64,000 nt of DNA, taken from assembly GCA_026418695.1 (NCBI GenBank), contig JAOAAU010000086.1:1-64000 (forward strand), written 5' to 3'. This DNA comes from Clostridia bacterium (GTDB taxonomy: Bacteria > Bacillota > Clostridia > Acetivibrionales > JAFADI01). Numbering within the stretch: the stretch's first letter is position 1; every line of letters starts with the position of its first letter. This document shows, one piece after another, positions 1 through 64,000 of this stretch. A program made the translations under genes and the position numbers. The notes beneath the pieces were generated by a model, which saw only the letters and a program-made list of their open reading frames with translations, did not search any database and had not been told where the DNA came from.

Positions 1-19
1 AGATGTGTATAAGAGACAG
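1..19 (+). other. Nextera/Tn5 mosaic-end adapter at contig end
   Basis: The first 19 bases, AGATGTGTATAAGAGACAG, are exactly the Tn5 transposase mosaic end used in Nextera libraries. Native sequence (the 3' part of pflB) starts at base 20. This is library-preparation sequence left on an assembled contig end, not a biological element, and it means the true neighbour of pflB is missing. Confidence 0.97.
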
Positions 20-2224
20 ATGGATGACATCCAACTGCTGTTCCCGGGTCAGCTTGATAAAGTTTACTGCATAACCGGAGACCCGGATGGTTAGCTGAGG
101 ATATTTTTCAGGATGTTCCATGGCATCCATTAGTGTCTCCTTTTCGAAGACATTGATATTGATATGATGTCCTCCTTGATTGAAGTACCCATCCAATAAT
201 GACTTCAGATTATTGATTCTTGTATTCTCATCCCGCCCCAGGGCTTTGGGGATAATGGAGAAGGTATAGGAGATTCCATCCTGGGCATATTCATAAGGTA
301 ATTTTGCAATGGTACTCAATACGGCCAAAGCCCCGTGGACATCCCTTCCATGCATAGGATTTGCTCCCGGTGCAAGGGGTTCGCCGGCTTTCCTCCCATC
401 CGGTGTATTGCCCGTTTTTTCACCATAGACAACATTGGATGTAATCGTCAAGATCGAAAGTGTAGGCATTGAATCTCTGTAAGTCCGCTGTTTTCTCAAT
501 TTATCCATGAACAGCTTTACCAGATTGGTTGCAATGGAATCTACCCGGTCATCATTATTTCCATACTTCGGATAATCTCCCTCTACTTGATAATCCACGA
601 CAACATTGTTTTGATCCCGGATCACCTTTACTTTCGCGTATTTAACAGCACTTAACGAATCTGCAACCACGGATAATCCTGCGATTCCGCAAGCCATTGT
701 TCTAAAGACCTCTCTATCATGAAGCGCCATCTGAAGTCTTTCATAAGCGTATTTATCATGCATGTAATGAATCACATTCAGCGTATTCATATATAGTCTG
801 GCCACCCAGTCCAGGACCATGTTGAACCTTGTCATCACATCTTCATACACCAAGTATTCCGTATCCACTGCAGAAAACAAAGGTGCAACCTGTTTTCCAG
901 TCAGCTCGTCCCTGCCGCCGTTAATGGCATAAAGCAGCGCCTTGGCCAAATTGCATCTTGCTCCAAAAAACTGCATCTGTTTTCCAAGTCTCATGGCAGA
1001 AACGCAGCATGCAATTCCGTAATCATCTCCCCAATAATGCCGCATGATATCATCGCTTTCGTATTGGACGGAGCTGGTATATATAGAAACTTTCGCACAA
1101 TACTTCTTAAAGCCCTCAGGCAGATGGACGGACCATAATATTGTCAAGTTGGGTTCAGGTGCCGGGCCAAGATTGAATAACGTATTTAGTATTCTAAACG
1201 AAGATTTTGTCACCAGGGTTCTTCCATCCAGCCCCATCCCGCCGATGCACTCCGTAACCCAGGTAGGATCACCGCTGAATAGTTTTTCATAATCCGGAGT
1301 TCTTAGGAATCTGACAATTCTCAGCTTGATGACCAGCTGATCAATCAGTTCCTGGGCTTCCTCCTCTGTCAATCTACCTTCACGCAAATCTTTATCGATA
1401 TATACGTCGAGAAATGTAGATATACGTCCTATACTCATCGCAGCACCGTTTTGCTCCTTAACCGCTGCCAGATACGCAAAATATAGCCATTGTACCGCCT
1501 CTCTTGCATTCTTTGCAGGGCCAGAAATATCAAATCCATACGCACCTGCCATCTCCTTTAGAAGGCCTAATGCATTGATCTGTTCACGGATTTCTTCCCG
1601 ATTCCGTGCTGTTTCAGCATCGATGTAGTCAAATTCAAGGTTGATCATTTCATATTCCTTTTCTTTAATCAACCGATCTACTCCATAAAGCGCAACCCTC
1701 CGGTAATCTCCGATGATTCGTCCTCGGCCGTAGGCGTCCGGTAGTCCCGTTATGATTCCTGCCTTTTTAGCCCGCATCATTTCAGGCGTATAGACATCAT
1801 ATACGCCTTGATTGTGTGTTTTCCTAACGCTTGTGAAAATATCCAGGACATCAGGATCTACCTTTTTCCCATAGGACTCACAGCCTTTGACAACCATTCT
1901 CATTCCGCCGAAGGGCATGATTGCACGTTTTAAAGGTTCATCCGTCTGTAGTCCGACGACCTTTTCATGCTCTTTCAATATGTATCCGGGTTTGTGGGAA
2001 ACAATGGTTGATATGGTGCGGGTATCGATATCCAGAACCCCTTTATTTTCCCTTTCTTGCTTAAGTAATTCAGTGATCCTGTCCCACACTTTTTTCGTAG
2101 ATTGGGAAGGACCTGTTAAAAAGCTTTCATCGCCTTCATAGGGTACGTAGTTTAATTGTATAAAATTTCGCACATCGATTTCTTCACACCAATTGCCTTC
2201 ATTAAAACCATTCCAATCACTCAT
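20..2224 (-). CDS. pflB: Pyruvate formate-lyase (formate C-acetyltransferase), 3'-truncated
   Basis: Glycyl-radical enzyme that splits pyruvate with CoA into acetyl-CoA and formate in the anaerobic cytoplasm. 735 codons are visible from the ATG, which has an AGAGGTGA ribosome site just upstream. The adjacent catalytic cysteines sit in ACCVSAM at about residues 406-407, and the glycine that carries the radical is in RVSGYAV at about residue 717. The frame runs into the adapter after EQQLDVI, so only about the last 10 residues of a typical 740-760 residue protein are missing. The break is an assembly end, not a mutation. The activating enzyme gene (pflA), often next to pflB, is not in the window and may lie beyond the break. 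Confidence 0.96.
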
Positions 2225-2270
2225 TCAATATCACCTCTAGAATTTTCAATATTGGTCACGATAATAAATT

Positions 2271-2287
2271 TGATAAAAAAATTATCA
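2271..2287. promoter_or_regulatory. Palindrome in the pflB upstream region
   Basis: The arms TGATAA and TTATCA flank five A residues, about 47 bp before the pflB start. The symmetry resembles a site for a dimeric regulator such as an Fnr/Crp-type protein, but it is A/T-only in the centre and could be chance. No regulator can be assigned from the sequence. Confidence 0.25.
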
Positions 2288-2423
2288 TTTCAATTTCAGT
2301 GTGATTGAGTCGTAGAAAATTTCAGGTGGTAATTCTCTCACGTTCAACCTAATATATATTTATCCTTTTTTACAAGCTTGTATCCAGAAATTAAAATGAT
2401 TCAAGAAAAAGTTAAAATCGCAA

Positions 2424-2459
2424 CAAAAAAGCGGCTTTGCTTAGTTTAAGCAAAACCGC
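2424..2459 (-). terminator. Rho-independent terminator after the cheY-like gene
   Basis: On the minus strand, GCGGTTTTGCTTA and TAAGCAAAGCCGC form a stem with a short loop, followed by a run of six T residues. It lies 15 bp after the stop of the cheY-like gene and closes the hrcA-to-cheY gene run ahead of pflB. Confidence 0.85.
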
Positions 2460-2474
2460 ATATTTATTTTAATT

Positions 2475-2846
2475 TTATGAAGAGGTTACATTTCGGATCG
2501 CCTGCATGACTCTGGACTTTTCAAATGGTTTTACCACAAAGTCCTTAGCCCCCAGTTTAATTGCCTCAATGACCATGGACTGCTGCCCCATCGCTGATAC
2601 CATAATGATTTTTGTATTGGGGCTTACCTTTAATACTTCCTTCACCGCTTTAATCCCATCCATATCCGGCATGGTAATATCCAAAGTCATGATATCCGGT
2701 TGATTGGCTTTCGCCTGCTCTATAGCCTCATAACCGTTGAAACCTTCTCCGACGACCTTATAGTTTTCTTCTTCTTCGATCATTTTTTTCAACAAAGTTC
2801 TCATGAATATTGCATCATCTACTACAACGAATGTAAGGTTTTTCAT
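2475..2846 (-). CDS. CheY-like single-domain response regulator
   Basis: A 123-residue receiver domain with no output domain. Visible parts are the acidic pair D10-D11, the phospho-acceptor D56 in LDITMPDMDG, S84 and K106 in VKPF, which is the full receiver active site. Proteins of this kind act by phosphorylation-dependent binding to a partner, as CheY does with the flagellar motor. Its start codon overlaps the rsmE stop by one base, so it looks translationally coupled to rsmE and sits at the end of the heat-shock/methyltransferase run. No kinase or chemotaxis gene is nearby, so the partner is unknown and I do not assign cheY itself. Confidence 0.85.
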   Translation of the reverse strand: MKNLTFVVVDDAIFMRTLLKKMIEEEENYKVVGEGFNGYEAIEQAKANQPDIMTLDITMPDMDGIKAVKEVLKVSPNTKIIMVSAMGQQSMVIEAIKLGAKDFVVKPFEKSRVMQAIRNVTSS

Positions 2847-3586
2847 CAGCCAACATCTCCTAGTGCATACATAAGAATTGAAAGAACCATGATTCCTGCC
2901 GTTTCAGTCCTTAAAATCCTTGGCCCAAGTGTAACAGGTATTGTACCTGATTCCTTGGATCTTTGAATCTCTTTTTCCGAAAATCCGCCTTCAGGACCAA
3001 TGAATACTGCAATTCTTTTCAAATTCTGTTTTTGTAACGTATTATTAAGTTTATTTTGATTTTCCTTTTCGTATGGAATTAAACTGATATCAAAATTTTT
3101 GATCGCATTTAAGGCCTGTTCAAAAGTTACGGGCGCCTCTATCTTCGGAACAATCCCCCGGTTGCACTGCTTTGCAGCTTCCAGCGCAATGCGCTGCCAG
3201 CGGACTACTTTATGATCCGCGTCTTTTTTGGTATCAATCTTTACAACCGTCCGCTCCGTGCTCACCGGTACAATACTATTTACACCAAGTTCAACACTCT
3301 TCTGAATAATGAAATCCATTTTGTCAGACTTGGGAAGTCCCTGGAACAGTACGATATCAATGGGCGGCTCGGATAAGTTCTTTTCTACAGCGTTAATGCC
3401 TGCGATCACTTTATCCTGCTCAATGCTTTGAATTTCTGATAAATAATCCGTACCATTTCCGTCACATATTATTATATTCTCCCCGGGCCGCAATCTCAAC
3501 ACCTTTTTGATATGACCTACATCCTCACCGGTGATGAAGATTGTATCCCCGCGAACATTGCTTTTATCTACAAAGAACCTTGGCAT
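2846..3586 (-). CDS. rsmE: 16S rRNA (uracil1498-N3)-methyltransferase
   Basis: SPOUT-class enzyme that methylates U1498 of 16S rRNA using S-adenosylmethionine. The 246-residue length is normal for the family. An N-terminal PUA-like region is followed by a knotted SAM-binding domain with IGPEGGF near residue 197 and LGPRILRTETA near residue 222, the RsmE signature. It overlaps prmA by 19 bases upstream and the cheY-like gene by one base downstream. The order dnaJ-prmA-rsmE is common in Firmicutes. Confidence 0.95.
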   Translation of the reverse strand: MPRFFVDKSNVRGDTIFITGEDVGHIKKVLRLRPGENIIICDGNGTDYLSEIQSIEQDKVIAGINAVEKNLSEPPIDIVLFQGLPKSDKMDFIIQKSVELGVNSIVPVSTERTVVKIDTKKDADHKVVRWQRIALEAAKQCNRGIVPKIEAPVTFEQALNAIKNFDISLIPYEKENQNKLNNTLQKQNLKRIAVFIGPEGGFSEKEIQRSKESGTIPVTLGPRILRTETAGIMVLSILMYALGDVG

Positions 3587-4512
3587 TTAAATGCAATCGC
3601 CACCCATTCCCCTAATTCTATTACTTTTTCACAAACGAAGCCCTGTTTTGTATAGGTTTCGATCACTTCGTCTTTTCTTTCCTTAATAATGCCCGAAGCA
3701 AGGAAATACCCTTCCTTCTTTAAATAAGCCGGCACCAATTCAGCAATATTAATTATAACATTTGCAATAATATTTGCAATGACAATGTCATATTGCTTGG
3801 GAGCTACATCCTTTAATTCCGCTTTATACGAAACGATTTTTTCCTGTACCTGATTCATTCTGCAGTTTTCCTGGGTAACCTTCACAGCTACTTCATCAAT
3901 ATCAACCGCCGTTACTTCACCGGAATCCAGCTTCGCAGCGATGATTGCCAAAATTCCCGTACCACAGCCTACATCAAGAACAGAGTTATCTTTTCTGATA
4001 TACTCCTCCAATAGCTGTGCACACATTCTTGTTGTTTCATGGGTGCCGGTACCAAAAGCCATTCCAGGATCCATTTCAATGATGATTTCCTGATCCTTTT
4101 TTTCATATTGCTCCCATGATGGTTTGATCACCATGCGATCAGAAAGGTGCAGCGGTTTATAATATTTCTTCCATGAAGTAGCCCAATCCTCGTCATCCAC
4201 TTCCTGTACACCGGCGTAACCTTCTCCAACGTCCAGGAAATTGGCTATAAAGCTTATCTTCTCCTTGATCAGTTCAGACAATTCTGCGATGTTCATTTCT
4301 CCAGGAAAGTATGCTTTGATAACAACATCTTCTCCTAGATTTTTCAAGAATTCATCATCCGCATAATCCAGCGTATTGGGCTTTTCAATTTCCCTGCGGA
4401 TGTCATTGGGATCTTCAATAGCAACGCCGCCAGCTCCAATGGATGTCAGCATTTCAGTTACGGCGTCACTTGCCTCTTCCGTTGTCTTTACTTTTATCTC
4501 CAGCCACTTCAT
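3568..4512 (-). CDS. prmA: Ribosomal protein L11 methyltransferase
   Basis: SAM-dependent enzyme that trimethylates lysines and the N-terminus of ribosomal protein L11. At 314 residues it has the expected two-part structure: an N-terminal L11-recognition domain opening with MKWLEIKVKTTEEA, and a Rossmann methyltransferase domain with VLDVGCGTG at about residue 180 and the NPPY-like segment replaced by IVIANIIANV, as usual in PrmA. It follows dnaJ after 187 bp that hold two short hairpin repeats, and it overlaps rsmE. Confidence 0.95.
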   Translation of the reverse strand: MKWLEIKVKTTEEASDAVTEMLTSIGAGGVAIEDPNDIRREIEKPNTLDYADDEFLKNLGEDVVIKAYFPGEMNIAELSELIKEKISFIANFLDVGEGYAGVQEVDDEDWATSWKKYYKPLHLSDRMVIKPSWEQYEKKDQEIIIEMDPGMAFGTGTHETTRMCAQLLEEYIRKDNSVLDVGCGTGILAIIAAKLDSGEVTAVDIDEVAVKVTQENCRMNQVQEKIVSYKAELKDVAPKQYDIVIANIIANVIINIAELVPAYLKKEGYFLASGIIKERKDEVIETYTKQGFVCEKVIELGEWVAIAFKCQGSL

Positions 4513-4575
4513 TCGTTTGCCTCCGTTATGTACTTAAACATATATATTACTCTATTTTGCTCATGAATCAATTTA

Positions 4576-4597
4576 GGGTGGACAGAGTCGTCCACCC
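4576..4597. repeat. GGGTGGAC hairpin repeat, copy 1
   Basis: The arms GGGTGGAC and GTCCACCC flank a six-base loop and are followed by CCTACAA. It lies in the dnaJ-prmA gap. A near copy with the same AGAG-type loop and CCTAC tail is at 41696-41717, so this looks like a small dispersed palindromic repeat. Confidence 0.6.
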
Positions 4598-4627
4598 CTA
4601 CAATTTACTTTATCTGCATTTCTATAA

Positions 4628-4648
4628 GGGCGAGCCGGTGTCTCGCCC
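4628..4648. repeat. GGGCGAG hairpin repeat, copy 2
   Basis: The arms GGGCGAG and CTCGCCC flank a seven-base loop and are followed by CCACAC. It lies 30 bp from copy 1 in the same intergenic gap. Loop and arms differ from copies 1 and 3, but the GGGYG...CRCCC(C)YAC design is shared. Confidence 0.5.
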
Positions 4649-4699
4649 CCACACAATCTATGAACATTTAAAAATAATCTATTACCCATTACCTGTTTA

Positions 4700-5851
4700 T
4701 TACATTCCAAAAGCATCCTTCATCTTATCAAAGAAGCCTTTTCTTTGTTCATGGGTGTCTTCCCCGCTTAATTCAGAAAACTCTCTCAACAGCGCCTTCT
4801 GACTTTCGCTTAACTTTTTGGGGACTTCCACAACCACCTTTACATACTGATCCCCTCTGCCGTTTCCTCTCAAATAAGGAATCCCTTTTCCCCTTAACCT
4901 GAATACAGAGCCGGTCTGTGTCCCTTCGGGAATCGTATACTTCACTTTACCGTCCAGGGTAGGAACTTCAAGCTCCGATCCCAGAGCTGCTTGAACAAAA
5001 GTGATCGGAATATCACACAATACGTCGTTCCCCTGACGCTGGAAAATTGTGTGGGTACGAACACGGATGGAAATATAAAGATCCCCGTTGGGACCGCCTT
5101 TCGATCCTGGCTCGCCTTCGCCCCGCAGGGAAATGGTCTGGCCATCATCGATTCCTGCCGGAACATTGATTTTGATCTTAACGCTCTTTTTTACCTTTCC
5201 TTTTCCACTACAGGTGTTGCAGGGATCTGTAATGATCTTACCCTCACCATGACAGACGTCACAGGTTTTTATATTTACAAACTGACCAAAAGGCGTATTT
5301 TGCTTGTATTGTACCTGACCGCTTCCACCGCAGTGCTTACAGGTAGCAGGTGTTGTGCCGGCTTTTGCGCCTGAGCCTCCGCAGGTTACGCAATTTTCAA
5401 GTCGATTAATGGAGATTTCCCGTTCGACACCAAAAGCAGCTTCCTCAAATGAAATTTCCATCGCATACTTAAGATCTGCCCCTTTTTGAGGTCCGTTTTT
5501 GTTTCTGCCCGATCTTCCTCCTCCAAATCCGGAACCGCCAAAGAAAGTCTCGAAAATATCTCCGATGCCCCCGAAATCAAAATCACCAAAACCGCCCTGG
5601 TAGCCGCCGCCAAATCCGTTCGGATCAGTTCCGGCATGACCGAATTGGTCATAACGGGCTCTCTTTTGGGAATCACTCAGGACCTCATAAGCCTCATTGA
5701 CTTCTTTAAACTTTGCTTCTGCTACCTTATCATCCGGATTTACATCGGGATGATATTGTTTTGCCAGCTTTCTGTAGGCTTTTTTCAAATCAGCTTCCGA
5801 AGCATTTTTATCAACTCCAAGGACTTCATAGTAGTCCCTCTTGTTTGCCAC
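4700..5851 (-). CDS. dnaJ: Chaperone DnaJ (Hsp40)
   Basis: Co-chaperone that delivers unfolded proteins to DnaK and stimulates its ATPase. It has an N-terminal J domain with the HPD motif in YHPDVNP, a Gly/Phe-rich linker, four CxxCxGxG zinc-finger repeats ([32 protein letters not shown]) and the C-terminal substrate domains. I place the start at a GTG giving (M)[12 protein letters not shown], which has GGAG nine bases upstream and matches DnaJ N-termini. An in-frame TTG seven codons earlier gives a longer reading with an atypical N-terminus. It follows dnaK after about 300 bp that contain a long hairpin. Confidence 0.95.
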
Positions 5852-6057
5852 TTTAACCAACTCCATTTCCAATAGTTCTGCTCAACGGGCCGTTTCAAGG
5901 TATTTTGCATCAATACCGACAATTGAATGGAGTATACTCTCTCCAACCCCTTGGCAATAAACTCGAATTATTATACCATGCTTTTATTTTTTTTTCTATG
6001 AATATTGTATTTTTCAAATTTCAAAAAGCCAACCCGTTTTTCGTTCCAATAATGGAA

Positions 6058-6109
6058 GGGGACAAACCCTCTGAATATTGGGTTTACCTTTTCAGGAGGG
6101 AATGTCCCC
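6058..6109. repeat. Long imperfect hairpin between dnaK and dnaJ
   Basis: GGGGACAAACCCTCTGA and TCAGGAGGGAATGTCCCC are inverted copies with two or three mismatches around an 18-base centre. Neither strand shows a T run after it, so it is not a simple terminator. The GGGGACA...TGTCCCC ends resemble REP-type palindromes. It could also act as an mRNA processing or stability element between the two chaperone genes. Confidence 0.5.
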
Positions 6110-6149
6110 AAAGTATTATTTATTTTATTTGTTTAAGCCTCTTGACGTC

Positions 6150-8003
6150 TTATTTTTTGTCGTCGTCCACAACTTTATAATCCGCATCATAAACGTTTTC
6201 CTGCGGACCTGCACCAGCACCCGGGTTTGCACCTGCTCCAGGATTGAAGCCGGCTTCTTGCGCAGCGCCCGGATTCTGCTGATAGATCTTCGCGGAAATA
6301 TCATAGAATGCTTGAGTTAATGCTTCTGTTGCTTTCTTAATAGCTTCGTTGTCTGTTCCTTTTAAGGCATCCTTCACTTTATTGATTTCAGCCTCAACCT
6401 TTGATTTATCTTCTGCAGACAATTTGTCACCGAGATCTTTTAATGTTTTTTCGGACTGATAGACCATAGAATCTGCATTGTTTCTAATCTCTATTTCTTC
6501 TTTTCTCTTCTTGTCTTCTTCAGCGAACTTTTCTGCTTCCTTCACCGCTTTATCGATTTCTGCGTCTGAAAGGTTTGTTGAAGCAGTGATTGTGATCTTC
6601 TGTTCATTACCAGTACCAAGGTCTTTCGCCGATACATGCGCAATACCATTGGCATCAATATCAAAGGAAACCTCAATCTGTGGCACGCCCCTTGGAGCTG
6701 GCGGAATTCCAGTCAATTGGAATCTTCCCAAGGTCTTGTTATAAGCAGCCATTTCTCTTTCGCCCTGGAGAACGTGGATTTCCACGCTGGTCTGACCATC
6801 CGCCGCTGTAGAGAATACCTGGCTCTTCTTTGTAGGAATTGTTGTATTTCTTTCAATCAACTTGGTAAATACACCACCGAGAGTTTCGATACCGAGTGAA
6901 AGTGGTGTAACGTCCAGAAGAAGCAAGTCTTTAACTTCCCCAGTCAAAACACCTGCCTGAATGGATGCACCAACGGCAACGCATTCATCCGGGTTGATTC
7001 CCTTGAATGGCTCTTTTCCAAGATATTTTCTTACCGCTTCGTTTACTGCAGGAATTCTGGTAGAACCACCTACCATCAGCACTTTATCAATCTTATCCGG
7101 AGTTAAGCCCGCATCCTGCATAGCCTGTCTTGTCGGGCCCATGGTCTTTTCGACAAGATCTGCTGTAATTTCATCAAATTTTGCTCTTGTCATTGTAACA
7201 TCCAAATGCTTTGGACCAGTTGCATCTGCAGTGATAAACGGAAGATTGATGTTGGTAGTGGTTACACCGGAAAGCTCAATTTTTGCCTTTTCAGCCGCTT
7301 CTTTTAATCTCTGCATTGCCATCTTGTCGTTTCTTAAATCGATACCATTTTCACTCTTAAAGGTATCTACGAGATAGTCCATGATTCTCTGGTCGAAGTC
7401 ATCCCCGCCGAGTCTGTTGTTACCATTGGTTGCAAGTACTTCGAAAACGCCATCCCCGATTTCAAGAATGGATACATCGAATGTACCGCCGCCAAGGTCA
7501 TAAACCATGATCTTCTGGTCATGTTCCTTGTCCAGACCGTATGCTAAAGCAGCAGCCGTTGGCTCGTTGATAATTCTCAATACTTCGAGTCCTGCAATCT
7601 TACCTGCATCCTTTGTAGCCTGTCTCTGTGAGTCACTGAAGTATGCAGGAACTGTGATAACAGCCTGTGAAACGGTTTCACCAAGGTATGCTTCGGCATC
7701 CGCCTTCAGTTTCTGTAGAATCATTGCGGATATTTCCTGTGGAGTATACTGTTTATCATCAATTTTTACTCTTCTGTCGGTTCCCATATCCCTTTTGATG
7801 GAGATGACTGTTCTTTCAGGATTTGTGATTGCCTGTCTTTTAGCAACCTGACCAACCAAACGTTCCCCTGTTTTTGAAAACGCCACAACGGAAGGAGTCG
7901 TTCTATTCCCCTCCGCATTTGCAATAACAACCGGTTCTCCGCCTTCCATTACCGCTACGCAGGAGTTGGTTGTTCCCAAATCTATACCAATTACTTTTGC
8001 CAT
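6150..8003 (-). CDS. dnaK: Chaperone DnaK (Hsp70)
   Basis: ATP-driven folding chaperone working with DnaJ and GrpE. The 617 residues start with the Hsp70 signature [26 protein letters not shown] (around residue 170) and the [10 protein letters not shown] phosphate motif (around 310) follow, then the beta-sandwich peptide-binding domain and the helical lid with a Gly/Ala/Pro-rich tail ending in KVVDDDKK. The start has an AGGAGG site. It follows grpE by about 140 bp in the HrcA-controlled run. Confidence 0.98.
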
Positions 8004-8144
8004 AATAAAAACCTCCTAAATTTCTGACTTATCGTTAAATTAATTTGATTTATGCTTAATAAGCTAAGTACAAAAATCAAATTTTGAATTTGATTGCAGA
8101 CACAATTTTTGTCTTCAATCTTCATCCAAAGCTTAATTTATGAC

Positions 8145-8711
8145 CTAGTTAGCTACTTTAACCATAGAGTGACGGATGACTTTCTCCTTATAGATATACC
8201 CCTTCTGGAATTCTTCAACAATCACATTTTCTCCATAGGCTTCATCCTCCACATGCATTACTGCATTGTGCAGGTTTGGGTCAAAGGATTCTCCAACCCC
8301 TTTAATCTCATCGACACCGATACTTTTCATAACATCCTTGAATTGTCGATGAACCATGATAATTCCCTCTTTGAGCGACCCGGCAGCTTCTTCATTCCCG
8401 GAAGCCTGCAAAGCTCTTTCAAGGTTATCCAGAACCGGCAGAATAGAACCTACCACCTCTGAAACCGCCTCGGAATAAAGATCAACTTTTTCCCTGGCCG
8501 TACGCTTTTTATAGTTATCAAATTCAGCCATAGTTCTTTGGAGCATATTCAGATATTCATCACACTGTTTTGACTTTGCATCCAGCTGTTCTTGGAGCTG
8601 AGCCAGTTCTTTATCAGATGCGTTGTTTTGATCATTTTTGCTTTCTTCAGGAGAATTTGCATTTTCCTGATCCTCAATCGGCTTCATTTCTTCTGCTTTT
8701 TCCTTTTTCAT
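8145..8711 (-). CDS. grpE: Nucleotide exchange factor GrpE
   Basis: Releases ADP from DnaK to reset the chaperone cycle. Of its 188 residues, the first 45 are charged and low-complexity. A long coiled coil follows (about 38-75), then the core with RTAREKVDLY, LPVLDNLERAL and the C-terminal beta domain with VIVEEFQKGY, all diagnostic of GrpE. It lies between hrcA and dnaK. A GGGATTA/TAATCCC hairpin at about 8757-8783 in the gap to hrcA may tune the downstream message. Confidence 0.96.
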   Translation of the reverse strand: MKKEKAEEMKPIEDQENANSPEESKNDQNNASDKELAQLQEQLDAKSKQCDEYLNMLQRTMAEFDNYKKRTAREKVDLYSEAVSEVVGSILPVLDNLERALQASGNEEAAGSLKEGIIMVHRQFKDVMKSIGVDEIKGVGESFDPNLHNAVMHVEDEAYGENVIVEEFQKGYIYKEKVIRHSMVKVAN

Positions 8712-8821
8712 TATTCTGAACTTCTACCTCCTGTGTATAAAATATGTATGTAACCGGGATTAAGTTGAATTCTCCTAATCCCAGGCTGTGAACCAGATAA
8801 ACTCAATCATTGAATTGAGTA

Positions 8822-9892
8822 CTATTCCGTGTTATCTCCCAGAATCTTTTTTAGTTCCTGGTTAATGATTTTTCGAATGTGATTCATCGAAGAAATAACT
8901 CTGGGATACTCCATTCTTGTCGGGCCAATGACACCGATAGAACCGATGATTACATCGCCTACACTATAAGTGGCTGTTACCAGACTGCAATCCTTGATGC
9001 CTTCCAGATGGTTTTCAGAACCGATTTTTATTTCTATTTCATCCTGCTTGTGCTCTTCGCTTTGGAGGAGCTTGGAAATCAGTTCCCTTTCATCCAGGAA
9101 TGAAAGAAACTCCCTGGCTTTTACCACATCCCTGAACTCAGGATAATTTAATATGTTGGTAGTGCCGTCAAGAAAAACATCTACACTGTCCACCTGGCTG
9201 ATACACTCCGCAATCCCATGAAGAATCGGGATCAGCACCTCGGTGGAAACGGATATTTCCAACTCAATCTCACCAATAATCGTTGAATTGACTTGGTTCA
9301 AGGTCAGCCCTTTCAGCTTGTCATTCAAAACGTTGGATATCTGAATCAGGAAATCCGGTGTAATACGCTCAGGAACTTTAACAAGGGTATTTCTTACGAG
9401 TCCGGCATTCGTTACAACAATGACAAGCGCCTTGCCCGTCTCAATCGGAACAACCTGCACGGCTTTGAAAGTGCTCTTCTTCAACTGCGGGGTGGTTGCC
9501 ATGGATGTATATTTTGTAATTCTGGACATAATGACTGAAGCCTGTCTGATCAACTGGCTCAATTCATTTATCTTAACCTCCATCGCTCTTTTTATTCCCT
9601 CAATATCTTCAAGAGAAAGCTCATTCACCTTCATCAAGTGGTCTACGTACAGCCTGTATCCCTTATCCGAAGGTACACGCCCGGCAGACGTATGAGGCTG
9701 GGCCAGATAACCCATCTCCTCCAGATCGGCCATTTCATTTCGAATGGTTGCAGAGCTTAAGCCTAGTTCATGCTTTCTCGCAATGGTTCTTGAACCGATT
9801 GGTTCGGCAGTGTCAATGTAATCGTCAATAATTGCACGGAGAATCCGCCTTTTCCGTTCATCCAGCATATCATCGAAAAACACCTTTTTCAC
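8822..9892 (-). CDS. hrcA: Heat-inducible transcription repressor HrcA
   Basis: Repressor that binds CIRCE and is kept active by the GroE chaperonin, so heat stress releases it. The 356-residue protein has an N-terminal winged-helix domain with SSATIRNEMADLEEMGYL (around residues 46-63) and HTSAGRVPSDKGYR (around 68-81), both HrcA hallmarks, followed by the GAF-like domain. It is the first gene of the run to grpE, dnaK and dnaJ, with a perfect CIRCE directly upstream, so it should repress itself. Confidence 0.97.
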   Translation of the reverse strand: MKKVFFDDMLDERKRRILRAIIDDYIDTAEPIGSRTIARKHELGLSSATIRNEMADLEEMGYLAQPHTSAGRVPSDKGYRLYVDHLMKVNELSLEDIEGIKRAMEVKINELSQLIRQASVIMSRITKYTSMATTPQLKKSTFKAVQVVPIETGKALVIVVTNAGLVRNTLVKVPERITPDFLIQISNVLNDKLKGLTLNQVNSTIIGEIELEISVSTEVLIPILHGIAECISQVDSVDVFLDGTTNILNYPEFRDVVKAREFLSFLDERELISKLLQSEEHKQDEIEIKIGSENHLEGIKDCSLVTATYSVGDVIIGSIGVIGPTRMEYPRVISSMNHIRKIINQELKKILGDNTE

Positions 9893-9899
9893 CCCTTTG

Positions 9900-9926
9900 T
9901 TAGCACTCTATACGATTGAGTGCTAA
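9900..9926. promoter_or_regulatory. CIRCE operator
   Basis: A perfect TTAGCACTC-N9-GAGTGCTAA inverted repeat placed just before hrcA and just after its predicted transcription start. This is the canonical HrcA binding site. No other copy was seen in the window. Confidence 0.98.
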
Positions 9927-9936
9927 TCATAATTTA

Positions 9937-9965
9937 AAAATACCACCGTATTTTTTTTTTGTCAA
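9937..9965 (-). promoter_or_regulatory. Promoter of the hrcA heat-shock operon
   Basis: On the minus strand, TTGACA (-35) is separated by 17 bases, largely an A tract, from TATTTT (-10). The expected start point lies about at the first arm of CIRCE, the usual arrangement for HrcA repression. Confidence 0.7.
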
Positions 9966-10009
9966 GTGGTTTATGGATATTATTTGTATTCACAAGGCCC
10001 CTTATGCTT

Positions 10010-11149
10010 TTAGATGAACTCCATGAATACATCGTTTGCCAGATCCAACCCGACAAGTGTTAACTTCACATGATCATCTTCCATAAACAGCAATCCTTTT
10101 TTCATAAGCTTATTGATTTGCTCTCCATACACCTCAAATAGATCCCTATGGAATTTTTCCTTAAATTGCTTCACATGAACACCTTGGATTAATCTGAGGC
10201 CAAGAATCATCGCTTCGGACATTTCCTCCGCTGCATCAATGAATTGATGATTTTCTTGCGGAAGTTCCTTTTTTTCGATTTGAGAAATATACGCTTCTAT
10301 ATTATATAAGTTGTTATAACGATTCTTCTTATAATAGGAATGAGCCCCAGCCCCAATTCCCATATACTCTTCACCATGCCAGTAAATCAGATTATGCCTG
10401 CATTCAAAGCCTTCTTTGGCGAAATTGGAAATCTCATAATGCTTATAACCGTTCTTCTTTAATGTTTCTGCTGTAAATTCATACATCTCCCTGTCCAATT
10501 CATCCTCAACAGGAATCAGTTCTCCTACATCATACATCTTACCGAACTTTGTTTCCTCTTCGATTTTCAAACTATAACAGGACAGGTGTTCCGGGTTCAA
10601 ACCTATTACATTTCTAAGGGTCTCGCCCCAATCTTTCATGGTTTGTGAAGGAATCCCAAAAATCAAGTCAATGTTTATGTTTTTAAATCCTACTTTTCTT
10701 GCAATTTCATAGTTTTCTACAAACTCATCCATTTTATGAATTCTGCCCAATTTTCTTAGCAGACGATCCTGACATGCCTGAAGTCCGATGCTTAGTCTAT
10801 TGATCCCCATGGTTTTGTAAGCCAAGAGCTTTTCGTAAGTGAGAGTTCCGGGATTGGTCTCAATACTGATTTCCGCATTTTTCACTATATTCAAATTCTG
10901 CTGAACGGCTCTCATCAAATGATAAATATATTTTGGTTCAACAAGAGAAGGCGTTCCCCCACCAATAAATATTGTTTTCACCTGAATCTCTTTTAAAGTT
11001 TCAGCGTAGAGCTCAACTTCTCTCACGAGGGCATCAAAATACCCGGGAATGGATTCTTCCTTTCCCGGGAATGAATTAAAGTCACAATAATGGCATTTTG
11101 ATTTGCAATAAGGTATATGAATATACAAGCCAAGATGGTTTTTGTTCAA
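10010..11149 (-). CDS. hemW: Heme chaperone HemW (radical SAM, formerly HemN-like)
   Basis: Radical-SAM family protein that in characterised bacteria binds heme and delivers it to acceptor proteins; older annotations call it coproporphyrinogen III oxidase. It has 379 residues. The iron-sulfur motif CKSKCHYC lies at about 15-22, GGGTPSL follows, and the C-terminal HemN domain contains EEMSEAMILGLR. The position next to lepA and hrcA is the classical Firmicutes location. Its start is followed upstream by about 64 bp before the PHP gene. Confidence 0.92.
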   Translation of the reverse strand: MNKNHLGLYIHIPYCKSKCHYCDFNSFPGKEESIPGYFDALVREVELYAETLKEIQVKTIFIGGGTPSLVEPKYIYHLMRAVQQNLNIVKNAEISIETNPGTLTYEKLLAYKTMGINRLSIGLQACQDRLLRKLGRIHKMDEFVENYEIARKVGFKNINIDLIFGIPSQTMKDWGETLRNVIGLNPEHLSCYSLKIEEETKFGKMYDVGELIPVEDELDREMYEFTAETLKKNGYKHYEISNFAKEGFECRHNLIYWHGEEYMGIGAGAHSYYKKNRYNNLYNIEAYISQIEKKELPQENHQFIDAAEEMSEAMILGLRLIQGVHVKQFKEKFHRDLFEVYGEQINKLMKKGLLFMEDDHVKLTLVGLDLANDVFMEFI

Positions 11150-11213
11150 AAAAATCGCTCCTATCCTACTAGATATCTTTCATAGCAGTTCGATATCTGT
11201 ATGGCATGGATAT

Positions 11214-12011
11214 TTACGGTATTTTTATGGGATTTTCCTTATCCCAGGGCAGATAAAGGTAATCAAAACCAATACTTTTTAACAACGAAACAGCAATATC
11301 GAAGCCCCTTCCGGCATGAACTGCATTATGAGCATCACTGCTCAAGGAGATCGTGCGGCCTCCCATATTGTAATATTCACGAAGAAAAAGCTCTCCTGGA
11401 ACAACAGATTGTACTGTTGCAAAAAGCCCGGACGTATTGACCTCGATAATTTTATTGGAATCTGCACAAATCCTTGCAGCCTCGAAGTCCAGTTCATCCA
11501 ACCAGGGTTTCAGGTTATGTTCGATGTAAAATTCAGCTTCAATATACCTTTTAAAAACACCGATGTGGCCGATAACATCAAAGGCTTCTATCCGTAGTCC
11601 TTCCTTAAGCTCTTTATAATACTCCGATACAATCGTTCGAAAGGAATCCTTATTTACAAGGTCATCAATATTCCGATCGGAAAGAGATTTCCCCTGTACC
11701 ATATGAATAGAGCAAATGGTATAATCATAAGTTTCCTGTTTGAGTCTTTCAAGGATTTCCGGTACCACCCTGGTGGCGTAATCCACTTCCGCTCCGGCAA
11801 ATATTTGATAACCATTTTCCCGGTGACGGCCTACTTCTTTTTTATAGGATGGATAATCCAAAAATCCTAACGCGCCGCATTCAGGCAAAAAGTCCAAATG
11901 TTCCGCAAACCCGATCCCTTTTAACCTTCCCTCATCGATCCGTTTTAAATACTCAGTGATTCCTGATTCCGAATCCGGAGAAAAGCTGGAATGAACGTGA
12001 ATGTCATACAT
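11214..12011 (-). CDS. PHP-domain phosphoesterase, HisJ-type histidinol-phosphatase family
   Basis: 265 residues of a polymerase-and-histidinol-phosphatase metal-dependent hydrolase. Metal-binding motifs visible are HVHSSFSPD at the N-terminus, AEHLDF (around residue 36), GAEVDY, SIHMV, GHIGVF and SSDAHN near the C-terminus, which fits the tri-metal PHP site. HisJ converts L-histidinol phosphate to histidinol, but no other his biosynthesis gene is in the window, so the substrate is uncertain. It sits 13 bp after lepA and is probably co-transcribed with it. Confidence 0.8.
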   Translation of the reverse strand: MYDIHVHSSFSPDSESGITEYLKRIDEGRLKGIGFAEHLDFLPECGALGFLDYPSYKKEVGRHRENGYQIFAGAEVDYATRVVPEILERLKQETYDYTICSIHMVQGKSLSDRNIDDLVNKDSFRTIVSEYYKELKEGLRIEAFDVIGHIGVFKRYIEAEFYIEHNLKPWLDELDFEAARICADSNKIIEVNTSGLFATVQSVVPGELFLREYYNMGGRTISLSSDAHNAVHAGRGFDIAVSLLKSIGFDYLYLPWDKENPIKIP

Positions 12012-12024
12012 CTAAGTCTTCTCC

Positions 12025-13836
12025 CTACGTATCCAGCTTCAGTACGCTCATGAAGGCTTCCTGAGGAACTTCGACAGAACCAACCTGTCTCATTCTTCGT
12101 TTACCTTCCTTCTGCTTTTCCAGCAGCTTTTTCTTACGGGTGATATCTCCGCCATAACACTTTGCAAGAACGTCTTTTCTGTAAGCTTTTACTGTCTCTC
12201 TGGCGATGATCTTTCCGCCGATGCATGCCTGAATCGGTATTTCAAACTGCTGCTTGTGAATGGATTCCTTCAGTTTCTCAGCAATACGGCGTCCTCTTGA
12301 GTAAGCCTTGTCCTTGTGAACGATAAAGGAAAGGGCGTCCACAATATCCCCGTTTAATACAATATCCAATTTTACAAGATCCGATTCCCTGTATCCCAAT
12401 AATTCATAATCCAAAGAAGCATATCCCTTGGAGCGGGATTTCAATGCATCAAAGAAATCGTAAATAATCTCATTCAGGGGCATTTCATAAGTCAGAATGA
12501 CCCTTGCTTCATCAATATAGGTCATGTCCTTGTAAATACCACGTCTTTCCTGAGAAAGCTCCATGATATTTCCAACATATTCTGTCGGTGTCATGATGGT
12601 TGCCTTTACAACAGGTTCCTCCATCATCTCAATTTCAGTAACTGCAGGCATATTGGTCGGATTGTCAATGTGTAACACTTCACCGTCTGTTTTGGTGATC
12701 CTGTAAATAACGCTTGGCGCTGTTGTTACCAGATCAAGATTGTATTCTCTCTCCAGCCTTTCCTGGATAATTTCCATGTGCAGCAGACCAAGGAAACCGC
12801 ATCGGAAACCGAATCCCAAAGCGATGGAAGACTCAGGCTCAAAGCTCAGCGCTGCATCGTTTAATTGCAGTTTTTCCAGAGCATCTCTTAAATCCCCGTA
12901 CTTCGCTCCATCTGCCGGATAAATTCCGCAGAAAACCATGGAATTTACCTTTCGGTAACCCGGAAGCGGTTCTTTTGCAGGGTTGTCTTTTAAAGTAACC
13001 GTATCCCCAACTCTGGTATCTTTTACATTCTTTATACTTGCAGCGATATATCCAACATCTCCGGCAATGAGTTCTTCACACTGGGTAAGTCCGCCGGGTC
13101 TGAAGTATCCAAGTTCGGTTACCTGAAATTCTTTTCCGGTATACATCATTTTGATGTCGTCACCAACCCTGACTCTGCCTTCCTTGACTCTGGCGTAAAC
13201 TATGACGCCCTTATAACTGTCATAGTAGGAATCAAAAATCAATGCTCTTAAAGGCGCATTTTCATCTGCATCTGGACAAGGCACTTTTTTTGAAACTGCT
13301 GCCAGTACTTCCTCTATATTGATACCGTTTTTCGCTGAAATCAACGGAGCATCGGATGCATCAAGACCAATGACATCTTCAACTTCCTTTTTTACATGCT
13401 CAGGCTGCGCACTTGGCAAATCGATCTTATTGATTACAGGAATAATCTCCAAATTGTTCTCAAGCGCCAGATAAACATTGGCCAAGGTCTGCGCTTCGAT
13501 CCCCTGAGCTGCATCCACTACGAGAATAGCGCCTTCACAGGCAGCCAAACTCCTTGAAACTTCATAATTAAAGTCTACATGACCCGGAGTATCGATCAGA
13601 TTATAGATATATTCTTCTCCGTCCTCCGCTTTATAAACCATTCTCACCGCTTGGAGCTTGATGGTGATCCCGCGTTCTCTTTCGATCTCCATATTGTCAA
13701 GCACCTGGTCATCCATTTCTCTTACAGTAAGAACCCCGGTCTTTTCGATTAACCGATCCGCAAGCGTAGACTTTCCGTGGTCGATATGTGCGATAATACA
13801 AAAATTACGTATTTTCTTCTGCCTTTCACTTGCCAT
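12025..13836 (-). CDS. lepA: Elongation factor 4 (LepA), ribosome-associated GTPase
   Basis: Translational GTPase that acts on stalled or back-translocated ribosomes and affects initiation and 30S maturation. At 603 residues it is full length. It has AHIDHGKST (G1), RERGITI (switch I), DTPGHVDF (G3), NKIDLP (G4), EF-G-like domains II, III and V, and the LepA-specific C-terminal domain ending near [19 protein letters not shown]. It is followed closely by the PHP gene. Confidence 0.98.
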
Positions 13837-13960
13837 CTATGAATACCTCTCACTCTAATATTCTATATTTGTATCATGATTTTTGTTTTCAATAACTACA
13901 GCTTTTAATTATAACATAACAAAATTATTGTGAATAGAATTTTTTAAGTAAAGCGCATGA

Positions 13961-13994
13961 AAACAGGTGTATGGAATTTGTTCCATACACCTGT
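13961..13994 (-). terminator. Terminator after the small membrane protein downstream of spoIIP
   Basis: ACAGGTGTATGGAA and TTCCATACACCTGT form a 14-bp stem with a 4-base loop. The T stretch after it on the minus strand is short (TTTTC), so termination may be partial. It separates the spoIIP unit from lepA. Confidence 0.7.
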
Positions 13995-13996
13995 TA

Positions 13997-14284
13997 CTAT
14001 TTTCCCAGCTTGTTTTTTGCGAACTCCTTCAATCGATTGTAATCCCGCTTGATATACTTTGTATTGATATAATATTTCTGATTCATAAAACTGATCTGTA
14101 TAAAAGATCCGTTGATTTCTTTCGCTGAAATGATCTCAATATGGTCCTGGTTCATCATGATGCAGCTGATAGAATAGTCTGCAACGGCAATCCCCGTAAT
14201 CATTATCACCAGAAAAACTGTAACAGCGGCAGTTATTCTTCGTCTGGTCTGTCGATTCTGTCTGAATCTTTCTACTCTTCCCAT
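13997..14284 (-). CDS. Small single-span membrane protein, function unknown
   Basis: About 95 residues: a basic N-terminus (MGRVERFRQNRQTRRR), one membrane span at about 17-37, and a polar external or cytoplasmic tail rich in Lys, Asn and Tyr. I choose the second ATG because AGAGG lies 12 bases before it but directly abuts the first ATG, four codons earlier. It lies 68 bp after spoIIP on the same strand and ends at a terminator, so a sporulation link is possible but not shown. I do not recognise a family. Confidence 0.6.
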   Translation of the reverse strand: MGRVERFRQNRQTRRRITAAVTVFLVIMITGIAVADYSISCIMMNQDHIEIISAKEINGSFIQISFMNQKYYINTKYIKRDYNRLKEFAKNKLGK

Positions 14285-14352
14285 CGAGCATTTCATCCTC
14301 TGTTTTTCGTACTCTATCGAAGTATTCCATATTCACTGTCAAACTAAACATT

Positions 14353-15618
14353 TTATTTACTGTTAACTACATCATGAATAGCTTTTGATAAATACTTCGT
14401 ACTTTCCAAGCACTCTTCCAAAAGATTGCCGTCACCGCCCACTTCGACGATCAGTGCCCCATTGGAAACATGCTGATTATAACGATTGAAGCTTAAATCA
14501 ATAGGCTTTGCCAACCCTGGACTGATTTGGTTTAATTTGTCCTGCAGTTTCAGTGCAAACTTCAAATTTTCTCTCCAATTCGGATGATTTAATCCTTTTC
14601 TTTGATCCGTTCCTACAACAAACATCACCTGGGCTGCATTCTTTCCATTTACTTTTGTTACGGCTCTCAGTTTTTTCCCTTTAGCCGCAAGCCCATCCCT
14701 GTGCAAGTCAATAACAACCTTTATGGAGGGATAGCTTTGCAGGATCTTGTTTGCCGTCACCAAGGATTTGCTGTAGGAACTGTTATAATTAGGATAGTCA
14801 TGGATGGTACCGTTATGAATAACATCAATGCCATACTTTTTTCTAAGATTTTGCGCAAGTTCCTCCCCTACTCTTACAACAGTATTCTGAGGATTTGTAC
14901 TCCAGTTGGGAATACCGGCTGCACCGATTTGTTTTTTATCCAGCAGAAAGGACTCTGTCGTATGGGTATGGTAAATCAATACTTTAGGTCCTTTCTTATC
15001 GCTCTTGAGTTTTAGAGGCTGCTTTAAAAGGTCATCGATATTGATCTTGTATTTGGTTTCATTATTAATCGTAATATTTCTAACATCATCCTTGATGATA
15101 TCTCCTTCCTTAATGTCTCGTTCCTCATCCTCTCCCTCATAGTAGGTACTGCTTGAATCTTCCTTTAATTCCGGTGCCTCCGGGCTTTCCTCAGGTTTTT
15201 TGATTTCATTGACTTCTGACGGGTTTGCATCCGTAACGTTTTGTGTTACTCGAAATGGCTGATAGCCTTTATTATAATAACAATAAAATACAGAGGACTG
15301 TGAATTCAGGATGGTAACAGGCGTGTTGAGGTCAAATCCAAAAATCCCTTTGATCAGACTTTGGAGTTCATTCGCAAAAGAAACACTGATATTACCGCTG
15401 TTATATACAGTATTAATCATTGGTAGCGTCGTATTTAAAGTACTTTTAAAATTCTCAACATCGATTTTTTGAATAAATGAAAGGTTGGAGTCAAATAACG
15501 CCTCCCCGCCAAGAGCTCCAAGTTCTATTGATCCGACGGACAGGATAAGAAACAGAATGGTTTTGATGATCCACGAAATGATTTTATTGCTATGCTTATG
15601 TTTATATTTATTTGTCAT
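14353..15618 (-). CDS. spoIIP: Stage II sporulation protein P (SpoIIP), peptidoglycan amidase/endopeptidase
   Basis: Cell-wall hydrolase that works with SpoIID and SpoIIM to thin septal peptidoglycan during forespore engulfment. The start is the ATG giving MTNKYKHK, which has GGAGG six bases upstream; the frame stays open 24 codons earlier without a good site. The protein (about 421 residues) has one N-terminal membrane span (about 16-34), an acidic linker rich in Glu (around 140-180), and the amidase domain with HTHTTESF, VIDLHRDG and a C-terminal VEVGGDGN glutamate, the zinc/catalytic elements of the family. A sigma-E promoter is expected but I could not place one confidently. Confidence 0.95.
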   Translation of the reverse strand: MTNKYKHKHSNKIISWIIKTILFLILSVGSIELGALGGEALFDSNLSFIQKIDVENFKSTLNTTLPMINTVYNSGNISVSFANELQSLIKGIFGFDLNTPVTILNSQSSVFYCYYNKGYQPFRVTQNVTDANPSEVNEIKKPEESPEAPELKEDSSSTYYEGEDEERDIKEGDIIKDDVRNITINNETKYKINIDDLLKQPLKLKSDKKGPKVLIYHTHTTESFLLDKKQIGAAGIPNWSTNPQNTVVRVGEELAQNLRKKYGIDVIHNGTIHDYPNYNSSYSKSLVTANKILQSYPSIKVVIDLHRDGLAAKGKKLRAVTKVNGKNAAQVMFVVGTDQRKGLNHPNWRENLKFALKLQDKLNQISPGLAKPIDLSFNRYNQHVSNGALIVEVGGDGNLLEECLESTKYLSKAIHDVVNSK

Positions 15619-16111
15619 TTTGTCCTCCGTAAAAATCAATTCAGCATTTCGCCTTTGGCATAGGCATATATCTCTCTTTAGAACCAACATTGTTCAACAG
15701 CACAGGATAAACCATGTTCCATATTATTCAATGGCTGGCCGGATTATGCCTTAAATAAATCCGATTTAGCCCCTCCCTCTGGGTTTTAAGCGGTTCACGA
15801 TTTTGAGAATTTTAAAATCTTTATAGGACAAGAATGATCAAATCGATCGTGGACATTAAATATTTTGTCGAATTTCAGTAATTTTCGTCTATTAGTTGAC
15901 TGCATGTCTATTTTTTAATATATTATTTTTACATTTTTAATTTACATTTTCAATTCTTCTAGGTAGACATACCGAATTCGCAATATATTTTTTATTTCTT
16001 ATTTTCACGGAAGTAACAAAAGATTTTCAAATGGTTTTATTGTTCAATGGCAGTTTTATTGCATGTGTATTCCTATCTTTGTTGTTTTTTGGATTTTGAA
16101 GGAGGATGAAT
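15619..16111. other. AT-rich gap between spoIIP and the zinc-ribbon gene
   Basis: These 493 bp hold no convincing gene. They separate the divergent spoIIP (minus) and zinc-ribbon (plus) genes. A plus-strand TTGACT-17-TATATT promoter-like pair lies at about 15896-15924, about 185 bp before the plus-strand gene. A TTGTCGAA motif at 15869-15876 matches a Spo0A box, but such matches occur by chance. The rest is AT-rich sequence without hairpins of note. Confidence 0.4.
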
Positions 16112-16321
16112 ATGTATAATTTTAAAGCTCTGCATTGCTATCACTGTAGTTCTCTCATTCTGCAGCTTCCTGACAAAGAAATCAGCAAACTGGACGGTTT
16201 AAGCTTTGAATGTGAATGCTGCGGACACAATAACCTTTTATCGGAATTCAAATTTCAAAAGCCGGTAGAAAGCGATTCTTTTGGAGAATCATACAATTTT
16301 GAGGCCCTTTATAATTATTAA
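16112..16321 (+). CDS. Small zinc-ribbon protein, function unknown
   Basis: 69 residues with two Cys pairs, CYHC at about 9-12 and CECCG at about 34-38, spaced like a zinc ribbon, then a polar tail. The ATG chosen has AAGGAGG six bases upstream; the ATG two codons earlier is directly against the ribosome site. It stands alone between spoIIP and lepB. Zinc ribbons of this size can bind nucleic acid or protein, but nothing in the neighbourhood says which. Confidence 0.65.
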   Translation: MYNFKALHCYHCSSLILQLPDKEISKLDGLSFECECCGHNNLLSEFKFQKPVESDSFGESYNFEALYNY

Positions 16322-16785
16322 TCAGTTCTACTTATAAACGTTACTTTGCTTGATTTAGAAAGGCTTATATCACAACTTTACGGATATAAGCCTTATATAT
16401 TTATCCAATCCATCATAACTATTAAAATTTACTATATCATATCAGAATTATTTTTCTTTTTAGACTTATGCAGTAATCTATTTAGTAATATAAAGGTTTT
16501 CATTGTACCCCTCATTCCTAGCCCTTCTCCCAGAATTGGAAAAAGCGAAAAAGACTCTGCGAAGTACGTTTTTATGAGCAATTCCATTATTTAACTTCAA
16601 AGGGGTGCTATTCCTTCCCTCTACTGAGCTCGGGAAAAGGAAGATAGATGGGTGAGGGTTGAGCAGAATCTTATTATTCTTAATTCATTTACGACTTATA
16701 ACTTCATTCTACACAACACTATTTACTTCAATCTCCAACCAATAAAAAAGAGATGCATTGAAGCATCCCTGTTCTCACCTAGAAC
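16322..16785. other. Intergenic stretch with a degenerate long inverted repeat
   Basis: No gene is supported in these 464 bp. CCCCTCATTCCTAGCCC at 16509-16525 and GGGAAAAGGAAGATAG with GGGTGAGGG at about 16633-16659 are rough inverted matches about 110 bp apart, of the kind left by a decayed palindromic repeat. A short ORF across it has no ribosome site and no recognisable product. The lepB terminator closes the stretch. Confidence 0.35.
16744..16770 (-). terminator. Terminator after lepB
   Basis: On the minus strand GGGATGC and GCATCTC pair around a short loop, followed by six T residues. It lies 16 bp after the lepB stop. Confidence 0.8.
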
Positions 16786-17343
16786 TTATTTGACTTTTCC
16801 CATCTTGTTCAGTGGAAGGATTCGAACCAAAACCTTACCACTCACCTTCTTTTTGTCAACCGGTCCAATAATTCTACTGTCTTTACTGTTCAGTCTGTTA
16901 TCCCCCATCACGAACAGCGAACCTTTTGGAACGGTAACCTTGCTGTATTTCGGTTCAAATACATTCGTAAAGGAACCGCTGATATAGTCTTCCTTCAATA
17001 GCTCATTGTTCACATAGACTTTACCGTCATTTTTTATCTCAACAGTATCCCCTTCAAGTCCAATAACTCTTTTGATGATGGTTTCCTTACCGTCTTCGAG
17101 GAATTCCGGAACATTTACCGTAACAATATCGCCACGCTGAATTTTTCCTTCCATTCTGGGACTGATTTTCTCAACCAGTAATTTGTCTGCGTGGTGTAAT
17201 GTCGGAACCATGGACAATCCGTTTACAATGGTAATCTGAACAACAAAGTTTACAATGAGTAAACCGATCGCAACTGCAATACCTATATGCAACGCCCAAT
17301 CCAGAATCTCTCTTAAAACAGGATTTTTAGCCGTAATAATCAC
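16786..17343 (-). CDS. lepB: Signal peptidase I
   Basis: Membrane serine protease that removes signal peptides from exported proteins. The 185-residue length is typical of Gram-positive SipS/LepB enzymes. It has one N-terminal span at about 14-36, the catalytic Ser in NGLSMVPTL (around residue 42), the catalytic Lys in IIKRVIGLEGD (around 90) and the GDNRLNSKDSR box near residue 147. It is monocistronic, between aspS and the zinc-ribbon gene, with its own terminator. Confidence 0.96.
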   Translation of the reverse strand: MIITAKNPVLREILDWALHIGIAVAIGLLIVNFVVQITIVNGLSMVPTLHHADKLLVEKISPRMEGKIQRGDIVTVNVPEFLEDGKETIIKRVIGLEGDTVEIKNDGKVYVNNELLKEDYISGSFTNVFEPKYSKVTVPKGSLFVMGDNRLNSKDSRIIGPVDKKKVSGKVLVRILPLNKMGKVK

Positions 17344-17510
17344 TCCCTATTATATACAATCTCTTAGTTGTATAAGTTCAACATTTTTACATCAAAGCAT
17401 ATCCTTATGATAACACATTCTGCTTTTTTCAGCATGAATATATTGTAAACATTTTATTAATATTTCAAGCTTATATTGTTAACTACTCAATCTTTTTCAA
17501 GATATCCAAT

Positions 17511-17538
17511 AAAAAAGGAGGCCTTATTTAAGCCTCCC
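17511..17538 (-). terminator. Terminator after aspS
   Basis: On the minus strand GGAGGCTTA pairs with TAAGGCCTCC (one bulge), followed by six T residues. It lies 9 bp beyond the aspS stop. Confidence 0.85.
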
Positions 17539-17546
17539 TTTTTGAT

Positions 17547-19328
17547 TTAAGCTTCTGTCTTAATATGCAGTTCCTTCAACTGCTTCGGTTCAACAAAATC
17601 CGGTGCATTGGACATCAAACAGGATGAATTCTGTACCTTCGGGAAGGCGATAACGTCTCTGATGCTGCTCTTTCCAGCCATCAGCATGATCAATCTGTCT
17701 AAGCCATACGCCATACCGCCATGGGGAGGTGTTCCAAACCGGAAAGCATCCAACAGGAATCCGAATTTCTCCTGTGCGTCTTCCTTGGTAAAGCCGAGCA
17801 TATCAAACATCTTGGACTGCAGTTGCTGGTCGTGGATTCTGATACTTCCGCCGCCGATTTCCACACCGTTCAACACGATATCATAGGCCTTGGCACGAAC
17901 CTTTCCAGGATCGGTTTCGAGATACTGAATGTCTTGATCCATTGGAGAAGTAAACGGATGGTGTTTTGCAAACCAGCGTCTTTCTTCTTCATCGTATTCA
18001 TAAAGCGGGAATTCCGTAACCCATAGGAATTTATATTCATTATTATCAAGCAATTCAAGTCTTCTGGCCAGTTCCAGCCTTAGTTGTCCTAAAGCATCAT
18101 ATACAATGCTGTTTTTGTCGGCAATAAAGCAGATCAAATCGCCCGGCTCTGCCTGTGTCCTATCCAAAATCGCTTTAATCTCATCTTCGGAGAGGAACTT
18201 GGTAATCGCTGATTTCAATTCATTTTCCTCCACGGAAATCCAAGCCATACCTTTTGCTTTGTAGATTTTCACAAAGTCTACGAGGCTGTCAATCTCACGT
18301 CTTGAGAATTTAGCTCCGCAGCCTTTTGCATTGATCGCTCTAACACTTCCGCCATTCTTGACAGCATCAGCAAACACCTTGAAGCCGCAGTTTTCAACAA
18401 GATCGGATAGATTTACAAGTTCAAGTCCAAAACGGATATCCGGCTTATCGGAACCGAATCTGTCCATCGCTTCCTGATACGGCATACGGATAAACGGTGT
18501 TTCCAGTTCAATATTCATGGCTTCCTTAAACGCTTTTTTGATAAACCCTTCATTCATTGTAAGAACATCCTCTACATTAACAAAGGACATCTCGATATCG
18601 ATCTGTGTAAATTCCGGTTGACGGTCTGCTCTAAGGTCTTCGTCTCTGAAGCATTTCGCGATCTGGAAGTAACGGTCATACCCTGAAACCATCAAAATCT
18701 GCTTATAAAGCTGCGGAGACTGAGGAAGCGCAAAGAATTTTCCCGGATGAACACGGCTTGGAACCAAATAGTCCCTTGCTCCTTCAGGAGTACTCTTCAT
18801 CAGGATCGGTGTTTCTATTTCAAGAAATCCGTTTTCATCATAATAGTCTCTTGCAATCTTGGCTACTCTGTGTCTCAGTATCAGGTTTTTCTGCATATCC
18901 GGTCTTCTAAGATCCAGGTATCTATGCTTCAATCTTACTGTTTCATTAACATCAGAATCTTCTTCAATCTGGAACGGCAGAACTTCGGATTCACTTAGAA
19001 TTCTCAGTTCTTTTGCGATAACTTCGATTTCTCCGGTTTCAATCTTAGGGTTTACAGTCTCAGGAGATCTCTTAACTACTTCACCGACTACTGCAAGTAC
19101 ATACTCACTTCTTATCTTTTCTGCCTTGTCAAAGATGCTGCCGCTGATCTGACTGTTGAAAACCAGCTGGAGTATTCCGCTTCGATCTCTCAAATCAACA
19201 AAAATAACTCCACCCAAATCTCTTCTCTTGTGTGCCCAGCCCATAACGGTAACCGTTTCACCCACATTGGCTATACCCAGTTCGGAACATCTGTGTGTTC
19301 TTTTCAATCCATATATTGACTCACCCAT
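17547..19328 (-). CDS. aspS: Aspartyl-tRNA synthetase
   Basis: Class II synthetase charging tRNA-Asp, and possibly tRNA-Asn if non-discriminating. The start ATG (MGESIYGLKRTH) has GGAGG eight bases upstream; the open frame extends 17 codons further but without support. At 593 residues it has the bacterial layout: an OB-fold anticodon domain with WAHKRRDLGG, motif 2 FRDEDLRADRQPEF, the GAD insertion domain, and motif 3 GLDRLIMLMAG near the C-terminus. The Leu in KRRDLGG resembles tRNA-discriminating enzymes, yet the upstream T-box appears to read an Asn codon. It has its own promoter and T-box just after hisS. Confidence 0.97.
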   Translation of the reverse strand: MGESIYGLKRTHRCSELGIANVGETVTVMGWAHKRRDLGGVIFVDLRDRSGILQLVFNSQISGSIFDKAEKIRSEYVLAVVGEVVKRSPETVNPKIETGEIEVIAKELRILSESEVLPFQIEEDSDVNETVRLKHRYLDLRRPDMQKNLILRHRVAKIARDYYDENGFLEIETPILMKSTPEGARDYLVPSRVHPGKFFALPQSPQLYKQILMVSGYDRYFQIAKCFRDEDLRADRQPEFTQIDIEMSFVNVEDVLTMNEGFIKKAFKEAMNIELETPFIRMPYQEAMDRFGSDKPDIRFGLELVNLSDLVENCGFKVFADAVKNGGSVRAINAKGCGAKFSRREIDSLVDFVKIYKAKGMAWISVEENELKSAITKFLSEDEIKAILDRTQAEPGDLICFIADKNSIVYDALGQLRLELARRLELLDNNEYKFLWVTEFPLYEYDEEERRWFAKHHPFTSPMDQDIQYLETDPGKVRAKAYDIVLNGVEIGGGSIRIHDQQLQSKMFDMLGFTKEDAQEKFGFLLDAFRFGTPPHGGMAYGLDRLIMLMAGKSSIRDVIAFPKVQNSSCLMSNAPDFVEPKQLKELHIKTEA

Positions 19329-19377
19329 TGAATCAACCTCCATTAAATATTTATACTTAATATGTTCTTTTTCCAAC

Positions 19378-19632
19378 AAAAAAACCTCTCGCCTGACTAA
19401 ATGTCAGGGACGAGAGGATTCTATCCCGCGGTGCCACCCTAATAGATGCAACAAGCATCCTGCTTAAATCCATTAACGCCGGAACTGCGCCCAAACCTAC
19501 CTGTTTTTCAACGCTCGGCTTGGAAACTTCGGGATGTTCTTTCCTCAACCTTTTCCTAAAAGCACTTCCAGTCATGGCGCTTTCTCCCTGAAGGCAGTAC
19601 TGAGTACTTCTTCCCATCATCGCTTTTAAAAT
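19378..19632 (-). promoter_or_regulatory. T-box riboswitch leader of aspS
   Basis: The conserved T-box sequence AGGGTGGCACCGCG (minus strand) is at 19427-19440. It is followed by a terminator whose arms CCTCTCGTCCCTGAC and GTCAGGCGAGAGG end in seven T residues at 19378-19384. Stem I is recognisable: AGTA (19605-19608) and CTCA (19601-19604) lie below an AG-bulge CAGGGAG (19584-19590), and TGAG then GAAAGAACATCCC follow on the returning strand. TGGC in the T-box should pair with a tRNA ending GCCA, so discriminator G73, which fits Asp, Asn or Glu tRNA and not His. The best specifier candidate is AAC at 19536-19538. Uncharged tRNA would stop termination and raise aspS expression. Confidence 0.92.
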
Positions 19633-19641
19633 ATATATTAT

Positions 19642-19670
19642 ATTTTAATGATGACCGCAAATAATGTCAA
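19642..19670 (-). promoter_or_regulatory. Promoter of aspS
   Basis: Minus-strand TTGACA is separated by exactly 17 bases from TAAAAT, starting 8 bp after the hisS stop. Transcription would begin about 19635, at the 5' end of the T-box leader, so aspS can be expressed independently of hisS. Confidence 0.75.
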
Positions 19671-19677
19671 TACAGAT

Positions 19678-21000
19678 TTATTTTACAGACCGAATTTTCT
19701 CGATCATTTCTGCAACCGTCATTACATTCTGTTCACCGGTATCCATGTCCTTTAGTTTTAGCTGTCCGTTTGCGATTTCATCTTCTCCAACAACCACAAC
19801 ATATGGAATTCCAAGCTTATCAGCGTAACCAAACATCTTCCCCATCTTGCCCTCATTCAGGTATACCTCTGTGGGAATCCCTGCCTGCCTTGCCTTTGTC
19901 GAGAAATCCAGAGCAAAATCCATGGTTCCCTTCATGGGAATAATTAAAAGCTTTGTTGGGGTTGCCTTTTTCTCCGCCGCCAGAATGCCTGCTTCCCTCA
20001 ATTGATAAAACAGTCTTGTTAGCCCAATGGAGATTCCAACGCCGGGCAGTTTCTTTTCAGTATAATTCTGAGCCAGGTTGTCATACCTTCCGCCGGAACA
20101 AACACTGCCGATGGATGGATACTTGTCCAGAATGGTTTCATAGATGGTTCCGGTATAATAATCCAGTCCTCTGGCGATGGTCAGATCAATTCCATGATTC
20201 TTTTCAGGAATACCGAAGTAGCGGATATATTCACTTACCTTGTTCAACTCTTCCAAGCCGAGCTGGAACAGTTCATTTTCCACCCGCATGTCTCTCAAAC
20301 TCTGAAGAATTTCTGCATCGCTGCCCTTCAGCTTGATAAATTTTAAAATCTTTTCAACGGCTTCATCCTTCAAGCCCAGTGCTTTTAACTCTTCGGTAAC
20401 AGCCCCTTCTCCGATCTTTTCGAGCTTGTCTACCGTTCTTAAAACATCTGCCTTTTCAGTGATTCCAAGGGATTCAAAGAATCCGTTCAGCACTTTACGA
20501 TTGTTGATTCTGATTGTAAACTCATCAAAGCCTAAGGCCTTAAAGGTTGAATAGATAACGCTCAGAATCTCGGCATCATTGATGATGCTCAGGTTTTCAT
20601 TTCCGATAATATCGATATCACACTGGTAGAATTCTCTGAAACGTCCTTTTTGAGGTCTTTCCCCCCTGAATACCTTTCCGATATGGTATCTCCTGAAAGG
20701 GAAAGTCAAATCATTATAGCGCTGAGCGACATATCTTGCCAAGGGAACGGTCAAATCAAATCTGAGAGATAGATCATTATCTCCCTTGTTAAAGCGGTAA
20801 ATCTGTTTTTCAGTTTCCCCGCCGCTTTTGGCCAACAATATCTCTGATTTCTCAATGGTTGGGGTATCTAAGGGTACAAACCCATAGGTTTCATATGTAC
20901 TTCTGATGGTGTCCAGCATTTTATTGAAGAGGAGCTGGTCCGAAGGCAAAAGCTCCATAAATCCTGGTAATATTGAAGGTGTTACAGTTTGTTTGCTCAA
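19678..21000 (-). CDS. hisS: Histidyl-tRNA synthetase
   Basis: Class II synthetase charging tRNA-His. It has 440 residues. The start is TTG (MSKQTVTPSILPG) with GGAGGAAG six bases upstream. Motif 2 FRGERPQKGRFREFYQ is at about 113-128, the histidine-specific LDYYTGTIYE at about 278, and a C-terminal anticodon-binding domain follows. In many Firmicutes hisS and aspS share one T-box upstream of hisS; here no T-box is visible before hisS, and the only one lies between the two genes. Confidence 0.97.
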   Translation of the reverse strand: MSKQTVTPSILPGFMELLPSDQLLFNKMLDTIRSTYETYGFVPLDTPTIEKSEILLAKSGGETEKQIYRFNKGDNDLSLRFDLTVPLARYVAQRYNDLTFPFRRYHIGKVFRGERPQKGRFREFYQCDIDIIGNENLSIINDAEILSVIYSTFKALGFDEFTIRINNRKVLNGFFESLGITEKADVLRTVDKLEKIGEGAVTEELKALGLKDEAVEKILKFIKLKGSDAEILQSLRDMRVENELFQLGLEELNKVSEYIRYFGIPEKNHGIDLTIARGLDYYTGTIYETILDKYPSIGSVCSGGRYDNLAQNYTEKKLPGVGISIGLTRLFYQLREAGILAAEKKATPTKLLIIPMKGTMDFALDFSTKARQAGIPTEVYLNEGKMGKMFGYADKLGIPYVVVVGEDEIANGQLKLKDMDTGEQNVMTVAEMIEKIRSVK

Positions 21001-21156
21001 AGGTCTTCCTCCATTTCAGAACAAAGAATTATATTTAAATAATATGTTTTCAGAATATTATCCCTAATATAGTATCAACTAAAATCCAGAAATTCAACAT
21101 TTATTTAACTGCTGTCTTTGCACTTTTATAAAAAGCTGCTCAAAAATATCATTTAA

Positions 21157-21189
21157 AATTAAAAGCCCGGAGAAGCAATTTCTCGGGCT
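21157..21189 (-). terminator. Terminator after the VOC protein gene
   Basis: AGCCCGGAGAA and TTCTCGGGCT pair with one bulge around a short loop. On the minus strand it runs into TTTTAATTTT. It lies about 60 bp after the VOC gene and ahead of hisS. Confidence 0.7.
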
Positions 21190-21247
21190 AATAGCTGATA
21201 TGAAAAATGTCACTAATATAAATTAGCACACTATCCTATGTATACTT

Positions 21248-21631
21248 TTAAATTGTAATCTCCACCCTGTTCCCCTCCGGGTCCAGTACAAGGCTTTCAT
21301 AATAACCATCCCCAGTATTTCGGGGACCTCTAACAACTTTATAACCATCTTCTTTTATTCTGGCAGTCAGCTGATCCACGTTTTCCTTTGAACCTACGGA
21401 AACAGCCAAATGCGAATATCCTGTGTAATCATAGGCCGGATCAATATCAACGACTGAAGGCATTTTCATAATCTCCAGCCTTGCGCCAGATTCAAATGAT
21501 ATAAAATAGGATTCAAATTCTTCATCTTTTGCAATATACTTTTCTCCTGCCTTGCCATTGAAGTATTTCTCATAAAATTCTTTTGTTTTCTCAATATTTT
21601 TTGAGAACAGTGCAAAATGTTCCACTCTCAT
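21248..21631 (-). CDS. VOC-superfamily (glyoxalase/bleomycin-resistance-like) protein
   Basis: 127 residues with the paired beta-alpha-beta-beta-beta fold of the vicinal oxygen chelate superfamily. It opens MRVEHFALFSKNIEKTKEFY, a common VOC start with a likely metal His at residue 5. GYSHLAVSVGS begins the second half, and it ends with DPEGNRVEI, which carries the last Glu ligand. Members are lactoylglutathione lyases, dioxygenases or resistance proteins, and the substrate cannot be read here. It lies 15 bp after the MFS transporter gene and is probably co-transcribed with it. Confidence 0.8.
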   Translation of the reverse strand: MRVEHFALFSKNIEKTKEFYEKYFNGKAGEKYIAKDEEFESYFISFESGARLEIMKMPSVVDIDPAYDYTGYSHLAVSVGSKENVDQLTARIKEDGYKVVRGPRNTGDGYYESLVLDPEGNRVEITI

Positions 21632-21646
21632 TTTAAAACTCCCTTC

Positions 21647-22792
21647 TTAATCAACATTCTTCTTCATTCTAAACCATGCTGTATATATGCCTAAAACCAT
21701 GAGTACAGCCATTACAAAGATGATTGCCGGAAGCATCATAATCCCAATGCGATCCGCCAGCTTTCCAATGGCTGTCGGAACAAGGAACCCGCCCAGGGCA
21801 GCAAATACTGTTACAAATGCAGCAATTTTTCCGGAATTTGCCGGGTAATAAGAGGTCATGGAAGCCATAATGGTTGGAAAAACGCTTGCCAGGAATAGTC
21901 CAATGATTAGAGAAGCTCCAAAGGTCACAATACTATTGGGCGCCATCCACCAGACCAGTGAAAAGACAGCGGTTCCTGCAGCTGCAAGAAGCAGGAATTT
22001 AGGAAATCCTAATCGATCCGTTATAGCTCCGCAGATTAACCTTCCTACTGTGAGGGAAAGCCAGAAGATCATTCCAATCATCGTCGCAGGAATAAAGCTG
22101 CTGGAAGGCAGCTTTTCCCAGTAAACCGGCATCCAACCGAAAACGGATGTTTCAATTCCTACGTAGATGAAGGTGGATAACCCTACAATCCAGATAAACA
22201 AATCATGAAATGGAATTTTCTCCTCTTTACTTTCTGTATGGGGAGCTTTATTTACTTTTAACGGTACAAGAATAAAACTTACCAACAGCGGCAGTATTAG
22301 GGTAATTCCAAACGTCAATCTCCAGCTTTCAAATACGCGTGTACAAAAAGTTGCTAGCAAAGGACCGGATATTGCTCCCAAACCAAAGAAAAAATGAAGA
22401 AAGTTCATGGCCCCGCCTTTATTGTTTTCCGTTACATCCGCACACAGCGCATTAATCCCTATTTCGTAGGTGCCAAAACCTAATCCGGTAATAATGTTCC
22501 AAAAAAGAAGCTGGTTATAACTCCCTGAGAAAATGCTTCCGGTTAATCCACAGATTAAAATGACTCCCCCGATTAACAAAAACGGCTTCTTTCCGAACCG
22601 GTCTGCCAGATACCCGCCAAAAATAACAGTTATCAGGCATCCAAAAAACTGCCCGGATAGTATATATCCCATCTGACCGAAATTCATTTTGAATTCAGTA
22701 TTCATTGCCGGTATCAACGGTGAGATGATGGTATTGACCAGACCTATGGTAATAAAGCCGAGGTACTGTACAAAAAGCAAGCGTTTATTCAT
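21647..22792 (-). CDS. MFS transporter
   Basis: 381 residues with about 12 membrane spans in two halves. The major facilitator loop motif GGYLADRFGKKP is at about 59-70 and a related GAITDRLGFPKF lies in the second half. The overall style (early SPLIPAMNTEF, FGTYEIGINAL) resembles sugar/FucP-like or related uptake carriers more than drug pumps. It is divergent from a DeoR-type regulator, which in this family usually senses a phosphorylated sugar, so sugar or sugar-derivative uptake is a reasonable inference. The substrate is not known. Confidence 0.82.
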   Translation of the reverse strand: MNKRLLFVQYLGFITIGLVNTIISPLIPAMNTEFKMNFGQMGYILSGQFFGCLITVIFGGYLADRFGKKPFLLIGGVILICGLTGSIFSGSYNQLLFWNIITGLGFGTYEIGINALCADVTENNKGGAMNFLHFFFGLGAISGPLLATFCTRVFESWRLTFGITLILPLLVSFILVPLKVNKAPHTESKEEKIPFHDLFIWIVGLSTFIYVGIETSVFGWMPVYWEKLPSSSFIPATMIGMIFWLSLTVGRLICGAITDRLGFPKFLLLAAAGTAVFSLVWWMAPNSIVTFGASLIIGLFLASVFPTIMASMTSYYPANSGKIAAFVTVFAALGGFLVPTAIGKLADRIGIMMLPAIIFVMAVLMVLGIYTAWFRMKKNVD

Positions 22793-22825
22793 AGTAGTTT
22801 CTCCTATTTTATCTTTACAAGTTTT

Positions 22826-22847
22826 ATCCTATCATATAAAATAGGAT
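22826..22847. promoter_or_regulatory. Palindrome over the MFS promoter
   Basis: ATCCTAT-N8-ATAGGAT is a perfect inverted repeat. It overlaps a minus-strand -10 (TATGAT, 22831-22836) that lies 18 bases from a TTGTTA -35. Placed between the MFS gene and the divergent deoR-family gene, it is a good candidate operator for that regulator. Confidence 0.5.
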
Positions 22848-22910
22848 CAATCAATAACAACCGTGAATATTCCTTAACAATCTTGAATAATCGTGAAAGT
22901 TGGTGAAAAC

Positions 22911-23699
22911 ATGTTTATCGAGGAACGACATCATAAAATCATGGAAATACTAAAGCGTACTGAAAGAGTCGAAGTAACTGAACTCTGCAAGTTGTTTGAT
23001 GTCTCTGAAGATACGATTCGGCGTGATCTTCGTATTCTTGAAGAAAAGAACAAGGTTAAAAGGACCTATGGGGGTGCCATCCTGCCTGAAAAAGTCAGTG
23101 TCGCTCTCCCTATGCTCAGACGAGACGACCTGCAAACCTATGAAAAGAATGAAATTGCCATTTTGGCGGCATCCTTCATCAATGACAATGACACTATTCT
23201 TTTAGACGGATCGACTACTGTTTCAAAGATTATACCCTTGCTTACAATACGCAAGAATCTTACAGTAATCACCAATTCAGTACAAATAGCACATGATATC
23301 ATTGTGCTTGAATCCAATTTTGAAACCAGTATCAAGCTTTATATGATAGGCGGACTTGTTCAGAAGAATATCGCGAACACCGTAAGTATAGAAAGTCTGA
23401 TGACAATTAAGAATCTCAGCGTAGATAAGGTATTTCTTGGTGTCTGTGCTATTTCCCCAAGATACGGACTTACCACGCCTTCTCTCGAAGAAGCTCAAAT
23501 AAAGAAGGCCATGATTGAGTCCGCTCGTGAAGTTTATCTGTTAGCAGACAGCAGCAAATTCGGTGTGCGTTCTTTAGCGCTGATTGATGAACTAAAGCCG
23601 GAATATACCATCATCAGTGATAGTGACTTTTCACCGGATATAAAAAATGAATTTAAAGATTGGATCAGTAAAGGTTTACAGATAATAACCCCCATATAA
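22911..23699 (+). CDS. DeoR-family transcriptional regulator
   Basis: About 262 residues. An N-terminal helix-turn-helix contains EERHHKIMEIL and VSEDTIRRDLRILEE, a DeoR signature, and a C-terminal sugar-phosphate sensor domain contains LDGSTTVSKI, VITNSVQIA and ADSSKFG. Such proteins repress carbohydrate genes until a sugar phosphate binds. I start at MFIEERHH, which matches family N-termini; six further codons are open upstream. It is divergent from the MFS/VOC pair, its likely targets, and ends in its own terminator. Confidence 0.9.
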   Translation: MFIEERHHKIMEILKRTERVEVTELCKLFDVSEDTIRRDLRILEEKNKVKRTYGGAILPEKVSVALPMLRRDDLQTYEKNEIAILAASFINDNDTILLDGSTTVSKIIPLLTIRKNLTVITNSVQIAHDIIVLESNFETSIKLYMIGGLVQKNIANTVSIESLMTIKNLSVDKVFLGVCAISPRYGLTTPSLEEAQIKKAMIESAREVYLLADSSKFGVRSLALIDELKPEYTIISDSDFSPDIKNEFKDWISKGLQIITPI

Positions 23700-23721
23700 T
23701 ATTATTTGGGGGTATCTTTTT
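23688..23721 (+). terminator. Terminator overlapping the end of the deoR-family gene
   Basis: ACCCCC and GGGGGT pair around an AT-rich loop and are followed by ATCTTTTTTC. The stem begins inside the last codons of the regulator gene and separates it from the convergent hemZ. Confidence 0.75.
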
Positions 23722-23723
23722 TC

Positions 23724-25199
23724 TTAAAGCAACAGTGCTTTTTTACGTTCTATCATTTCATCAATTCTTGCTATGTATTCTTCCACACTCTTCACATTAA
23801 ACGCACGTTCTATTCTGTTTTCTTCGGGATAAACAACCTTTGTGATGGCTCCTGCCCCTAAAGCAACAATCGTTTGCTTCTCTTCCATGATTTGAATGTT
23901 ATAGATACTTTCTTTACCTGGCTTGCTATATCCTACATTTTCCATGTTTCCAAGGATATTTTTCTGTCTGTAGAGGTAATACGGATGCATTCCCATCCTC
24001 ACAGCGGCTTCCTGGGCTAGAGAAATCATATCTGCAACTTCCTTTTCACCCTCCAGAGAATACTTCTCCCTTTCTTCGTTCAGTCTTGAGGCTCTTTTGA
24101 TGGACATCGTATGAACTGTGAGGCTGTCCGGCTTCAGCTGTTCAATTTCTTTCATGGTATTTACAAACATATTCAAATTTTCGCCGGGAAGCCCTGCAAT
24201 CACATCCATGTTGATATTACCAATGCCGCATTCCCTAGCAAGTTCAAAGGATCGAACGATATCTTCAGGGGAATGATTTCTCCCGATGACTTTTAACGTT
24301 TCCTCATTCATACTCTGAGGATTGATGCTGATCCTGTCTACCCTGCTGTTTCTGATGGCGATGAGCTTGTCCTTACTTATGGAATCCGGTCTTCCCGCCT
24401 CTAATGTATATTCTTCCATAGCAGAAAGATCAAAACCGGCTTCAATTGAATTCAATAGGGAACATAACTTCTCAGCGTTTAAGGAAGTGGGCGTGCCCCC
24501 ACCAATATAGATGCTTTGGATCTTAAGATTCTTTTGCTTAGTGATTTCAGCCACTGCTTTAATTTCCCTGCATAAAGTAGATATATAGTTTTCCACATGT
24601 CTTTCGTACTTCTTGATGGGATTCGAAGTAAAAGAGCAATAAAGGCATCTTGTCGGACAAAACGGGATCCCGATGTAGATTCCGATTTGTTCCTGTGAAG
24701 TCCTATCAAGAAAACCTTTTTCGACGCTTGCTACCTCATAGGCAAGAGAGGCCTTCTCCTCTGAAAGCATATAATACTCTTTTAAGTTCAGGAAAATCTC
24801 TTCCTGAGCCAGGCCTTTTTCCATCATTTCATGGACAATTTTTGCTGGACGGATACCTGTCAGCATCCCCCAGGGCATTTTCTCATTTAAACTGGTCGAT
24901 AAGAAAAGATATAACTGCCGTTTAAATTCCCTCTTCAATATCTTCCTTTCAATCCCCTTTTTCCCATCATTCAAACATATCAATTCTCTTTGATCAGAAA
25001 ACTTGCGGCCATCCTGTTCCAATTCAAGTAAAGATTGTACCTTCCCATCGTTTTCCACAAGTGAGCTAAATATAAAAATGCCCCGGGAATCCTCCCGAGG
25101 TTGGTCGGCAAATATGATCTCCTCATCCCTGTAAAACAACTTGATAATATCAAAAATTTCATTTTTGAACTCATGCCCTTGAAGGCAAACACTAATCAT
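23724..25199 (-). CDS. hemZ: Oxygen-independent coproporphyrinogen III oxidase-like protein HemZ
   Basis: Radical-SAM protein of the HemN/HemZ group, 491 residues. A family-specific N-terminal region of about 160 residues precedes the core. The cluster motif CPTRCLYCSF is near residue 178, GGGTPTSLN is near 228, and the C-terminal part has YYLYRQKNILGNMENVGY, a HemZ hallmark. HemZ-type proteins are linked to anaerobic coproporphyrinogen III conversion, but the exact role in many anaerobes is unproven. It stands 48 bp after the MBL hydrolase gene. HemW (10010-11149) is a second, distinct member in this window. Confidence 0.88.
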   Translation of the reverse strand: MISVCLQGHEFKNEIFDIIKLFYRDEEIIFADQPREDSRGIFIFSSLVENDGKVQSLLELEQDGRKFSDQRELICLNDGKKGIERKILKREFKRQLYLFLSTSLNEKMPWGMLTGIRPAKIVHEMMEKGLAQEEIFLNLKEYYMLSEEKASLAYEVASVEKGFLDRTSQEQIGIYIGIPFCPTRCLYCSFTSNPIKKYERHVENYISTLCREIKAVAEITKQKNLKIQSIYIGGGTPTSLNAEKLCSLLNSIEAGFDLSAMEEYTLEAGRPDSISKDKLIAIRNSRVDRISINPQSMNEETLKVIGRNHSPEDIVRSFELARECGIGNINMDVIAGLPGENLNMFVNTMKEIEQLKPDSLTVHTMSIKRASRLNEEREKYSLEGEKEVADMISLAQEAAVRMGMHPYYLYRQKNILGNMENVGYSKPGKESIYNIQIMEEKQTIVALGAGAITKVVYPEENRIERAFNVKSVEEYIARIDEMIERKKALLL

Positions 25200-25247
25200 A
25201 TTTCACCTTTTGATAGATTCTAATAGATTTAGTTTTTTCCAAATTAC

Positions 25248-25862
25248 CTACCTTATGCGCACAAACGGATTATGCTTTTTCTCGAAACCGATAGTGGAGG
25301 ATTCTCCATGTCCTGGATATACGACAGTCTCCTCAGCCAACACCAGAAGCTTGGATTGAATGGAGTCAATAATCTCCCTGTGATTTCCGCCTTCGAGATC
25401 AGTTCTTCCGATGGACATTCTAAACAATGTATCCCCTGTAAAAAGCTGTTTATCGACTCTTATACAAATGCACCCGGGACTGTGTCCAGGCGTATGGATG
25501 ATTTGCAATTGCATACCCCCGACTTCCAATGTGTCTCCGTCTTTCAAAAAGTCATCCGCAGCCTTGAAGGATCTTGCAGCGCCGAACAGCGCTGAGCCGT
25601 TCTTCATCGAATCCGCCAAAAAGCCTGCATCCCCCTCATGAATGAGGACCTTTGCTCCTGTCTTTTCTTTCAATTCGTCAGCACAACAAATATGATCAAT
25701 ATGTCCATGGGTCAAAATAATATACTTAATTTTTTTCTCGCCCGCTGCATCCATAATGTCGCCGCTTCCGACACCTGCATCGACTACAGCGCACTCTCCT
25801 TGATTTCCAATGATATAACTATTGGAGCCAAACATTCCGTAGGGTAAACACTTTATTTCCAT
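25248..25862 (-). CDS. MBL-fold metallohydrolase (glyoxalase II-like)
   Basis: About 204 residues. I start at MEIKCLPYGMFG, which has GGAGG upstream; the frame is open 19 codons further into the dtd gene. The metallo-beta-lactamase zinc motif THGHIDHICC is near residue 55, followed by HTPGHSPGCI, TGDTLF and PGHGESS, the hydroxyacylglutathione hydrolase (GloB)-like pattern. These enzymes hydrolyse thioesters such as S-lactoylglutathione; the clostridial substrate is not known. It follows dtd closely in the relA-dtd-MBL-hemZ run. Confidence 0.85.
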   Translation of the reverse strand: MEIKCLPYGMFGSNSYIIGNQGECAVVDAGVGSGDIMDAAGEKKIKYIILTHGHIDHICCADELKEKTGAKVLIHEGDAGFLADSMKNGSALFGAARSFKAADDFLKDGDTLEVGGMQLQIIHTPGHSPGCICIRVDKQLFTGDTLFRMSIGRTDLEGGNHREIIDSIQSKLLVLAEETVVYPGHGESSTIGFEKKHNPFVRIR

Positions 25863-25872
25863 ATTTCCTCCG

Positions 25873-26322
25873 TCAAAAATCTTTGCTGCTGTCCAAAAGA
25901 AGTGTAACCGGTCCTTCATTATGGATCTCCACTTTCATCATGGCTTGAAACTTCCCGGTTTCCACTTTTAAATCATAATTTTTGCAGTATTCAACAAATT
26001 TATGATAGATTCCTTCCGCTGCTTCCGGTCTTGCTGCTTTATCATAGCTTGGACGTTTTCCTTTTCTGCAGTCCCCGTATAGTGTAAATTGGGAGACAAT
26101 CAATAACTCGCCCTTTATATCCAAAAGACTGATATTCATCTTTCCGGTTTCGTCTTCGAAGATCCTCAAATTCATAATTTTATCGGCAAGATAGGCAATA
26201 TCCTTTTCAGAATCCTCCTGCCCTACTCCAAGCAACACCGCAATGCCTTGGCCGATTTTACCGATGATCCTATCGTCTACAGTGACACTTGCACGCGAAA
26301 CTCTCTGAACTACTGCACGCAA
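25873..26322 (-). CDS. dtd: D-aminoacyl-tRNA deacylase
   Basis: Removes D-amino acids (and misloaded glycine) from tRNA. The 149-residue length is exact for the family. It has the N-terminal [15 protein letters not shown], the SQFTLYGD motif (around residue 78) with the catalytic region, and the cross-subunit NEGPVTLLL Gly-cisPro-like motif near the C-terminus. It lies 68 bp after relA, the widely conserved relA-dtd arrangement. Confidence 0.96.
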
Positions 26323-26390
26323 ATCTATTTCTCCTTGAAATCAGTTTATCGCTTTTTTATATTCAAACACCAGGAATTTGTGACTGTGCT

Positions 26391-28577
26391 TTATTGTTTG
26401 TTTCTTGTAACTTCAAATACACTATCCACTTTCTTGATTTTCTTGATCATTTTTTCAAGCTGTTCCGTATTTGTAATTTCAAGCGTAAGGTTCATGATAA
26501 CGATCTGATCCTTTGTGGTCCTTGCATTGATCGCCTTCAAGGGCACTTTGGACTCAGCAATGACATTGGTAACCTCCATTAAAAGCGAGTTCCTGTCATT
26601 CGCCATAATGGTGATATCCGCCTTATATGCAACATTTGCAGCGGAATACCAGCTAACCTCGATGAGCCGGTTATCTCCATCCACATTGTCATTGACGTTG
26701 GTACAGTCTTTTCTGTGAACGGAAACCCCTCTTCCCCTCGTAATATATCCAATGATTTCATCCCCTGGAACAGGATTGCAGCATCGTGAAATTCTTACCA
26801 GACAGTTATCAATTCCTTTAACAACAATACCGCTTTCGGGAACAGACTTCTTTTTTCTATCGCCCCTTTGCTGCGGCACCGGCTCCAGCAAGTTTACATC
26901 CATATCCTCGGGTTTTACAGTCTTTCTATATTCTTCCTTCAACCTGGATATGATCTTGTTTGCAGTGATGGCACCATACCCAATACCCGCATACATATCC
27001 TCCAGGGTATTGAAATTGAACTTTCTGAGGATTGGCTCCACCCATTCCTGCTTGAAGATCTGGTTAAAAGTAATTGCTTGCTTTTTCAGTTCCTTCTCAA
27101 TCAGTTCTTTTCCACGTATGATGTTCTCATCCCGTTTTTCTTTTTTAAACCACTGATTGATTTTGTTCTTTGCCTGCGAGCTTTTGACGATCTTCAGCCA
27201 ATCCCTGCTAGGCCCGTGGACACTGGAGGAGGTCAATACATCCATGATATCGCCGTTTTTCAACTGATAATCCAGCGTCACGATTTTCCCATTCACCTTG
27301 GCCCCCATCATCTTATTGCCGATGGCACTGTGAATAGCATAAGCAAAGTCAATAGGCGTAGAGCCGTTGGGTAAGCTGATGACGTCACCTTTTGGCGTAA
27401 AAACAAAAACCTCATCCGTAAAGAGGTCAACCTTCAGAGTTTCCATGAACTCTTTCGCATCCCGCATATCTTTCTGCCATTCGAGAAGCTGCCTTAACCA
27501 AGCCAATTTACTATCCAACTCGCTGCCACCCGACTGCTTCTCCTTGTACTTCCAATGGGCCGCGATACCAACTTCGGCAATCCTATGCATATCCCAGGTC
27601 CTGATTTGTATTTCAAAGGGTTGACCTTCGGGCCCAATCAAAGTTGTATGAAGGGATTGATACATATTGGGCTTCGGCATGGCAATATAGTCCTTGAATC
27701 GTCCAGGCATGGGCTTAAACAGCTCATGCACCAACCCAAGAACCGCATAGCAGTCTTTTACGGAGTTTACAATGACCCTCACGGCAAACAGGTCATAGAT
27801 CTGTTCCAGTGTCTTGTTTTGCTCCACCATCTTTTTATAAATGCTGTAAAAATGCTTCGGTCTGCCGTCGATATGGGGTTCTTCTATTCCCAGTTCATTG
27901 GTTTTTTCCTTTAATGTATCCAGAATCTGCGTGATGAACGCTTCTCTTTCTTTTCTCTTTTTTGCGATTTTATCTACCAGGTCATAATAACCTTTCGGAT
28001 CCAAATACCGGAGGCTGATATCTTCGAGTTCCCATTTGATCTTTGAAATACCGAGCCGGTGAGCAAGCGGAGCATAGATCTCCAAAGTCTCTTTTGCTTT
28101 CTCCAGCTGTTTTTCTTCCGACATGTATTTGAGTGTCCGCATGTTGTGAAGGCGGTCAGCCAGCTTGATTAGAATTACTCGGATGTCCTTGGCCATGGCC
28201 AGGAACATCTTTCTCAAGTTTTCAACCTGCTGCTCCTCTTTTGTCGTATAGGGAATTTTCCCCAGTTTGGTAACACCGTCGACCAGGGTTGCAACCTCTT
28301 CTCCAAACTTTTCCTTCAGCTGTTCATAGGTACAGGTGGTATCCTCTATGGTATCATGCAAAATGCCCGCAACAATAGAAGTACAATCCAATTCAAGTTC
28401 TGCAAGAATGTTTGCAACCTCGATCGGATGTATGATGTAGGGATCACCGGAGACTCTCTGCTGACCGTCATGGGCTGTTTTTGAAACGGCATATGCCTTC
28501 TCAATCAGAGAAAAATCACAATTGGGATCATACTGTTTAATTTTATTAATCAGCCGGTTATACCCGCTTTCAGGCAT
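26391..28577 (-). CDS. relA: Bifunctional (p)ppGpp synthetase/hydrolase (Rel)
   Basis: Makes and degrades the stringent-response alarmone (p)ppGpp. Full-length 728 residues. The HD hydrolase domain contains HPIEVANIL and HDTIEDT (around 74-80), both needed for hydrolysis. It is followed by the synthetase domain with YQSLHTT, the TGS domain with VFTPKGDVISLP near residue 397, the conserved CCNPVPGD zinc/CC region, and a C-terminal ACT domain. With HD intact it should be bifunctional, as in other Firmicutes. It lies 32 bp after apt, an operon order found widely. Confidence 0.97.
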   Translation of the reverse strand: MPESGYNRLINKIKQYDPNCDFSLIEKAYAVSKTAHDGQQRVSGDPYIIHPIEVANILAELELDCTSIVAGILHDTIEDTTCTYEQLKEKFGEEVATLVDGVTKLGKIPYTTKEEQQVENLRKMFLAMAKDIRVILIKLADRLHNMRTLKYMSEEKQLEKAKETLEIYAPLAHRLGISKIKWELEDISLRYLDPKGYYDLVDKIAKKRKEREAFITQILDTLKEKTNELGIEEPHIDGRPKHFYSIYKKMVEQNKTLEQIYDLFAVRVIVNSVKDCYAVLGLVHELFKPMPGRFKDYIAMPKPNMYQSLHTTLIGPEGQPFEIQIRTWDMHRIAEVGIAAHWKYKEKQSGGSELDSKLAWLRQLLEWQKDMRDAKEFMETLKVDLFTDEVFVFTPKGDVISLPNGSTPIDFAYAIHSAIGNKMMGAKVNGKIVTLDYQLKNGDIMDVLTSSSVHGPSRDWLKIVKSSQAKNKINQWFKKEKRDENIIRGKELIEKELKKQAITFNQIFKQEWVEPILRKFNFNTLEDMYAGIGYGAITANKIISRLKEEYRKTVKPEDMDVNLLEPVPQQRGDRKKKSVPESGIVVKGIDNCLVRISRCCNPVPGDEIIGYITRGRGVSVHRKDCTNVNDNVDGDNRLIEVSWYSAANVAYKADITIMANDRNSLLMEVTNVIAESKVPLKAINARTTKDQIVIMNLTLEITNTEQLEKMIKKIKKVDSVFEVTRNKQ

Positions 28578-28609
28578 TTGGATTCCCCCAAAGTTTCTGC
28601 AGATTCTGC

Positions 28610-29128
28610 TTAGAATTTTACGATAGATTCAACCTTATAACCCTTCAGCTTATCTCTTCCATTCAAGAAAGACAGTTCGATAAAGTAAACAATTCCAACG
28701 ACTTCGCCACCCAACTGTTCAATCAGCTTGATATTGGATTCGGTAGTTCCGCCGGTTGCAAGCAAATCATCGATAATAACAACTTTCTGTCCCGGCTTTA
28801 CCGCATCCTCATGCATTTGAAGAACGTCGGTACCGTATTCCAATTGATATTCAACGCTGATGGTCTTATAAGGCAGCTTTCCTTTTTTTCGAATGGGAAT
28901 AAAGCCTTTTCCCAGCATGTAAGCCAATGGCGTACCAAATATAAAGCCTCTGGATTCCGGTCCGACAACAAGATCAAAGTCTCCCATGGCACTGATTTTT
29001 TCCTTCATTTGCTCCAGGGTTGTCTTTAATGCTTCCGCATCTTGAAGTACCGTCGTAATATCGATAAAGTCGATTCCTTCCTTTGGAAAATCCATAACAT
29101 GTCTGAGTTTTGCTTTTAAGTCCATCAT
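28610..29128 (-). CDS. apt: Adenine phosphoribosyltransferase
   Basis: Salvages adenine to AMP using PRPP. 172 residues. The PRPP-binding motif VVIIDDLLATGGTT is at about 119-132, GPESRGFIFG is at about 57, and the flexible loop region contains RKKGKLPYKTISVEY. Two consecutive ATG codons follow GGAGG; the second (MDLKAKLRHV) has the better spacing. It lies between recJ (52 bp upstream) and relA, the common recJ-apt-relA order. Confidence 0.97.
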   Translation of the reverse strand: MMDLKAKLRHVMDFPKEGIDFIDITTVLQDAEALKTTLEQMKEKISAMGDFDLVVGPESRGFIFGTPLAYMLGKGFIPIRKKGKLPYKTISVEYQLEYGTDVLQMHEDAVKPGQKVVIIDDLLATGGTTESNIKLIEQLGGEVVGIVYFIELSFLNGRDKLKGYKVESIVKF

Positions 29129-29179
29129 ACTGCCTCCTAAAAAATATTGTAATATGCATCAGATATACACTGACAGGTT

Positions 29180-31336
29180 TCAGCCTGTTTTGTTCTTGTA
29201 GGATTGGAGCTTCATAAACCGTGAAGAATGTTCCAGGTTTTTTTTGACAGCTACATTTTGCAGCGTAATATTCAAGCCATCTGTTCCAAAGGGAATTACG
29301 CGCATTAAACCTAATTCGTCAAAAATTTCAAATATTCTTTTCAGCTTGAAATAATTTAATTTGCTGTTTTCTATCTTAGACACTTTTCGCGAGAAGGCAA
29401 ACAGGTCCTGGATCACCAAGCTGCCATCCACACTGTTTTTCCTGATCATTTGAAATACAGCGGCCATATCCTCCCGATCCGGAATGATGTGATCCAGCTG
29501 CACTTGAAAATCCTTGAAGGATTGATTCCTAACCTTGTAAATTAAATCATCATACTTATTATCATCGTTTAAGCTCAGAAAATCAATAGATTTGTCTAAA
29601 CTATAAAAAAAATTGTTGCTGTCGTTGAGTTCCCGAATACTCCGTAAATCCTTCAAGTTGAGCTGAATACGTTCATTGGAATTCCAACTGTTGATTTCGA
29701 GCATACTGACAACATCGATCTTGTCATCAAGATTGATTTGCCCTGCCAAGCTCCCCATATTGAACCCAATGGCTTCTACGAACATTCCCTCGTCTTCCAA
29801 AAGAAGTTTTAAGTGCTTTTCTTCTCCGACTTTCTTTATGCTTTTAATTTTCAAGTTTTGATACAGGAATACTGGCGAAGGGTTTGCCGCGCCAAACGGA
29901 GCAAGAAGTTCCAATTGCCTTATGGCATCAATCCTGAGATCTTCCTTGCTGACAGCAATATCGATTTTCAGTTTTGGAATCAGCTTTTCTTCCGTCAATG
30001 AAATATCCGCATACTGATTAATCAATTCCTTGAGGGCATCGATGTTTTCTTGTTTTATCGTCACGCCTGCCGCCTGTTCATGCCCGCCATAGGCTTCAAT
30101 TACAGATTCGCAGTGTTTAAGAGCAGAAAAAACATCAAATCCTTCAATGCTTCTGCAGGATCCTTTTCCGATTCCGTTTTCATCCACAGAAATCATTACA
30201 CAAGGCCGGTAATATCTTTCTGTGATCTTTGCAGCTACAATTCCGATCACGCCATGATGCCATTCTCTGCCAGAAACCACAAATACTTTCGAACTCTTTA
30301 ATTTTTCATCTGCTTCTATGGTTGCAAGCACTTCTTCCAGAATCTTGGCTTCAATCTCCTGACGCTTTTTGTTGTCTTCGCTCAAATCGCAGAATATCTC
30401 GACTGCTCGGTCATAACTTCGCGTTGTGAACAGTTCAACCGCCCGTTTGGCATGCCCCATCCGACCGGCAGCATTGACTCTCGGAGCAATTACAAAACTG
30501 ATCCCCCAGGATGAAAGCGGCTTTTCCATTAACCCACAGTTTTCCATGAGTACCTTTAGACCCACACATGTCGTATTCTTTATCTTTTGCAGTCCATGCC
30601 TTGCAAGAATCCTGTTTTCCCCCAGAAGAGAGACAACATCTGAAATCGTTCCTACGGCCACCAGGTCCAGATACTTTTCATAAGCTCCATCCAATCCCAT
30701 CTTTATACAAATCGCATGGATCAGTTTGTAAACCACCCCTACCCCCGCAAGCTCCTTAAAGGGATAACGGCTGTCATGTCTGCAAGGGTTGATCACGGCA
30801 TAAGCTGAAGGCAGTTTCTCCTGGCATTCATGATGGTCCGTAACGATAACCTCCATCCCTAACTGATGTATATAATCTATTTCTTCAAACGCAGTTGTTC
30901 CACAATCAACCGTAATGATTAAGGATGTTCCCGCTGCTTTTATTCGGTCGACGCCTTTTCTAGACAGTCCGTAACCCTCTTCAAAACGGTCAGGAATATA
31001 ATACTCGACATCGGCGCCGCATTCTCTTAAGAAATCATATATAACAGCCGTACTCGTTACTCCATCCACGTCATAATCCCCATAGACTGTTATTTTTTCA
31101 TCTTTTTGAATTCCTCGGATGATTCTTTCGACAGCCATCTCCATATCATTAAATAAAAATGGATCATGAAGCAGCTTCATATCCGGATTCAAAAATTCCA
31201 GAATTTCTTCTTTATTTTCGATCCCGCGGCTGGCAAAAATTTTCGCTAAAAGAGCCGGAATCCCTGCTTTTTTTATGATCTGATCTACACTTTCACCTGA
31301 ATAAGTTCCTTGAGCCCAAATTCTATCCTTTATCAT
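29180..31336 (-). CDS. recJ: Single-stranded-DNA-specific exonuclease RecJ
   Basis: 5'-to-3' ssDNA exonuclease for recombination and mismatch repair. The 718 residues include the DHH phosphodiesterase motifs YGDYDVDGVTS (around 82), ITVDCG, VTDHHE (around 161) and NPCRHDSRYPF. DHHA1 has GGHEQAAG near residue 420, then the OB domain and a Firmicutes-type C-terminal extension. It opens the recJ-apt-relA run. Confidence 0.95.
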   Translation of the reverse strand: MIKDRIWAQGTYSGESVDQIIKKAGIPALLAKIFASRGIENKEEILEFLNPDMKLLHDPFLFNDMEMAVERIIRGIQKDEKITVYGDYDVDGVTSTAVIYDFLRECGADVEYYIPDRFEEGYGLSRKGVDRIKAAGTSLIITVDCGTTAFEEIDYIHQLGMEVIVTDHHECQEKLPSAYAVINPCRHDSRYPFKELAGVGVVYKLIHAICIKMGLDGAYEKYLDLVAVGTISDVVSLLGENRILARHGLQKIKNTTCVGLKVLMENCGLMEKPLSSWGISFVIAPRVNAAGRMGHAKRAVELFTTRSYDRAVEIFCDLSEDNKKRQEIEAKILEEVLATIEADEKLKSSKVFVVSGREWHHGVIGIVAAKITERYYRPCVMISVDENGIGKGSCRSIEGFDVFSALKHCESVIEAYGGHEQAAGVTIKQENIDALKELINQYADISLTEEKLIPKLKIDIAVSKEDLRIDAIRQLELLAPFGAANPSPVFLYQNLKIKSIKKVGEEKHLKLLLEDEGMFVEAIGFNMGSLAGQINLDDKIDVVSMLEINSWNSNERIQLNLKDLRSIRELNDSNNFFYSLDKSIDFLSLNDDNKYDDLIYKVRNQSFKDFQVQLDHIIPDREDMAAVFQMIRKNSVDGSLVIQDLFAFSRKVSKIENSKLNYFKLKRIFEIFDELGLMRVIPFGTDGLNITLQNVAVKKNLEHSSRFMKLQSYKNKTG

Positions 31337-31457
31337 TGGTTCCTCTCTTCAATACTGAACGCGATAAAGCTTTTACATCGCGGTTCAATTTCCTTAATTT
31401 CTTATCGTGAAAATATAGTTTATCGTTGTAAAATCATTTTCACGATTTATATAGATA

Positions 31458-32492
31458 TTATGATGACAGCTTTGCAATCAGAAGTTCTGCTGCCAGCCGA
31501 TCCTGCAGCTTGCCGGTTTTTATCGCCAGATCATATTCCAGGCTCTCCTGGATGGCATTCTTTAAGTCTTGAATTGTAAATCCTCGGGATTGTTTCACAA
31601 CTTTTCCTGCTGCGTAGGGAGTGATACCGATTTTCGATGCTGCTTGATCGGAATTGACTCCCTCACTCATCAGTACTTTCATTTGTAGTACATGTCGGAA
31701 GTGGCGATTAATCATATAAAGGATCTTTTGCATCGGTTCCTTCATCACCACCATGTCATCCAGCAGCTTTAGAGCCTTTACACGGTCCTTTTCAGCGATT
31801 GCATCCGTAAGATCAAAAATTCTTGTCTTAATGGACCGGATACAAACCTTTTCAATATCATCCTGATTGATTTTCGCTCGATCTCCCACAAATAAAACCA
31901 GTTTGTTGATTTCCGTCAATATTTCATTCATTCCCTGCTCGCTGTTATCTACCAGAAGCGAGGCCGTCAAAGGATCCATCTGTTTTTTTTGAGCTGTAAC
32001 CACTTTAACCACCCATTTTACAAGCTCTGGAGGTTTTTGAAAAGCAAACTCAACGATTAAGCCATTTTTCTTGATAGCATCGACCAGCTTAACCCTTTTA
32101 TCAATTTCCTCTTCATAAAACACTAGACAGATGTGCTCCGGCAAACTCTGAACATACTCCAGAAGGTCATCACTTTTTGGTTTTCCCTTTTTATCTTCCG
32201 ACGCAGCTTTGCTCTTCCCTTTAAACGCACCAGAATTTCTAATGATTACAAGCCTTTTTTCAGAAAAAACCGGAAGGGTTTCGCAAGCATCTAAAATTTT
32301 ACCCGGCTCCATTTTTCCTTCCAGAACCGTTTTGTTCAGTGTTTTCATTCCCTCATCGGGAATCAGCCTTTTTTCAATAGTTTCCAGATAGTACTTTTTT
32401 AAATACTCCTCAGGACCGTAGAAAAGGTACAGGTTAGCCAGTTTATTGTCTTTTATTTGATTTTTCAATAGGTCTATGCTCATTGGATTCAT
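31458..32492 (-). CDS. holA: DNA polymerase III subunit delta
   Basis: Clamp-loader subunit that opens the beta clamp. 344 residues with LANLYLFYGPEEYL (the delta-type pseudo-Walker region) at the N-terminus, VIIRNSGAF, and the C-terminal helical collar with NRHFRHVLQMKVL and LEYDLAIKTGKLQDR. It begins four bases after comEC ends, the conserved comEC-holA arrangement. The rpsT gene often found next to holA is not here. Confidence 0.93.
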   Translation of the reverse strand: MNPMSIDLLKNQIKDNKLANLYLFYGPEEYLKKYYLETIEKRLIPDEGMKTLNKTVLEGKMEPGKILDACETLPVFSEKRLVIIRNSGAFKGKSKAASEDKKGKPKSDDLLEYVQSLPEHICLVFYEEEIDKRVKLVDAIKKNGLIVEFAFQKPPELVKWVVKVVTAQKKQMDPLTASLLVDNSEQGMNEILTEINKLVLFVGDRAKINQDDIEKVCIRSIKTRIFDLTDAIAEKDRVKALKLLDDMVVMKEPMQKILYMINRHFRHVLQMKVLMSEGVNSDQAASKIGITPYAAGKVVKQSRGFTIQDLKNAIQESLEYDLAIKTGKLQDRLAAELLIAKLSS

Positions 32493-32495
32493 CCT

Positions 32496-34847
32496 TTATT
32501 CGTTAACTGTTGTACTAAACTTAATTTGTTTGCCATTTGTTCTCATTAAAATCGCACCATTTTGGTCCGTACGCAAAAGATGCGCACCAAGTTTATGAAT
32601 CCTATCTATCACCTTCTCAGAAGGATGCCCGAAGTTATTCTTCCCCACACTGATTACAGCGGCTTGTGGTTCAACAGCTTTTAGAAAGTCCTCTCCGCTT
32701 GAAGTGATGGAACCGTGGTGCGCTACCTTCAAAACATCGGATTTGACTTCAGCGTTTTCCGACAATAATTGATTTTCTACATCCTGCTCCATATCTCCCG
32801 TGAACAGGACAGATATGTTTTGATATTTCAATTTTAGCACTAAGGAATTATTATTTAAAGTTGAATTTGAAACCACTTTTTCCTTTTCGGGATAGAGGAC
32901 CTTAAAAAAGATTTGGTCATCTACTTTTATTACATCTCCTTTTGTACAGGACAATGTATCAATTCCATGTTCTCTTGCAATCAGCTTCAGTTCCTTAAAG
33001 CTGTTCTCAGGGTCTTCTGAAGTTACCAGGGCTTGAGCTCCAAGCTCTTTCAAAACGGGTTTCAGTCCCTGAATGTGGTCATCATGCGCGTGGGTAGCCA
33101 CCACCATGTCCAACTTGGATATGCCATAATCTAAAAGGAATGGTATCACCACCATTTCTCCAACATTGGGAGCGGCTTTATCTTTAGAACTGCTCCCTCC
33201 GCCGTCAATCAGGATGTTCTTACCCGAGGGGGTTCTAATCAGAGATGCATCTCCCTGACCCACATCCAAAAAAACGACTTGCAAATCCTTTGGAACAATG
33301 AAATTCAGTATTAATAAAACTACAACCAGTGTTGCAGCTGTAATATAAATCCCCGGATTTACCTTCATCTGCTTTAGCTTATCTTTTTTCAACCATCCCA
33401 GGAAGGCTGCATAATATACGATGATGACAGCCAGCGATGGCGTGATCACCAGTAAAACTGCATACGGTATGGATGCGGACATTTTTGTGACAAATAGAAT
33501 GAACGTTAAAAAGGCACAATTCACGTAGCCAATCCATTGGGAAAGGATTAGACTGAACTGACCCAAAATCGCCATGGCAAACCCAAGAATGCTGACAACT
33601 TCTACAATTGGAACAACAACCAGATTGGATAACAGAGAAATCAATGAAATTTTGTTAAAGTAAAAAGCTGTGATTGGAATCGTCCCAATCTGGGATGCCA
33701 TAGTGACTGCGATGACATCTGCCAATAAACCAGGAATCCATCGAAGATTCATCATGGATTTTAATGGCTTATAGAATAGGATGATGGATAATGTTGCGGC
33801 AAAGGAAAGCTGAAATCCAACATCAAAAAGGCTTTGAGGATTAAATATCAGTAAGATGAGCGCTGCAAAAGCAATACTGGTCATCACGTCAGCTTCACGT
33901 CTTATCATCTTTGCTGCTAAAAGTACAATGGCCATAATCACTGCTCTTAAAATGGATGGTGAAAAACCGGTAACAAATACAAACATTATCAATATAAGAA
34001 TAATCATTGGGTTTGCGATACTTTCCCTCATCCTTAGTTTTTTCAATATAAAAAACAGAGGAAATACGATAAAGGCTACATTCATACCGGAAGCTGCCAT
34101 GATATGCGTTAGCCCCGCATCGCTGAAACTCTCTTTAGTTTCCTCAGTGAGACCTTCCCTATATCCAATCAGCATACCATTCAATAATCCAGCCTGTTCA
34201 GCAGGCAAACTCTTGCTGATTACCGACACAATTCTATTTCTAATCTGAATGCCCACTTCAACAATTATATTGGATTTTTTGCTCTCTTGTACTTGTACTT
34301 GATCCCCCATAGCAAACATGGTTGCTGAAATACCGGATCTTGAAAGGTATTTCCGATAATCAAATCCACCCGGATTTCTCTGCCCTTTGGGCTCCTTCAA
34401 TTGTCCTTGAACGGTTAGGCTGGTACCATATCCATAGATTGAAGCTTCCTTATTATTTAGAGTTGATAAAAGAATCTTTCCATTTACTTTTTTATTAATT
34501 CCCTCAAAAACAATTTCTTCGGTTTTAAAAACATAGTTAATCTTAATGCTTCTGATGTCCGGTTCAGAATCGATAGACCCATGAAGTACCACGTCTTTTC
34601 CATAATAGTTTTCGAACTTCTGAATGTTCACATTCCTCATAACCAGGTATTCGCAACCACCCGCCGTAAACACGGCAATCATAATTATAAACAAGGTCAA
34701 TTTGTCTGGTATATGTTTTTTAATTGCAAATATTGCAAAAAGCAAGAATACACCCAATAAGGCGATCAACCCGAAAGAAGGGAAAATATAAGCAAAAATA
34801 ATCCCCGTTAAAAAAGCTATCGTACAATTTACCAGCGGTCTTTTCAT
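32496..34847 (-). CDS. comEC: DNA internalization channel protein ComEC/Rec2
   Basis: Membrane channel thought to carry transforming single-stranded DNA across the cytoplasmic membrane. The 783 residues include an N-terminal hydrophobic region, an OB-like extracytoplasmic part, and the Competence domain with multiple spans (about 220-500) holding HIMAASGMNVAF. The C-terminal metallo-beta-lactamase-like domain has DVGQGDASLI, VATHAHDDHI, TGDMEQD and VAHHGS. The metal motifs are intact, so nuclease activity is possible. comEA is not adjacent. Confidence 0.95.
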   Translation of the reverse strand: MKRPLVNCTIAFLTGIIFAYIFPSFGLIALLGVFLLFAIFAIKKHIPDKLTLFIIMIAVFTAGGCEYLVMRNVNIQKFENYYGKDVVLHGSIDSEPDIRSIKINYVFKTEEIVFEGINKKVNGKILLSTLNNKEASIYGYGTSLTVQGQLKEPKGQRNPGGFDYRKYLSRSGISATMFAMGDQVQVQESKKSNIIVEVGIQIRNRIVSVISKSLPAEQAGLLNGMLIGYREGLTEETKESFSDAGLTHIMAASGMNVAFIVFPLFFILKKLRMRESIANPMIILILIMFVFVTGFSPSILRAVIMAIVLLAAKMIRREADVMTSIAFAALILLIFNPQSLFDVGFQLSFAATLSIILFYKPLKSMMNLRWIPGLLADVIAVTMASQIGTIPITAFYFNKISLISLLSNLVVVPIVEVVSILGFAMAILGQFSLILSQWIGYVNCAFLTFILFVTKMSASIPYAVLLVITPSLAVIIVYYAAFLGWLKKDKLKQMKVNPGIYITAATLVVVLLILNFIVPKDLQVVFLDVGQGDASLIRTPSGKNILIDGGGSSSKDKAAPNVGEMVVIPFLLDYGISKLDMVVATHAHDDHIQGLKPVLKELGAQALVTSEDPENSFKELKLIAREHGIDTLSCTKGDVIKVDDQIFFKVLYPEKEKVVSNSTLNNNSLVLKLKYQNISVLFTGDMEQDVENQLLSENAEVKSDVLKVAHHGSITSSGEDFLKAVEPQAAVISVGKNNFGHPSEKVIDRIHKLGAHLLRTDQNGAILMRTNGKQIKFSTTVNE

Positions 34848-34894
34848 TCTGTCACCTGCACGTCCCCAAAACTAACTATATAAAAATTACGAAC

Positions 34895-34924
34895 AAAAAG
34901 CGCCCCATCATTTGAGGGGCGCTT
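34895..34924 (-). terminator. Terminator after the SH3-NlpC/P60 gene
   Basis: AAGCGCCCC and GGGGCGCTT pair around an ATCATTTGA loop, with TTTTTG after it on the minus strand. It lies 13 bp after the hydrolase stop and isolates it from comEC. Confidence 0.88.
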
Positions 34925-34937
34925 AAACTTGAGAATT

Positions 34938-35915
34938 TTACTTTAGTACTCTTCTTGCTGTCATATACGCATTTTCATAAAAGCCTTCTGATAAATCACT
35001 AATCACAACTCTCTTTGAATTTCTACCGGAGGATGCATGAATGAATTTTCCATCTCCGATATAAATGCCTACATGGCAGATATAATTGCGTCCACCATTG
35101 GTATCAAAGAAAACAAGATCACCGGCTTTTAATTCTGACTTACTGATTTTCTTGCCTTGTCCAGCTTGACTTGCTGCTACTCTTTCCAAATCAATTCCAA
35201 AGTGATCAAATACATAAGACGTAAATCCTGAACAATCAAACCCCTTGGGTGAGGAACCGCCATAAACGTACTTTACACCTAAATATTTCTTCGCATACTC
35301 AACTAATTCCTGAGCTTTGCCAGAGTCATCGGTTTTATTATCGTCTTCAGTCTTAGGTGCTTCTTCCTTTGGAGCCTCTATCTTAGGAGTCTCAACAGTT
35401 TCTTTTTTGGGCGTTCTTTCAATGGCGCCTCTGGAAACACTAACTGGTTTCCCTGAAACAAATTCTTGCTTCACCCAACCTGTTTCGTTTGCAGAAGTTT
35501 TGATTTTGACCCATTCTCCAGAACCCTCAATCAGGCTTACGCTTTCACCTTTATCAAGTTTTTTGATTACTTTGGCGGACAAATTCGGGTTGCTTCTTAG
35601 ATTGACATCCTCAGCAAGAATCTTACCTTTTCCTGCTGCTTCGCTTTTTACCGATACAAACTGAGTAGAAATCCATCCCTTTTTGTTTTTGACGCTGACA
35701 TTATACCAGCCATCATCCTCACTGAGGATACTGACTTCCGTACCTTTATCCACTTTTGTAACAATTGATGCGGAAGTACTTGGTTTGGCACGAAGATTGA
35801 CGTCGTCTCCGTTTACCACTGCAGTTTTTGACTCTGCATAGGCAAAACCGGTTAAAAGAGACAGAGTTAAGATTAGCATGGCAACGCTCAACAACAGTTT
35901 TCCATATCTGGACAT
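34938..35915 (-). CDS. Secreted SH3-NlpC/P60 cell-wall endopeptidase
   Basis: 325 residues: a signal peptide at about 1-27 (hydrophobic, ending FAYA-ES), two bacterial SH3 domains (about 30-92 and 95-155) each with DVNLRAKPS- or DVNLRSNPN-type starts, a Lys/Glu/Pro linker, and a C-terminal NlpC/P60 domain. The domain has the catalytic Cys in FDCSGFTSYVF and the His in ICHVGIYIGDG. It should cut peptide cross-bridges in peptidoglycan outside the cell. A c-di-AMP riboswitch lies directly upstream, linking wall turnover to osmotic and wall stress signalling. Confidence 0.93.
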   Translation of the reverse strand: MSRYGKLLLSVAMLILTLSLLTGFAYAESKTAVVNGDDVNLRAKPSTSASIVTKVDKGTEVSILSEDDGWYNVSVKNKKGWISTQFVSVKSEAAGKGKILAEDVNLRSNPNLSAKVIKKLDKGESVSLIEGSGEWVKIKTSANETGWVKQEFVSGKPVSVSRGAIERTPKKETVETPKIEAPKEEAPKTEDDNKTDDSGKAQELVEYAKKYLGVKYVYGGSSPKGFDCSGFTSYVFDHFGIDLERVAASQAGQGKKISKSELKAGDLVFFDTNGGRNYICHVGIYIGDGKFIHASSGRNSKRVVISDLSEGFYENAYMTARRVLK

Positions 35916-35932
35916 GTGAAACCTCCTATTTC

Positions 35933-36125
35933 TAGCTTCCGAAGTTAGCTGACGGGTTCGGGTAATAGGATCACCCCTACCTCACTAGATGTTAGAAGTG
36001 GGAAGTGAGATGCGAGAAATAAGAATAAATTTCTTATATCAAACAAATCAAATCTGTTCTAGCCTCTAGATCGGATTAACCCCATGTGTTTGGTTCCTCC
36101 GTACTCCTTTTGCAAGGAGATTCAG
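35933..36125 (-). promoter_or_regulatory. c-di-AMP (ydaO-yuaA) riboswitch
   Basis: On the minus strand the leader contains GGAGGAACC, ATGGGGTTAATCC, GTAGGGGTGATCC and CCGAACCCGTCAGCTAAC in the order and spacing of the ydaO-yuaA aptamer, about 190 nt in all. Binding of c-di-AMP usually lowers expression of wall hydrolases and K+ or osmolyte transporters. The aptamer ends only about 13 bases before the AGGAGG of the SH3-NlpC/P60 gene, leaving no room for a separate terminator. The 280 bp from 36126 to 36408 hold only AT-rich promoter-type sequence. Confidence 0.93.
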
Positions 36126-36408
36126 CTATGAATTTTGTCATGTTACTGATATTATATCCATCCACTTTTGGTTTGTCAAACCTGAAAAGGCATATTTTCC
36201 TAAGTTTTTTGGTACAAGACCCTTAAAAATCAGTTTTTTCGCTAATTTACCTATTTTTATTCCCGATCCCATCATTTCCTAGGATAGGTTTTGGCAGGTT
36301 CTTTTTCTGCATTTGATATACAGTATATTACAATTATATCATGTTCACGAAGAAATTTACATAATATTTAGTACTTTTTTTGACTTTTGTTTCCTGGCTA
36401 TGTTTTGC

Positions 36409-36933
36409 TTATATGCTTTTTTGCATAATGAGTACATTTTGCTGACGGTTTTGGAGTTTCAGGTGATTTTCTATCCGTCGTAATTCGATGAAATGATGTT
36501 TGTTCCAAAAGGATCTTCCCTGGATGTTTTCCTCTATCACAGCCAGATAAACATTTCGGATGTTGGATTTTTCTTTAAGAAAACTGATCAAAAGGCTGAC
36601 GGCGGCGCTCCCATACCCTTTTTTTTGATGCTGAGGGTCAATAACGATGGAACTGATCCAGGCGGATTGTTTGTTTTCGTACTCAAAGCGCCCCTTTAAA
36701 ATCCCAATCATCTTCTTTTCTTTACAAAGGTAAACTCCCACGAAGAACTCATTGCTGCAAATCGCGACTTCAGCATATTTCCGGGTCAGTACATCGAGAG
36801 AGATCGGGTTATCAATTCCAGTAGCAAACCTGAAATCGTCTACTTTGTTGTACCACTTCAGAATCAGCGGTAAATGTTCAATTTTGATATCTTCAAAAAA
36901 AACCGTGTCATTGCATATGTTTAAAGAAAACAT
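36409..36933 (-). CDS. GNAT-family N-acetyltransferase
   Basis: 174 residues of the Gcn5-related acetyltransferase fold. ISSIVIDPQHQKKGYGSAAVSLL (about 91-113) contains the acetyl-CoA pyrophosphate loop (Q/R-x-x-G-x-G/A), and VYLAVIEENIQGRSFWNKHHFIE is the RimJ/RimL-type C-terminal part. AGGAGG precedes the ATG. It stands alone. The acetylated substrate (protein N-terminus, antibiotic or metabolite) cannot be told from sequence. Confidence 0.82.
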   Translation of the reverse strand: MFSLNICNDTVFFEDIKIEHLPLILKWYNKVDDFRFATGIDNPISLDVLTRKYAEVAICSNEFFVGVYLCKEKKMIGILKGRFEYENKQSAWISSIVIDPQHQKKGYGSAAVSLLISFLKEKSNIRNVYLAVIEENIQGRSFWNKHHFIELRRIENHLKLQNRQQNVLIMQKSI

Positions 36934-37092
36934 AGGTCCTCCTCAAAATACTCTTGACCCTTCAATTTAAATTATTCGTTATATTCAAGGAAAATCCTCT
37001 AATTTCTTATTAAAATACCATTAAATACTTGAGTAATTTCGATTTTTTTTCACACAATAAGAATTACCACACAGTTAAGGAGGTGATTCAAA

Positions 37093-37299
37093 GTGGCCAA
37101 CAACAATAATAATAGAAAGCTCGTTCCGGAAGCACAGGGTGCTCTTGACAAAATGAAGTATGAAATCGCTTCTCAGGTTGGTGTTAACCTGAAGCAGGGA
37201 TATAATGGTGATTTGGCAGCGCGTGATGCTGGTAAGGTTGGCGGCAACATTACAAGAAGACTAATTCAAATGGCAGAATCACAGTTGGCAGGAAAGTAA
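37093..37299 (+). CDS. Alpha/beta-type small acid-soluble spore protein
   Basis: 68 residues starting at GTG, with AAGGAGGTGA ten bases upstream. It is a DNA-coating protein of the dormant spore that protects DNA from UV and heat and is degraded at germination. It has LVPEAQGALDKMKYEIA, whose KYEIAS resembles the GPR protease cleavage site, and NGDLAARDAGKVGGNITRRLI, the conserved second block. Expression should depend on the forespore factor sigma-G; the region before it (CACAATA about 45 bp upstream) is compatible but not convincing. It is monocistronic with a terminator. Confidence 0.96.
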   Translation: MANNNNNRKLVPEAQGALDKMKYEIASQVGVNLKQGYNGDLAARDAGKVGGNITRRLIQMAESQLAGK

Positions 37300-37313
37300 T
37301 TTATAAATAAAAT

Positions 37314-37350
37314 AAAGGTCATGTACACATGTGTACATGACCTTTTTATT
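37314..37350. terminator. Bidirectional terminator between the SASP gene and pfkA
   Basis: AAAGGTCATGTACAC and GTGTACATGACCTTT form a long perfect stem followed by TTTTATTT on the plus strand, with A-rich sequence on the other side. The two genes converge on it, so it can serve both. Confidence 0.88.
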
Positions 37351-37376
37351 TAACTCAGCGCCTGCCTACTTTGTTA

Positions 37377-38468
37377 TTAGTCTCCAAAACAAGTACCCAC
37401 CATGCGTGCATCCTTGATCAACCGGTGATCCTTTGGAACCAGTTTGATTTTCCCGGCTACATCCTCCAATGGTACTGTGATGATTTTATTATTGACTTTG
37501 GCTACCATCTTTCCGAATTCACCCTTATAAAGAAGCTCTGCCGCTGCCGTTCCAAACTGTGTAGCAATAACTCTGTCATAAGGAGAAGGCGTCCCCCCTC
37601 GTTGCTGATAGCCCAATACCGACACTCGTACGTCCATATCCGTGCAAGCTTCAATTTCCTTCGCAATCGCATACCCCTTGCTTGGGCTGCTGCTTTCCTT
37701 CATCTTTTTCTTCAGTTCCTTTTTGGAGAGTTTAGACTCCTCGTAGGACACAGCGCCTTCAGCCACAACGATAATTGAAAACGCTTTACCGCCTTTTGCC
37801 CTTTTGGTGATATGCTTTTTAATACTTTCAATATCATAGGGTATTTCCGGCAATATAATAACGTCTGCACCGCCGGCAACCCCGGCATAAAGTGCAAGCC
37901 AGCCGGCATAATGGCCCATGACCTCTACGACCATCACACGGTTGTGGGAATGTGCGGTGGAGTGCAATCGATCAATCGCATCCGTAGCAATATCTACAGC
38001 ACTATAAAATCCAAAAGTCACATCAGTCCCAAAGATATCATTGTCTATCGTTTTGGGAAGTCCTACAACATTTAGTCCTTCGTCCTTCAATAGGTTTGCT
38101 GTTTTATGAGATCCGTTCCCACCCAGAACAACAATACAATCCAATCCAAATCTCTGATAGGTTTCCTTGATGGCTTCAACTTTATTTTTACCAACTTCGC
38201 CGTCTGCGTCCCCGGTCACTTTAAAGGGTTTTTCCCTTGAGGTTCCAAGGATGGTGCCGCCCCGTGTGAGAATACCGGAAACGTCCTCTGGGCTTAATTG
38301 TTTTACTTCACCTTCAATCAGTCCTTTGTATCCGTTGCATATTCCCATAACATTCATGTCATAAATGCCCATGGTTGCCTTAGCCACACCTCTGATCGCT
38401 GCATTCAGGCCCGGGCAGTCACCGCCGCTGGTCAGAATTCCAAAGGATTTTGTCGCGGGTTTCTTCAA
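37377..38468 (-). CDS. pfkA: 6-phosphofructokinase
   Basis: Phosphorylates fructose 6-phosphate in glycolysis. 363 residues, with a TTG start that has GGAGGGAT five bases upstream. Motifs: GGDCPGLNAAIRG (15-27), LGGNGSHKTA (115-124), PKTIDND (138-144), GGADVIILPE and GYQQRGGTPS. The residue after GG in GGNGS is Asn where the E. coli ATP enzyme has Asp, followed by Gly as in ATP-dependent enzymes, while Lys139 in PKTIDND is the type seen in pyrophosphate-dependent enzymes. Such mixed forms make the phosphoryl donor (ATP or PPi) uncertain. It lies between the SASP gene and thiC and is probably monocistronic. Confidence 0.92.
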   Translation of the reverse strand: MKKPATKSFGILTSGGDCPGLNAAIRGVAKATMGIYDMNVMGICNGYKGLIEGEVKQLSPEDVSGILTRGGTILGTSREKPFKVTGDADGEVGKNKVEAIKETYQRFGLDCIVVLGGNGSHKTANLLKDEGLNVVGLPKTIDNDIFGTDVTFGFYSAVDIATDAIDRLHSTAHSHNRVMVVEVMGHYAGWLALYAGVAGGADVIILPEIPYDIESIKKHITKRAKGGKAFSIIVVAEGAVSYEESKLSKKELKKKMKESSSPSKGYAIAKEIEACTDMDVRVSVLGYQQRGGTPSPYDRVIATQFGTAAAELLYKGEFGKMVAKVNNKIITVPLEDVAGKIKLVPKDHRLIKDARMVGTCFGD

Positions 38469-38580
38469 TGGTATCCCTCCATCTGTCTGTTAAATGTTGT
38501 TTGTTAACATGTTCAATAAAATCATTATATCATGAAACCGCAGCGTGCAAAAATATAATTATTTTTGTCGAATAAAGCCA

Positions 38581-38606
38581 AACGCGCCTAATTTCTTAGA
38601 CGCGTT
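38581..38606 (-). terminator. Terminator at the end of the thiamine operon
   Basis: AACGCGTCTAAG and TTAGGCGCGTT pair on the minus strand after thiC, followed by a weak T-rich stretch (TTTGGCTTTATT). Termination may be partial. Confidence 0.65.
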
Positions 38607-38613
38607 ATCCATA

Positions 38614-39915
38614 CTAAAGAATATTGATTTTTTCCCCTTTTAATACCTTATTCATATTCCGAACCGCACACATTTTACCACACATGGTGCAGCTGTCCTC
38701 GTGTTCCGGCATAGAGCTCTCACGATATCTTCTGGGCTTTTCCTTATCGATCGCAAGGTTAAACATTGCTTCCCAATCAAGGTTTTTCCTGGCTTCACTC
38801 ATTTTATAATCCCAATCTCTCGCACCCTTGATTCCCTTGGCAATATCCGCAGCATGCGCAGCAATTCTTGAAGCAACAATCCCCTCTTTCATATCTTCCA
38901 AATCAGGCAGTCTCAAGTGCTCTGCCGGGGTAACATAACAGAGGAAATCTGCACCGTTGGCAGCAGCAATCGCACCACCAATTGCGCTGGTAATATGATC
39001 GTAGCCCGGAGCAACATCTGTCACAATAGGTCCCAGCACATAAAATGGCGCTCCGTGACAAAGCCTCTTTTCAAGAACCATATTTGCGGCAATTTCATTG
39101 ATTGCCATATGCCCCGGCCCCTCAATCATTACCTGTACATTTCTTTCCCACGCACGTTTTGTCAACTCTCCCAGCACAATCAACTCTTCAATCTGGGAAG
39201 CATCCGTAGCATCGTGAATACTGCCGGGTCTGCATGCATCTCCAAGACTGATGGTGACATCATACTTTTCAAAGATATCCAGGATCTTGTCATAGTACTC
39301 ATAGAAGGGGTTTTCATTCCCGGTCAGCTCCATCCAGGCAAAGATCAAGGAACCTCCCCTGGAAACGATATTCGTTAACCTTGGGTTCTTCTTGAATTTT
39401 TCTGCTGTTGCTTTATTGATTCCCGCATGAACAGTCATAAAGTCAACACCGTCTTTTGCATGCTGTTCAATGACATCAAGAAATTCCTGGGCTGTGATGG
39501 TTGCAAGCTCTTTATCATAGAATCCTACCGCGTCATAGACTGGCACGGTTCCAATCATTGCAGGACAAAAGCTCACCAGCTTCTGCCTGAACTCTTTTGT
39601 TTTTCCGTAAGAACTTAAATCCATAATGGCTTCCGCCTTTAATTCGATTGCTTTTTTTACTTTTTCGATTTCTATATCAAAATTGCAGCAGTCTTTAGAT
39701 ATTCCTAGGTTCACGTTGATCTTCGTCCTAAGTCCCTGCCCAACACCTTCGGCATTGAGACAAGTATGATTTTTATTAGCTGGAATGATTACTTTTCCTT
39801 CTGCGATTAAACTTCTAATCTCTTCTAGGGACTTTCCCTCTTTTGCTGCTACAATTTCCATCTCTTTTGTAACAATCCCTTTTCTGGCGGCATCCATTTG
39901 AGTTGTATAATTCAT
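38614..39915 (-). CDS. thiC: Phosphomethylpyrimidine synthase ThiC
   Basis: Radical-SAM enzyme that rearranges aminoimidazole ribotide to HMP-phosphate, the pyrimidine half of thiamine. 433 residues, the short clostridial form lacking the long N-terminal domain of E. coli ThiC. The C-terminal iron-sulfur motif is CTMCGKMC (about 412-419), and core motifs [26 protein letters not shown] and [13 protein letters not shown] are present. It is the last gene of the TPP-riboswitch operon and starts two bases after the ThiE fusion gene. Confidence 0.97.
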
Positions 39916-39917
39916 TA

Positions 39918-40997
39918 TTAAATATCCCCCTTTTTATTTTCCATCTCATTCCGGTTTCTTATTTGATTTCTTATACTGATAATTTTCTCTTCAATATTGT
40001 CTGCACCTACAATTTCAGTCACCATGGCAATACATTTTGCCCCCTTTGAGACAACCTCGCTTAAATTATGTTCCTTGATCCCACCGATGGCCACAAAAGG
40101 AATATCCACATTTTTAACCGCATACTCAAGGTATTCTAAGCCGACAGGATCACATACATCTTTCTTTGTGAAAGTCTTGAAAACCGGGCCTACGCCGATA
40201 TAATCCGCCCCAGCTGCAATTGCTGCTTTTGCCTGCTCAGGAGAATGGGTTGAGACACCGATAATCATTTCTTCCCCTACCAGCTCTCTCACTTTTTCTA
40301 CAGGAAGGTCATCCTGCCCAATATGGACACCATCTGCCTTCACCAGCATGGCAATATGGATATCATCATTGACGATAAAGGTTACACCTGCGGTTTGTGT
40401 TAGCGCTCTGATTTCCGTACATTCGCGATACTTTTCAAGGAGCTTTTTATCCTTTTCCCTGTATTGAATGATTTTTATACCGGATTTTATTAAGGCTTTC
40501 ACAACATCAAGGTTGCTTCTTCCCTTCGAATACTCTTCCGCGGTTAAACAGTATAAGTCTGTTTCAAGCTTTTTTCGCTTATCAGCGATAGCATTCAGTC
40601 TGTAAAACTCTTTTTCTACAGCATAAGAGTAAAAACGAAAATCTTCATACTCCTTGGATTTTTCATATTCCCCAAGCAGCTTCAGGTTTTCCTCTATGAC
40701 CCTCAAAGCTTCCTGTAACCGTTTAAAATTGGCCGTTATGAGTTCAAACAGTGTACTTTTATCATCTAATTTCAATTCTTTTGAGGTCTGAACTCCAACA
40801 TCATCCGCGGAGTCTCTCTCCGCAATACACTGGGGCAAGCAACTCATCATTCCTTTTCGGATTCCATGTCTCAGTTTTTTAAGCTTTTCCGATATTTCTT
40901 TATGATCATAATAAAATCTTGCAAGGTCTTCCAAAACACGAATTCCTTCTGATGCTCTATTTACATTGGCGTCGATGATTCTGAATAATTTATCCAT
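39918..40997 (-). CDS. thiE: Thiamine-phosphate synthase with N-terminal ThiD2-like domain
   Basis: 359 residues in two parts. Residues 1-140 begin [24 protein letters not shown], an alpha-helical domain found fused to ThiE and described in family collections as ThiD2, proposed to act as HMP-phosphate kinase. Residues 145-345 are a TIM-barrel ThiE with [31 protein letters not shown] and GVGPVF, joining thiazole phosphate and HMP diphosphate to thiamine phosphate. No canonical thiD lies in the operon, so this fusion may supply both steps. The neighbours are thiF upstream (about 25 bp) and thiC. Confidence 0.92.
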
Positions 40998-41022
40998 AAA
41001 ATCCTCCTCTCTTCGAACAAAT

Positions 41023-41631
41023 CTATCTCATTAAAGCCCATTCCAAAATTACATCCGCTTGTTTTGCAGCGGCGATATTGACGCGGGGTGAAATCGGCGG
41101 AACATCTTCATTCACTTCGGAAACATAATCGCCAATTAGATAAAACTTTGAGTGAACTTTACGCACACAGATGGCATCACTGTTTCCCCAACCACCAAGT
41201 CCGGAGGCTGAAACAAGAAGTTTACCGGATTGATAATACTTTTCTACAATCAGCCTTTTGCACTGTACTTGATCAAAGGCTTCCACCACCACATCACAAT
41301 CATTAAAAATGTCGACTACATTATCTTCTGTGATCCGATCCCGAATGTCTTCGACATATAAATCAGGGTTGATTCTTAACAGGTTGTTTTTTAACGCTTC
41401 CACTTTTGGTTTCCCAACCTGGTCAAGAAAATAAAACTGCCGATCCAGATTTGAGAACTCCACAAGATCAAAGTCGATAATTTTCAAAGAGTTAAAGCCG
41501 CTTCTTACAAGGTTGAAGGCACAATTGGAACCCAATCCCCCTGCACCCGCAATTCCAACCTTAATACTTTGGATTTTCTTTAATCTGTCTTCGCCGATAT
41601 ATCGGGCTAATGACCTTTCGAAATCATTCAT
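41023..41631 (-). CDS. thiF: ThiS adenylyltransferase ThiF
   Basis: Activates the C-terminal glycine of ThiS with ATP before sulfur transfer for the thiazole ring. I start at MNDFERSLARYIG, with GGAGG seven bases upstream; the open frame extends 19 codons further. At about 202 residues it is the short clostridial ThiF with the nucleotide motif VGIAGAGGLGSNCA (around 21), VEFSNLDRQF (around 50) and the FDQVQCKRLI segment. The CxxC zinc pairs of E. coli ThiF are absent. It follows thiH after 116 bp that hold a hairpin repeat. Confidence 0.9.
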   Translation of the reverse strand: MNDFERSLARYIGEDRLKKIQSIKVGIAGAGGLGSNCAFNLVRSGFNSLKIIDFDLVEFSNLDRQFYFLDQVGKPKVEALKNNLLRINPDLYVEDIRDRITEDNVVDIFNDCDVVVEAFDQVQCKRLIVEKYYQSGKLLVSASGLGGWGNSDAICVRKVHSKFYLIGDYVSEVNEDVPPISPRVNIAAAKQADVILEWALMR

Positions 41632-41695
41632 TTTATCCTCCACCATTAGGTTCAAAGAGGCAAGGCGTCTGCCATCCCAATCAATCATGTCATTC

Positions 41696-41717
41696 GGGCG
41701 GACAGAGGCGTCCGCCC
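41696..41717. repeat. GGGCGGAC hairpin repeat, copy 3
   Basis: The arms GGGCGGAC and GTCCGCCC flank a six-base AGAGGC loop and are followed by CCTACCC, closely matching copy 1 at 4576-4597 with a compensating T/A to C/G change in the stem. It lies inside the thiamine operon between thiH and thiF. Confidence 0.6.
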
Positions 41718-41747
41718 CTACCCATTACCTATCACTTATTACCCTTT

Positions 41748-42851
41748 TTAAATCATCTGCCAATCTTTAAAGACGGGTTGATATCCCTTTCCATAAATTA
41801 TATTTTTCATTGTCTCAACATCCCGATTATCCGAGATATCGAACTGACCTTCAGTTTTTTCATCCGACGCATGACCTCCAACCTCCGTTGAAACTCCTGC
41901 TGACATCTTTGTAACACCCAGTCCGATCAAATTATCCCTGAAATCCGGCCTTTCCCTCGTTGATATCGTAATTCCGGTCCGTGGCATAAATAATCGAATA
42001 GCCAGCATTACCTGAACCAGATTCTTATCCGAAACGTCACACTTTGGCTGAAAGCTGCCAACATGAGGTCTTATTCTTGGAAGCGATACGCTAATTTCCG
42101 TATCATTGTATTGGTTCTGCAGGTAGTCTGCATGTAGCCCTGTAAAAAAAGCTTCCCTGCGCCAGTCATCCAATCCTAAAAGTGCACCGATCCCAACACT
42201 TCTCATGGAAGCAATGCAAGCTCTTTCCGGCGCATCCAGTCTAAACCGGTGGTTACGCTTAGGGCCTCCCAGATGAACTGCTTCATAGGTTTCTTCACTG
42301 TAAACTTCCTGGAACAGAGTAATTCCATCAACGCCTGATGCAACCAGTTCTGCATACTCTTCTGTTTCTAAAGGATAAACCTCAATAGATATGGAACGAA
42401 AATATTTTTTCAATACCTCGACGCATTCTTTGATGTAGCTTACGGGAGTTTCCTTCCGTGATTCCCCGGTCAAGATCAGAATGTGCCTTAAACCTGTGGA
42501 GGATATGATTCGTGCTTCCTCTTCCACCTCTTCCAGGTTTAGCTTTTTTCTTGATATCTTGTTGGTTATATTGAAGCTGCAATAGGCACATTGATTGACA
42601 CAATAGTTTGCAAGATACATGGGAGTAAATAAAAATATTACTTTCCCAAAATGCTGAAGAGTAAGCTGTCTTGCTTTTACCGCCATGGCTTCAAGGTGTT
42701 TTTCCGCCTTGGCGGAAAGCAGGGCCAGAAAATCGTATTCATTGATCCGATCTTTGCTGATTGCCCTTAATACATCCTCTTCAGTCACTTTTTCTAAAAA
42801 ATCTTCAAAGTCAAATTCCTTATACTTTTGATATGTATTGTAAAAACTCAT
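41748..42851 (-). CDS. thiH: 2-iminoacetate synthase ThiH
   Basis: Radical-SAM tyrosine lyase that makes dehydroglycine for the thiazole ring, the oxygen-sensitive alternative to ThiO. 367 residues with the cluster motif [10 protein letters not shown] near residue 88 and the ThiH-specific [20 protein letters not shown] and [12 protein letters not shown]. Using ThiH fits an anaerobe. It lies between thiG (34 bp upstream) and thiF. Confidence 0.96.
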
Positions 42852-42885
42852 TGTTTTCCCTTCTTCCGAGTAGAATTGCGACGGT

Positions 42886-43653
42886 CTATTTCAAAAATCC
42901 CGTAAGAGGTGATGACGCTTCAGCATATTCCTTGACAGCCCCAGCTCCTGAAACAAACGCTTTTCTTCCTGCTTCAACGGCTTGGCCGAAAGCCTCGCCC
43001 ATCATTACCGGATCACCTGCTGTCGCGATTGCTGTATTAACAAGAACAGCTGCTGCACCGATTTCCATCGCTTCCGCAGCTTCCGAGGGTTTTCCCAAAC
43101 CCGCATCCACAACGATTGGCAGGTCAATTTCATCCACCAGGATCTTTACAAGATCTCTTGTTCGCAGCCCTTTATTGGTTCCTATCGGTGCGCCTAAAGG
43201 CATTACAGCGGCAGCCCCTACATCTCTTAGTCTTTTTGCTGCCATCAGATCCGGACTCATATAAGGCAGGACAACAAAGCCTTCCTTCACGAGGATTTCC
43301 GTGGCCTTAATGGTCTCAAAATTATCCGGTAACAGATATTTGTTATCCGAAACCACTTCGATCTTGATCCAGTTTCCACATCCTGCTGCTCTTGCAAGCC
43401 TTGCAATTCTTACTGCCTCTTCGGCATTCCTGGCGCCTGAGGTGTTTGGCATGAGAATACAATCCTTTGGTATATAGTTCAGCATATTCTCATCCTCAGA
43501 ATCAAAATCGATTCTTCTCAGTGCTACGGTTACCACCTGTGCACCGGATTTTTTGATGACTTCCGGTATTAATCTGTTATTGGGGAATTTTCCTGTTCCT
43601 ATAAACAGTCTGCTATTGATTTGCTTTCCACCGATTATTAACTGGTCTCCCAT
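42886..43653 (-). CDS. thiG: Thiazole synthase ThiG
   Basis: Condenses deoxyxylulose 5-phosphate, dehydroglycine and ThiS thiocarboxylate into the thiazole phosphate. I start at [10 protein letters not shown], which has GGGAG nine bases upstream; 14 further in-frame codons are open. At 255 residues it is normal for ThiG. It is a TIM barrel with [37 protein letters not shown] (with the loop after it), [10 protein letters not shown] and AVLVNTAIA. It follows thiS after a gap of about 165 bp without another gene. Confidence 0.96.
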
Positions 43654-43817
43654 AGTTCTCATCTCCCTTTTATCTTTGTTAATATCTGTCATCATTAAAA
43701 ACTTTGTTCTAGTTCAATCTGTTCTTATTGACGTTTCTTTAATTTTTCTTCAATCTTTACTCCGCTCGGTACCCGATCCCCTCTTTTTTCATCTTCACTC
43801 TTCACTTTTCTTTATCT

Positions 43818-44018
43818 TCAGCCTCCGCCGACAAAACGCAGCACTTCCAGATTGTCGCCTTCTTTAAGAAGAATGTTGTTCCACTCTTCCTTTGGAGCTA
43901 TATCATGGTTAAATTCAACAACAACCCGGTCAGGCTCCAGCCCCTTTTCTTTTAATAACTCCATCAGCGTTAATCCAGCATCAATTTCAGTTTGTTTTCC
44001 ATTCAGCGTTACTTTCAT
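43818..44018 (-). CDS. thiS: Sulfur carrier protein ThiS
   Basis: Ubiquitin-like 66-residue protein whose C-terminal Gly-Gly carries the sulfur for thiazole formation. It opens MKVTLNGKQTEI and ends VLRFVGGG, the expected tail with one additional glycine. An ATG four codons earlier is also usable; family N-termini favour the one given. First gene of the operon, just after the TPP riboswitch and its terminator. Confidence 0.93.
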   Translation of the reverse strand: MKVTLNGKQTEIDAGLTLMELLKEKGLEPDRVVVEFNHDIAPKEEWNNILLKEGDNLEVLRFVGGG

Positions 44019-44123
44019 AGATTCATTCACCTCTCGAATATCAAATTTGTTACTGGTAAACAGTTTCGATGGCCCGTCTGTCTCCTAGCTAATCATGAAT
44101 AAGATGCCAGTTTAAGAATTTAC

Positions 44124-44275
44124 AAAATCAAAAAAGCTTACCTGCGTGCAGGTAAGCTTTAAAAATACAATTATTATCAAAATATATTCTCTGCTTCCCT
44201 ACGGTGGTATTAGCCACATCAGGTTCAAAGGGTCAAGATTTCTCTTTCTCAGCCGTTAGGCACCCCTAGCATCCG
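44124..44275 (-). promoter_or_regulatory. TPP (THI-box) riboswitch with terminator
   Basis: On the minus strand the aptamer (about 44195-44275) has the conserved CTGAGA and ACCCTTTGAACCTGAT blocks and ends with ACCACCGTAGGGAA. It is followed by a terminator at 44124-44160 with arms AAAGCTTACCTGC and GCAGGTAAGCTTT and a T run. Thiamine diphosphate binding should favour the terminator and shut off the thiSGHFEC operon. Confidence 0.97.
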
Positions 44276-44292
44276 TATTCATTTATAGACCT

Positions 44293-44321
44293 ATTATATC
44301 TGATACAACCCCATGTGTAAA
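44293..44321 (-). promoter_or_regulatory. Promoter of the thiamine operon
   Basis: Minus-strand TTTACA and TATAAT are separated by 17 bases, placing transcription start about 44286, right at the 5' end of the TPP aptamer. Confidence 0.75.
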
Positions 44322-44343
44322 GTTCATGGGTAAAATAATTCTT

Positions 44344-45750
44344 TTATCCTTGAACTTGCTGCCCTTTTGGCAGTCTTACGATAAACTCGGCGCCCCTGTT
44401 TTCGGCATTGACTGCCTCGATGGTGCCTTTGTGCTTTTCAATGATTACCTTGGTAATGGCAAGTCCCAGGCCGGTATTGCCTTTCTTGCCCTTATAAAAC
44501 CTCTTGAATACATTTTTAATGTCCTTTTCATCAAAGCCTTCACCGTCATCACTAATCCTTATCTCAAAATACTCTCCAGTAACTCCGGTCGTAATTATAA
44601 TCTCACTGTTGGCATATCTTAGACCATTGCTTAGCAAATTGATCAGGGCTTGTGTAATTTTATCCCTGTCCAATCGCATGACTTCGTCTTTATAAAGAAC
44701 GCTGCTGATTCTGATATTGTTCTTCATTGCAAGACTATTGACCTTCTCAATGCTTGTCTCAATGACATCATTGATTTTTTCGCTGCTGAACCTGTAGAAA
44801 TCCTCCATGGTTTCCAGTTTGGACAGAAAAATCAGTTCTTCAACGATTCCTTTGAGCCGAGTACTTTCATCAACGATAATTTGCAGTGCTTTGTCATTAT
44901 CTTCAAATACCCCGTCCTTGATTCCTTCTGCATACCCCTGAATGGACATCAGCGGTGTTTTTAACTCGTGGGAGGCGTTTTGAAGGAACTTTTTCTGTGC
45001 AAAATCATATTCTTTTAATTCTATGGCCATCTGGTTGATTGTTTCTGCCAGTTCTTCCAGTTCATCCCCTGTTTTTATCTCCACTTTGGAATCGAAATCC
45101 CGCAGTGAAAGTTTTTCAGCCCTATACTTCAATTTGATAATGGGCTTTGCGATAGATCTTGCAAAAAAAATCCCAAATGCAACGGCAATGATTCCGGTAA
45201 ATATCAGAGAAATCAGCAGTACGAAAACGAAGCTCTGGCTTAACTTGTTAACGGGACCAATGGGGGTGTATAACACCACCCATCCGCGGATTGAGGATGT
45301 ACCTTCAATATTCAGCGGAACGGCAACCGCCATATATTCGTTTCCTTCTATACTGAACTTGATACTGTTGCTGGGTCCATCCTTATTCGGCTTAAGCTGC
45401 GGGAGGACTTGTGCTTTCAGTTTCTGAAACTCCTCCGAATTTCTGGGAAACAGTAGCTTGTTTTCTTTGGATAAAATGATCCAGCTGCTTTCGATGGCGC
45501 CAAAATCCCTTTTAATCCTTAATCTTTCCCTAAGCAGCTGTCGGATGTTGTCTTCGGAAACATTGCTTTGATCCTTGCTTTTTTTAAAAAGCTCTACAAT
45601 CGCATCCGCATCTTTTACCAGTGAAGTTCTGGCCTGATTTTCCATAAAACGCTTCGCTGCAAAGCCGAATACCACCCCAACAAACGCAAGTGTAATAAAG
45701 ATGATGGCAAGGTAGGAGACAATAATCTTTGTTGTAATTGATCTTCTCAT
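44344..45750 (-). CDS. Two-component sensor histidine kinase
   Basis: 468 residues: an N-terminal span (about 8-30), an extracytoplasmic sensor region (about 31-168), a second span (about 169-192), a HAMP linker, HisKA with the phospho-acceptor His in NASHELKTPLMS (around 265), and a HATPase domain with NLLSNGLRYAN, DDGEGFDE and KGNTGLGLAITK. It pairs with the OmpR-type regulator encoded just upstream (12 bp gap). The signal is unknown; the gene layout resembles PhoR- or YycG-like envelope sensors. Confidence 0.93.
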   Translation of the reverse strand: MRRSITTKIIVSYLAIIFITLAFVGVVFGFAAKRFMENQARTSLVKDADAIVELFKKSKDQSNVSEDNIRQLLRERLRIKRDFGAIESSWIILSKENKLLFPRNSEEFQKLKAQVLPQLKPNKDGPSNSIKFSIEGNEYMAVAVPLNIEGTSSIRGWVVLYTPIGPVNKLSQSFVFVLLISLIFTGIIAVAFGIFFARSIAKPIIKLKYRAEKLSLRDFDSKVEIKTGDELEELAETINQMAIELKEYDFAQKKFLQNASHELKTPLMSIQGYAEGIKDGVFEDNDKALQIIVDESTRLKGIVEELIFLSKLETMEDFYRFSSEKINDVIETSIEKVNSLAMKNNIRISSVLYKDEVMRLDRDKITQALINLLSNGLRYANSEIIITTGVTGEYFEIRISDDGEGFDEKDIKNVFKRFYKGKKGNTGLGLAITKVIIEKHKGTIEAVNAENRGAEFIVRLPKGQQVQG

Positions 45751-45762
45751 TAATAAAACCGC

Positions 45763-46461
45763 CTATTCGCTGATTTTGTATCCATATCCCCAAACCGTTG
45801 TGATTTCGAGTCTTGAATCTACTTCAGCCAGTTTCTTTCTGATTCTCTTCACAAGGTCATCAATAGCCCTGGTGTCTCCAACATAGTCATAGCCCCAGAT
45901 ATTTGTAATCAGGTGTTCTCTGGTGAATACCCTGTTTTTGTTTTTAATCAGGTAGGCAAGGAATTCGAATTCTTTTGTGGTTAATTCAATCTCTGTCTGT
46001 TCCTTCAGTACTCTTCTCTCATCTGGCAAAACCGAAATATCATGACACCTGATTTCACTCCTTTGGGCATCCTCCTGGAGGGAGTCGTCTTTAATCCGTC
46101 TGAAGATGGTCTTCACCCGGACAACCAATTCTCTCGGGCTAAAGGGCTTTGAGATATAATCATCACTTCCCAGTTCAAGACCCAGGATTCGATCAATCTC
46201 GTCATCCTTTGCAGAAACCATGATGATCGGCACATCACTGGTTTTTCGTATCTCTCTGCACAGCGAATAGCCGTCCATCCCCGGCATCATGATATCTAAA
46301 ACGAGCATATCTGCCGGTTTTTGGACAAAGCTCTGATACGCACTTTCTCCGTCGGCAAAAACCTGTACTTCATATCCTTCTTTATTAAGATAGGATTTTA
46401 CGAGTTCACGGATATTAGGTTCATCGTCTACAACATAGATCAGCTTGTTTTTCATAAGCAT
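45763..46461 (-). CDS. OmpR-family response regulator
   Basis: 232 residues: a receiver domain with VVDDEPN, the phospho-Asp in LDIMMPGMDGY (around 55) and the Lys in SKPFSPREL (around 105), then a winged-helix DNA-binding domain with ELTTKEFEFLAYL, VFTREHLITNIWGYDYVGDTRAID and the GYGYKI end. First gene of the pair with the kinase. Target genes cannot be read here; none of the neighbours shows an obvious direct-repeat operator. Confidence 0.94.
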   Translation of the reverse strand: MLMKNKLIYVVDDEPNIRELVKSYLNKEGYEVQVFADGESAYQSFVQKPADMLVLDIMMPGMDGYSLCREIRKTSDVPIIMVSAKDDEIDRILGLELGSDDYISKPFSPRELVVRVKTIFRRIKDDSLQEDAQRSEIRCHDISVLPDERRVLKEQTEIELTTKEFEFLAYLIKNKNRVFTREHLITNIWGYDYVGDTRAIDDLVKRIRKKLAEVDSRLEITTVWGYGYKISE

Positions 46462-46563
46462 CTCACCATTTAAAATATTATACTAATCTAATTCAACACC
46501 TGTTTTCAAATTCCTTTCGGGCATTAAAAATTACACACTTTTTCCATATTTTCTCCGATTTTA

Positions 46564-47616
46564 TTACAAATTCTCACTGCTATATTCTTTTAAATACTCC
46601 TCAATCCCGCCGTTATAAATCTTGTTAATTTTGTTTCCGAAAAGTTTTTTATACTTTTCACTGGCTGTTTTACTATTTAAAAGGACTGCATCAATCTCCA
46701 ATCTGTGTTCTCTTATATGATTAAGTTTTAGTTCGGAAATTTTCAAGAGGTGTTTGAATTCATAATCCGCATCCGGTAACGAATACCCTACAAATATCCA
46801 TCGGTCCGAATTCGTCAAAACCTTTTCTGCTTCATTCCAGATATTTGGAAAGGAATTTGCTCTAAATGATTTTCTATATCGGAAGGTTGAAATATGTGAA
46901 GAAACCTCGTTTCCGCATTTTAAGCACTTTTCGGCTGTGTATTCAGCTGTATTGTCCATATTGAAAGGATTTATACCAACCAGTTTAAAATCATTTTCTT
47001 TAAATCCTGTACGTTGATAAAGTGAAACCTCATTATGGATATCATGAAATAAAGTCCTGCAATTGTCGCAGTATAACCAGTTACAGGAACCATGAACCTT
47101 AATCACCGGAATCGTTGGTGTAATCGTGTTTTCCGCTTTATTACTCCATGGCGAACTCCAACAACAGTATTCGATTGTGTATTGGTCCTTCAAGTACTTT
47201 TCCAGGGCTGTATCCCAATTGAGGACGATGAAGCTGGTATTAACGGAACGATCGATGATCGACTTTAAAAACTGCCGGACACTTTGGGACGGACAAAAGC
47301 TTTCCTCGATGATGGAAAACACCCTGTAAACTAAAAGTCGCCGAATAGCCCTTAAATGGACCGGAGAATAATTTAATCCAAGATGATGTCCGGAGCTTGT
47401 GGAAATATCAATGCAGGTAAAAATGTCATCCAGGTTCGGCAGCGGTTTCCCTTTCTCATATCCAAATAAGTCCTGTAAAAAACGGAAAATTGCTTCTGAT
47501 ACATTTTTATCGAAATTACTATCCCCGAAATGGATCAAATGCTTGGGGATTTCTGACTGTATAGGGATATTTGAGTTTTTTGAAAAACCTGCTCCAAGGA
47601 TTATTGTTGTTTTCAT
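46564..47616 (-). CDS. SIR2-like NAD-binding domain protein
   Basis: 350 residues. The N-terminal IILGAGFSKNSNIP is the SIR2 NAD-binding GAGxS motif. FIVLNWDTALEKYL (around 135) carries the Asn-Asp pair, IKVHGSCNWLYC (around 180) carries the catalytic-type His, CDNC and CLKCG form a zinc-ribbon insert, and GYSLPDADYEF resembles the final NAD-pocket motif. SIR2-like proteins of this shape often degrade NAD in phage defence, alone or with partners, but some are deacylases. It lies alone between a two-component system and sodium-pump genes, with no partner effector beside it. Confidence 0.8.
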   Translation of the reverse strand: MKTTIILGAGFSKNSNIPIQSEIPKHLIHFGDSNFDKNVSEAIFRFLQDLFGYEKGKPLPNLDDIFTCIDISTSSGHHLGLNYSPVHLRAIRRLLVYRVFSIIEESFCPSQSVRQFLKSIIDRSVNTSFIVLNWDTALEKYLKDQYTIEYCCWSSPWSNKAENTITPTIPVIKVHGSCNWLYCDNCRTLFHDIHNEVSLYQRTGFKENDFKLVGINPFNMDNTAEYTAEKCLKCGNEVSSHISTFRYRKSFRANSFPNIWNEAEKVLTNSDRWIFVGYSLPDADYEFKHLLKISELKLNHIREHRLEIDAVLLNSKTASEKYKKLFGNKINKIYNGGIEEYLKEYSSENL

Positions 47617-47779
47617 CTTAATTCTCCTAAAATTAAATCAATCACGCAATGTATCTTATGATAATCCTTTTATAGACTTCTATTCTTATTTCCCTTTCTA
47701 ATTGATAATTCCAAGGATATTAGATATACTAGCTATGTAGGTTCTTTAGCAAATTATCACATTTCTAAAGGAGGACATC

Positions 47780-48925
47780 ATGCAAAATTTACTCGTCGGA
47801 TTCTATTCTATGGATTACAGAAACCTCATTATGTTCATTATTGCAGGAATTCTGATCTACCTGGCCGTAAAAAAGGATTATGAACCCATGCTTCTTCTGC
47901 CCATCGGGTTTGGAGCCATCCTGGTGAATCTTCCTCTAGCCGCTGTCCTGTCCTATGAGGGTGAACCAGGCGTTTTACAAATTCTTTTTAATGCAGGAAT
48001 TTTGACCGAACTGTTCCCTGTACTCATATTTGTTGCAATCGGAGCAATGGTAGATTTTACTCCGCTTTTTAAGAACCCGGTAATGATTTTTTTTGGCGCA
48101 GCAGCACAGTTTGGAATTTTTGCGACTGTTTTGGTTGCACTCTTTTTGGGACAACTCTTTCCAAACCTACATATTGACTTGAAGGTTGCATCAGCTATTG
48201 GTATCATCGGTGCCGCCGATGGCCCAACCTCCATATTTGTTGCAGCCAGATTTGCTCGAGATCTGTTAGGGCCGATATCTGTTGCGGCTTATTCGTATAT
48301 GGCACTTGTTCCAATCATCCAGCCTCCTGTTATTAAGGCAATGACTACAAGAAACGAACGTCTTATCCGAATGGAATATCACGAAGCAAAGGTTTCAAAA
48401 ACCGTAAAAATTACTTTCCCAATTCTTGTTACGATTGTATCCGGTATTGTGGCCCCCATCAGTGTTCCGCTTGTAGGACTTTTGATGTTCGGTAACCTGA
48501 TCAGGGAAAGCGGAGTTTTAGAGCGCCTTTCCAATGCAGCTCAGAATGAGCTTGCAAATCTGGTGACCTTGCTTTTGGGAATTACCATTGGTTCAACCAT
48601 GACAGCCGATAAGTTTTTACAGCCTGCGACCTTATTGATCCTCGCAATGGGATTAGTCGCTTTTATTTTCGATACCGCAGGCGGAGTTCTCTTTGCAAAA
48701 TTTTTGAACCTTTTCCTGAAGGACAAAATCAATCCAATGATCGGAGCAGCAGGTATTTCAGCTTTTCCAATGTCTGCCAGGGTTGTTCAGAGAATGTGTT
48801 CCAAGGAAGATCCGACTAATTTTATACTAATGCAGGCTATCAGCGCCAATGTATCCGGACAACTGGGCTCCATCATTGCCGGCGGTCTGGTATTGGCTAT
48901 CGTTCCTTTATTGATAGGAGGTTAA
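47780..48925 (+). CDS. Sodium ion-translocating decarboxylase, beta subunit
   Basis: 381 residues, very hydrophobic, matching the OadB/MmdB/GcdB family, the membrane part that couples decarboxylation of a biotin-bound carboxyl group to Na+ export. The conserved GAADGPTSIF region (around 145-160) holds the key Asp, and GTTMTADKFL-like GSTMTADKFL and SARVVQRM follow. AAGGAGG lies seven bases before the ATG. It is followed by a tiny gamma-like subunit but no alpha (carboxyltransferase) or biotin carrier gene is here, so those must be elsewhere or the pump works differently. Confidence 0.93.
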   Translation: MQNLLVGFYSMDYRNLIMFIIAGILIYLAVKKDYEPMLLLPIGFGAILVNLPLAAVLSYEGEPGVLQILFNAGILTELFPVLIFVAIGAMVDFTPLFKNPVMIFFGAAAQFGIFATVLVALFLGQLFPNLHIDLKVASAIGIIGAADGPTSIFVAARFARDLLGPISVAAYSYMALVPIIQPPVIKAMTTRNERLIRMEYHEAKVSKTVKITFPILVTIVSGIVAPISVPLVGLLMFGNLIRESGVLERLSNAAQNELANLVTLLLGITIGSTMTADKFLQPATLLILAMGLVAFIFDTAGGVLFAKFLNLFLKDKINPMIGAAGISAFPMSARVVQRMCSKEDPTNFILMQAISANVSGQLGSIIAGGLVLAIVPLLIGG

Positions 48926-48929
48926 TTAA

Positions 48930-49091
48930 ATGTTTGAAAATCTTACTGCCATGACAAATATTCAAAAAGGCTTTTTCCTGATGGGTGTTGGAATCGCGGG
49001 AGTTTTTCTTGTTCTCATCGTTTTCTTTTTTCTCATTAAACTTCTTACAAAAGTATTTCCAGAAAAAGATAATCCCCAGGAGGAAACATGA
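48930..49091 (+). CDS. OadG-like small membrane protein (decarboxylase gamma-type subunit)
   Basis: 53 residues: a short amphipathic start, one membrane span at about 15-37 rich in Val, Leu and Phe, and a charged tail KLLTKVFPEKDNPQEET. It begins four bases after the beta subunit stop, with AGGAGG overlapping the end of that gene, and its own stop overlaps the nitroreductase start as ATGA. Position, size and topology match the gamma (OadG) subunit that anchors sodium-pump decarboxylases, but the sequence alone is too short to prove it. Confidence 0.7.
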   Translation: MFENLTAMTNIQKGFFLMGVGIAGVFLVLIVFFFLIKLLTKVFPEKDNPQEET

Positions 49092-49726
49092 ATAATTTTG
49101 AATCCCTGGCTTTTGGCCGCAGAAGCATCCGAAAGTTTCAGGATAAGGATATCCCTTTATCGGATATTGACGAAATTATAAGAATTGCCACCAGTGCGCC
49201 CAGCGGTTGTAACAGCCAATGTTGGCGTTTCATCGCAATCAAGGATAAAGCCGTGATTCAATCCATTTCTGATGCAGTAATCCAGGGAATTGAAGCGCTT
49301 CTTGAAGAAAAGAAAGACGAACTGCCAGAAAACTATTTGAACTCAAAAAGAAAAATGGTTTCGTTCTTTGTCAATGCTCCTGTTGTCATCGCTGTCTTCA
49401 TGACCAAATTGGATTATTATGATCCTTTGGTAACATCCGCGCTTGAAAGCAAGGGATACACTTATGAAGAAACCATGAAGTTTTTCGCTTATCCCGATAT
49501 TCTCTCCATTGGAGCCGCCATTCAAAATCTTCTTCTGGCAGTCCATGAAAAAGGGTATGGCGCGTGCTGGATGAATGAGCCGGCCGTGGCTGGAGATGAA
49601 ATCAGAAAGATCCTTGGTGAGAATGAAGAATCAAGGTTTATGAGCCTGATTCCAGTCGGAATTCCTGCCTATGTCCCTCGCGCAAAGCAAATGAAGGATA
49701 TCACAAAGGTGTATAAGACGATATGA
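49088..49726 (+). CDS. Nitroreductase-family flavoprotein
   Basis: 212 residues with the FMN-binding start RRSIRKFQDKDIP, SAPSGCNSQCWRF (around 37-49) and the later GAAIQNLLLAVHEKGYGACWMNEPAV, typical of NfsB/FMN-dependent nitroreductases. Translationally coupled to the OadG-like gene by an ATGA overlap, so it is made together with sodium-pump parts. The natural substrate is unknown; the family includes quinone, enone and flavin reductases. Confidence 0.88.
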   Translation: MNNFESLAFGRRSIRKFQDKDIPLSDIDEIIRIATSAPSGCNSQCWRFIAIKDKAVIQSISDAVIQGIEALLEEKKDELPENYLNSKRKMVSFFVNAPVVIAVFMTKLDYYDPLVTSALESKGYTYEETMKFFAYPDILSIGAAIQNLLLAVHEKGYGACWMNEPAVAGDEIRKILGENEESRFMSLIPVGIPAYVPRAKQMKDITKVYKTI

Positions 49727-49784
49727 CATCAGGACTTAAGCACACTGTTCCTCAATTGTTTATTTATGAATAAAAGATATAATA

Positions 49785-49807
49785 AAAGCCCGGAATACCG
49801 GGCTTTT
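49785..49807. terminator. Bidirectional terminator between nitroreductase and coat protein genes
   Basis: AAAGCCCGG and CCGGGCTTT form a perfect stem with an AATA loop. It lies between two convergent genes and has T-rich sequence on the minus-strand exit. Confidence 0.85.
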
Positions 49808-49810
49808 GGC

Positions 49811-50173
49811 TTATTGCTGGAAGGGCAGCTGTACTCTATAATTATTGAAGGTTTCTGCTACATCTGCAATCTGCATGTTGCTTGCAGCATCTGCCTGGTA
49901 TTCTCCCATACTGAAAAGGTCATTGAAGAACCGGGTGTGCAACTCCTGCAATCTATTTCTATTATCCATAATCATGCCTCTGAGATCGTCGTTGATGATC
50001 TCGTTGATCGCTACCTGATAGCTAATCAGATTATGCTTTTCAGTAGATAATATATCATTGATTCGGTCTCTGACATTTACATTGGCATCCTTAACCTGCG
50101 GCAACTCATTGGTAACCGGTCTTCCGATTCTTTGAACACCAGTTTTGGAAGTAACGATTGATTGTGTATCCAT
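49811..50173 (-). CDS. CotF-like spore coat protein
   Basis: 120 residues, helical, with RDRINDILSTEKHNLISYQVAINEI, a CotF-family block in which a receptor-like helical bundle resembles ferritin-like coat proteins. It has no signal peptide. It starts one base after the stop region of the smaller coat gene, so the two form an operon. Expression in the mother cell during sporulation is expected by family; no sigma-K promoter was placed. Confidence 0.72.
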   Translation of the reverse strand: MDTQSIVTSKTGVQRIGRPVTNELPQVKDANVNVRDRINDILSTEKHNLISYQVAINEIINDDLRGMIMDNRNRLQELHTRFFNDLFSMGEYQADAASNMQIADVAETFNNYRVQLPFQQ

Positions 50174-50174
50174 A

Positions 50175-50393
50175 TTAATGTGCCTGACCTCCTCTGCTTT
50201 GATTTAACTGATTCATATAATTCAAAAGATTGTAATAGTTCTGCTGATGAATACCAGCAGCATCAAAAAACATTTGTTGATGTCCCGAATTATTTTCCTG
50301 GTAAGCATATTGGTTACATTTTTTTGCCGCTAAAAGCTCCCAGGAAAGTAAATCACTGATGTAATTCAATTCCTTGGTCGAAATGTTTTTCAT
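50175..50393 (-). CDS. Small CotF-like spore coat protein
   Basis: 72 residues, rich in Asn, Gln and Tyr, opening ISTKELNYISDLLSWELLAAKKCNQYA and carrying MFFDAAGIHQQNYYNLLNYM, the half-bundle pattern seen in small clostridial CotF relatives. An AGGAGG lies before the start. It precedes the larger CotF-like gene by one base, so both are probably co-expressed in sporulating cells. Confidence 0.72.
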   Translation of the reverse strand: MKNISTKELNYISDLLSWELLAAKKCNQYAYQENNSGHQQMFFDAAGIHQQNYYNLLNYMNQLNQSRGGQAH

Positions 50394-50471
50394 CGTACAT
50401 CCTCCTTATGAAATAATTGCTTTTTCAGCCCTTATTATTTGTTGATTCTGCATGGTTCATGCAAAATAACT

Positions 50472-50511
50472 AAAAAATTAAGGGTTTGGAATTTTTTACA
50501 TTCCAAACCCT
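50472..50511 (-). terminator. Terminator after the ABC exporter genes
   Basis: AGGGTTTGGAAT and ATTCCAAACCCT form a 12-bp stem followed on the minus strand by TAATTTTTTAG. It lies about 100 bp after the second ABC gene and closes that operon. Confidence 0.85.
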
Positions 50512-50609
50512 GATGCACATATTTCAATTTTTATTCAATCAAGAAATGAAAATGCGATCTTTTTATACCCGAGTTGCGCTCAAAGCAAATACTGGTAATG
50601 CCTCTCATT

Positions 50610-52403
50610 CTAACAGATTTGTTTATCTTCCAGGAATTTGTACTGTGAAGTAAAGAGCTTATGATACAGCCCTTTCAGCCCCATCAATTCCTGGTGACTT
50701 CCGGTCTCTGTAACACGCCCCTGGTCGATCACCATAATCCGGTCTGCGTTTTGAATGGTTGAAAGACGATGCGCTATCACAAAAGAGGTTCTTCCTTTCA
50801 AAAGCTTTTGAATCCCTGACTGCACCAGTCTTTCTGTATGTGTATCAATACTCGCTGTAGCCTCATCCAGGATCAGAATTCTCGGATCTGCCAGCAATGC
50901 TCTGGCAAAAGCAATTAATTGTCTTTGACCAACAGACAGCCTGGATCCGCGTTCATTTACATCCGTATCATATCCATTGAGCAGCTTTGTAATAAACTCA
51001 TGGGCATGAACTGCTTTGGCAGCTTCTAAAATCTCGCCGTCTGTTGCATCCAGTTTCCCATACCGGATGTTATCTTTAATAGAACCCGAGAAAAGGAAGG
51101 TATCCTGCAGCATAATCCCCATCTGGGATCTTAAACTCTCCAATTTTACTTTTGAGATATTATAACCATCAATGAGAACCTCCCCCTTTTGATGATCATA
51201 GAACCTGCTGATCAGATTCACTACCGTCGTCTTCCCCACCCCGGTTGGCCCAACCAGTGCAATTGTTTCACCGGGTTTTACCTGAAAACTGACATCCTTT
51301 AGAACCGGACTATTCTCATCGTATCCGAAGGTCACATGTTTAAAGGTTACAGCACCTTTGATTTTGGGAAGCAGGATTGCCTCCTCCGCATCCTTAATAT
51401 CCGGTTCAATGTCCATGATCTCAAATATTCTCTCAGCCCCTGAGATGTTGGTAACAAGGGCATTATAAAAGTTGCTGATGTTCATGATAGGCTGCCAGAA
51501 CATGGAGATATATCCAATGAAGGCGATCATGAGACCAATGGTAATAGATCCTGTCTCTAGCAACCGCAAACCATACCAGAAAACAACAATCGTTCCTACT
51601 CCCCACGACATTTCTACCAGCGGCCAGAACATGTCATTCAGACGGACAGCCCGCAAAAATGCATTCTGCTGTTCTTTCAGAAGTCTCAGGAAAGTCTCAC
51701 TGGTGCTGTTCTCAGCGGTATAGCTTTGAACAACTCGAATTCCGGAAAAATCTTCGTGTACAAACGCATTGATATTGGAGGTCTTCTTTCTGTAAATCTG
51801 CCAGCGTCTTCTTGATACCACCTGAATAACAAACAGAGATGCCAGCAGGATCGGCAGTGCAATGAAGGATACTGCCGCAAGCCGGTAATTCATACACAGC
51901 ATGATGACCGCAACGGTGATAATCTTGATAAAATCCGGAATTAAGCTGGTAATGCTGTTTGTAAACAAATCATTCAACGAATTCACATCACCGATAATCC
52001 TCGCCAGGATTTTTCCCACAGGACGGTTGTCAAAAAATGCAAAGGATAGCTTTTGTATATGGTCATATAAGTTCTGCCGGATCGTTAGAAGAATCTTATT
52101 GGTGACTCCCGCCATGATTCTGATTCTGTATCTGGCACACAGCATGCCTATCAGATTAATTATGATCATGAATCCACCAAGTAAAATCAACCCTTTAACA
52201 TCCCCAAGCTTTATAAACCGGTCAATGCCCAGCTTCAAAAAGTAGGGATTCATTAGTTCTATTGCTATGACCCCACCCATCAGTCCAAGGGTTTGCATCA
52301 CTTGAACCTTATAAGGCCCAAGATAGGAAAAAAGACGAATGATTGTTTTAATATTCAGTGTTTCCTTTAAAGTTTCATCTTCTTTGAAACTATTGATCGG
52401 CAC
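50610..52403 (-). CDS. ABC exporter half-transporter, subunit 2 (canonical Walker B, altered signature)
   Basis: 597 residues from a GTG start that overlaps the upstream stop (TAGTG), with GGAGGTGG just before; the frame is open 17 codons further but without support. Six membrane spans (about 25-310) precede a nucleotide-binding domain with Walker A GPTGVGKTT, Walker B ILILDEATAS with catalytic Glu, and the H-loop in IAHRLS. The signature is RLSVGQRQL, with Val replacing the first Gly of LSGGQ. Together with the partner upstream it forms a heterodimer with one degenerate ATP site, as in BmrCD, LmrCD or TM287/288 multidrug exporters. Confidence 0.93.
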   Translation of the reverse strand: MPINSFKEDETLKETLNIKTIIRLFSYLGPYKVQVMQTLGLMGGVIAIELMNPYFLKLGIDRFIKLGDVKGLILLGGFMIIINLIGMLCARYRIRIMAGVTNKILLTIRQNLYDHIQKLSFAFFDNRPVGKILARIIGDVNSLNDLFTNSITSLIPDFIKIITVAVIMLCMNYRLAAVSFIALPILLASLFVIQVVSRRRWQIYRKKTSNINAFVHEDFSGIRVVQSYTAENSTSETFLRLLKEQQNAFLRAVRLNDMFWPLVEMSWGVGTIVVFWYGLRLLETGSITIGLMIAFIGYISMFWQPIMNISNFYNALVTNISGAERIFEIMDIEPDIKDAEEAILLPKIKGAVTFKHVTFGYDENSPVLKDVSFQVKPGETIALVGPTGVGKTTVVNLISRFYDHQKGEVLIDGYNISKVKLESLRSQMGIMLQDTFLFSGSIKDNIRYGKLDATDGEILEAAKAVHAHEFITKLLNGYDTDVNERGSRLSVGQRQLIAFARALLADPRILILDEATASIDTHTERLVQSGIQKLLKGRTSFVIAHRLSTIQNADRIMVIDQGRVTETGSHQELMGLKGLYHKLFTSQYKFLEDKQIC

Positions 52404-54139
52404 TATACCACCTCCTCTTCTGAAAGGAGCATCATATCTCCAAATTGCTCGCAAAACGTATCATAGTATCTTCCTTTTAACTCCAAGAGGAATTCGTGAT
52501 TACCTCTTTCAACGATTTCACCGTTTTCAAGAATCAGAATCTCGTCAGCATTCTTCACCGCAGATATTCTATGGGCAATAATGAATTTTGTGATACCGTT
52601 TCTATGCTCCAATGCCTTTTGAATGTCATACTCGGTTTCCATATCCAATGCTGAAGTTGCATCATCAAGAATGAGTATCTTACTTCCCTTTAACAGCGCT
52701 CTGGCAATTGATATTCTCTGTTTTTGCCCTCCTGAAAGACCAATCCCTCTTTCTCCAATAATAGTCTTATATCCTTTTTGCATTTTTGAAACAAACTCTT
52801 CTACATTTGAATCCTTAACCGCCGAATGAAACTCACTTTTATGAACCTTCCCAACACCTAATTTGATGTTATCTTCAATAGTGTCGGAGAACAGAAAGGT
52901 ATCCTGCATTACAACAGAGATGTTCTCTCGAAGTTTCTTTAAATCCAGCTTTTTTATATCCATGCCGTCTACAAGAATTTTTCCGCTGGAAGTATCATAG
53001 TACCTTCCAATAAGGTTTGCCAGTGTTGATTTTCCCGAACCGGTCATCCCCATTATGCCAATCGTCGCGCCTGGCTTTGCATTGAGATTGATATTCTTCA
53101 AAACCGGAATTTCTCCGTATTGGAAGGATACATTCTCAAATACTACATGGCCAGTAAGTTTTTCAGGAACGTTTGGTTCCTCACAGTTCTCAATTTCAGC
53201 ATGCTCTTCGAAGATTTTATCGATCTTCTTAAGGGATGCAAGACATTGTGCCAGAACGTTGGTGAGCCACCCAATCATTCTCATCGGCCAAATCAGTGCA
53301 TAAATGTAGGTACTAAAGGCCACCAGGGTCCCTATTGAAATATCCCCGCCAATGGTCAGGATCCCTCCGGCTGTTGTGACCAACACCACAACAATGTTTG
53401 AAAGCAGTTCAATTAACGGATGATACTTTGCAAACACTTCTGCCTGCTCTATATTAAGATCATGGCTTACCTTGTTCTGCAGAAGAAACTTCTGTATCTC
53501 GTACCGTTCACGTCCGAAGGCTTTGACAAGTCTTACTCCGGCAATATTTTCCTGTGCAGTTGTATTTAAAACAGCCCTTTGGTCGCTGATCTTTCCAAAA
53601 GACTCTCCTACCTTCTTCTCCAGCTGCACAGCGATATAAGCAATAAAGGGCATAGTCAATAAACAAACGGATGCCAACTTCCAATTGAGGAAAAACAGGA
53701 TCACAGAAGCGGCAATAAAGGTAATCCCCATTTCGGATATTAACATGATCCCGAATGCTGTAGCATGCAATACATTTTCCGTATCCTCTTTCATCCTGGA
53801 CATCAGTTCACCGGTATTGGTCCGATCAAAAAATGAAAAGGACAGCCTCTGAATATGGTCAAACATACTTTTTCGTAAACTTACAATAATATCGGAGCTT
53901 GAATAATCAAACATATACTCCTTTAAATACCCCAAAAAGGCTCTGCTTATTGTAATTCCGGCTAATCCGCCCAAAAGCCACTTGAACAGGTTCAGGTTTC
54001 CCTTTTGAATAACATCGTCGACAATGATTTTCATTAAATAGGGACTGAACATATCCAGCGTGATGCTTGCTATCATGGCTGAAACGCCAATGACGTAACA
54101 CCATAGATTCTTTTTCATAAATTGCAACAGTCGTTTCAA
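52403..54139 (-). CDS. ABC exporter half-transporter, subunit 1 (degenerate Walker B)
   Basis: About 578 residues. The best start is a TTG six bases after GAGGTG; a GTG three codons earlier overlaps the ribosome site itself. Six spans (about 10-290) precede a nucleotide-binding domain with Walker A GMTGSGKST, a normal LSGGQKQR signature and IAHRIS. Walker B reads ILILDDATS, with Asp (about residue 493) in place of the catalytic Glu. It should therefore contribute the non-hydrolytic half-site of a heterodimeric drug or peptide exporter with the gene that follows. Expression is likely controlled by the leader ORF and terminators upstream. Confidence 0.93.
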   Translation of the reverse strand: MKRLLQFMKKNLWCYVIGVSAMIASITLDMFSPYLMKIIVDDVIQKGNLNLFKWLLGGLAGITISRAFLGYLKEYMFDYSSSDIIVSLRKSMFDHIQRLSFSFFDRTNTGELMSRMKEDTENVLHATAFGIMLISEMGITFIAASVILFFLNWKLASVCLLTMPFIAYIAVQLEKKVGESFGKISDQRAVLNTTAQENIAGVRLVKAFGRERYEIQKFLLQNKVSHDLNIEQAEVFAKYHPLIELLSNIVVVLVTTAGGILTIGGDISIGTLVAFSTYIYALIWPMRMIGWLTNVLAQCLASLKKIDKIFEEHAEIENCEEPNVPEKLTGHVVFENVSFQYGEIPVLKNINLNAKPGATIGIMGMTGSGKSTLANLIGRYYDTSSGKILVDGMDIKKLDLKKLRENISVVMQDTFLFSDTIEDNIKLGVGKVHKSEFHSAVKDSNVEEFVSKMQKGYKTIIGERGIGLSGGQKQRISIARALLKGSKILILDDATSALDMETEYDIQKALEHRNGITKFIIAHRISAVKNADEILILENGEIVERGNHEFLLELKGRYYDTFCEQFGDMMLLSEEEVV

Positions 54140-54231
54140 ATTTTTCACCTCTTTCTGCTGACGGTACGTGAAGGCACCATCTCATACCTTGATGTCTCCT
54201 AAGCCGATTCACCCCTGCTTGAAAATGGCAT

Positions 54232-54263
54232 GAAAAAGGCCATGGAAGCTGTGCTCCATGGCC
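54232..54263 (-). terminator. Terminator 2 of the exporter leader
   Basis: On the minus strand GGCCATGGA and TCCATGGCC (with one extra T) form a nine-pair stem around GCACAGC and are followed by five T residues. The 5' arm GGCCATGG (54256-54263) is also perfectly complementary to the 3' arm of terminator 1, so the two hairpins can exclude each other. Confidence 0.8.
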
Positions 54264-54265
54264 TG

Positions 54266-54305
54266 AAAAAACACAAAGGCCATGGGGTCTGACAACCCCA
54301 CGGCC
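54266..54305 (-). terminator. Terminator 1 of the exporter leader
   Basis: On the minus strand GGCCGTGGGG and CCCCATGGCC pair (one G-U) around TTGTCAGA, followed by TTTGTGTTTTTT. The stem begins 15 bases after the leader ORF stop. Its 5' arm can alternatively pair with leader codons 34-37 (54346-54356), an apparent antiterminator. Confidence 0.85.
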
Positions 54306-54320
54306 TGAAACTTTTAAAGT

Positions 54321-54455
54321 TTATGGCATACCATTTAAAAGCGAGGCAGGGTTATCAGAACATAAATTGAAGCCGTTAAAATAGCCAGCAAAGCCATACT
54401 GATTACAGCTCTGGATATTCACTTGATGAATCATATAAGCATTCATAGTCTTCAT
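54321..54455 (-). CDS. Leader peptide of the ABC exporter operon
   Basis: 44 codons starting at an ATG with a strong AAGGAGG seven bases upstream, 46 bases into the predicted transcript. The peptide begins MKTMNAYMIHQVNIQSCNQY and ends LLNGMP. It is polar, with two Cys and no span or basic tail. The in-frame ORF extends upstream to another ATG, but without a ribosome site. Its stop lies 15 bases before terminator 1, as in translation-dependent attenuators. By analogy with BmrB of Bacillus subtilis it probably acts through ribosome stalling. A bacteriocin-like precursor is a less likely alternative. Confidence 0.78.
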   Translation of the reverse strand: MKTMNAYMIHQVNIQSCNQYGFAGYFNGFNLCSDNPASLLNGMP

Positions 54456-54507
54456 TTTTCCTACCTCCTTCTTTAAAAATTTGTTCATCAATATTTTATT
54501 CCTTCTC

Positions 54508-54536
54508 ATAGTAAATTATTCCATTTACATTGTCAA
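54508..54536 (-). promoter_or_regulatory. Promoter of the exporter leader
   Basis: Minus-strand TTGACA and TACTAT are separated by exactly 17 bases. The predicted start (about 54501) leaves a 46-base untranslated region before the leader peptide ATG. Confidence 0.78.
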
Positions 54537-54570
54537 TGATAGTAACACAAATGTAATATTTTCTTTAACA

Positions 54571-54599
54571 TTGCTTTTGTGCACTATTTATGTTACAAT
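54571..54599 (+). promoter_or_regulatory. Promoter of the 40-residue membrane protein
   Basis: Plus-strand TTGCTT and TACAAT are separated by 17 bases. The predicted start at about 54606 lies 23 bases before the GTG of the small gene. It is divergent from the exporter leader promoter, with the -35 boxes about 35 bp apart. Confidence 0.6.
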
Positions 54600-54628
54600 T
54601 TCCCCATTATGTTCCGGGGGTGATACAG

Positions 54629-54751
54629 GTGAGTCCACAGCTTTATTTGTTGTTAGGTACTGTCGTTGCTTTAGGCTTACTCATTTTTTTCCTGATGCGT
54701 ACAGCAGACAAGCAGCTGAGCAACGTTAAATCAAAATCCAAAAAAAAATAA
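54629..54751 (+). CDS. Tiny single-span membrane protein, function unknown
   Basis: 40 residues starting at GTG with GGGGGTGAT about seven bases upstream. One membrane span at about 4-23 (LYLLLGTVVALGLLIFFL) is followed by a basic tail SNVKSKSKKK. It has its own promoter-like sequence and a downstream hairpin. It is divergent from the exporter leader peptide. The positive-inside tail suggests the C-terminus is cytoplasmic. I do not recognise a family. Confidence 0.6.
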   Translation: MSPQLYLLLGTVVALGLLIFFLMRTADKQLSNVKSKSKKK

Positions 54752-54841
54752 CTCATATTCAATTAAGATAGAAATTCCGAAATCTAAGGATCGTAATCTA
54801 AACAGGATATCTTAACGGGAAAAATATGAATCAAAGATAAA

Positions 54842-54868
54842 GGATAAGCATTCTCTGCTTATCCTTTT
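54842..54868. terminator. Terminator between the tiny membrane protein and livF
   Basis: GGATAAGCA and TGCTTATCC pair around TTCTC and are followed by TTTTATTG on the plus strand; the minus side is also T-rich (CTTTATCTTT). It can serve both convergent genes. Confidence 0.8.
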
Positions 54869-54929
54869 ATTGTTTAATATAAAGTTTTGAGTTAAAATCA
54901 TAATTTCCTTACAATAATGATTTCAAATA

Positions 54930-55643
54930 CTATTTCGCTTTCTTACCCAGATAAGCCTCTTTGACCTCCTGGTTTGCAAGCAGTTCATGCCCCGTGCCTT
55001 TAAGGCTGATTCGGCCCGTCTCCATAACATAGCCTATATCCGCAATATGGAGCGCTGCATTTGCATTCTGCTCAATCAACAGGATCGTTACCCCTTGTTT
55101 ATGAATCTCTTTAATGATGTTGAAAATTTCCTTAACCACCAAAGGTGCAAGTCCTAAAGAAGGCTCATCCATCATCAGCAGCTTGGGTCGTGACATGAGC
55201 GCTCTTCCTACGGCCAGCATCTGCTGCTCACCGCCTGATAGAGTTCCAGCCAGCTGCCAGGTTCTCTCCTTTAACCTCGGGAAAAGATGGTATACCCATT
55301 CCAGGTCTTCCTTGATGTTTTTTTCATCGTTCCTGCAAAAGGCACCAATCTTGAGATTCTCGAGCACCGTCAGGTTTGGGAAAACCCTTCTTCCTTCCGG
55401 TACAAGCGCAATACCATTTCGCACCATATTCTGTGTTTTTTCTGCAAGCAGGTTGCTGCCCTTATAGGTGATTGCACCGCTAACAGGCTTAACCAATCCC
55501 ATGATGGCACGTAATGTGGTACTCTTGCCAGCACCATTGGCGCCTACAAGGGTTATGATCTTTCCTTCTTCAACTTCCATGCTGATGCCTTTTAAAGCTT
55601 CAATACCGCCATAAGCTACTACAAGATTGTCAATTTTAAGCAT
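54930..55643 (-). CDS. livF: Branched-chain amino-acid ABC transporter ATPase LivF
   Basis: ATP-hydrolysing subunit of a high-affinity uptake system for leucine, isoleucine and valine or related compounds. 237 residues with Walker A GANGAGKST (around 35), signature LSGGEQQM, Walker B LLMMDEPSLGLAP and the LivF-type ending. It overlaps livG by eight bases and is the last gene of the livKHMGF cluster. Confidence 0.95.
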   Translation of the reverse strand: MLKIDNLVVAYGGIEALKGISMEVEEGKIITLVGANGAGKSTTLRAIMGLVKPVSGAITYKGSNLLAEKTQNMVRNGIALVPEGRRVFPNLTVLENLKIGAFCRNDEKNIKEDLEWVYHLFPRLKERTWQLAGTLSGGEQQMLAVGRALMSRPKLLMMDEPSLGLAPLVVKEIFNIIKEIHKQGVTILLIEQNANAALHIADIGYVMETGRISLKGTGHELLANQEVKEAYLGKKAK

Positions 55644-56433
55644 CCTCTTCCACCCCCAGATAAGCTTCTATTACTCTCTGGTTGTTTTGGATCTCGCTTG
55701 GAGTCCCGTGAGCAATAGTTACACCATAATCCAGCACATAGATTCTTTGGGAAATTCCCATGACTACATCCATGTGATGTTCGATCATAAATATGGTAAG
55801 GTCAAATTCATCCCGGATATGCTTGATAAAATGAGTCAGGTCTTCCGTTTCCTTTGGATTCATACCCGCAGCAGGCTCATCCAGAAGCAGTACTTTCGGG
55901 TTTGTAGCCAAAGCCCTGGCAATCTCCAGTCTTCTTTGATTACCATAAGGTAGTGAAGTGGAAACCTCATCACGTAAATCCGCCAGCCCTACCTTTTCAA
56001 GCAAATACATGGATTTTTCAATCATGCTTTTTTCTTCACGTCGATACTTTGGAAGCTTCAAAGCAGCTTCCAAAAAATTGGATTTCAGGTGAAGATGGTT
56101 TGCAATCAACACATTATCCAGCACGCTCAGGTCTTTAAACAACCGGATATTCTGAAACGTTCTTGCAATCCCCATTTTGGTGATCTGATCCGGTTTCAGA
56201 CCGGAGATCTGTTTGTTATCCAAAATGATCTTTCCTTTAGTCGGTTGATAGACTCCCGTAATCATGTTGAAGGCTGTTGTCTTTCCAGCGCCATTCGGCC
56301 CTATCAAGGCAACAATCTCGCCCTTTTTAAGTTCCATTTCGAAATCTTTAACGGCTGTCAAGCCGCCAAACTGCATCGTGATTTTATCTGCTTTGATTAA
56401 GCTTGTCTTTTTCATATCCATATTTTGACTCAT
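55636..56433 (-). CDS. livG: Branched-chain amino-acid ABC transporter ATPase LivG
   Basis: Second ATPase of the Liv system, 265 residues, with Walker A GPNGAGKTT, LivG-specific GIARTFQNIRLF, a signature replaced by SLPYGNQRRLEIARAL as usual in LivG, Walker B LLLDEPAAGMNP, and IEHHMDVVM. It overlaps livM by four bases and livF by eight, so the genes are tightly coupled. Confidence 0.95.
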   Translation of the reverse strand: MSQNMDMKKTSLIKADKITMQFGGLTAVKDFEMELKKGEIVALIGPNGAGKTTAFNMITGVYQPTKGKIILDNKQISGLKPDQITKMGIARTFQNIRLFKDLSVLDNVLIANHLHLKSNFLEAALKLPKYRREEKSMIEKSMYLLEKVGLADLRDEVSTSLPYGNQRRLEIARALATNPKVLLLDEPAAGMNPKETEDLTHFIKHIRDEFDLTIFMIEHHMDVVMGISQRIYVLDYGVTIAHGTPSEIQNNQRVIEAYLGVEEDA

Positions 56434-57485
56434 GACTCTATACCTCCCTTTTTAAGAGGCCTTCTTGAAAACTTTTGAATCAGCATATCCCAATTCAATT
56501 CCTTAGTCCCCATCAATCCGTGTCTATAGAACAATACTACCGCCATCAAAATTGCAGAAATCACAACCATTCTCATCCCTGGAATACCGGGTGTTTCAAA
56601 AAATCCGAAATCAATAGGTTTGTCAATCACCGCAAGGTACTCGGTACCCAGAGTGATCGCTACAGCGGAAATAATAGTACCTGAAACACTACCCATACCA
56701 CCGAGAACGATGATCAGAAGGATATTGAACGTCAAGATAAAGTTAAACATATCCGGCGCGATGGTTCCCTGCAAAATAGCAAGCAGTCCTCCCCCGATTC
56801 CTGCAAAAAAGGCTCCAAGAATAAAGGAAAGGGTTTTATGCTTGAACAAATTGATTCCCATGCTTTCAGCAGCAATTTCATCTTCACGGATGGCTTTCAA
56901 GGCTCTCCCGAAGCTGCTGTTGATCAAGGAAACAATTGCCGCCACAGTGAGTGCGGCAATTCCAAAATTCCACCAGATATTGGCATCATTCGGAATTCCC
57001 TTTAAGCCCAGGGCTCCGTTCGTAACCGTCTGGGTATTTACAATTACAATACGAATGATTTCAGCAAAACCCAGTGTCGCAATTCCGAGATAATCACCCT
57101 TCAGTCTCAGGACAGGCGCACCTATTAAAAAGGCTACAAAAGCCGCTAATATTCCACCGATAATCAAAGCAAAATAGAAAGGTATTTCAATAGAGTTTAA
57201 TGGCCAGATCAAAGGCGCCATAAAAAACGTTGCTTCTTTGGTCGCTTTGGACATGGTGAGCAGCGCCGTTGTATATGCACCTACTGCCATGAATCCTGCC
57301 TGTCCGAGGGAGAACAATCCTGTAAAACCATTCACGAGGTTCATGCTTAACCCCAAAATGATATAGATTGCGCATAAATTGATGAGCCTTAACGGATAGT
57401 CATCAAAAAAGTTATCTGCACTAAAAAGAAAAATAAGAATAAATAATACCAATGAACCGTTTAAAATTAGATTTCTTCTTTTCAT
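56430..57485 (-). CDS. livM: Branched-chain amino-acid ABC transporter permease LivM
   Basis: Membrane permease, 351 residues, about eight to ten spans. It carries LSMNLVNGFTGLFSLGQAGFMAVGAY, a LivM/LivH hallmark, and REDEIAAESMGINLFKHKTLSF, the ATPase-contact (EAA-like) loop. It starts three bases after livH and forms the heterodimeric channel with LivH. Confidence 0.95.
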   Translation of the reverse strand: MKRRNLILNGSLVLFILIFLFSADNFFDDYPLRLINLCAIYIILGLSMNLVNGFTGLFSLGQAGFMAVGAYTTALLTMSKATKEATFFMAPLIWPLNSIEIPFYFALIIGGILAAFVAFLIGAPVLRLKGDYLGIATLGFAEIIRIVIVNTQTVTNGALGLKGIPNDANIWWNFGIAALTVAAIVSLINSSFGRALKAIREDEIAAESMGINLFKHKTLSFILGAFFAGIGGGLLAILQGTIAPDMFNFILTFNILLIIVLGGMGSVSGTIISAVAITLGTEYLAVIDKPIDFGFFETPGIPGMRMVVISAILMAVVLFYRHGLMGTKELNWDMLIQKFSRRPLKKGGIES

Positions 57486-57488
57486 CTC

Positions 57489-58385
57489 CTACACCTTCTC
57501 CGAAATTTTTTCGCCCATAATGCCTGTAGGCCTGAACAGAAGTACAACAATCAGCAATATGAATGCAAACGCATCTCTATAGCCTGTATAATCCGATGGT
57601 AAAAAGGCTACCAGCATGATTTCTCCAACTCCAAGAATAAAGCCGCCTAAAACAGCGCCCTTGATATTGCCGATACCGCCGATTACTGCTGCGATAAAGC
57701 ATTTTAGCCCGGGCATAACCCCCATGAGCGGATAGATTTGCGGAAACTTCAGTCCCCACATCAATGCACCGATTGCAGCCAGTGCAGATCCAATTCCAAA
57801 AGTGATGGAGATGGTCTTGTTTACATCGATTCCCATAACGCCTGCAGTTTCATGATCTTTGGATACAGCTCTCATGGCCATACCTGTTTTTGTATGATTA
57901 ATCAGGTACAAAAGCGCTACAAGAAATATAACGGTAATGATGGGAATATAAAAAGTCAATTTCTGCAGCGATACCGGACCTAACTGTACAACGCCCGTAA
58001 ATACTTCGGGAGTCGGAAATGCTTTATTGACACCGCCGAAAATAACAATAGCCAGATTTTCAAGAAGGAACGATGCACCAATGGCCGAAATCATGATAGA
58101 AATCTTCGGCGCATTTCTTAAAGGTCTGTAAGCAGCTACTTCCAGTGTCATTCCCAGAGAAGCTGTTAAAAGTATAACAATAGGAAAAACAATATACCAG
58201 GGAACCCCGAAGGTAATGACTCCATAGAAAGCAAAATAAGTTGCCATCATAAAGATGTCACCATGAGCAAAGTTGATCAGCCTCAATATGCCGTATACCA
58301 TGGTGTAGCCAATGGCAATGAGAGCATACAGACTTCCCAGGGAAATCCCGTTGGTCAAGTGCTGTAAAAAGATATCAAAAGACAT
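57489..58385 (-). CDS. livH: Branched-chain amino-acid ABC transporter permease LivH
   Basis: 298-residue membrane permease with eight or so spans. It has GISLGSLYALIAIGYTMVYGILRLINFAHGD near the N-terminus and AVSKDHETAGVMGIDVNKTISI, the ATPase-contact loop. It lies 77 bp after livK, separated by a terminator-like hairpin that may lower expression of the membrane genes relative to the binding protein. Confidence 0.95.
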   Translation of the reverse strand: MSFDIFLQHLTNGISLGSLYALIAIGYTMVYGILRLINFAHGDIFMMATYFAFYGVITFGVPWYIVFPIVILLTASLGMTLEVAAYRPLRNAPKISIMISAIGASFLLENLAIVIFGGVNKAFPTPEVFTGVVQLGPVSLQKLTFYIPIITVIFLVALLYLINHTKTGMAMRAVSKDHETAGVMGIDVNKTISITFGIGSALAAIGALMWGLKFPQIYPLMGVMPGLKCFIAAVIGGIGNIKGAVLGGFILGVGEIMLVAFLPSDYTGYRDAFAFILLIVVLLFRPTGIMGEKISEKV

Positions 58386-58410
58386 ACATTCACCCCAAAA
58401 TTCTCAGAAA

Positions 58411-58443
58411 ATACGCCTCCTCCTGCAAAAGAAGGAAGCGTAT
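58411..58443 (-). terminator. Hairpin between livK and livH
   Basis: On the minus strand ATACGCTTCCT and AGGAGGCGTAT pair (with one bulge) around a short loop, followed by TTTTCTGAG. It looks like an attenuating terminator or a 3'-end stabiliser, so that livK message is in excess over livHMGF. Confidence 0.65.
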
Positions 58444-58462
58444 CTTCTTAGATATTTATAAA

Positions 58463-59617
58463 TTATTTCTTTGGTTCGATCGTATCAAGATAAGTAAACT
58501 TTCCATCTTTTACTATTTTGATTACCGCATTCTTTACTGCGTTTCTGTTTTCATCCAGCGTAATGACACCGGCTGCCCCCTGGAAGTCTTTTGTCTTAGC
58601 CATTTCATTTCTGATCTTTTCACCATCGCCACTGTTGGCTCTCTTGATGGCGTCGAGGATCATGATATACGCGTCATAACCGAGGGCTGTTACTGCAGCC
58701 GGATCTTTTTTGTATTCTGCCTTGTAAGCATCGAGGAACTTCTTTGATTCTTCTGTAATCGGCTTTTCAGTTGCAAAGAAGGTTGAGAATGTTGCACCTT
58801 CTACAGCAGCTCCACCGATCTTGAGGAATTCATCTGTTTCCCAGGTATCGCCGCCGATGATCGGAGCTTTGATTCCAAGCTGTCTGGCCTGCTTAATGAT
58901 GAGTGCGGATTCTGTAAAGTTACCGGGCGCAAAGATAACATCAGGATTCTTTGCCTTGATATTGGTTAACTGTGCTGTAAAGTCCTGGTCCCCTGTATTG
59001 TACTTTGAATCTTCAACAATACAGTTCTGATCTCCGGTCAGACTCTTGAAGGAATCAGTGAAGAACTTCGCAAGACCTACGGCATAGTCATTGGAAACTT
59101 CCTTGATGATTGCTGCTTTTTTGGCATTCAGCTTTGTTGCTGCATAGTTCGCCATTACTGTTCCCTGGAAAGGATCGATGAAACAAACTCTGAAATAATA
59201 ATCATTGCCTTGTGTTACAAGCGGATTTGTACAAGAAGCTCCTACCGTCGGAACCTTCGCTTTCTTTACGATGTCCCCGGCAGCCATGGAAAGTGAACTT
59301 CCCCAGCTTCCGATGATGGCATTCACCTTTTCTTTATTCACAAGTCTGTTGGCAGCATTCGCAGCCTCAACTTTGTCAGACTTATTGTCTTCAATTACGA
59401 GTTCAACTTTTTTGCCTAAAACTTCCGGATACAGCTTATTGGCAAGCTTGATACCTTCAACTTCCAAAGCACCGCCTGCTGCATTAGCTCCTGTCATCGG
59501 CTCAAAAACACCGATCTTAATTACATTGCTGTCTGCTTTCTTCGCTCCTGAACAGCCGGACAACGCTACGGATGTCATAATGATCCCAGTCAACAGAATT
59601 GATAAACCACGCTTCAT
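58463..59617 (-). CDS. livK: Branched-chain amino-acid ABC transporter substrate-binding lipoprotein
   Basis: 384 residues. A lipoprotein signal peptide ends at the lipobox LSGC-S (Cys at about 22), so it is tethered outside the membrane. The mature protein has the LivJ/LivK pattern: IGVFEPMTGANAAGG, VLGKKVELVIEDNKSD, IIGSWGSSLSMA and GALGYDAY-like TALGYDAYIMI. It captures branched-chain amino acids or a related ligand for LivHMGF. First gene of the cluster. Confidence 0.93.
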   Translation of the reverse strand: MKRGLSILLTGIIMTSVALSGCSGAKKADSNVIKIGVFEPMTGANAAGGALEVEGIKLANKLYPEVLGKKVELVIEDNKSDKVEAANAANRLVNKEKVNAIIGSWGSSLSMAAGDIVKKAKVPTVGASCTNPLVTQGNDYYFRVCFIDPFQGTVMANYAATKLNAKKAAIIKEVSNDYAVGLAKFFTDSFKSLTGDQNCIVEDSKYNTGDQDFTAQLTNIKAKNPDVIFAPGNFTESALIIKQARQLGIKAPIIGGDTWETDEFLKIGGAAVEGATFSTFFATEKPITEESKKFLDAYKAEYKKDPAAVTALGYDAYIMILDAIKRANSGDGEKIRNEMAKTKDFQGAAGVITLDENRNAVKNAVIKIVKDGKFTYLDTIEPKK

Positions 59618-60008
59618 AGTTCTCCTCCTAAAGTAATTTAATACTTATTAATATTAAAATGCATACAGGTTCATGATTAACCAAATCTTCCGAGTACACA
59701 TTTCCGTATTGATTTATGTAAATTATACTATAGCCCGTACATGTAAACAATACCAATTCATCAAAATCCCTCTGCCAAAATTTTAACAACTTAAATTATT
59801 AAGCCTTTGCGGGATTTTTTCTTGTTTTACCTAAATATTTTAAGCAATATAATTTCCCAGAAAAAGCTTTTAAATTCCGACACTATTTTCATGCTATTAT
59901 GTTAACATGAGTGAAATAATAAAAGCTATAGTTTATTTCTACCATACGTTCACTATAGCTTCAAAATTTTTATAATTTATTAAATTTGGTTAAATTCCTC
60001 TTCTTTCT
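59618..60008. other. Gap between livK and the methyltransferase-like gene
   Basis: 391 bp with no gene. The part next to livK is very AT-rich and must hold the liv promoter, which I could not fix. The far end holds the terminator of the metal-efflux operon (59923-59961). Nothing else stands out. Confidence 0.4.
59923..59961 (-). terminator. Terminator after the isoprenylcysteine methyltransferase-like gene
   Basis: On the minus strand AGCTATAG and CTATAGCT pair around a 20-base loop and are followed by TTTATTATTTC. It lies about 48 bp after the stop. Confidence 0.65.
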
Positions 60009-60614
60009 TTACTTAAACCAAAGATATCGAGGTGTCCTGCTTTCGTACTGAAGGTACTCGTCTCCAAAGCTATCCGTTAGGTGCTTTTCCTCTTTGAGAA
60101 CTAATTGATGAATGGATATTATATTGATAACTGCCGTCAGCAACGTCAAAACATCAGGATATGCAAGTAACAGTCCTGACAGCATTGCATACATTCCGAC
60201 AAACGCAGGATTTCTGCTGTATTGGTATACACCGTCTGTAACAAGGCTGGATTTGGTATCCTTATCGATGCCGACGCGCCATGAATTCCGCATATGAATC
60301 ATTGCCAAGATAAAGAATGCTACTCCAAAGGAAATAAGCAATAGACCCAAAATATCCGATATAATATTTCCGGAAGCTTTTACTTTCCCTAAAAAGCCGA
60401 CTCCTCCCATAGCCTCCGTAAACCATACTATTATCCAAATAAATGTAGAAAGTTTAACTGCCATTTCCACCTTGTTTGTTTTGACATCCTTATTTTTATT
60501 TCCCAGCACAAAGGCATTGACCTTGTTTTTATTTGAAAGCATTACCAGCTTTAAAATAAAGGCAAACAGGTATATTAGCAGCAGTCCCAATGATACAATG
60601 TTCTTTATTTCCAC
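60009..60614 (-). CDS. Isoprenylcysteine carboxyl methyltransferase-family membrane protein
   Basis: About 201 residues with four or five membrane spans. GVYQYSRNPAFVGMYAMLSG and the terminal EEKHLTDSFGDEYLQYESRTPRYL are the SAM-binding region of the ICMT/PEMT (NnrU-like) methyltransferase family. The GTG start has GGGGGAA six bases upstream; six further codons are open. It follows the metal-exporting ATPase by 41 bp and probably shares its ArsR-controlled promoter. Its methyl acceptor is unknown; a phospholipid or membrane-lipid role during metal stress is only a guess. Confidence 0.8.
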   Translation of the reverse strand: MEIKNIVSLGLLLIYLFAFILKLVMLSNKNKVNAFVLGNKNKDVKTNKVEMAVKLSTFIWIIVWFTEAMGGVGFLGKVKASGNIISDILGLLLISFGVAFFILAMIHMRNSWRVGIDKDTKSSLVTDGVYQYSRNPAFVGMYAMLSGLLLAYPDVLTLLTAVINIISIHQLVLKEEKHLTDSFGDEYLQYESRTPRYLWFK

Positions 60615-60655
60615 TTTGATTCCCCCAAGCAATTCACTAATAATTGACCCGACGT

Positions 60656-62776
60656 CTATTGTCTTTTGACCCGCATTACTCTCATCGCGTTTAAAACTGC
60701 AATCAGAGCAACACCAACATCAGCAAAAACCGCTTCCCACATGGTAGCAATACCACCTGCTCCCAATGCCAGTACAACTGCTTTTACTCCCATTGCAAAC
60801 ACAATGTTTTGCCATACGATCCTTTTTGTTCTTTTTGCTATTTTGATTGCATCTACGATTTTAGACGGTTCATCCGACATAATGACCACATCTGCGGCTT
60901 CAATGGCAGCATCCGAACCTAAGCCTCCCATTGCCACACCAATATCTGCTCTTGCAATAACCGGTGCGTCATTGATTCCGTCCCCAACAAATACAAGCTT
61001 TTTTTCCTTGCTTTTTCCCTTTTCCAGAGCCTCGAGTATTTCAACCTTTTGATGAGGAAGCAGCTCTGCATGAAACTCATGAATTCCAAGGATGGCAGCA
61101 ACTTTCTTGCCAATTTTGTAATGGTCCCCCGTGAGCATGGCTACTTTTTTTAAACCTAATCCCTTTAACTCATCAATCGTTTTTTTCGAGTCCTGCTTCA
61201 GCTCATCTTCAATCACAATACAGCCCGCATATTTCCTTTCAACTGCAATGTAAATTACTGTCCCGACCTCTTCTGTCTCCTTGTATTCAACATTGGCCCA
61301 TTCCATCAACCTTTTATTCCCTGCCAGAATTTCCTTGCCTTCTGCAATTACACGTATTCCATGTCCGGCAACTTCTTCATATCCCTTGATGTTATATTCC
61401 TCTATATTCAATGGATATTCCTTCTTGATGGAAACAGCGATCGGGTGGTTGGAATGGCTTTCAGCCAGTGCTGCATATTTTAACAACTCATTATTGGTTA
61501 CTCCTTCTACAGGCTTTACAACAGTTACCTTGAAAATCCCTTTCGTCAGAGTGCCGGTTTTATCAAACACTACAGTATCTACATTGTTTAAAGCCTCAAG
61601 AAAATTGCTGCCTTTGATAAGAATTCCATTTTTAGAAGCTCCCCCGATTCCGCCAAAGTAGCTTAATGGAATTGATACGACTAAGGCACAGGGACAAGAG
61701 ATAACCAGAAATATCAACGCACGATAGAACCATACTGAAAACTCTGCCCCTTCTATAAATAAAGGAGGTATTACAGCTGTTGCAGCCGCGGCAAAAACAA
61801 CGACGGGGGTATAATATCTCGCAAATTTTGTAATAAAGCTTTCTGTTTGTGACTTCCTGCTGCTCGAGTTTTGTACAAGCTCTATAATTTTCGAAACCGT
61901 TGATTCATTGAATGTCTTTGAAACTTTCACAGCCAGCAGACCTTTTAGATTGATAAACCCATTCAGGACTTCGCTGCCGGTCATTACTTCTCTGGGTAGG
62001 GACTCTCCGGTGAGTGCAGATGTATCAACCAGTGAAACTCCTTCAATTATCTCGCCATCAAGAGGTATCTTTTCTCCGGGTTTGATTTCAATGATCTGTC
62101 CAACTTCTACTTCTTCCGGGGAAACCTTCTTAACCGATGACCCCACCCTGAGATTGGCATAATCCGGTCGAATATCCATCAATGCCTTAATGGAGCGTCT
62201 GGAACGATTCACCGCCATATCCTGAAATGCTTCACCAATTTTATAGAAGATCATTACAGAAACGCCTTCCGGATATTCCCCCACTACAAAAGCGCCAACA
62301 GTAGCAATCCCCATCAAAAAGTTCTCGTCAAAAATCTGTCCCCTTGCGATGTTTTTAAGAGCCTGCCACAAAACATCCCAACCGAATATCAGATAACTGA
62401 GAAAGTAAAGAAGAAATTCAGCCCATTCATTCAACTTGAATGCAACTGCAATGGAAAACAGGATACCTCCAACAGCATATTTTGCCGCTTTAGTCCAATC
62501 CATTGCAAAGCCTTCCACATTTCCCTCCTCATCAATCGAGTTCTTTTCTAGAACCCGAACACCTTTTTCAATCCTTTCTGCAATTTGAGAAGCTTCCTTG
62601 ATGATTCTTTTTTCTTCTGATCCGTCTTTATAGTGAATCACCATCTTTTTTGAAAGAAAGTCGACAGAGGCTTCTTCAACTCCTTCTATTTCATTCACCT
62701 TTTTTTCAATTTTTACCGCACAATTTGCACAGTCTAATCCTTCAATGAAAAGTTCCTTCCTTGCTGCATTTTTCAT
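60656..62776 (-). CDS. Heavy-metal-translocating P-type ATPase (Cd2+/Zn2+/Pb2+ exporter type)
   Basis: 706 residues, P1B-type. The N-terminal heavy-metal-associated domain has GLDCANC (Cys 16 and 19). Transmembrane helices include the metal-site SCPCALV (Cys 361 and 363), typical of Cd/Zn/Pb/Cu pumps. Catalytic motifs are TGES (around 256), DKTGTLT with phosphorylated Asp 405, HP in SHSNHPIAV, and GDGINDAP. The downstream position from an ArsR-type sensor with Cd/Zn site residues supports CadA/ZntA rather than CopA. Confidence 0.93.
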   Translation of the reverse strand: MKNAARKELFIEGLDCANCAVKIEKKVNEIEGVEEASVDFLSKKMVIHYKDGSEEKRIIKEASQIAERIEKGVRVLEKNSIDEEGNVEGFAMDWTKAAKYAVGGILFSIAVAFKLNEWAEFLLYFLSYLIFGWDVLWQALKNIARGQIFDENFLMGIATVGAFVVGEYPEGVSVMIFYKIGEAFQDMAVNRSRRSIKALMDIRPDYANLRVGSSVKKVSPEEVEVGQIIEIKPGEKIPLDGEIIEGVSLVDTSALTGESLPREVMTGSEVLNGFINLKGLLAVKVSKTFNESTVSKIIELVQNSSSRKSQTESFITKFARYYTPVVVFAAAATAVIPPLFIEGAEFSVWFYRALIFLVISCPCALVVSIPLSYFGGIGGASKNGILIKGSNFLEALNNVDTVVFDKTGTLTKGIFKVTVVKPVEGVTNNELLKYAALAESHSNHPIAVSIKKEYPLNIEEYNIKGYEEVAGHGIRVIAEGKEILAGNKRLMEWANVEYKETEEVGTVIYIAVERKYAGCIVIEDELKQDSKKTIDELKGLGLKKVAMLTGDHYKIGKKVAAILGIHEFHAELLPHQKVEILEALEKGKSKEKKLVFVGDGINDAPVIARADIGVAMGGLGSDAAIEAADVVIMSDEPSKIVDAIKIAKRTKRIVWQNIVFAMGVKAVVLALGAGGIATMWEAVFADVGVALIAVLNAMRVMRVKRQ

Positions 62777-62842
62777 ATAAACCCCTTCTTAATTTCAAAC
62801 AATTGATTCGATGTCTTTCTTGATATTTTTTCTGCAAAACGA

Positions 62843-63205
62843 CTACTCATTCACATGGCTTAATCCCTGATCAAAGATCTGTTTGATATGATCATCATTT
62901 AATGCATAATAGACAATCTTTCCATCTTTTCGGTATTTCACGAGTCTTGATTGCTTTAGTATTCTAAGCTGATGAGAAATTGCCGATTGCGTCATCCCCA
63001 GTAAGGCTGCAATATCGCACACACACATCTCCGATGAAAACAAAGCATAGAGAATCTTAACTCTGGTAGTGTCACCAAAAACCTTAAAAAGTTCGGCCAG
63101 TTCGAATAAGTTCTCTTCTGCCGGCATGTTTTGTTTGGCTTCTCTTACAATATCTTCGTGAATTATATTGCAATTGCATCTTTCAACCTCTCCCTTATGA
63201 TCCAC
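62843..63205 (-). CDS. ArsR/SmtB-family metal-sensing repressor (CadC-like)
   Basis: 120 residues from a GTG with AGGGAGG seven bases upstream; the frame is open 16 codons further, but that stretch overlaps the operator. The winged helix contains SAISHQLRILKQSRLV. Two possible metal sites are visible. One is Cys10, Cys12, Cys61 and Cys63 (the CVCD motif), as in CadC. The other is Asp104, His106, His117 and Glu120, matching the SmtB/CzrA alpha-5 zinc site in spacing. It is the first gene ahead of the metal-exporting ATPase and sits behind a promoter overlapped by its own operator. Confidence 0.93.
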   Translation of the reverse strand: MDHKGEVERCNCNIIHEDIVREAKQNMPAEENLFELAELFKVFGDTTRVKILYALFSSEMCVCDIAALLGMTQSAISHQLRILKQSRLVKYRKDGKIVYYALNDDHIKQIFDQGLSHVNE

Positions 63206-63235
63206 CGTAAGTACCTCCCTATTAAACACTTTATC

Positions 63236-63255
63236 ATATGAATAACTGTTCATAT
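63236..63255. promoter_or_regulatory. ArsR-type operator
   Basis: A perfect ATATGAA-N6-TTCATAT inverted repeat matching the TGAA-N6-TTCA core used by ArsR/SmtB regulators. It covers the predicted transcription start and lies 31 bp before the sensor GTG, so binding would block the metal-efflux operon until metal is sensed. Confidence 0.85.
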
Positions 63256-63258
63256 ATT

Positions 63259-63288
63259 ATTATATTCACAGATACTCTGTTTTGTCAA
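63259..63288 (-). promoter_or_regulatory. Promoter of the metal-efflux operon
   Basis: Minus-strand consensus TTGACA and TATAAT are separated by 18 bases. The expected start is about 63252, inside the ArsR-type operator. Strong consensus promoters under repressor control are typical of metal efflux operons. Confidence 0.85.
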
Positions 63289-63530
63289 CAATATCCATTC
63301 ACTTATCTTGATCATTTATCATGGTAAACAATTCGTTACATACAACTTTTTTCGATTTTTACCTATAAAAACTCAGCAACAATATGTTTCATCTTATACA
63401 TTTTCTTGTCGAAATTCAGTATTATGTGTAAAGCATCGACATAATTTCTTCAATTAATTTACAAAATTTGCGTTTTCGTGTAAAATATTTCTGTACTGAA
63501 TCGAATTTCGGGAAGGAACGGAGTCAATTT

Positions 63531-64000
63531 ATGGACAAGATGAGCTTATTCAGTATAATGACTGTATCAGTACCTGAAGCAGTTTTAAATATATATATCG
63601 CTTTCGTTTTAACTGGACAAAGAAGTAAGCTTTATCTAGATGACAAACTAAATGTTATCCGGCTTTTAACATCCGTAGTTTTAATGGTAGTAACAGCTGT
63701 AACTACAAGAGCTTTTCTTCCAAACCTTTTATTTGTTTTAATTGCAAACATTATCATAATAATATTTATTTTCAAACTAGTTTATAATTTAACATGGTTT
63801 CATTCATCGATATCTGTATTAGTATTTTTTGGAGTATTAATAACAGTTGAGTCAGTTTACGCTTTTCAGTTCATGGCATTAGCAAATAAATACTTCTCGA
63901 ACTATTCACCTGATATATTGAGGTTAATCACAACGATCCCCGAAAGAATAATTCAGATCTTTTTGATTATATCCTTTTGGAAATGGGATCTTGTGTATTT
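63531..64000 (+). CDS. Integral membrane protein, 3'-truncated by the window end
   Basis: 156 codons are visible, starting at an ATG with GGAAGGAACGGAG about nine bases upstream. The protein is strongly hydrophobic with four or five spans (about 10-27, 45-60, 68-88, 95-115, 135-152) joined by short loops. This resembles the N-terminal membrane part of some GHKL-type histidine kinases (AgrC or related), but the catalytic part is not in the window, so the identity is open. A TTGTCGAA box lies at 63407-63413, which may suggest Spo0A control. Confidence 0.6.
   Translation, partial: MDKMSLFSIMTVSVPEAVLNIYIAFVLTGQRSKLYLDDKLNVIRLLTSVVLMVVTAVTTRAFLPNLLFVLIANIIIIIFIFKLVYNLTWFHSSISVLVFFGVLITVESVYAFQFMALANKYFSNYSPDILRLITTIPERIIQIFLIISFWKWDLVY

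Follow-up and report, generated by a model that had tools for sequence, protein, structure and literature searches.

The exporter genes on the minus strand of the window, i.e. the whole stretch of 64,000 nucleotides analysed here, are preceded by a putative ribosome-mediated transcription attenuator in which six RNA segments can form five helices that exclude one another (1:2, 2:3, 3:4, 4:5 and 5:6). We assign this reading a probability of about three in four. Somewhat less firmly, but still as the favoured account, the element is taken as a relay attenuator of Clostridia-wide distribution: a single decision by the ribosome would pass through the five alternating helices and open or close two serial terminators together, with helix 4:5 disabling the second terminator and locking the first antiterminator. 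Comparative and thermodynamic evidence establishes the anatomy and conservation of the element, covariation of 2:3, 3:4, 4:5 and 5:6, the near-invariance of 1:2 and the exclusive linkage to the exporter. The Shine-Dalgarno sequence is numbered as segment 1, the leader codons as segment 2, the arms of terminator 1 (T1) as segments 3 and 4, and the arms of terminator 2 (T2) as segments 5 and 6. The features of the locus are:

54508..54536, minus strand: match to the promoter pattern, TTGACA-17 nt-TACTAT
54460..54468, minus strand: segment 1, extended Shine-Dalgarno sequence GGAGGTAGG, complementary to segment 2
54321..54455, minus strand: leader ORF MKTMNAYMIHQVNIQSCNQYGFAGYFNGFNLCSDNPASLLNGMP, 44 codons, stop included; ATG at 54455, TAA at 54323-54321
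54343..54356, minus strand: segment 2, GATAACCCTGCCTC, leader codons ~34-38, with two alternative partners
54277..54306, minus strand: T1 stem-loop, helix 3:4, with TTTGTGTTTTTT after the stem and a U-rich tail to ~54266
54301-54291, minus strand: segment 3, GTGGGGTTGTC, 5' arm of T1
54285-54277, minus strand: segment 4, CCATGGCCT, 3' arm of T1
54237..54264, minus strand: T2 stem-loop, helix 5:6, followed by TTTTT, U tail to ~54232
54264-54256, minus strand: segment 5, AGGCCATGG, 5' arm of T2, alternative partner of segment 4
52403..54139, minus strand: exporter half 1, type IV ABC exporter with degenerate Walker B (DD), TTG start at 54139
50610..52403, minus strand: exporter half 2, type IV ABC exporter with canonical Walker B and degenerate signature LSVGQ

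All elements lie where the initial annotation of this DNA had placed them, with coordinates right to within a base or two. A short, translated-looking ORF with a ribosome site stands directly 5' of an intrinsic terminator: T1 is located 14 nt past the leader stop codon, and T2 a dozen bases past T1. Both are the two best terminator matches within 8 kb (10 terminator-like sites found, 5.3 expected). Promoter-like sites number 24 against 19.3 expected, so that the promoter match alone proves little; among orthologues, a promoter-like site at most 140 nt from the leader start occurs in 75 of 78, the shuffled controls giving 9. Folding of the leader region is better than that of 100 of 100 shuffles (z -4.3). 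Known cis-elements on the same strand of the window are a T-box (19403-19629), a c-di-AMP riboswitch (35919-36137) and a TPP riboswitch (44179-44277).

Within segment 2, positions 54350-54343 pair with segment 1, and positions 54356-54346 (GATAACCCTGC) with segment 3. The latter pairing, helix 2:3, comprises 11 bp (GATAACCCTGC/GTGGGGTTGTC) and reproduces exactly the match between leader codons 34-37 and the T1 5' arm described earlier; the perfect complementarity claimed between the freed T1 3' arm and the T2 5' arm, helix 4:5, is likewise exact (CCATGGCC/GGCCATGG). Helix 1:2, absent from the initial annotation, joins GAGGTAGG with CCTACCTC, or GGCAGG with CCTGCC, and 99% of cells are paired. 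It is an anti-antiterminator that also closes the ribosome site of the leader, and with 2:3, 3:4, 4:5 and 5:6 it brings the chain of mutually exclusive helices to five.

The start codon of exporter half 1 has a context conserved in orthologues, and the probable start of half 2, a GTG at 52403, overlaps the 3' end of half 1. The translations contain ILILDDATSALD in ORF 1 and LSVGQ in ORF 2, versus ILILDEATASID and LSGGQ. Judged by these Walker B and signature motifs, the predicted product is a heterodimeric ABC exporter with one degenerate ATP site, as had been proposed.

As the leader peptide is not conserved, with only weak, non-homologous matches in a leader protein search within the order, orthologues were linked through the exporter. 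In total, 97 upstream regions were collected by exporter homology alone, the leader not being used; they come from the order to which the window belongs, the order of genome G150 and two other members of the class. The automatic scan recovers a leader ORF with T1 in 79 of the 97 regions, 61 of these 79 with a usable T2. Hand inspection adds nine leaders (L023, L047, L083, L085, L086, L097, L108, L135 and L138), among which L023 is cut by a contig end, L047 is without recognisable terminators, and L083, L085, L086 and L097 have the leader further upstream. An exporter kept without its leader was the case that the initial annotation had set against its own proposal; it does occur, since nine regions (L013, L024, L026, L094, L101, L104, L114, L143 and L151) are without the element as a unit, yet the leader is retained in 88 of 97.

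In the common plan, GGAGG(T/C)AGG precedes an ORF in which 15-46 codons lead up to segment 2, of the type GATA(A/G)CCCT(A/G)(C/T)CTC; the stop codon comes 11-31 nt after this segment and is followed by T1 and T2. In all 227 genomes of the order of G150, a leader pattern has 29 matches and a reversed control pattern none. Directly 5' of the exporter are 28 of these; the remaining one lies on a separate contig, in a genome whose exporter gene is at a contig end, and all 29 fit linkage to this exporter only. More distant homologues in Bacilli (Listeria and Enterococcus, with 40-42% identical exporters) possess no such leader; next to the Enterococcus exporter stands a gene for an AraC-type regulator. 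A covariance model of T1 and T2 of the order (R1) recovered from 391 class genomes only same-order members and two borderline chance matches, its reach being limited because clostridial members use different sequences. A DNA pattern scan of GTDB returned only close relatives and chance matches.

Compensatory variants of helix 2:3 include, among others, GATAACCC/GGGTTATC, GATAGCCC/GGGCTATC, GATAGTCC/GGACTATC, ATTAGCCC/GGGCTAAT, GGCAGCCC/GGGCTGCT and CTCAGCC/GGCTGAG. When duplex energies of own and swapped partners are compared, with one genome per genus, z reaches -8.0 for 2:3, -6.3 for 4:5 and -4.3 for 1:2, with -9.7 and -10.7 for the terminator stems 3:4 and 5:6; 3:6 (-1.9) and 4:6 (-1.8) are weak, and the controls 3:5, 2:4 and 2:5 are near 0. 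Pairs were also counted against shuffles in a 46-row block alignment, with blocks anchored on each terminator's own motif and 2:3 and 4:5 not fitted; owing to this anchoring, the counts of 3:4 and 5:6 lean to pairing. Cells changed on both sides amount to 44 in 2:3 (11.8 shuffled, 0/500) and 31 in 4:5 (13.2 shuffled, 0/500), besides 4 versus 0.9 in 1:2 and 14 versus 8.2 in 3:6.

Since relatedness can mimic covariation, every column was in addition simulated independently along a tree of 56 exporter proteins (1000 simulations; anchors set by hand in rows L021, L089 and L152). Both-side changes exceed the simulated number in 2:3 (55 vs 12.2, 0/1000), 4:5 (37 vs 11.4, 1/1000), 3:4 (50 vs 9.0, 0/1000) and 5:6 (51 vs 12.4, 0/1000), with 18 vs 8.8 (68/1000) in the mirror pairing 3:6 and 6 vs 1.5 (65/1000) in 1:2. 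The covariation of 1:2 is weak because this helix is nearly invariant; in percentage paired it reaches 17/1000, and 4:5 a modest 23/1000. The antiterminator 2:3 is thus borne out as had been claimed, and the compensatory changes in orthologous leaders that had been named as a check are in favour of both 2:3 and 4:5. Helix 2:3 is exclusive with the terminator, overlaps the leader ORF and changes in a compensatory manner, as expected of an attenuator. A constitutive, leaky double terminator, in which regulation is missing and the complementarities arose by chance, can hardly account for 2:3 covariation beyond phylogeny or for the class-wide conservation.

The role of T2 admits a simpler explanation, which we consider unlikely: an ordinary three-helix attenuator (1:2, 2:3 and 3:4) acting at T1, with T2 a T1-derived fail-safe or basal-level terminator whose complementarity to the T1 3' arm is functionless. 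T1 and T2 resemble each other above chance on both arms (z ~3.3), so that part of the 4:5 complementarity could stem from homogenisation, 3:6 has a weak excess too, and some genera are without a detectable T2. Moreover, at least six 4:5 pairs form in 92% of foldings with T2 5' arms of other genera, against 98% with their own, because most arms share CCATGG; folding does not discriminate swapped arms, and the case for the relay therefore rests on covariation. A copy, however, predicts equal coupling of 4:5 and 3:6, whereas 4:5 is the more strongly coupled (z -6.3 vs -1.9; 1/1000 vs 68/1000 on the tree), which argues that T2 is more than a T1 copy. A strong T2 acting independently would also block the induced transcript.

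For the window, the part of the leader 3' of the ribosome was folded in a thermodynamic model, with the ribosome set at a series of codon positions. While T1 is incomplete, a ribosome at codons 5-28 leaves 2:3 with a probability of 1.0, and full 2:3 is impossible from codon 30; when T1 is complete, 2:3 retains 0.18-0.68 over the same codons, and T1 forms with certainty from codon 30. In this model the ribosome position decides the fold, with the switch between codons 28 and 30, in agreement with the earlier claim that a stall before about codon 28 exposes the switch codons. The complete leader without a ribosome folds into 1:2, T1 and T2 with a probability of 1.0. A further claim, that a ribosome at the stop masks these codons, stands as to its outcome, T1 being certain from codon 30, but not as to its geometry: segment 2 ends about 20-22 nt before the leader stop (22 nt for the codons in question), and by usual ribosome dimensions a ribosome terminating there would probably occupy the RNA just 3' of segment 2 and not segment 2 itself. 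Helix 2:3 would therefore have to form around the ribosome, and 1:2 could form behind it.

Once segment 5 has emerged, 2:3 with 4:5 (-42.9 kcal/mol) is better than 3:4 (-39.3 kcal/mol) by 3.6 kcal/mol, so that 4:5 also shields 2:3 from the T1 3' arm. With T2 complete, 5:6 is favoured over 4:5 at equilibrium by 1-4 kcal/mol in the window, varying with ribosome position, and T1 is favoured over 2:3 at most ribosome positions. The relay must therefore win kinetically, and reaching the ON state is a matter of kinetics and pausing. The opening of both terminators by one event, as the initial annotation had it, is accordingly favoured by 4:5 covariation, but not by the equilibrium energy of a completed T2.

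The proposed relay attenuator would operate as follows. With no ribosome on the leader, 1:2, T1 and T2 would form and transcription would stop. During fast translation, the ribosome would run through segment 2 to the stop codon while the polymerase makes segments 3-6; 2:3 would be blocked, and both terminators would act. A slow or stalled ribosome at roughly codons 1-28 would cover or have passed segment 1 and leave segment 2 free to pair with segment 3, so that segment 4 remains unpaired. Segment 4 would then pair with the emerging segment 5, preventing T2 and being itself kept from reinvading 2:3, and the polymerase would pass both terminators and the exporter be made. The speed of translation is the presumable signal, and this kinetic order the presumable course of events. 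Slow translation of codons 1-28 would be the expected effect of ribosome-targeting antibiotics, and such drugs are suggested as inducers by analogy with the bmrB leader of Bacillus subtilis, which controls bmrCD in this manner: it responds to lincomycin, erythromycin and chloramphenicol, and leader translation is required, as demonstrated by experiment (PMC4191407). Helix 1:2 implies that an untranslated leader should stay off, in agreement with this need for leader translation in induction.

The conserved core of segment 2 is read in three frames of the leader (60, 10 and 3 cases), and the leader peptides are not alignable across genera; RNA, not peptide, is therefore what is conserved. General slowing of translation would be the simplest signal. 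Two peptide-based readings were considered. Arrest by a nascent peptide in response to a specific drug, as in erm-type leaders, could draw on a loose NGxxxPK-like motif, located 5-10 codons 5' of segment 2 and seen by eye in some clades, and is improbable in the light of the unalignable peptides and the three frames. Still a little less probable is an amino-acid-starvation attenuator with the ribosome stalling at codons of one scarce amino acid: the short leader peptides are somewhat rich in Asn and Phe (1.5x and 1.7x the base-composition expectation), but neither a codon run nor a common regulatory codon of the trp/his/ilv type occurs across 34 genera, and the element precedes a multidrug-type exporter rather than an amino-acid gene. 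Peptide-motif and amino-acid readings of the leader are thus unsupported, given the three frames and the missing regulatory codon.

In trp/his-type ribosome-mediated attenuators, the position of the ribosome decides between alternating 1:2, 2:3 and 3:4 helices. The present element shares this alternation; unlike that type, it extends it by 4:5 and 5:6 to a second terminator, possesses no regulatory codons and uses the Shine-Dalgarno sequence as segment 1. With bmrB it has in common a leader ORF 5' of a heterodimeric, multidrug-type ABC exporter with one predicted degenerate ATP site. In bmrB the terminator is part of the leader coding region, and bmrCD is in addition under growth-phase control by AbrB (PMC4191407). 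In contrast, T1 is here past the stop codon, so that no terminator lies in the leader coding sequence; T1 is followed by a second terminator coupled to it, and the Shine-Dalgarno sequence itself serves as segment 1. The element is therefore related to bmrB in role and, by terminator position, not a member of it.

The tandem attenuators of Salmonella mgtCBR likewise combine multiple attenuation elements in a single leader, but are described with two ORFs (PMC3641672), whereas here a shared segment links a single ORF to both terminators. Predicted attenuators 5' of ABC transporters, the ABC-leaders of Naville and Gautheret, include one for a multidrug exporter of lactobacilli; unlike the present element, they comprise, in the section devoted to them, no clostridial member, leader ORF or second terminator (PMC2965389). 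Rfam 15 covariance models have no match at gathering score at the element, only chance-level matches, and the open-access article texts covered yielded no description of the element or of a two-terminator relay, in line with the initial annotation. Provisionally, the element is thus a variant of ribosome-mediated attenuation for which no earlier description was found.

The element represents a conserved putative regulator of a multidrug-type exporter in many clostridial genera, and by analogy may predict the drug class that induces these exporters. If the relay holds, it extends the classical 1:2/2:3/3:4 logic to coupled serial terminators and accounts for the inducibility of a leader that carries two strong terminators; the two terminators would give very low leakage with inducibility kept. 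The natural covariant variants are a ready set for co-transcriptional folding tests.

Several orthologues deviate from the common plan. In L101, L104, L114 and L151 the leader ORF is gone, and a single T2-type hairpin terminator stays just 5' of the exporter. In L013, within the 500 bases 5' of the exporter start, an apparent IS200-type transposase ORF with palindromic ends stands directly before the exporter in place of the leader, which suggests loss of attenuation through insertion. L014 and L019 (one genus) possess the T1 loop GTGAAGG(A/G)TTTACC and an (A)AATCCTACC-like segment 2, hence an antiterminator register unlike the rest of the family. L117, L135 and L136 contain a tandem pair of leader ORFs, comparable in number to those of mgtCBR as outlined above. 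Each ORF has a GGAGGTAG site of its own and a segment-2-like end, and two or three terminators follow the pair; these are apparently duplicated attenuators. In L083, L085, L086, L087 and L097 (one genus), the stretch between T2 and the exporter contains 41-codon ORFs (one or two, paralogous) that have good ribosome sites and are of the type FFKxRxxxSRYRRKPLYLxN.
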